A stretch of DNA of 21,720 nucleotides from a virus, in IMG/VR virus record IMGVR_UViG_3300034050_000545, positions 1 to 21,720 of that record, one strand, 5' to 3'. Positions 1 to 21,720 of this stretch are shown in pieces. Each line of letters opens with the position of its first letter. The first letter of the stretch is position 1. The position numbers and the translations under genes are program-made. The notes beneath the pieces were generated by a model. It was not told the DNA's origin and did not search any database. It saw only the letters and a program-made list of their open reading frames with translations.

Positions 1-23
1 GAAAGTTTGAATGTGGATGGCAT
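1..23 (-). CDS. Start of the next leftward gene (partial)
   Basis: An ATG at 23-21 lies four bases after the stop codon (30-28) of the upstream fibre-like gene. It opens a frame reading MPSTFKL before the window ends. The tight spacing matches the other gene junctions in this block, which is the only support. Nothing can be said about function; its position after the fibre-like genes suggests another tail-tip, fibre or lysis gene. Confidence 0.3.
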
Positions 24-27
24 GAGA

Positions 28-780
28 TTATGAGCCTAGAACCAAGATGTTGACGTTGAGACCGTTGGTTCCGTTAAGGAGAACAGTCAGCGTTTGGGTC
101 GTTGCCGACTTCCTGCCGGTCGGCGTGCTGTAGATAAATGAGCCACCCTCGTAAATCGGCAGCGGAACCGACGTGTTGGTCACAACTCCGCCAAACCCGT
201 TGCTCTGGATCTGCGCGCAGATCAGGCCGGTGATGGTCCAGTCGGCCAGGGTGCCAGTGCCGCCAATCGTGTCCACCGCCACTGCCAGCGTGGTCGAGCT
301 GTAGCTGCTGACAACGCCTTCCATAAAGTTTGCAGCGTTGGCCGCCGATGTAGCGCGCACCCGCTGCCCGACGATGTAGCCAAGCGATGGCAAGACAGTA
401 AAGCTCTTGGATGCAACCTCGATGGCCAGCGAGGTCGTAGAGGTTGCAGTCGGACGGACTGAAGTAGGAGCAACCGCTGGATCTCGCCGGGTCACGGTGA
501 TATAAAGACCGCGCCAGTAGTTGAACGCCAAGGTAGCATTCGTGATTGGATTCGTCAGTGCAACGGCAGATCCGCCATTCAGTACCGAGTTGACCGTTGT
601 GCCGCTGGTGGCCAGCGTATTGGCTCCAGTCCCAGGCACTCCAAACACCTCGAACACACCAGAGATTAAACCTTCTTCACGCACGACCGAATCCGGCACC
701 TGCTGAGTTGCGGAAGGAATGACCGAGTTGCCCGGAAAACTGTTTTGCGCTTTAAGCGTCAACGCGAAGATGTTCGGCAT
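28..780 (-). CDS. Fibre-like tail protein with beta-rich module
   Basis: This is a 250-aa protein with no signal peptide or membrane segment. It is rich in Ser, Thr, Ala, Val and Gly, as in beta-structured virion proteins. Residues about 124-185 (SKSFTVLPSLGYIVGQRVRA through the DTIGGTGTLADW region) resemble a short module that recurs in phage tail fibres and appendages, with the pattern FT...GY.VGQRVR...ANFMEGVV.SY...TL.V.VDTIGG.GT..DW. The residues before it (35-110) resemble no family I can name. It is the fifth gene after the tape measure and follows three glycine-rich paralogues, so a role in the tail tip, fibre or receptor binding is likely. The ATG start at 780 lies 22 bases after the previous stop and has no Shine-Dalgarno sequence. 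The fibre module is a pattern match from memory; the exact role is inferred. Confidence 0.7.
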   Translation of the reverse strand: MPNIFALTLKAQNSFPGNSVIPSATQQVPDSVVREEGLISGVFEVFGVPGTGANTLATSGTTVNSVLNGGSAVALTNPITNATLAFNYWRGLYITVTRRDPAVAPTSVRPTATSTTSLAIEVASKSFTVLPSLGYIVGQRVRATSAANAANFMEGVVSSYSSTTLAVAVDTIGGTGTLADWTITGLICAQIQSNGFGGVVTNTSVPLPIYEGGSFIYSTPTGRKSATTQTLTVLLNGTNGLNVNILVLGS

Positions 781-802
781 GAAAACACGATGGATGTCAA
801 TC

Positions 803-1678
803 TTAGATGAAGGTGACAGTCGGTAGGCTGATGAACACGCTGCCGACTTGATGGTGCGTAATAGTCGATCCGGATCGGGTTAGAAGCCGGAGATTAGCGG
901 TTGTCGCACTAGAAGAGGGCTTGCTGGCCGACACCACGAGCGACGCACTCGATACCGTCCATTTGCGGATATTTGCGGCAGCCTTCGTGTAGTTTAGGAA
1001 TTGCACAAGCAAGCCCTCTTCGCCGCCTTCACCGTACCCGCCCTCTCCCCCATCTGCTGCATTTTTTGGTTCTGAAGGTGGCGAGTTTGTTCCGCCGAGA
1101 CCACCAGCGCCCCCAGTGCCAGGAGAACCGCTTGATCCATTCCCGCCAGCCACGCCATTTGCGCCTTCTCCTCCTGTCGTCTTGCCGCCGCATCCGCCAC
1201 CACCGCCACCGCCGCCACCGCCACCCGTGCCGCCGACGATGGTTAGCGTTTCTTGATCCGCAGTTGAAAGTGCTCCGACCACTTGACTTGTTGATGGCGT
1301 AATTCCGATCTGAAGCCAAATAGAAAAGCCGCTTGCTACAGCCAGCGTTGCGCCAGCTACCGTCGCCACCGATTCAGTCCACCCGCCGCTACTGGGGTTG
1401 TTAGGGGTGTAAGTGCTCCACGAGACGCCAAGCACCTTGCCTCCTTGAATGACGACGTTCTCACCGGACAGAACGCCCGTGAAGTCGATAACGCTGGCCG
1501 TAGCGGTTGCCCGGCCCTGCTTGCTTGAGACGATGATTCCCTCCTCGGTCTCTTGCAGCGTGATTCCGTTGCCAGCGATTGGCATCTGCTCATAAATGGC
1601 TTTGCGAAATAGCGCCAGCGTCTTTCCCTTGAGAAAGTAGTGCAGGTTGCCAAAGAAATTGGGAAAATCAGGAAACAA
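803..1678 (-). CDS. Glycine-rich tail-tip paralogue 3
   Basis: This 291-aa protein is the last of three tandem paralogues. The N-terminus (FPDFPNF, then LKGKTLALFRKAI and ITLQETEEGIIV, to about residue 50) matches the other two. A middle domain of about 100 residues leads to a glycine-rich segment (149-220) that includes eleven consecutive Gly at 152-162. The C-terminus (IRKWTVSSASLVV and GSVFISLPTVTFI) is again shared. Glycine-rich adhesin tips are known in phages, where polyglycine-II packing presents receptor-binding loops; applying that here is inference. The start is a TTG at 1678, overlapping the previous gene by 11 bases. It is preferred because it places FPDFPNF where the paralogues have MLPDIPNF and MLPELPI; the next Met is past the conserved region. 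Confidence 0.72.
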   Translation of the reverse strand: MFPDFPNFFGNLHYFLKGKTLALFRKAIYEQMPIAGNGITLQETEEGIIVSSKQGRATATASVIDFTGVLSGENVVIQGGKVLGVSWSTYTPNNPSSGGWTESVATVAGATLAVASGFSIWLQIGITPSTSQVVGALSTADQETLTIVGGTGGGGGGGGGGGCGGKTTGGEGANGVAGGNGSSGSPGTGGAGGLGGTNSPPSEPKNAADGGEGGYGEGGEEGLLVQFLNYTKAAANIRKWTVSSASLVVSASKPSSSATTANLRLLTRSGSTITHHQVGSVFISLPTVTFI

Positions 1679-2567
1679 GAGAGCTGATAAAGGTAGCTGC
1701 TGGCAGCGTTACGTGGTACGAGCCCGCATGATATTGAGTGATCACGCCGCCCGTTTGTGAGGCAATGCGGACGTAAATGTTTGTGGCTGGCGAGGATGTT
1801 GGCTTGTTTGTGTGAACCTCAAGACTGGCAGACGTGATCTGCCAGCGGCGGAACACCATTGAAAGATTCGTGTAGTGATTAAACGATTTTGTCTGCCCGT
1901 TTCCGCCGTCTGCCCCGTTGCCCCCATCTCCACCTTCTGCTGGTGTTCCTGATTCGGAGATTGATGTAGAATTAACTCCTCCAGGCGTATAATAGCCGGG
2001 AGATCCGGCGGTTTGCCCAGAAGCTGATTCACCAGTATTGCCAGCATAGCCAGCCGTACCATCTCCACCGGCGCCACCACCGCCCGCGTCACCACCCGCA
2101 CCGCCGCCACCGGTCGTTACCGACAAATTTGCCGCGCCTGTAGCCGACAACGCGCCGCTCATGTTTACATCGGTTTGCGAAAGCTGGATGCGCAGCCACA
2201 CGCTTTGTCCGTCCGCCACAGCCAGCGTAGACGGCCCGACAGTAAACTGCTCCGCCAGCCAGTCAGTCGGCAGCGGGTTACTCATGGTTGGCGTTCCCCA
2301 TGTGGTGCCAATGACTCGACCGACCGTAATATCGAGAGAGTTGGTGGCCGGTAGTGACGCCTTGAAGTCGTGATTGATTGCGACCGTTGGCGCCACCTCC
2401 ACCTGCTGGTCGGCATGAAGGAGAATCCCGGCATTTGTTTCCTCTAGCCGGATGTTGGCGCCTTCGATTGGCGTCTGCATCTTGATGCGCCGCACGATCT
2501 TGTCCAGCGTCTTGCCGGTCAAGACGTAAACGTCGCCAAGCTTAAAGTTGGGGATGTCCGGAAGCAT
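1668..2567 (-). CDS. Glycine-rich tail-tip paralogue 2
   Basis: This 299-aa protein is the middle of three paralogues. Conserved elements are the start MLPDIPNF, LTGKTLDKIVRRIKMQTPI, IRLEETNAGILL, a middle domain with QSVWLRIQLS near residue 121, a glycine/serine/alanine-rich segment at about 153-224, and a C-terminal beta-like domain (FRRWQITSASLEVHTNKPTS, then GSYHVTLPAATFI). The glycine-rich segment differs from those of the neighbours in sequence and length, while the flanking domains align, as expected if this part faces the host and evolves fast. The ATG shares one base with the previous stop (TGATG at 2569-2565), implying translational coupling. The tail-tip or adhesin role is inferred from position and composition; no enzymatic motif is seen. 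Confidence 0.72.
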   Translation of the reverse strand: MLPDIPNFKLGDVYVLTGKTLDKIVRRIKMQTPIEGANIRLEETNAGILLHADQQVEVAPTVAINHDFKASLPATNSLDITVGRVIGTTWGTPTMSNPLPTDWLAEQFTVGPSTLAVADGQSVWLRIQLSQTDVNMSGALSATGAANLSVTTGGGGAGGDAGGGGAGGDGTAGYAGNTGESASGQTAGSPGYYTPGGVNSTSISESGTPAEGGDGGNGADGGNGQTKSFNHYTNLSMVFRRWQITSASLEVHTNKPTSSPATNIYVRIASQTGGVITQYHAGSYHVTLPAATFISSLVS

Positions 2568-3445
2568 CAGGCGATGATAAATGTGATGGCCGGTGGTGTG
2601 ATAGAGATACTGCCCGCCACATGCTGCGTGATGCTGGTTCCGCTAATGGTCGCCAGTTGAATCCACGAAAGCGCCTCGCTCGATGCGCCCTTCGCCGTGT
2701 GGATTGAGATGCCGTTAATCGACCACTTCCGAATCTGAGCGGTTGCTTTGGTAGCGCGTGTGAAGGTAACGCTGCCCCCCTCTCCGCCCGCACCGCCAGC
2801 CCCGCCTGCTCCACCGCTGGCGCCGTAGCTGTTGCCGAGTCCGGTCACCCTAGTCGGCGGAGTTGCAAGAATATCCTCCACGATGCCTCCTTGACCACCA
2901 ATTCCGGTGAAGTCTCCGCTGTCTCCGCCGGAGCCGTCTCTTCCTACAATGTCTGGGTACACTCCGCTGTCAGCACCGCCGCCGCCACCTCCACCTCCTC
3001 GTCCGCCCGCAGCACCTGAGATGTTGTAGGTGGTCGTGCCGAGTGGGCCGGTCGTAGTAGTGTCGCTCTCCGACCACAGCACGCTGAGCCAGACTTGTGT
3101 CACCGTGCCGGTCAATGTGCCGCCGATGTAGTTCACCTCTTTTTGCCAGTCGCCCGGCGTCGGATTGTCGCCCAGAATGGCGCCCCAGAGAGGGTACAAC
3201 AGCTTGCCGGGTGCGACGACCACATTCGTGCCATCAAGCGACACAGCAAAGCCTAGAGCGAAAGGAGCGGCCACTCCGCCGGAGCCAAGGCGGTCGATGA
3301 TTTGGCCGTCCTTGGTCTCGGTGATAATGACCGTCTCTGAGCTGAGCAGCCGCTGCATCTTGATGCGATCGACCAGCCGGTTGAGCAGGAAGCCCGACCG
3401 CCCACCGTTGACCTTCGGGTCGATGATTGGGAGTTCTGGCAGCAT
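2567..3445 (-). CDS. Glycine-rich tail-tip paralogue 1
   Basis: This 292-aa protein is the first and most diverged of three tandem paralogues. It shares the MLPxxP start, LLNRLVDRIKMQ, a VIITETKDGQII element, VTQVWLSVLWSES in the middle domain, and the C-terminal IRKWSINGISIHT and GSISITPPAITFI elements. Its glycine-rich part (about 144-225) holds a run of eight Gly after Arg149 and a later (GGA)n-like stretch. In paralogue 1 the N-terminus lacks the GKTL motif and has GGRSGFLLNRLVDRI instead. It starts at an ATG overlapping the previous stop (TGATG at 3447-3443). The three proteins may form different layers of one tip or alternative adhesins; the sequence does not say which. Confidence 0.72.
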   Translation of the reverse strand: MLPELPIIDPKVNGGRSGFLLNRLVDRIKMQRLLSSETVIITETKDGQIIDRLGSGGVAAPFALGFAVSLDGTNVVVAPGKLLYPLWGAILGDNPTPGDWQKEVNYIGGTLTGTVTQVWLSVLWSESDTTTTGPLGTTTYNISGAAGGRGGGGGGGGADSGVYPDIVGRDGSGGDSGDFTGIGGQGGIVEDILATPPTRVTGLGNSYGASGGAGGAGGAGGEGGSVTFTRATKATAQIRKWSINGISIHTAKGASSEALSWIQLATISGTSITQHVAGSISITPPAITFIIA

Positions 3446-4086
3446 CAGCCCGGCATGTACTGATAGATGTAGACCATCGACTGTTTGACGAGGTAGATGG
3501 AAACGCCATCGCCGTTGATCGTCTCAATCTCCAGTCCGTCCTGAATCCATCCGTATGGATAATTGTAGATCGGCGTTGAGGGAAGAGAGGTGAACGGGTT
3601 TGTTGGGAACGGTGGAAGCGGGCCGAGAGCAATAGCGTTTTCTGGCCTTGTTGCAGTGTTTGGGAAAAACTCCGTTACTTGGTGAAACGTGCAGCTTAGG
3701 TTAATGTACTGGCCTTGGATCTCGCCTTCAATAGATGTGCCTGGCACTGTGCCAAACCCCGTCTTGTAGCTCTGGATCTTGCTCGATACCGTGCGCTTCA
3801 CTGCCTGCGCTCCAAGTAGCCCCGCCGCCTGCACGTCGAATGAGTAAATGTTTGATCCTTCCTGCGTGACGGTGACGCCGTTGAAGTACATGTTCGGATA
3901 GAACGCTGGCTGCATCCCGGTCGCGAAGTGCGTCGCTGCATACGTTGCAGGCGTGTCGGTCCGCCCCCAGTACTTCAGAGTCATTGTGTCCCAGCCGCTC
4001 TCGGACACGGACAAGCGCAGGCCGTTCTCGGCTAGAACTGGGTCAGTTGATCCCGGCCAAAATGTTTCAGTGGATGAAATTGGCAT
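3445..4086 (-). CDS. Unrecognised tail protein after tape measure
   Basis: This 213-aa protein starts two bases after the tape-measure stop. I do not recognise a family. It has no membrane segment or signal peptide. Residues 1-150 look like a mixed beta protein (SETFWPGSTDPVLAENGLRL, then GWDTMTLKYWGRTDTPATY). Residues 154-178 are proline- and tyrosine-rich (GPLPPFPTNPF, then STPIYNYPYGW). The C-terminus is beta-like with many Tyr (VSIYLVKQSMVYIYQYMPG). The gene sits where distal-tail or tip proteins are encoded in lambda-like phages, so a distal tail or tip scaffold role is likely, but this rests on position only. The stop overlaps the next start as TGATG, so it is probably co-translated with the glycine-rich genes. 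Confidence 0.7.
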   Translation of the reverse strand: MPISSTETFWPGSTDPVLAENGLRLSVSESGWDTMTLKYWGRTDTPATYAATHFATGMQPAFYPNMYFNGVTVTQEGSNIYSFDVQAAGLLGAQAVKRTVSSKIQSYKTGFGTVPGTSIEGEIQGQYINLSCTFHQVTEFFPNTATRPENAIALGPLPPFPTNPFTSLPSTPIYNYPYGWIQDGLEIETINGDGVSIYLVKQSMVYIYQYMPG

Positions 4087-4088
4087 GG

Positions 4089-5615
4089 TTAAGCGGTCGC
4101 GAGACGGGTTAAGACGTTAAAAATACCTTCAAGAGTGGCGTTAGCTTTTTTCTGATCCTCATTGCCAACCTTCTCTTTTGCCATTTCCCGCCGCAATCTT
4201 TCCTTGTTCATAAACGGATCAATGTTGCCTTCTTTCTGCATTCGCTTCCACTCGTCGTTCACTTCTTTTTCAAACATCCTCCTACCCACAAGCCTTTCCG
4301 CTCGTTTGCGGTCGTTCTCTTCACGCATCTGCGCTCTGCGCTCTCTTGGCCCAAGCATTTGCTGATTTACGTCCTTCTCAAACTGTGCTTTTTTCTTTTC
4401 TAGAATGGATTTTTCTAATCCGTCTTTTTGCTTCAAAAGACCTAATGCCCTGCCGACAGCGGTCGCATCGGCTTCAGTCAAGGCTGTTCCGTCCTCTCTT
4501 GCTTTGTTCAGTTTCAAAATAAGATCGTTCATATGGTAAATGGATGCGATCTCCTTGTTTACCATGTCGAGCTTAGTCTGATCGTCCTCGACGTTTTGAG
4601 TGCTGAGCGACATCACTTTCATCCGTTCGTTTAACGTCTTAATGTATTCAGCCTCTCGCTTTATCTTGTCGGCGGTCGATTTCTTTTCATCAGCTTCTTT
4701 TTTCTCGGCGTCGGTTTTTGCTTGTGATTGCGCAGCCGTCAATTTCTCCTGCATTTTTATCGAAAACGATAAAGCGTCCCGATAGGAGTTTAATTGATCC
4801 TCGTTTATTAAAAACGTCTCATAGACAGAAATCAAAGCCTTCCGAAAATCATTGGCTTTGGTAATCCCTTCGTTTACGCCGCTTAGGAAGGAAGAGAGAA
4901 ATCCATTCTCGTCAGCCATTATTGACGCCATCGTCATCTTTATCTTTTTTAGCTCTTCGTCTAATCCGGCGGCCACCGGCTGAGCATTAGCCATCCCGTT
5001 CAGGATTTTGTCTGTAAATTCCTTCGCAGAAAGGTCCATCTTTTGCAGCTCTTCGGTATTGCTTGTCCCGAACGCCTGTTTCATCAGATTGCGAACGGTT
5101 GGCAGCCGCTCCGCAATCTGATTGATTTCCTGAGCAAAGACTTTGCCTTTTGAACTAATCTGAGAAAACGCCAAAATAATACCCTTCATTTGTTCGCCAC
5201 CACCGCCAAACGCTGCGACATTTTTCCCCAGCGTTTGAATGTGCCCGGTGGCTTCTTCCGCTGTGTAGCCCATCGTTTGCAGTCGGATCTGCGCATCAAC
5301 TGTAGAGGCAAGATCCATGCCTGGCTGCAAAGCGACCTTTTGCAGCTCTTTGAATTTCTTGCCTGCTGATTCAATCCCGCCCGTGACTAGCGATAGCTGT
5401 CTTTTGTATTTTTCAAAACTTACAGTGCTCTCTATAATTTTGTCACCTAAAATGCCAACAGACGCGCCCACCGCACCAAACGCCGCCACATTGCGCAGCG
5501 TGTTGAATTGATTCGACATCCGCGACACAGCGGAGTTTGACGCAATGATTGCGCGATTGAGTCCGCCTTGAAAGTCGGCAGAGTTCAGCCTAAGTATTGC
5601 ATCAAGAGAGACCAT
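4089..5615 (-). CDS. Tape measure protein
   Basis: The tape measure sets tail length, acts as scaffold for tube assembly, and may help DNA entry. Residues 1-270 match the conserved phage tape-measure domain: an N-terminal helical stretch (AILRLNSADFQGGLNRAI), a hydrophobic segment at about 44-63 (VAAFGAVGASVGILGDKIIE), then the typical block with SFEKYKRQLSLVTGG, LQTMGYTAEEA, AFSQISSKGKVFAQEINQIA and ERLPTVRNLMKQAFG. Residues about 275-470 are long charged helices (coiled coil, many Lys, Glu and Ala). At 508 aa it is much shorter than lambda gpH (853 aa). With the usual 0.15 nm per residue this predicts a tail near 75-80 nm. The ATG lies nine bases after the chaperone T-frame stop, the canonical position for a tape measure. 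Confidence 0.95.
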   Translation of the reverse strand: MVSLDAILRLNSADFQGGLNRAIIASNSAVSRMSNQFNTLRNVAAFGAVGASVGILGDKIIESTVSFEKYKRQLSLVTGGIESAGKKFKELQKVALQPGMDLASTVDAQIRLQTMGYTAEEATGHIQTLGKNVAAFGGGGEQMKGIILAFSQISSKGKVFAQEINQIAERLPTVRNLMKQAFGTSNTEELQKMDLSAKEFTDKILNGMANAQPVAAGLDEELKKIKMTMASIMADENGFLSSFLSGVNEGITKANDFRKALISVYETFLINEDQLNSYRDALSFSIKMQEKLTAAQSQAKTDAEKKEADEKKSTADKIKREAEYIKTLNERMKVMSLSTQNVEDDQTKLDMVNKEIASIYHMNDLILKLNKAREDGTALTEADATAVGRALGLLKQKDGLEKSILEKKKAQFEKDVNQQMLGPRERRAQMREENDRKRAERLVGRRMFEKEVNDEWKRMQKEGNIDPFMNKERLRREMAKEKVGNEDQKKANATLEGIFNVLTRLATA

Positions 5616-5624
5616 TGCTGATTG

Positions 5625-5864
5625 TCAAATGTCAAGCCTACGCCAAGGCTTGTCTTTTAGCATTTTACGAACGTCAGCCATTGCAAGGCTTTCTCTCCCG
5701 TCGCTTGGCCATTGAGTCTCATTGCCCTGCATCAGGTAAGAGACGTGCATGTAGGCCAATCCTCGTGACAAAGGAAGATCCCACAGGATGGAATCTTCAT
5801 CTAGCCCGGTCATTTGATGCACCAACGCGACGTAATAGGCTGACCAGACCGGATACGCTAAGGC
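5625..5864 (-). CDS. Tail assembly chaperone, T-like extension (-1 frame)
   Basis: This is the downstream part of a lambda G-T-like chaperone pair, read after a -1 shift at the A AAA AAG heptamer. After the shift the frame continues with ALAYPVWSAYYVA and then 66 more residues (LVHQMTGLDEDSILWDLPLS and onward) to a TGA at 5627-5625. The fusion would be about 228 aa: 149 from the upstream frame plus 79. The only near-start in the downstream frame is a TTG at 5825 with no ribosome site, so independent translation is unlikely. In lambda the G-T fusion binds the tape measure through its T part and recruits tube subunits, and the pair lies directly before the tape-measure gene, as here. The frameshift is inferred from sequence layout; no family assignment by search was possible. 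Confidence 0.8.
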   Translation of the reverse strand, partial: ALAYPVWSAYYVALVHQMTGLDEDSILWDLPLSRGLAYMHVSYLMQGNETQWPSDGRESLAMADVRKMLKDKPWRRLDI

Positions 5865-6310
5865 TTTTTTACCTCAACCCCTTCCGCCGGCAGAACCTCG
5901 GACTGATTCGCAGATGAATCGTTCAGGATTCTAATGCCAAGCGAAATAGCTTCAGACTCCAGCCTGATCGGCACTTTTTCATCGCACCAGTCCTCAAAAG
6001 CGTCTAGCACGGCCTGCATTCCTTGTGACCTCACCTGCTTTAGATCCGCCTTGGGTGTCGAGCAGACAAAGATGATGGCTTTTGCTAAAGGTGTGAACAA
6101 AACCACATCATCAAAGCACTGGCTCAACAAAGGGAATCCGGCCTTGTGGCACAAGGATGACCACAGATCTTTTCTGGCTGAAGTCAGCCCTTCAAACTGT
6201 TTCCCGTCCCATGAATAGCCGCTGTTGAATGCGGCTTCTCTCTTTTTCTCAGCGGCTTCCTCCGTAGGAAGGTCAAGGATTGAAATGTTTCTTTCGGCAA
6301 GTGGCGTCAT
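5858..6310 (-). CDS. Tail assembly chaperone, G-like (unshifted product)
   Basis: This 150-aa soluble, helical and acidic protein lies between the tail-tube region and the tape measure, the position of lambda gpG. The sequence has no membrane segment; FEGLTSARKDLWSSLCHKAG and LKQVRSQGMQAVLDAFEDWC are helix-rich. It ends GVEVKKP followed by TAG, and the GTA AAA AAG codons just before the stop carry the canonical slippery heptamer. Ribosomes that do not slip make this short form, which in lambda is the abundant product that coats the tape measure. The ATG at 6310 overlaps the upstream gene by four bases (ATGA). Family membership is inferred from position, size and frameshift architecture, not from residue similarity. 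Confidence 0.85.
   Translation of the reverse strand: MTPLAERNISILDLPTEEAAEKKREAAFNSGYSWDGKQFEGLTSARKDLWSSLCHKAGFPLLSQCFDDVVLFTPLAKAIIFVCSTPKADLKQVRSQGMQAVLDAFEDWCDEKVPIRLESEAISLGIRILNDSSANQSEVLPAEGVEVKKP
5864..5870 (-). promoter_or_regulatory. Programmed -1 frameshift site A AAA AAG
   Basis: Reading the minus strand in the G frame, the codons are GAG GTA AAA AAG CCT TAG. This holds the heptamer A AAA AAG in the correct X XXY YYZ phase, the same as the dnaX slip site. The zero-frame stop follows two codons after the AAG-containing pair. The -1 frame is open for 79 codons. A purine-rich Shine-Dalgarno-like stretch (GGAAGGGG) ends seven bases upstream, which may stimulate slippage as in dnaX. 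I found no convincing downstream hairpin by eye. Confidence 0.85.
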
Positions 6311-6708
6311 GGTCGGCCAGTATGCAGGAAACGCTCTGCCATTGCAAGCCCGTCGCCGGTGATATTTTCCCGCACGTAGGCCGTCCGCTTGCTTCCCTTG
6401 ATGCTAATCAAGATCATGCGTTCCGCTGCCTGCACCGCACGGGCCACGGCGTGCCGGTTCTTGACGGCGGTAATCGCATAGAGCAATGGGTGCTCTGGGT
6501 CGAGCTTTTCAAGGTCTCCGCTCTTTAGCAACTTCATCAGCTCCCCTGTCCGGTAGGCCGGATTTGTGGCGCTTTCTGTCGCCAGAAAGACGGTGACGTA
6601 CTCCTTGCCTGTGTCCGCCCGGACTTGAACGTCCGGCTTCATTGGCACGCCGATTGTGCCAAAGGCTGCTGCCAAGTCTAGGTCGTTACAAGGAATCCAA
6701 GTGTGCAT
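6307..6708 (-). CDS. Unrecognised protein between tail tube and chaperone
   Basis: This 133-aa soluble protein belongs to no family I recognise. Visible features are an N-terminal half with VQVRADTGKEYVTVFLATES, a charged helix (TGELMKLLKSGDLEKLDPEH) and a basic C-terminal half (AVKNRHAVARAVQAAERMIL). In lambda the major tail gene V is followed directly by G, so this is an extra gene in that order. It sits three bases after the tail-tube-like stop and overlaps the chaperone start by four bases (ATGA), so it is co-translated with tail genes. A tail-morphogenesis role is inferred from that position. It is probably not a membrane protein. Confidence 0.65.
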   Translation of the reverse strand: MHTWIPCNDLDLAAAFGTIGVPMKPDVQVRADTGKEYVTVFLATESATNPAYRTGELMKLLKSGDLEKLDPEHPLLYAITAVKNRHAVARAVQAAERMILISIKGSKRTAYVRENITGDGLAMAERFLHTGRP

Positions 6709-6711
6709 CCA

Positions 6712-7113
6712 TTAAACAAATGGATATTGCTTCACTGTAAAGGTCGTCTTTGCAATTTCTTCGTTCGTCTCTGAGCGCGTCGGGTCAAGATAAACCATAA
6801 CGCCGTCGGTAGGCACAAAACCAAAAGTGTCGGCTGTAAAGTTGGCCAAGGTCATGACTTGTTCGCCAGGGTGACCATTGGAAAGCGATCCGGTTCGGTT
6901 GCTGATATAGCCGTCAAAAGCAAACGAAATGGTCGGATTGCGGTACTCAAGCGCAAAAGTCACGCCGCGCGCGTCCATGTAGGCTTTTTCATCCCGTGTG
7001 GCTGTGGTGGTCAGTGACTGCACCAGAATCTCTGGCGTAGTTGGATTTGATTCATTCAACAGAGTAGTTGAAGGAATGTTCCCATAGCGGATGATTGCAT
7101 CGACGGCGGCCAT
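6712..7113 (-). CDS. Probable major tail tube protein
   Basis: This 133-aa protein sits between the tail-terminator-like gene and the chaperone, the position of the tube protein (lambda V). The composition is beta-rich (ILVQSLTTTATRDEKAYMD, then VTFALEYRNPTISFAFDGYI and FTADTFGFVPTDGVMVYLDP), as expected for the single-domain tube fold built of two beta sheets. It is short for the family, where about 150-250 aa is common, so extra immunoglobulin-like C-terminal domains are absent. The start ATG lies 22 bases after the previous stop and has no Shine-Dalgarno sequence. Assignment rests on gene order and composition; the residue level is not diagnostic. Confidence 0.6.
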   Translation of the reverse strand: MAAVDAIIRYGNIPSTTLLNESNPTTPEILVQSLTTTATRDEKAYMDARGVTFALEYRNPTISFAFDGYISNRTGSLSNGHPGEQVMTLANFTADTFGFVPTDGVMVYLDPTRSETNEEIAKTTFTVKQYPFV

Positions 7114-7135
7114 ATTATTGAGGTGTGTGTCAATC

Positions 7136-7621
7136 TTACTGTTCTGTCGTAGCGCAAACCACGGTGAAACTGTACTCGGTTGAAATCTCGTCTTCGCTCA
7201 TGGTTCCGTTTGCCTGAGATTTTGCATACATCTTGACGACGTAAATATCCTCTCCGTTGTTGATGGCGTTGATCGCATCAGGTAATGACAAACCATTCCA
7301 GACGCCAAAAAGTCGCGCACTCAGATTCTCAGCCCGCAGCTCGTGCCTAGGCCGTGTGTCACTGCCGAATGTCTGATTTGCCTCTTCCCTGTCCTCGACC
7401 ATGGCCACCGTGATCCCGACGCGAAAAGCGTTGGTGCCCGGAAAGACTTCCTGATTGTCTGTGGCCTGCACTGAGAAAAACGGATATTTCTCCTGCGTGA
7501 ACTCTCGCCCATTGCGCGCAGAAAAGCCTAGGAACAATGGAAGCGAAATCAGGTCACTCGTAAGGATGGTACAGATGCGGCGTTGCAGCCTGTCGCCGGG
7601 ATTGATTGGATAAGTGTTCAT
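7136..7621 (-). CDS. Probable tail terminator (lambda U-like)
   Basis: This 161-aa protein has an N-terminal helical part (NPGDRLQRRICTILTSDLIS) followed by a beta-rich body (FRVGITVAMVEDREEANQTF, then DIYVVKMYAKSQANGTMSED) and a beta C-terminus (STEYSFTVVCATTEQ). This alternation resembles the tail-terminator/tail-completion family, which caps the tube and joins it to the head. It lies between the HK97 gp10/Z-like gene and the tube-like gene, exactly where lambda U lies. The start shares one base with the previous stop (TAATG at 7623-7619). The evidence is positional plus a general fold impression. Confidence 0.6.
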   Translation of the reverse strand: MNTYPINPGDRLQRRICTILTSDLISLPLFLGFSARNGREFTQEKYPFFSVQATDNQEVFPGTNAFRVGITVAMVEDREEANQTFGSDTRPRHELRAENLSARLFGVWNGLSLPDAINAINNGEDIYVVKMYAKSQANGTMSEDEISTEYSFTVVCATTEQ

Positions 7622-8247
7622 TACGCGAAGCCTGTTTTTTTGGCTATTCTTTCCAGATCTTGATTCATGAACTTGATGAAAATCGCTGTCACTTCTGGAA
7701 GAGCTTCACGAAACGCTTCAGGGGCCAGTTTTGTGGCGCCTTCTCGTGCATTGCGAGCAAACGCTTCGACCTTAAAAAAAGCTGATTCAGTAGCCAGTTT
7801 GCCTTGGCTTCTGTTTTTGAAAATTGTTTGATTTCTTGGATTTCTTTTTGGCGGAACCTTGAAAAGTTTATAGGCTGGAATAAATCCAGCGCGCAGAAAA
7901 TTCACTGAGTTGTTTTTGGCGTTGAAGAAATTGTCTATTTTTTCGACGACATTGACTGGCACCGGCCTTCCTGATTTCTTCAAGCGATCAAAAATAATAG
8001 CTGCGGCCACTGTATTATTGTAACGGCCTAAGTTGTTTGATTTCTTAGGGTTTTTGGCCCTAGCCATCAAGTCCCTTGTAACACGTTTTTGGCCGGGCGT
8101 TTTCTTGATGATTCGCGTTGCGGCAAATGGCAGCCAATACCTCATGGCCTTGTTGACCACCTCGGCATCAGTCTTGTTCTTCATCTGCGCAAATTTTGAA
8201 AGAGCACGACGCAGCGCCACATCCTCCACTGTGAGCGTCACGCTCAT
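7621..8247 (-). CDS. Tail completion / neck protein (HK97 gp10 or lambda Z-like)
   Basis: This 208-aa basic protein starts with TVEDVALRRALSKFAQM, then KAMRYWLPFAATRIIKKTPG followed by KRVTRDLMARAKNPKKSNNL. An N-terminal helix followed by a basic region with KxTPxxK-like motifs is typical of HK97 gp10-family neck proteins, which bridge connector and tail. The family is often 110-180 aa, so this one is somewhat long. A perfect-looking AAGGAGG lies ten bases before the ATG at 8247, one of very few Shine-Dalgarno-like sites here, although the ATG also overlaps the upstream stop by four bases (ATGA). The assignment follows gene order and the N-terminal pattern. Confidence 0.62.
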   Translation of the reverse strand: MSVTLTVEDVALRRALSKFAQMKNKTDAEVVNKAMRYWLPFAATRIIKKTPGQKRVTRDLMARAKNPKKSNNLGRYNNTVAAAIIFDRLKKSGRPVPVNVVEKIDNFFNAKNNSVNFLRAGFIPAYKLFKVPPKRNPRNQTIFKNRSQGKLATESAFFKVEAFARNAREGATKLAPEAFREALPEVTAIFIKFMNQDLERIAKKTGFA

Positions 8248-8603
8248 GCTGCTGTTGCCTCCTTGTTCGGGTCAATAAGGTCAAGAGCATAGAACGGGCG
8301 GATCGTATTCGTCTGAATGCTGTCGATGCGCAGAATGGCTGCCGTCGCCAAAACCGTTCCAAACTTCACCTCGTCACCGGTCTGCGGAACGATTGTAAAT
8401 GCAGCCTTGGTAGCGTTCACGGTCAGGGTTTGATCCTTGACTACTATTGATGCGAGCAGATCGCGCTGTGTGCGCCCCGTTGATTCGTAGCACGGTATCT
8501 GCGCGCCGTTGTGCCAGACGTAGAGCATAGCCGTGTCTGATACCGTCCCAAACTTGGTGCGGATGCGTCCATGAGCGGATGCGATGCGTTGAGCGTAGGT
8601 CAT
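8244..8603 (-). CDS. Head-tail connector / stopper (lambda FII-like)
   Basis: This 119-aa protein lies directly after the capsid genes and before the Z-like gene. It opens with TYAQRIASAHGRIRTKFGTV, then the beta-rich DTAMLYVWHNGAQIPCYEST, and ends with a hydrophobic beta strand (IRPFYALDLIDPNKEATAA). Size and the beta-barrel-like pattern match the head-tail joining / stopper group (lambda gpFII, HK97 gp9, SPP1 gp16), which closes the portal and docks the tail. The assignment is inferred from order, length and composition. The start ATG at 8603 lies two bases after an intrinsic terminator T-tract, leaving no room for a Shine-Dalgarno site. Confidence 0.6.
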   Translation of the reverse strand: MTYAQRIASAHGRIRTKFGTVSDTAMLYVWHNGAQIPCYESTGRTQRDLLASIVVKDQTLTVNATKAAFTIVPQTGDEVKFGTVLATAAILRIDSIQTNTIRPFYALDLIDPNKEATAA

Positions 8604-8605
8604 AC

Positions 8606-8644
8606 AAAAAAAGCGGCTGACAAGGATAGAACCCTGTCAGCCGC
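8606..8644 (-). terminator. Intrinsic terminator after capsid genes
   Basis: On the minus strand a perfect 10-bp stem (GCGGCTGACA at 8644-8635 pairing with TGTCAGCCGC at 8622-8613, plus two GC pairs inside the loop) is followed at once by seven T (8612-8606). The T-tract ends two bases before the ATG of the next gene at 8603. It would stop much of the transcription from the capsid genes before the tail genes. Confidence 0.93.
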
Positions 8645-8674
8645 CCACGATGATGACAACACCTACACCAAAAA

Positions 8675-9082
8675 TTAGGTCAGCAGCTTGACGGAGGCAG
8701 TGCCACCGGCATTAGCAGCTGATGTGGTAAACTTGACCCGCAGGAACTCAAGTGTACCAGCCGGCAAGCGAACGCGGAAGCTAGTGGCTGGAGCCCCAGC
8801 ACCACCCGCGCCGGTCACAACTCGTGAAATTCCAAGAGCAGTGCCGGTCGGAGAGGCAGCAGCGCCGTTCAGCACAAGCGCCGTGACGGTTGCGCCGTTA
8901 GCAAGCTGACCCACCGTAAAAGCAGGGAAAGCAATTTCTAGCTCATGCTCTTCGGGAAGGAAACCTTTGCTGTTGGTGCCGAGGTCAATATCAGCGGTAA
9001 ACGCATCGGTTGCTGTGGCCGGGATGGTGGCCGTAACGCTAAGCGTTGCGTCCTGAATGTTTCGAGTAAATTCGTTAGCCAT
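8675..9082 (-). CDS. Probable capsid decoration protein
   Basis: This 135-aa beta-rich protein lies directly after the major capsid gene and before a terminator. The composition is rich in Ala, Thr, Val and Gly and has no membrane segment. The N-terminus (MANEFTRNIQDATLSVTATI) and the C-terminal strand pattern (FRVRLPAGTLEFLRVKFTTS) suggest an all-beta fold. In lambda the decoration gene D lies next to the capsid gene E but on its other side, so the order is swapped here. Being cut off by a terminator from the tail genes implies high, capsid-level expression. An alternative is an fI-like head accessory protein. Family similarity is not proven. Confidence 0.55.
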   Translation of the reverse strand: MANEFTRNIQDATLSVTATIPATATDAFTADIDLGTNSKGFLPEEHELEIAFPAFTVGQLANGATVTALVLNGAAASPTGTALGISRVVTGAGGAGAPATSFRVRLPAGTLEFLRVKFTTSAANAGGTASVKLLT

Positions 9083-9113
9083 TGTAGTAATTCTTTAGAG
9101 TTTAGAAGCTCAA

Positions 9114-10037
9114 TTATTCAGCGATACCGATCGAGTCGGTGATGACGATTGCGATGCCGTTGGACTCAGTTGGCAGAGGAGCAAAGATCTCAGAACCGCT
9201 AGAGGTTTTGACACCGTTCTGAACGCTGGAAGCGGACCGGCTCACTTGGAGCTGGTAAGCGGACCGGCGGTTCATCAGCCAGTAATTAGGCCGGTAGCCG
9301 ACTGGGTACTTGCTGAGCAATTCAGCCAGTTTCCCGTCGGTGACGCCACCGCCGGAGTTTGAGCCAACGCTATTCAAGCGACCCACGCTGTATTTGCTGC
9401 CGACTTGCATCCCGACCCAAGCTGTCAAGTTGGCAACGTGAGCAGGATAGACAGAACCAGTGCCTACGTTTTCGATACGCCACTCACCAAGTTCAAAGGT
9501 GGTGCCGGCGCCGAACACGAGCTGCACGCCTTGCGTGTCCGTATTAATGCCGTACACCGATGACAGATCAGCACTGCCGCCAGCGCCAACCACAAGGCCG
9601 GAGTTGAACGCGGTATGGATCGCCTGCAAGCCGGGAAAGCCTTTGGAATCAACGCTGGTGCCGTAGATGACTTGTGAGCCCAGCTCAATCATCGCTTGGC
9701 GCATGACGCCAACGGATTCCACGTCCTTCCAAGCCTGCTCCCCGTCCTCGTAAGCGCGAGCCACCGCAACGTCGGCCTGAACGGCTCCGCTGAGAATGTA
9801 GCACTCAATGAGCTGGCTTTCGAACTCCGATTTCGTCGGGGTCGAACCTTCGTTGGCGGCGCGGAAACCGACACCAGGATACTGAACGCGCGAGGCGATC
9901 TTGTACGAGGTGCCGCGAATGGTGCGCGCTGGCATGATCTGAACCTCGGGAGCGTAGGTCAGCGTTTCTTCAATCAGTCCGACGATGGTGTCGGAGCCGT
10001 TGAGCTTTGCAATATCGAGAAGATTGGCTTGTGGCAT
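9114..10037 (-). CDS. Major capsid protein (HK97 fold expected)
   Basis: This 307-aa protein forms the icosahedral shell. Gene order (portal, protease-scaffold, this, decoration) and features of the P22/HK97-like capsid class support it: N-terminal helix-rich NLLDIAKLNGSDTIVGLIEE, the loop region with IRGTSYKIASRVQYPGVGFR (E-loop-like), ECYILSGAVQADVAVARAYE, and the C-terminal YPVGYRPNYWLMNRRSAYQL, which is typical of phage capsids in which a conserved WLMNR element lies near the spine. No long N-terminal delta domain is visible, which fits with a scaffold supplied by the upstream protein. The ATG start at 10037 lies 18 bases after the preceding stop. Confidence 0.85.
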   Translation of the reverse strand: MPQANLLDIAKLNGSDTIVGLIEETLTYAPEVQIMPARTIRGTSYKIASRVQYPGVGFRAANEGSTPTKSEFESQLIECYILSGAVQADVAVARAYEDGEQAWKDVESVGVMRQAMIELGSQVIYGTSVDSKGFPGLQAIHTAFNSGLVVGAGGSADLSSVYGINTDTQGVQLVFGAGTTFELGEWRIENVGTGSVYPAHVANLTAWVGMQVGSKYSVGRLNSVGSNSGGGVTDGKLAELLSKYPVGYRPNYWLMNRRSAYQLQVSRSASSVQNGVKTSSGSEIFAPLPTESNGIAIVITDSIGIAE

Positions 10038-10055
10038 GGTCTTGAGAGAAAGTTG

Positions 10056-10967
10056 TTATGAGTTGGCCGAAACGTAGGCCGCTTCGGTTGGGAATTTTTC
10101 GGTGAACGCACGAACCGCCTTCAGACGATCAAGGCCGGTGGCGGTTCCGATGGCTTGATTCTTGGCTTCGTGGTAGGAGATCGCTGGAACCTTAACTTCT
10201 GGCTCGTTGATAGGAGCGGCAAAAGCAGCAGGAGCAGGAGCGGCGGCGGCGAGGCGAGCTTGCAGCTCAATGTCGCTGTTACCAGCCTGCAACGCTTTCA
10301 GGTCAGCCTTGAGTGCCTCGCACTCGGCCAGCACTTTTGCGTTGTCGGCAGCAAACTGTGCAGCCACTTCGTCGAACTTAGCAGTGAAAGCGGCGAACTG
10401 CTCCGCGATCAAAGCGGAGAAATCGACTTGTGGTTCTGGCGCAGGCGCCACTGGGTCAATAGGCATAACATCTTCATCACTGTCAATCTGATCAGCCGAG
10501 AACACGCCGTCTGCGTTAGCGGCGGGAGTGTCCACAAAGTCTGCCGAGTATAGACCGCGCGGGCGGGTCATGTAATTGCCGCTCTCTTTGTCCAACTCTG
10601 GCGCATCCGCTGCAAACATCAAGCTCACGCCAAAAGCTGACGGGATTTCATTGATCATTTCAAGGAGCATCTCTTTTCCGCTGTGCGCCTCGAACAAGGT
10701 CAGGTCAGCCAGCAGCTTGCCTTTGCTCACCCGGAAATTCTCGTAATAGCCCACCGTGTCCTCGACCGAAGAGAAGTGGTTGAGCTTTGCCTTCACCCGG
10801 CCCTTCTCGATGGCCAGCGCCTTGAACTTGTTGAGCGAACGCTTGTCCACAAACACCCCATGACCGAGCGCCGGGCCTTCTTGGATCAAAGAAACGCCCA
10901 TGATGGTGTTCCCTGATACCTTGCCCTGAAAGGCTGCGAATGTCTGAATCTCTTCTTTGACGAGCAT
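10056..10967 (-). CDS. Prohead protease fused to scaffold
   Basis: This 303-aa protein appears to join a capsid maturation protease and an internal scaffold in one chain. Residues about 1-155 resemble the HK97/U35-type prohead proteases with an assemblin-like fold. His64 in LNHFSS and Ser110 or Ser115 in IPSAFGVSLMF are the likely catalytic residues, and VDTPAANADGVF near 145-156 matches a conserved end of the domain. A linker rich in Pro and Ala (165-180) leads to a coiled-coil region (about 183-245, AAFTAKFDEVAAQFAADNAK) and a C-terminal segment that probably binds the shell. Unlike lambda, where C and Nu3 are separate products of overlapping frames, here one frame holds both. The start ATG at 10967 is 16 bases after the portal stop; an open frame continues upstream into portal but is not likely to be coding. 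Confidence 0.8.
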   Translation of the reverse strand: MLVKEEIQTFAAFQGKVSGNTIMGVSLIQEGPALGHGVFVDKRSLNKFKALAIEKGRVKAKLNHFSSVEDTVGYYENFRVSKGKLLADLTLFEAHSGKEMLLEMINEIPSAFGVSLMFAADAPELDKESGNYMTRPRGLYSADFVDTPAANADGVFSADQIDSDEDVMPIDPVAPAPEPQVDFSALIAEQFAAFTAKFDEVAAQFAADNAKVLAECEALKADLKALQAGNSDIELQARLAAAAPAPAAFAAPINEPEVKVPAISYHEAKNQAIGTATGLDRLKAVRAFTEKFPTEAAYVSANS

Positions 10968-10983
10968 ACACGCCGCCCCAATG

Positions 10984-12642
10984 TCAATCAGTGCTACCAC
11001 CCTCGGCTTCGTCCTCGGCAATATCTTCGGCCTCGTCCTCGGGTGATTCCTCGTCCTCGACTTCTGGCACATCCTCCGCAGGTGCAGCCGCTGGCGCCGG
11101 GATAGCCGGCGCGTTTGGTGCCCGCCGCTCCAGCATATAGATGGCAGTTGGCAGATCCAGCACACCGCCCGATGCGTCCTGTACCATCTTCGCATCCTCG
11201 ACAAGCTCCATGGCCTCCGCGCGCAGCAGGCTGCGAATGATGTTGCGATCCTCACCGCGATCCGCTGCGATCTGCGTTTTGCTGATAATCCCGGCCATGG
11301 TCTCGTCGATAAGCGCCTTCGATTCGCGCCCGATGTCGGCGGTAACCTTAGCCGGAAAGCGCCATTCCCCCGCATCAAAGTCAGCCACGGCTGGCAAGTG
11401 CCCGAGCTGGATGCCGCGAGCGATGACGCGGATCACGATCGGATAGAGAAGTTTCTCCTCTAACGTTAGCTGCGTCATTTCAAACTCCCGCGCGGCCTGC
11501 GCCGCTTCCATCCTGACCGCTGTCCCCTGGCCTGCCCATGAGTAAATAAATCCGTAAGGCAGCCCGACGGCCAGTCCGGTCGAGCGAACGAGAGTGTCAA
11601 GAAACCCGTTAAATGTCGGAGACGGGCGGTTGAAATCGACCGGGTTGAACGATTCGCCTTCTGCGAGGTACTGGATGGCGCCCGGCTCCACCTTTTTCAT
11701 CCGGTCGGCGTCGCTCATGTAATCACTGTGCGTCGTGTCGAGCGAAACATCCTGATCCGCGCTTCCATCCGCGTTGTTGATTACACCGCTGATTGATGAA
11801 AGGTACTTCACCGAGATTTTCTCACATGCGAGGATCTCTTGCAGGTCTTTGATGTCGGTAATGGCTGCGTCGAACGCGGAAAAGCCCCGATAAGAGTCAA
11901 GCCGGGTGGGGTCGAACAAGTGCAAGAACTCCTGCGCCGGCACTTCCAGAGCAGGCATCATGCTTTCGCCGGTCAGGCTGCGATTGTAGATCCGGTAACG
12001 AATCGGCCTGCCCATCGCGTCGATGACGACGCCCGAAAAGTCCTGCTCACCCCGCTTGAGCGGTTTGAACGGTTTCGTGTCCGTCCCGTTTCGGTTTGGG
12101 ATCGAGCCGATGCGGTCAGCCTCGATGGCCTGTAACCGAATCGGACTAATTTTCAGCATCTCGTCGAGCTGGGTCATCGGCACTTCGGACACGATGTAGC
12201 CGATGTCCCCGTCGCGCTTCATACTGGTCACGCCAAGCCCGGCCAGCACCCGGAAGTGGTGGCGCCGGGTCAGATCGCAGCTTGCCATCCAACGCTCCAC
12301 GTAGGCCGTGATCGCTTTGTTGGCTTCTTCGGAACTGGTGCGCGGCACGTACTGCAAGCGCCCAACTGAAAAGGTACGGTACTTGCGCAGGATGCTTTTG
12401 ACCACACTGCTGTTTTCTTCCAGCCACCGAGCCTCCCGAATGAGCGTCACCCGGTCCGTGTGGTTTCGGCTGGAGTCAGGCTGATCCAGCGTTTGCCCGC
12501 TTGCCCGGCGATTCGTCGATGATTGCGCCCCGACGCGCCAGTATCCAACTTTATCGCCCGCCTCTAGCTGCGCTTTCGCGCGCTGACGTTGCAAAGCGGT
12601 TGCCGGACTGAAAAACCTGATCGTTTGTTCGATGAAACTCAT
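10984..12642 (-). CDS. Portal protein (lambda B family)
   Basis: This 552-aa protein forms the portal ring through which DNA is packaged. It matches the lambda-type portal family: N-terminal AKAQLEAGDKVGYWRVGAQS, the TRVTL-like helix (DRVTLIREARWLEENSSVVK), the conserved GVTSMKRDGDIGYIVSE, the IRLQAIEADRIGSIPN block, VPAQEFLHLFDPTRLDSYRG, the QEILACEKISVKYLS stem and the FSPATA start. The C-terminus is unusually acidic (PEVEDEESPEDEAEDIAEDE, residues about 521-545), as is seen in some lambda-like portals. The length fits the family (lambda gpB is 533 aa). The ATG overlaps the preceding stop by four bases (ATGA). Confidence 0.95.
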   Translation of the reverse strand: MSFIEQTIRFFSPATALQRQRAKAQLEAGDKVGYWRVGAQSSTNRRASGQTLDQPDSSRNHTDRVTLIREARWLEENSSVVKSILRKYRTFSVGRLQYVPRTSSEEANKAITAYVERWMASCDLTRRHHFRVLAGLGVTSMKRDGDIGYIVSEVPMTQLDEMLKISPIRLQAIEADRIGSIPNRNGTDTKPFKPLKRGEQDFSGVVIDAMGRPIRYRIYNRSLTGESMMPALEVPAQEFLHLFDPTRLDSYRGFSAFDAAITDIKDLQEILACEKISVKYLSSISGVINNADGSADQDVSLDTTHSDYMSDADRMKKVEPGAIQYLAEGESFNPVDFNRPSPTFNGFLDTLVRSTGLAVGLPYGFIYSWAGQGTAVRMEAAQAAREFEMTQLTLEEKLLYPIVIRVIARGIQLGHLPAVADFDAGEWRFPAKVTADIGRESKALIDETMAGIISKTQIAADRGEDRNIIRSLLRAEAMELVEDAKMVQDASGGVLDLPTAIYMLERRAPNAPAIPAPAAAPAEDVPEVEDEESPEDEAEDIAEDEAEGGSTD

Positions 12643-12914
12643 AGCGGAAAGGTTGAAAAGTCAGGTTTGAGACGGTTGGAGATACCCGGGTACTTCACCG
12701 GGTCGAGCTGGTGCATCCTCCGCATCACCGCCCTCATCAAGGTCATGACGGGAATGCCGCCATCCGAGCCAGATGCGCGGGTCTCGGACTCACCACCGCC
12801 CGACGTGCTAATCACGATGGTGCCCTGTCCTTCGGTCAGCGCGGATAAGCACTGATCGTAAAGCGTTTCGCAAAATTGCAGAGAAGCATACCGTAAGATT
12901 GAAGGTCCGCCCAT
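12639..12914 (-). CDS. gpW-like head-tail connector
   Basis: This 91-aa protein lies between the large terminase and portal, where lambda W lies. The pattern fits the small gpW/gp13-like connectors: helix SLQFCETLYDQCLSALTEG, a glycine/serine turn (ISTSGGGESETRASG) and a second helix (VMTLMRAVMRRMHQLDPVKY). gpW binds the portal and lets the tail attach; lambda gpW is 68 aa. I chose the ATG at 12914 because AAGGGA lies four bases upstream, and it follows the terminase stop by 16 bases. A longer frame from 12989 would overlap terminase by 59 bases and add a Arg/Ser-rich tail that looks like out-of-frame terminase coding. The stop overlaps the portal start as ATGA. Confidence 0.72.
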   Translation of the reverse strand: MGGPSILRYASLQFCETLYDQCLSALTEGQGTIVISTSGGGESETRASGSDGGIPVMTLMRAVMRRMHQLDPVKYPGISNRLKPDFSTFPL

Positions 12915-12930
12915 AAAGTCCCTTAGTCTG

Positions 12931-14766
12931 TCAAGCGTTGACAGCGTGACGCTCGATTGCTTGCGGCGCCCTTGGGGAAGGCGTTTCAAATATATCCGCT
13001 GTGCCTAGCAGCTTTTCAATATAAGCAGCCATCACTTGCATCCCTTCGCAGTCAAAAGAATGGTTTGGACCTAGTTTCTTAAAATAGTTTTTGTTTTTGC
13101 CAGTTTTTTTGTCTTTTTCGATAACAAACACTTCGTTCTGAATTTCTGTATAATAGTCCTTTGGAGCATTGTTTGCGACCTGCCATGATGCCCCCTGCCC
13201 TGCGCGCAAACGATGGAGAATTTGTTTCATCGGATCAGAACACATTACAATCCGTTTGGCGAGATCTGCTTTTCTAGCTCCCCTTCCAGCTAATCGAACA
13301 AGCCCTACCCCAGAATCAATGTATTGAATCTGCGAGTAAGGCCTTCTGACTTGTTGTGCTTTTCCGCTTCGCTTATCAATAATGGTCCAAGTAAAAAACT
13401 GAGCTTTGTCTCCCTTAACTGCGAACCATTCGTTGTCAGCGCATTGCCTGTATACTTCGCCTTGGTAGCGTTCAAAGCCGCAATCAATAAAAACTCTACT
13501 GGCGTTAATGTTGAACCTCTTTTGCAGATCTACTAATTGCTGCCAAGTGTACAGTTCTCCCGCATAAAAGAGGCGAGAATCACCATTTTGAGCCCATAAA
13601 CGCACCACAACACGGAAATAGTCACGCTGAACGTCTACCGTCATATATCGGCGGAACTCTTGGTCCCACTCTTCTTCCATTGCAAAAGAGCCAGATAAAT
13701 TGACCTCTTCGCTCTGGAACTCTCGCATATCCCAAAATTCACCAAGCCGCTTGCGTACAAACTCCGCCAATGGTGAGTAGTCGCCTAGTTTGCGTGAGTA
13801 TTCAGCCTTGAGAAACTCGCTCGCTATCGTGTCCCATGATACCCATGGCACGGTTAAAGCGTTCCAGTGGTAACTCTTGACGCGCGGATCTGGTGCTGAA
13901 TTTTGATTGAGGTAGAATCCGCTGTTTGCAAGCGATTTTCTCACCCTTGGGTCGTCCCGCAGCATGGCGTGACAGGCCGGGCATTCATATCGAACGGTAT
14001 TCCGGATGCGCGCTAGGTCGTACTTGCCGTCTGCCAGCTTTGCCCCTTCGCCGTCCCACCTCAGTTGAGAGAGGACCATCGGCCAGTGCTCGTCACACTC
14101 CGGGCATCGCACATTCCACTCGCTGCATGAGCCAGCAATGAAGGATTCGTAAAACTCGCCAGAGTTGTTCATTGGCGTGCTCACGTAGATCCGCTTACTG
14201 TTCCGAGCATCAAATGATGTCGTCCGCTTACGCGACTCATCAATATGTCCGTGCGGCCAGTAAGCAGCCTCATCACCAATCACGTACTTCGCCGCCTTAG
14301 ACTGGAGGTTGTGGATGTTGCTCGCACCCATCACGTATTGCGTCATGTGGGCGAATGCGACCGTCCTCTTTTGAATTGACTTGTCTCCACGTGCCAGCAT
14401 CTTAGTGACAGGCTTGCAGTCGAGAATCCTGTGCTTGAATCGGGTGTCCAAGAACTCGTCCGCGTGCTCATCGGTTTGCAGGTAAAGACACATATCCCCG
14501 CCCTCCTCCGCGATCAGGTAGAGCATAGCTCCCTCGGCCAGGGCGGTTTTGGCACTTTGCACCGAGCACGCGCAGATGATCTCCCTTGTCTCGTGGTTCT
14601 TTAACTGCGTCAGCGGCTCTTTAATCCATGGCGAGTTCTTGGTATCAAATGCGCCGAGGATCGGCCCGCGCTCGAACCGCACGTGGGTGCGCAGCCAGTC
14701 CTGCACCTCCAATTTTGGAGTAGGCCGGAAAATCTCCCTAACTGCATTGTAAATGATCGAACTCAT
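12931..14766 (-). CDS. terL: Terminase large subunit (GpA family)
   Basis: This 611-aa packaging motor protein has an ATPase and a nuclease domain. Visible motifs are a Walker A-like CSVQSAKT (67-74, K73), Walker B KYVIGDEA (160-167, D165 and E166), a Cys pair region with C221-x2-C224 and C262-x2-C265, likely zinc-binding as in the GpA family, and C-terminal nuclease acidic residues at D378 (MTVDVQRDYF), D428 (FIDCGFER) and FDCEGMQVMAAY near 590. Lambda gpA is 641 aa, so the length is normal. GpA-type terminases cut at cos sites, so cohesive ends are expected, but I cannot locate cos. The ATG overlaps the small-terminase stop by four bases (ATGA). Confidence 0.96.
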   Translation of the reverse strand: MSSIIYNAVREIFRPTPKLEVQDWLRTHVRFERGPILGAFDTKNSPWIKEPLTQLKNHETREIICACSVQSAKTALAEGAMLYLIAEEGGDMCLYLQTDEHADEFLDTRFKHRILDCKPVTKMLARGDKSIQKRTVAFAHMTQYVMGASNIHNLQSKAAKYVIGDEAAYWPHGHIDESRKRTTSFDARNSKRIYVSTPMNNSGEFYESFIAGSCSEWNVRCPECDEHWPMVLSQLRWDGEGAKLADGKYDLARIRNTVRYECPACHAMLRDDPRVRKSLANSGFYLNQNSAPDPRVKSYHWNALTVPWVSWDTIASEFLKAEYSRKLGDYSPLAEFVRKRLGEFWDMREFQSEEVNLSGSFAMEEEWDQEFRRYMTVDVQRDYFRVVVRLWAQNGDSRLFYAGELYTWQQLVDLQKRFNINASRVFIDCGFERYQGEVYRQCADNEWFAVKGDKAQFFTWTIIDKRSGKAQQVRRPYSQIQYIDSGVGLVRLAGRGARKADLAKRIVMCSDPMKQILHRLRAGQGASWQVANNAPKDYYTEIQNEVFVIEKDKKTGKNKNYFKKLGPNHSFDCEGMQVMAAYIEKLLGTADIFETPSPRAPQAIERHAVNA

Positions 14767-15467
14767 TTCTTTTGCCGCTTAGTCTTTGGTTTCTCCGGCT
14801 CTGCTGGCTTCACCTCTAAATCATCCCCGTCATCAGTAGGAGTGGTCAACGCATCCTCCAGCTTTGAGTAATCCTCCACCGACAACTCTTGGCATATTTT
14901 GTCGATCTTCTCCCGCATCCGTTGCTCTGCTTCTGCTGGCGTTACCCCGCTCACTTCATATGCCAGCTCCGATGGGACGCGGGAAAACTTGTCTTTCACC
15001 GCATAACAGATGGCCCTAAAAGCAATCAGCACTTTATCAACCTCAATCAGAATTGACTCAGCCTTCTTGTTCTTAATTTCTAAGTTCTTGCACTCCAGAA
15101 AGATCTTTCTGGCCTTGAGTGTCGCAACATCCTCAATGCCTTCGACGTTCACTTCGTCGCCATCGTTTAACCGCGTATAGTTTCCGTCTGACAGAAACTG
15201 CTTCCGAACCGCCTTGATCGCATCAAGATCGTATCCCAGCGGTGTCTTTTGGAATGCGTCCGGATTGATCTCCTTCCACCGCATCATGGCGGACACATAC
15301 ACGTTAAAAACAACAGCCACCTCGCTAAGGTTCTTTTTCCATCTTTCCTTGTCCTTGTGGCGGTGCAGGAACTCTGTATCGCCAGCAGACAAGACGATGC
15401 CTCGCTTGGCTTTCTCAAGTAGCAACTGGAATCGCTCTTGTGTCTGCTCTGGAGTGAGTGGCTCCAT
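14763..15467 (-). CDS. Terminase small subunit (Nu1-like)
   Basis: This 234-aa protein probably recognises the packaging site and docks the large subunit. A helix-turn-helix-like segment lies at about 46-66 (NLSEVAVVFNVYVSAMMRWK), as in the winged HTH of lambda gpNu1. A long charged helix follows (LKARKIFLECKNLEIKNKKA), the dimerisation-like part, then a conserved-looking VDKVLIAFRAICYAVKDKFS segment that is typical of this family. The C-terminus is acidic then Lys-rich (EVKPAEPEKPKTKRQKK). It is longer than lambda gpNu1 (181 aa). It lies directly before and overlaps the large terminase (ATGA), and starts with an ATG that shares a base with the preceding stop (TAATG). Confidence 0.85.
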   Translation of the reverse strand: MEPLTPEQTQERFQLLLEKAKRGIVLSAGDTEFLHRHKDKERWKKNLSEVAVVFNVYVSAMMRWKEINPDAFQKTPLGYDLDAIKAVRKQFLSDGNYTRLNDGDEVNVEGIEDVATLKARKIFLECKNLEIKNKKAESILIEVDKVLIAFRAICYAVKDKFSRVPSELAYEVSGVTPAEAEQRMREKIDKICQELSVEDYSKLEDALTTPTDDGDDLEVKPAEPEKPKTKRQKK

Positions 15468-15721
15468 TAGGAATTGCGCATTGACGCACGGCTGCGCTCG
15501 ATCAACTCTGCCGCATGAGCAGCGCGCCCAGTGCTTTCACACCACTGAATCCATTCGCGCAAAAGCACTCCTGTGTCGCCGAGTCGATCTTGTGAATCAG
15601 CGACCGTCTCCCGTGAAACATCCATGGTCTGTTGCATCCGCGCAGGTGTTTCGCCCAGCATGATTTCACTGTCCACTTTCGGTGGACACGGCGGCTTCGG
15701 GAATCTGTTTCTTGAGGTCAT
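15467..15721 (-). CDS. Unrecognised small protein before terminase
   Basis: This 84-aa protein matches no family I know. It has a proline-rich N-terminus (RFPKPPCPPKVDSE), then an acidic middle and a helix-rich end (LREWIQWCESTGRAAHAAEL). From the ATG at 15721 it overlaps the upstream gene by 56 bases. An ATG at 15661, four bases after that gene's stop, would give 64 aa and fit the compact spacing better; the extra N-terminus may be shadow coding. Its stop shares a base with the small terminase start. It may be a packaging accessory protein, but this is inferred only from its neighbours. Confidence 0.55.
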   Translation of the reverse strand: MTSRNRFPKPPCPPKVDSEIMLGETPARMQQTMDVSRETVADSQDRLGDTGVLLREWIQWCESTGRAAHAAELIERSRASMRNS

Positions 15722-16235
15722 TGTAAATGGAAATAATAAATTGCATGTCTTCGAGAATCTCGGTGATCATTTCTTCATCGAGCGTATCCAGCACCGTCCC
15801 CTCTCTCCACCACCGACGAATGCACCCGAGCGATGCCATCAGGTTTTGAAATTTGTAGACATCCGTCTTCCTTGGTGTTGGTTTTGGCGCTGTTTCCCCG
15901 CCAATCGCGATTTGAAGCTGCTTGTATTGGCTGCTCCCAGATTTTTGAAGCGGTGGCGCTTCCGGCGACATCCGCGCCAGCCGCATGCAGCGGTAGACTG
16001 CATAGTAGTCGCCACCACCGATGTTTTGCGAGGCGTACTCTTCCCACCTCTCCTCACCAACGGCATCCTTGAGTTTGACGCACGCCTTGCCCACCGCCCA
16101 CGCGCGACTGAATGCCGTCGCGGAAATGCCAGCCGCCATCTCCGCCTCATTCCGCATAATGCCCAGTTCTCTGGCCGCGTATTCTTGGAGCTGATCAGAG
16201 TCAAACGAATCAAAATTAGGTAGTGCGAGCTGCAT
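15666..16235 (-). CDS. DUF3102-like protein
   Basis: This protein of 189 aa (from ATG 16235) has residues about 13-90 that resemble DUF3102, found in phage and in some plasmid/ParB-linked genes. The pattern is alternating helices with AVGKACVKLKDAVGEERWEE, then YAVYRCMRLARMS, close to the family's G..L...K..VG...W and RYMRLA elements. The C-terminal half (KTDVYKFQNLMASLGCIRRW and EEMITEILEDMQFIISIYND) is helical. DUF3102 has no known biochemical role that I can cite. The start at 16235 is one base after the preceding stop (TAATATG), suggesting coupling; a GTG at 16295 would add 20 residues, inside the preceding gene. Its place between the resolvase and the terminase suggests DNA processing or packaging. 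Confidence 0.65.
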   Translation of the reverse strand: MQLALPNFDSFDSDQLQEYAARELGIMRNEAEMAAGISATAFSRAWAVGKACVKLKDAVGEERWEEYASQNIGGGDYYAVYRCMRLARMSPEAPPLQKSGSSQYKQLQIAIGGETAPKPTPRKTDVYKFQNLMASLGCIRRWWREGTVLDTLDEEMITEILEDMQFIISIYNDLKKQIPEAAVSTESGQ

Positions 16236-16236
16236 A

Positions 16237-16440
16237 TTAGGATTCACGGCGGATCTGGAATGGTGGCCCTTGCTCATTGATTGAGTATGACTCACCGGGA
16301 CGCAGCTTCATGCGCTGGCGGATTGTATTCTTTAAGGCTGATAAGCTCTTAGCGTTGACTTCGCGCACTTCTCCCGCTTGTAGATGCTTAAAGATTTTCT
16401 GGCTCTTGCGCGGTTCTGTTGATTCGATTGGTGTGAACAT
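16237..16440 (-). CDS. Small basic protein of unknown function
   Basis: This 67-aa basic protein does not match a family I can name. It is rich in Arg, Lys and Ser (EPRKSQKIFKHLQAGEVREV, then LKNTIRQRMKLRPGESYSIN) and has a possible helical middle. No membrane segment, Cys cluster or HTH is obvious. It sits five bases after the resolvase stop and one base before the next gene, so it looks like a genuine gene in the compact block. No Shine-Dalgarno site is visible. A DNA-binding or packaging accessory role is possible from its basic nature, but this is inference. Confidence 0.55.
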   Translation of the reverse strand: MFTPIESTEPRKSQKIFKHLQAGEVREVNAKSLSALKNTIRQRMKLRPGESYSINEQGPPFQIRRES

Positions 16441-16445
16441 GGTAG

Positions 16446-16925
16446 TTAGAGTTGTTTTTCTTGTGCGTAGGCTAGGAGCAGAAGAGCGTCCGCAGTCTTT
16501 AAGCTGACCTTAAGATGTGGGTACCTGCGCTGCGCCTCCGCTTTTAAGCGGTTCTTCCATTCGGTCGTTCCGCTGGTGTCCCCTTTGGTTCCGAGACGGA
16601 AATGCTTCTGCCAGTCCTGCGGGCGGACGAGGATAACCGGCATCCGGAGCGACACAGCAATGCCTCGGACAAGGCCGCAATTGAACGCGAGCGGGAAAAT
16701 GGTCGATCCCGGTAGCGCTTTGCCGACAAACTTAGGAACGTCCTCAATGACACATTTGAGTCCGGGGCGGATGCGGAGAAGCACGTCGTCCATTTCAGCA
16801 AGCCGCTGAATTTCTTCAGCGATCTCGGTGTCGCTGCCTGGCATCCCCATGCAGGATGGAAGCGTGGAGCCGTCCCATGCGATCCCGCCGTTCACCCCTG
16901 GGTCGATTGTGATGTACGTAGTCAT
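16446..16925 (-). CDS. RuvC-like Holliday junction resolvase
   Basis: This 159-aa protein has the RNase-H-like fold pattern of RuvC-family resolvases, which cut four-way junctions and branched DNA before packaging. Asp8 in ITIDPGVNGGIAW, Glu61 in CVIEDVP and Asp146 in KTADALLLLAYA are the likely metal-binding residues. VRPQDWQKHFRLGTKGD is the typical central block of phage RuvC-like nucleases. The start is the ATG at 16925, which overlaps the stop of the preceding gene by four bases (ATGA); an ORF extending upstream to 16964 would add 13 out-of-place residues. Branched-DNA cleavage near the packaging genes fits phages that make concatemers; this is inference. Confidence 0.85.
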   Translation of the reverse strand: MTTYITIDPGVNGGIAWDGSTLPSCMGMPGSDTEIAEEIQRLAEMDDVLLRIRPGLKCVIEDVPKFVGKALPGSTIFPLAFNCGLVRGIAVSLRMPVILVRPQDWQKHFRLGTKGDTSGTTEWKNRLKAEAQRRYPHLKVSLKTADALLLLAYAQEKQL

Positions 16926-17350
16926 TGTTTGGGTGCTGGTGCGTCTTGTTCGATGTATCCCCATTTTGCCACGTGGACGGACTCATACACGTGACGCTGT
17001 TGAACGGGTCGCATTCCGTTTTGTGGCGGCAGGTGAAAATCCTGAAGAAGTTTATCAACTCTCTTAGAAAACGCTTGTTTGCTAAGACGATGCCGCTTAG
17101 CGATCTGTTCCATGCTTTCCTCTGCCCGCCCGATTAGGCCGTAACAATAGAGCACCACGTCCAGCTCTAGCAGTGGAGTAGCTGAGTCGGAAATGTGAGC
17201 CAGCACCGCCGACAAACCTCGGTCGTAGGATGGATGGTCAAGCCCGGCGCGCTTGTCGATCTCAAGGTGGAGTCGCACGAACTCTTCTTTTACAATGTCG
17301 ATGGCCTGCTGGCGGCTGAGATCCGCGACCGCGCGCCAGCGAAGAACCAC
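16922..17350 (-). CDS. HTH DNA-binding protein, first gene of the leftward block
   Basis: This 142-aa protein from the GTG at 17350 has an HTH-like segment at about 79-102 (MEQIAKRHRLSKQAFSKRVD) after a helical N-terminus. It could be a late-gene regulator or a structural DNA-binding protein. The start is uncertain. The frame is open upstream for another 26 codons to an ATC after a TAA at 17434-17432, with protein-like residues (DTDHPVFQVAAPEYIEALED) but no ATG, GTG or TTG. Either a rare start such as ATC at 17428 is used or the GTG is right and the upstream part is chance. It is the first gene after the control region and overlaps the resolvase (ATGA). Confidence 0.6.
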   Translation of the reverse strand: MVLRWRAVADLSRQQAIDIVKEEFVRLHLEIDKRAGLDHPSYDRGLSAVLAHISDSATPLLELDVVLYCYGLIGRAEESMEQIAKRHRLSKQAFSKRVDKLLQDFHLPPQNGMRPVQQRHVYESVHVAKWGYIEQDAPAPKQ

Positions 17351-17455
17351 CCGCTCCGCTAGGATGTCCTCAAGTGCCTCGATGTACTCAGGCGCGGCGA
17401 CCTGAAAAACTGGATGATCGGTGTCGATGCGTTACATTATTCTAAACATAAATAA

Positions 17456-17507
17456 TGCAAGTTGTTTGCAGCTAAATAATAAAAATCACTAATGCAAAAA
17501 ATTTGCA
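17456..17507. promoter_or_regulatory. Paired 15-bp dyads TGCAA-N5-TTGCA
   Basis: Two copies with identical spacing lie at 17456-17470 and 17493-17507, 37 bp apart. A third partial copy (TGCAA at 17512-17516) follows 19 bp after the second. They lie just upstream of the leftward block, where an HTH regulator could bind. The operator reading is inferred. Confidence 0.6.
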
Positions 17508-17559
17508 ACAGTGCAAATTGTGCGCGCGAGGCGGAAACCTGCCCTGTCAAGCCTTATTA

Positions 17560-17598
17560 CCAGTATTCTTACTGGGGGTGTACACCTGAACACTGTTC
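17560..17598. promoter_or_regulatory. Three consecutive short palindromes
   Basis: CCAGTA-ttct-TACTGG (17560-17575), the perfect 10-bp GGTGTACACC (17577-17586) and GAACA-c-TGTTC (17588-17598) lie almost end to end. All are perfect in their arms. Such packing suggests protein-binding sites. Confidence 0.6.
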
Positions 17599-17637
17599 AA
17601 ATGAACACCAAATGGTCAAAAACTAGTCAAATGAACA
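17597..17637. repeat. Direct repeat TCAAATGAACA, two copies
   Basis: TCAAATGAACA occurs at 17597-17607 and 17627-17637, 30 bp apart. A third TCAAA lies between them (17616-17620). The first copy overlaps the GAACA-c-TGTTC palindrome. Confidence 0.65.
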
Positions 17638-17662
17638 GTTTTTTGCAAAGTGTAAAAAAATA

Positions 17663-17803
17663 ATGAAAATAAGAGATATAATAACGCCTTTATATCCGTT
17701 TTATTCCGCTTCTTATCCAAACAATGCTGGTTCTTATCGAAACACTGTCGCCACTTATGTGCCTAAAAACTTTTTACGCGAAACACGTGAGAACTCTATT
17801 TGA
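17663..17803 (+). CDS. Candidate 46-aa protein in the control region
   Basis: This is an open frame from ATG 17663 to TGA 17803, translated as MKIRDIITPLYPFYSASYPN and onward to TRENSI. It carries a seven-residue periodicity (YPFYSAS, YPNNAGS, YRNTVAT) that corresponds to the 21-bp DNA repeat. No Shine-Dalgarno sequence is present, but this holds for most genes here. It is not similar to any family I know. It could be an early phage peptide, or a chance frame created by a DNA-level repeat used as binding sites. Confidence 0.3.
   Translation: MKIRDIITPLYPFYSASYPNNAGSYRNTVATYVPKNFLRETRENSI
17691..17758. repeat. 21-bp periodic repeat array
   Basis: TTCTTATCCAAACAATG (17710-17726) and TTCTTATCGAAACACTG (17731-17747) differ at two of 17 bases and are spaced 21 bp. 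Shorter matches (TATCC at 17693, CTTAT at 17754) continue the same phase on both sides. A 21-bp period is two helical turns, as in iterons or phased binding sites; it also equals seven codons of a possible small frame. Confidence 0.65.
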
Positions 17804-17872
17804 TCAGCTAGTCCAAACCAAACCTCGCAGTTACAAAAATCCTCAGGTCCCATTTTCAATTTTTTCACGCCA

Positions 17873-17900
17873 TTGACACAGTACTCCATCAGCGTACCAT
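17873..17900 (+). promoter_or_regulatory. Promoter for the small HTH gene
   Basis: TTGACA (17873-17878) and TACCAT (17895-17900) with a 16-bp spacer. Nearly the same element, with GTACTCCA in the spacer, precedes the next gene. The ATG at 17910 is only nine bases after the -10 element, so the transcript would be leaderless or nearly so. Confidence 0.7.
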
Positions 17901-17909
17901 TGCCCTCCT

Positions 17910-18158
17910 ATGCAACTTGACCCATTCGCTGGCCTCCCTTTCCCTCTCGCAATCTCAACGTTTCGCGCGCGTTACAACATCACCCAAGCCCAGTGCGCAG
18001 CACTCATCCCGCATCTGAGTGTGCGATCGCTTCAGCAGTGGGAATGCGGAGCACGTGTCCCCCCTCTATGGTCGCAACGCTTGATCTTAGACTCATTGCT
18101 GTTTTCCGACTTCTGTTACTATGCAAACGATACAAGTGATAAAACGAACACCAAATAA
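17910..18158 (+). CDS. Small HTH (Cro/XRE-like) regulator
   Basis: This 82-aa protein has an HTH segment at about 23-48. NITQAQCAALIPHLSVRSLQ followed by QWECGARVPP matches the Q-A-x-x-A...S-x-x-x-x-x-W-E-x-G-x-R-x-P pattern of XRE/Cro-type repressors. The C-terminal tail (LLFSDFCYYAND then Lys/Thr-rich) is short. It is likely a phage regulator that binds the dyads upstream or its own promoter; this is inferred from its position next to the control region. It is the first rightward gene, with a promoter whose -10 lies nine bases before the start codon and no Shine-Dalgarno site. Confidence 0.78.
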   Translation: MQLDPFAGLPFPLAISTFRARYNITQAQCAALIPHLSVRSLQQWECGARVPPLWSQRLILDSLLFSDFCYYANDTSDKTNTK

Positions 18159-18185
18159 ATAAAAGAAAAATAATGCAATTACTAG

Positions 18186-18214
18186 TTGACGATTGTACTC
18201 CAATGACGTACCAT
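18186..18214 (+). promoter_or_regulatory. Second copy of the promoter element
   Basis: TTGACG (18186-18191), a 17-bp spacer with GTACTCCA, and TACCAT (18209-18214). It mirrors the element at 17873-17900. The expected transcript starts near 18221, about 40 bases before the ATG at 18261. Confidence 0.7.
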
Positions 18215-18223
18215 CACAACACA

Positions 18224-18243
18224 GCCCGCCAATCACGGCAGGC
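18224..18243 (+). promoter_or_regulatory. Short hairpin in the leader of the 66-aa gene
   Basis: GCCCGCC (18224-18230) pairs with GGCAGGC (18237-18243) with one mismatch and a six-base loop. It would lie at the very 5' end of the transcript. A role in mRNA stability or control is possible; it may also be chance in a GC-rich spot. Confidence 0.35.
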
Positions 18244-18260
18244 GCAACCAACCAACCAAT

Positions 18261-18461
18261 ATGAATAACGAAATCACATCCGGCAACTACAAGGCAACAG
18301 TAAAGCAAATCCAAGACGGATACGGAGATACAGCCTTCCGCGTCATGGTGCTTTGCTTGACTGGAACGCACGAAGCAGGCGACGTGCTCTTTATGAAAAA
18401 CTACGATACGGAACGCGCCGCAATGACCGCAGCACGTCGCGAACTGAAAAAGGCAGCATAA
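18261..18461 (+). CDS. Small protein of unknown function
   Basis: This 66-aa protein has an N-terminal beta-like half (GNYKATVKQIQDGYGDTAFR, then VMVLCLTGTH) and an Ala/Arg-rich C-terminal helix (TERAAMTAARRELKKAA). No family is recognised. It has its own promoter-like element and a short leader that contains a CCAA repeat before the ATG instead of a Shine-Dalgarno sequence. It lies between the small HTH regulator and an 87-aa protein, so an early or regulatory role is possible. The end is a TAA at 18459-18461. Confidence 0.65.
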   Translation: MNNEITSGNYKATVKQIQDGYGDTAFRVMVLCLTGTHEAGDVLFMKNYDTERAAMTAARRELKKAA

Positions 18462-18513
18462 ACGCTTTTCGCTTCCTCCCACTTCTTCCACTACCCACCA
18501 CCAACACCCCAAT

Positions 18514-18777
18514 ATGAAAAACATCATCCTCGTTACCCTCATGATCACCCAGGCATCCAGCCTCACATGGATCATCTCCCTAGAAGCCCGGCTCACCGAC
18601 AGGCAGCCAACCGTGTTCCTCCACCCCTACGACACGCCCGCATCGGACACGCCCATCTTTATCGCTCCACCGCCCGACCGCCCGATGCGCCCCGCACGCC
18701 AGCACGCCACCGAGGATAGCGAACTCTTGCCGCGCATCGCTCTTGACACCGAGCCCGATGGTGCTCTTTTTCCATAG
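18514..18777 (+). CDS. Small protein with hydrophobic N-terminus
   Basis: This 87-aa protein has a hydrophobic N-terminus (residues 3-22, NIILVTLMITQASSLTWIIS) that could be a membrane anchor or signal peptide. The rest is proline-rich (IFIAPPPDRPMRPARQ) and mildly acidic at the end. No family is recognised and no lipobox Cys is present. It follows the 66-aa gene by 52 bases of pyrimidine-rich DNA and precedes a strong terminator. A membrane-associated phage protein is possible, but no spanin or holin features are clear. The start has no Shine-Dalgarno site. Confidence 0.55.
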   Translation: MKNIILVTLMITQASSLTWIISLEARLTDRQPTVFLHPYDTPASDTPIFIAPPPDRPMRPARQHATEDSELLPRIALDTEPDGALFP

Positions 18778-18808
18778 TCTGGAAAATGGACGTTTAGTAA
18801 AAGGGGAG

Positions 18809-18838
18809 ACCCGGCTGGTGGGTGCCAGCCGGGTTTTT
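18809..18838 (+). terminator. Intrinsic terminator of the rightward unit
   Basis: A 10-bp stem (ACCCGGCTGG at 18809-18818 with CCAGCCGGGT at 18825-18834), a six-base loop, and T at 18834-18838. It lies 31 bases after the stop of the 87-aa gene and just before the end of the convergent leftward gene. Confidence 0.93.
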
Positions 18839-18843
18839 CATGC

Positions 18844-19284
18844 CTACTTGTCCCACCTCAACTCTCCCGGCATGACCAGCACTACGTCTGTTCTTTCCAC
18901 GATACGATGAGCGTGTCCGCTGCTTCCCTTGTATTTAGCCCACATTGCCATTTCTAGGCCGTTCTTGATCGTCTGGCCGTAATGTCTCGCATCGAGGTCT
19001 GTCCACTCTCCTACGGCCTTCCCTGCCTTGTTTTTGACGGTTGCCTGCAGCACTAGCTTTTTGTGCACTGCGAATTGCGCCTTGTCGGCAGGTTGCGTGA
19101 TTTCCGCCCATTCGCGCTCAATCGCGGCTTTTTCGCGCTGTCTCAGCAGAGAAGCGTCTTCGCGTTCTTGTTGCGCCTTATCCGCCTTATCCAGCAGTTC
19201 TTGCACTCTGGCCGCACTAGCAAGACGGCGTTTTTCCATCCTCAAAGCGTATTGTGTTGGCTCTTTTCTAGTTTCTTTCTTCAT
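18844..19284 (-). CDS. Unrecognised leftward protein with coiled-coil N-terminus
   Basis: This 146-aa protein has residues 1-60 that are strongly charged and helical (RMEKRRLASAARVQELLDKA, then QEREDASLLRQREKAAIERE), likely a coiled coil. The C-terminal half (VHKKLVLQATVKNKAGKAVG, then DLDARHYGQTIKNGLEMAMW and GHAHRIVERTDVVLVMPGEL) looks like a compact domain with His and Asp residues but no motif I can name. It lies between the terminator and the primase, on the same strand as the primase but separated by 338 bases. The start ATG at 19284 follows an A/T-rich stretch. A replication or nucleoid-related role is possible, from the neighbour only. Confidence 0.6.
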   Translation of the reverse strand: MKKETRKEPTQYALRMEKRRLASAARVQELLDKADKAQQEREDASLLRQREKAAIEREWAEITQPADKAQFAVHKKLVLQATVKNKAGKAVGEWTDLDARHYGQTIKNGLEMAMWAKYKGSSGHAHRIVERTDVVLVMPGELRWDK

Positions 19285-19329
19285 TATAGTTTCTTAATTG
19301 TGGTATGGTTTTTTTAACTCAATCAAACA

Positions 19330-19461
19330 GTGATCATTAGCACCCCTATCAAAAAACGTTGCGGAAAATCGCGGCGCTACACGAGAGAAAAGGCAGTGCT
19401 CCGCAGAGGCAAAAACGGCAAAATCCGGCCTAACCTGCAAAAGCCCCTTTATTTACTATAA
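19330..19461 (+). CDS. Candidate 43-aa basic protein
   Basis: This is an open frame from GTG 19330 to TAA 19461. The product is strongly basic (KKRCGKSRRYTREKAVLRRG, then KNGKIRPNLQKPLYLL). It coincides with a GC-richer island of about 110 bases inside otherwise AT-rich intergenic DNA, which suggests it may be coding. No Shine-Dalgarno sequence or promoter was identified and it runs opposite to both neighbours, so it remains weak. Confidence 0.27.
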   Translation: MIISTPIKKRCGKSRRYTREKAVLRRGKNGKIRPNLQKPLYLL

Positions 19462-19494
19462 TCTCTCTTTTTTTTATAAAGAGAATAAATAATA

Positions 19495-19613
19495 TCCCGG
19501 TAAACCGGTAAATGAAGGCTGTATTCCTAGGCTTTTAGGAATTTTGACAAAATGAAAGTGGCCAAAATATAAAAAGGTTGGGAATTTTCACCGGATTTAC
19601 CGGTTTACCGGGA
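19495..19613. repeat. 19-bp perfect inverted repeat built of CCGGTAAA units
   Basis: The left arm is TCCCGGTAAACCGGTAAAT (19495-19513) and the right arm is its exact complement (19595-19613), with 81 bp between. Each arm holds two direct CCGGTAAA units (left) or TTTACCGG units (right), so four in all in opposed pairs. An inner 7-bp hairpin ATTCCTA/TAGGAAT lies at 19523-19542. The pattern resembles iterons at phage or plasmid origins; this role is inferred. Confidence 0.8.
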
Positions 19614-19621
19614 ATTGCCAT
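19535..19621 (-). CDS. Candidate 28-aa peptide after the primase
   Basis: This is an ATG at 19621 one base after the primase stop, with AAGGAG five bases before it (this sequence codes the end of the primase). It reads MAIPGKPVNPVKIPNL and ends at TAA 19537-19535. Its start lies in the right arm of the inverted repeat and its stop in the inner hairpin. It may be a small protein or leader peptide, but the Shine-Dalgarno match could be chance from the primase C-terminus. Confidence 0.3.
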   Translation of the reverse strand: MAIPGKPVNPVKIPNLFIFWPLSFCQNS

Positions 19622-19622
19622 T

Positions 19623-21719
19623 TCAGCTCCTTAAAATGCGGTTTTGCATGACATTTACCTTGTAACTGTCATAACCGATGGAAATACTATAAGGCGCTTG
19701 TTTGAGTGCTCTAGTGAGCTTATTTGCAGTATCCACAACCGAGGTCTCGCCGGAGGCGGCGCACCAGTTCTTGTACTCGGTAAAAAGGTCACGCATCGGA
19801 AAGTGCGCACCAGGCATTTCAATTACTCGTTCACTCATGAACTGCTGCAGGCTGTCCTCCTCCATGCGGTATTCTTCGGTTGCGGCCTTGACCATAGCCG
19901 GCGGGCAAAGCCCACCGCGGTCTTCAAAATCCAGATAACCATCAATGGCACGCAGCAACATGCCAGGCAGCTCCTTTTTGAAGATGTCCCAAATCTCCGA
20001 CCGCGGTTTGCGTTCGGCCACGGGAATCGTCACTTCCCACGGAATGAGGTGAATGCGGCGCCAGATGCCGTGATCTACGCCACTGATCTTCGGCTTGTGG
20101 TTGCCGACCATCCAGATCTTGTGCGTCGGTGAGAACGTATAAGGCCGCTCATACGGCCTGCGTGCTACAATGTCCTCACCACCTAACAGCCCCTTCACCA
20201 TGCTCTCGTTGATTTTTTTATTGTCTGGCAGCTCGTCAGTAATGATCAGGCGCTTTCCTTCAAGCATTGCTTTTTTGTAGTCCATCGTTGCGTCACCGCT
20301 GGTGCCGAGAAGCGTGTTCACATCCACCATAGTGCTGAGTTGATCGCCTAGCAAATAGCGCAGCGCCATCAGTCCTGTGCTTTTACCATTTGCACCCAGC
20401 CCATAGCAGAAAAAGAGCGCATCATGATCGACAAAGCCGGTCAGGCTGTATCCGACGATTCGCCACCAGTACTCGATCATGTCGGCGTCTCCACCGAATG
20501 CGCGCTCGATAAACGCATCAAAATACGGACAAGTTGCATCCGCATCGTAAACGACCGGACAAGCCACGCTGAGAAGATCGGCCCGTTCGGTTGGCCTCAC
20601 CTTTTTCTCTCGGAAATCGACGCACACGCCATTCTTAAGCCCGAGCAAGTGCCTATGTTGGTCGTACTCGGTTGCTGGCCTGCACAGTCGATCAAAGCGT
20701 TGTGCCAGCCCGAGCACGTTGGCCATGTACGGCGCCTTCTGCAAGCTGCCGCAGCGTTGGCGCATCTGCTGGATCTCGGCCATGTTGGCTTTCGTCACTT
20801 CCTTGTTCTTGGCCGCTTTGGCCTCAGCCTCCGCTGTGCTAATCAGCACATCATAGGCTGAGATGATGCGTGCGGACATATCGTGGATCGTGCTTCCCAC
20901 GCTGTCTTTCGTCCACAAGCCTGTGTTCTCAGCATACTTTCGCCACACCTGCGATAACGGGTCGTATGCAAAGTCATTGCAGCCGCTGCGTAAAAAGACC
21001 GTCGCATCTCCCACTTGTTCCCGAGTGTAAAGCTTGAGAACATTTTCCAAGTCCATGCCGCCATCCTCACCGACGACCTGCCTTTCCTCGTCGGTCAGAT
21101 CTGGTGGCGCCGGATCTCCCTCTAGCAGATCAGAGTGAGAAGCGCCAGTGTCACCGAAAAGCAAACGCCCCATCCACGTCTTGCGCTTTGCTGCTGCTCG
21201 TGCATCAAAACCGTGCTGCTGCGCGTAGTGAATGACCGTTCTGATCGTGACGTTCTTCAGGCGGTTCTTGTGCTTCTTCTCGTACTCCCCAGGGTGCTCC
21301 TCCGGCGCCCACTCGTTCAACACTGCACATGCGGCCCCAAGCGGCAGCACACTGAACACCCCAGATGCAACTCTCAGCCAGGTATCGTAGTCGGGTCGCT
21401 TTGGCAGATACGTCAGGATCTCCCGAACGTCCGAGATGCTCATATCGTGCTGCTCGGCTGCAAATGGTGTTAGATCTGTATTGACCGGCTTAGCGCGCAC
21501 CACTTCCTTCTCCGCCTGTTCCGTTACCGGCAACACTTTGGTCCCTCCTTGTCGGCACCATGCCTCCGGGTCAAACGATAAAAAGCATAGCCGCTCGATG
21601 TCCTTACAGGCTTTATCGAGTTGCAGTCCGTACTCTTTGGCGAAGTATTCCTTGGCACTGTTGAAGCTGGCAAGGTGCCGCGTGCCGTCGATACGAACGG
21701 CGCATTTGATGCCAACGCC
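19623..21719 (-). CDS. Primase-helicase, D5/P4 family (5' end outside window)
   Basis: The frame runs off the right edge; 698 codons are visible. Numbering is from the window edge. Residues 1-58 (IKCAVRIDGTRHLASFN, then YFAKEYGLQLDKACKD and IERLCFLSFDPEAW) look like the end of an AEP-type/BT4734-like primase N-terminal domain. Residues about 96-170 (ISDVREILTYLPKRPDYDTW and NEWAPEEHPGEYEKKHKN) match a PriCT-type primase C-terminal domain. The SF3 helicase follows: Walker A GANGKST (442-448), Walker B IITDEL (492-497), motif C WMVGNH (536-541) and an Arg-finger-like GIWRRI. D5 helicase-primases start phage replication. A GTG at 21536 would give 637 aa but cuts off the conserved N-terminal stretch, so the real start is beyond the window. 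Confidence 0.92.
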   Translation of the reverse strand, partial: GVGIKCAVRIDGTRHLASFNSAKEYFAKEYGLQLDKACKDIERLCFLSFDPEAWCRQGGTKVLPVTEQAEKEVVRAKPVNTDLTPFAAEQHDMSISDVREILTYLPKRPDYDTWLRVASGVFSVLPLGAACAVLNEWAPEEHPGEYEKKHKNRLKNVTIRTVIHYAQQHGFDARAAAKRKTWMGRLLFGDTGASHSDLLEGDPAPPDLTDEERQVVGEDGGMDLENVLKLYTREQVGDATVFLRSGCNDFAYDPLSQVWRKYAENTGLWTKDSVGSTIHDMSARIISAYDVLISTAEAEAKAAKNKEVTKANMAEIQQMRQRCGSLQKAPYMANVLGLAQRFDRLCRPATEYDQHRHLLGLKNGVCVDFREKKVRPTERADLLSVACPVVYDADATCPYFDAFIERAFGGDADMIEYWWRIVGYSLTGFVDHDALFFCYGLGANGKSTGLMALRYLLGDQLSTMVDVNTLLGTSGDATMDYKKAMLEGKRLIITDELPDNKKINESMVKGLLGGEDIVARRPYERPYTFSPTHKIWMVGNHKPKISGVDHGIWRRIHLIPWEVTIPVAERKPRSEIWDIFKKELPGMLLRAIDGYLDFEDRGGLCPPAMVKAATEEYRMEEDSLQQFMSERVIEMPGAHFPMRDLFTEYKNWCAASGETSVVDTANKLTRALKQAPYSISIGYDSYKVNVMQNRILRS

Positions 21720-21720
21720 G

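Follow-up and report, generated by a model that had tools for sequence, protein, structure and literature searches.

The lambda proteins gpG and gpGT, present at a ratio of approximately 30:1, both bind to the tape measure protein, and the T part provides binding to the tail tube subunit (PMC5009743). Despite low sequence similarity, long-tailed phages have widely retained the G-T frameshift (PMC5009743). Frameshifted tail chaperones are very common, as indicated by the PRFect survey, in which 2476 SEA-PHAGES genomes had a joined frameshifted gene, nearly all of them tail chaperones (PMC10885494). The heptamer A_AAA_AAG is the shift site of dnaX and is highly shift-prone in E. coli (PMC5009743).

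We analysed a stretch of 21,720 nucleotides from a virus (IMG/VR record IMGVR_UViG_3300034050_000545, positions 1 to 21,720; hereafter, the window). The tail-chaperone gene of this uncultured long-tailed phage very probably uses a programmed −1 ribosomal frameshift. The mechanism is well known, and it is found here in a new phage family.

Layout of the locus

The window resembles lambda in that a pair of overlapping ORFs, the second in the −1 frame, lies directly 5′ of the tape measure gene. The features of the locus are as follows.

6712–7113, minus strand: 133-aa protein, probably the tail tube protein as judged from its position
6307–6708, minus strand: conserved 133-aa tail-module protein, 5′ of the G-like gene
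5858–6310, minus strand: G-like tail assembly chaperone ORF of 150 aa (the short product), so named from position and architecture
5864–5870, minus strand: slippery heptamer A_AAA_AAG, correctly phased for a tandem −1 slip
5625–5864, minus strand: T-like −1 frame after the slip, 79 codons and TGA, giving a 228-aa GT fusion
4089–5615, minus strand: tail tape measure protein of 508 aa (PF20155, TMP_3)

The tape measure assignment is based on matches to PF20155 (E 7e-24) and to PHROG tape measure families (E down to 3e-22). The start ATG of the G ORF shares bases with the stop codon of the preceding gene (ATGA), and its 3′ end reads (GT)A AAA AAG CCT TAG, with the TAG at 5860–5858. The −1 frame is preceded by a TGA at 5876–5874, is open from 5873 to 5628 and stops at the TGA at 5627–5625. 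With the −1 frame closed by the upstream TGA, both frames are open together only over the 15 nt or so that end at the G stop, a short overlap that includes A_AAA_AAG. An earlier, sequence-only reading had placed the heptamer at 5870–5864, in phase and two codons ahead of the G stop; its coordinates and phase are correct. It had also described the −1 frame as open for 79 codons and ending shortly before the tape measure gene, in agreement with the stop at 5627–5625 and the tape-measure ATG at 5615. In another part of the window (803–3445, minus strand), three consecutive paralogous glycine-rich proteins of 291, 299, and 292 aa share similar N-terminal segments and are probably tail fibre or spike proteins.

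The same reading named the two products G- and T-like. The names hold for position and architecture, but protein homology was not detected for either product, including the downstream 79 aa. Searches of PHROGs, Pfam, NCBIfam, and PDB sequences returned no match of G or T to known tail chaperones or families, and homology of the window proteins to lambda G or T was undetectable by sequence searches. AlphaFold models of G and T, built from seven-sequence alignments, were of too low confidence to judge the fold (pLDDT 49 and 63), and a comparison of these models with PDB folds gave no meaningful match. No relatives of T or G were present in the scanned bacterial and archaeal genomes, so no host was found. 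That the locus works like lambda G/GT is nevertheless well supported by its architecture, its position, and the slip site.

Verrucomicrobia phage P8625 (NC_029047), which has a terminase match with 95% coverage and 23% identity (E 6e-27), carries gp18 (L024, 11917–12537) at the tail-chaperone position. We considered gp18 as a single-frame homologue of G and T. The resemblance is suggestive by eye, but hhalign gives it no significance (E 0.43 and 0.59).

Conservation of the slip site

Protein-based scans of viral contigs, using both single sequences and profiles, repeatedly returned the same six records. Our comparison set therefore consists of the window and these six IMG/VR relatives, seven sequences that make up one small family.

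In the genes of the window, in-phase X_XXY_YYZ heptamers occur at 9 of 5924 codon positions (0.15%), and the chance of finding one within the overlap, which has three codon positions, is approximately 0.5%, a figure that leaves conservation uncounted. A −1 frame that stays open for this long would not in itself be very rare (P approximately 0.02 by base composition). Conservation is far stronger evidence than these chance figures, and it is what counts for the −1 frame.

Both frames are kept in all six relatives. Five of them, with G 87–97% and T 93–100% identical to the window, have exactly A_AAA_AAG. The most distant relative (L012/L042, contig IMGVR_UViG_3300034050_000569), with 67% identity in G and 70% in T, reads GTG GGA AAG CCC TAG, which places G_GGA_AAG at the same codons as A_AAA_AAG of the window. 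Three bases of the heptamer thus differ while its slipperiness is retained, and the L042 version is the slip heptamer of phage lambda itself. Conservation of the heptamer in related phages had been suggested as a check on the sequence-only reading; it turned out that a −1 slip heptamer is present at the same codons in 6/6 relatives (A_AAA_AAG in five and G_GGA_AAG in one). This natural swap of slip heptamers at the same codons is good evidence from comparison that selection acts on slipperiness as such.

Coding evidence in the −1 frame and alternative explanations

Comparison of the window with L042 indicates that the −1 frame evolves as a coding sequence from its first codons. In the first 14 codons of the T frame, changes at codon positions 1, 2, and 3 number 2, 2, and 8 (8 of 12 at the third position), and in the remaining codons they number 18, 11, and 34 (34 of 63 at the third position). 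When the same changes are read in the 0 frame, they alter the amino acid in 46 of 78 codons. In the five closer relatives, the 13–14 T-frame codons that lie ahead of any possible start show synonymous changes only. No ATG, GTG, or TTG occurs in the −1 frame before +39 (window) or +42 (relatives) in the seven sequences, consistent with the earlier statement that the downstream frame has no convincing start of its own. Because the first T codons are conserved as protein and no earlier start exists, translation must enter from G. Homologues that lacked the heptamer, or whose frames started independently, would have spoken against the frameshift; neither was found among the six relatives.

Together with the slip heptamers of the relatives, including the exchanged one in L042, this entry from G makes both independent initiation and transcriptional slippage unlikely. 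If T were a separate gene, reached by reinitiation after the G stop from TTG 5825, GTG 5822, or ATG 5813, the heptamer would be incidental. The T-frame GTG at +42 and ATG at +51 are indeed present in all seven sequences. However, protein sequence is conserved over the 13–14 codons ahead of the candidate starts, where five relatives differ by synonymous changes only, and the candidate start codons are preceded by neither a Shine-Dalgarno (SD) sequence nor the late element described below. A separate start would also leave the slip heptamer in 7/7 sequences unexplained, and we consider it highly unlikely. Alternatively, the frames could be joined in the mRNA if RNA polymerase slipped on the A6 run, gaining or losing one A; such a run is indeed found in the window and five relatives. 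For transcriptional slippage, however, six A is a short run, and GGGAAAG of L042 contains no run longer than three, although both frames are still kept there; this explanation is scarcely plausible.

A recent frameshift mutation or a sequencing error might also have divided one ancestral gene, as the short overlap of the frames and the 206-aa single-frame protein at the equivalent place in P8625 could suggest. The resemblance of the P8625 protein is, however, insignificant (hhalign E 0.43 and 0.59), and the same division in seven separate records, with 67–97% identity in G, makes such an event very unlikely, to the point that we regard it as practically negligible.

Candidate stimulatory elements

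Two elements flanking the heptamer were considered as stimulators of the programmed frameshift.

5878–5885, minus strand: purine tract GGAAGGGG, proposed SD-like stimulator, weakly indicated
5798–5855, minus strand: candidate 3′ stimulatory stem-loop (arms 5855–5842 and 5811–5798), suggestive only

The purine tract lies approximately 7 nt 5′ of the heptamer and reads GGAAGGGG in the window, GGAAGGTG in L038, and AGAGGG in L042. Its pairing with the anti-SD sequence has a dG of −6.3 to −7.4 kcal/mol across the seven sequences, values equalled at 5–13% of the codon positions of the window. A clear SD sequence precedes only 1 of 23 window genes (start 8247, AAGGAGG), suggesting that the host may not depend on pairing with SD sequences. 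Phage P8625 is likewise sparing with SD sites (4/31). With so few SD sites in use in this phage, an internal SD stimulator is weakly indicated. Thus, the tract proposed in the sequence-only reading is present at 5885–5878, but its stimulation of the shift is unconvincing, given a background of approximately 5% and the single gene with a clear SD sequence.

The candidate stem begins 8 nt 3′ of the heptamer and is present in the consensus fold. Compared with synonymous-codon controls, the downstream fold has z values of 0.0 in the window, −2.0 to −2.1 in four relatives, and −0.9 in L042. In L042, the stem shows one two-sided change and three broken pairs. Fourfold sites are conserved at 4 of 5 positions in the stem arms versus 28 of 86 elsewhere (Fisher P 0.05, with the arms picked after seeing the fold). 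The downstream stem-loop is therefore a possible but unproven stimulator.

An element at the tape-measure start

The 3′ end of T contains a further conserved feature.

5613–5637, minus strand: GMTTGACA-N14-ATG element in the 3′ end of T, conserved, marking the tape-measure start

Exactly six copies of GMTTGACA-N14-ATG occur in each of the seven records (42 matches), on the coding strand only, and none was found in a reversed control. In the window, the ATGs of the element lie on the minus strand at 12914, 10967, 10466, 7113, 5615, and 780, before late genes. The T/tape measure junction GCTTGACATYTGACAATCAGCAATGG (5637–5612) is invariant in all seven sequences except for one Y position, while the codons flanking it on both sides diverge in L042. 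The element may be a late promoter specific to this family, with a very short leader, or else a non-SD initiation element. In two relatives (L075 and L080; G003 and G005), TAAGATTGACA precedes a gene of 80–81 aa with a gap of 19 nt, not 14, to the ATG. This seventh copy leans toward a promoter with a short leader over a strict translational element.

The tape measure gene is probably expressed from a signal of its own, independently of ribosomes that complete T. We tentatively suggest, with some reservation, that the 3′ end of T has a dual role, serving both as the end of GT and as a late-gene element that starts the tape measure gene without the frameshift, and that the frameshift is stimulated by the heptamer and the downstream stem, not by an internal SD sequence.

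The ATG at 10466 is in frame inside a 303-aa ORF (10967–10056) that precedes the major head protein gene. Its predicted product (10056–10466, minus strand) corresponds to the C-terminal part of that ORF and would be a 136-aa, alanine-rich, coiled-coil-like protein; it has no PHROG match. From its position, 10056–10466 is likely to be a scaffold gene nested in a protease-like gene.

Proposed mechanism and comparison with known systems

In the proposed frameshift, most ribosomes would terminate at the TAG at 5860–5858 and produce the 150-aa G-like protein. In a minority of ribosomes, both tRNAs would slip back by one base on A_AAA_AAG, leading to the 228-aa GT-like fusion. If the products act as in lambda, the G part would form a coat on the tape measure protein, tail tube subunits would be brought in by the T part, and both products would leave and be absent from the finished tail. 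The slip, how efficient it is, and what the two products do are inferences, as are the fixed expression ratio and the effect on tail length that the sequence-only reading had proposed. As the mechanism is already well known, the practical gain lies in correct annotation, because standard gene callers would miss the T frame or call a truncated gene.

P8625 gp18 is similar to the GT fusion of the window in total length (206 aa) and in its position just before the tape measure gene, whereas it is encoded in a single reading frame without a frameshift. E. coli dnaX shares with the window the identical A_AAA_AAG, an upstream purine tract, and a possible downstream stem at similar spacing. However, dnaX is another gene, the purine tract of the window is little above background, and the stem of the window is unproven. 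The locus has the plan of lambda G/GT: it lies before the tape measure gene, encodes a short 0-frame product and a −1 extended fusion, and carries the slip site a few codons ahead of the G stop. It differs from lambda in its heptamer, which is A_AAA_AAG in the window, in an additional gene (133 aa) that separates G from the presumed tail tube gene, and in a short T of 79 codons; protein similarity is undetectable. The lambda G/GT frameshift is extended here to a phage family with chaperones that match no known family by sequence.
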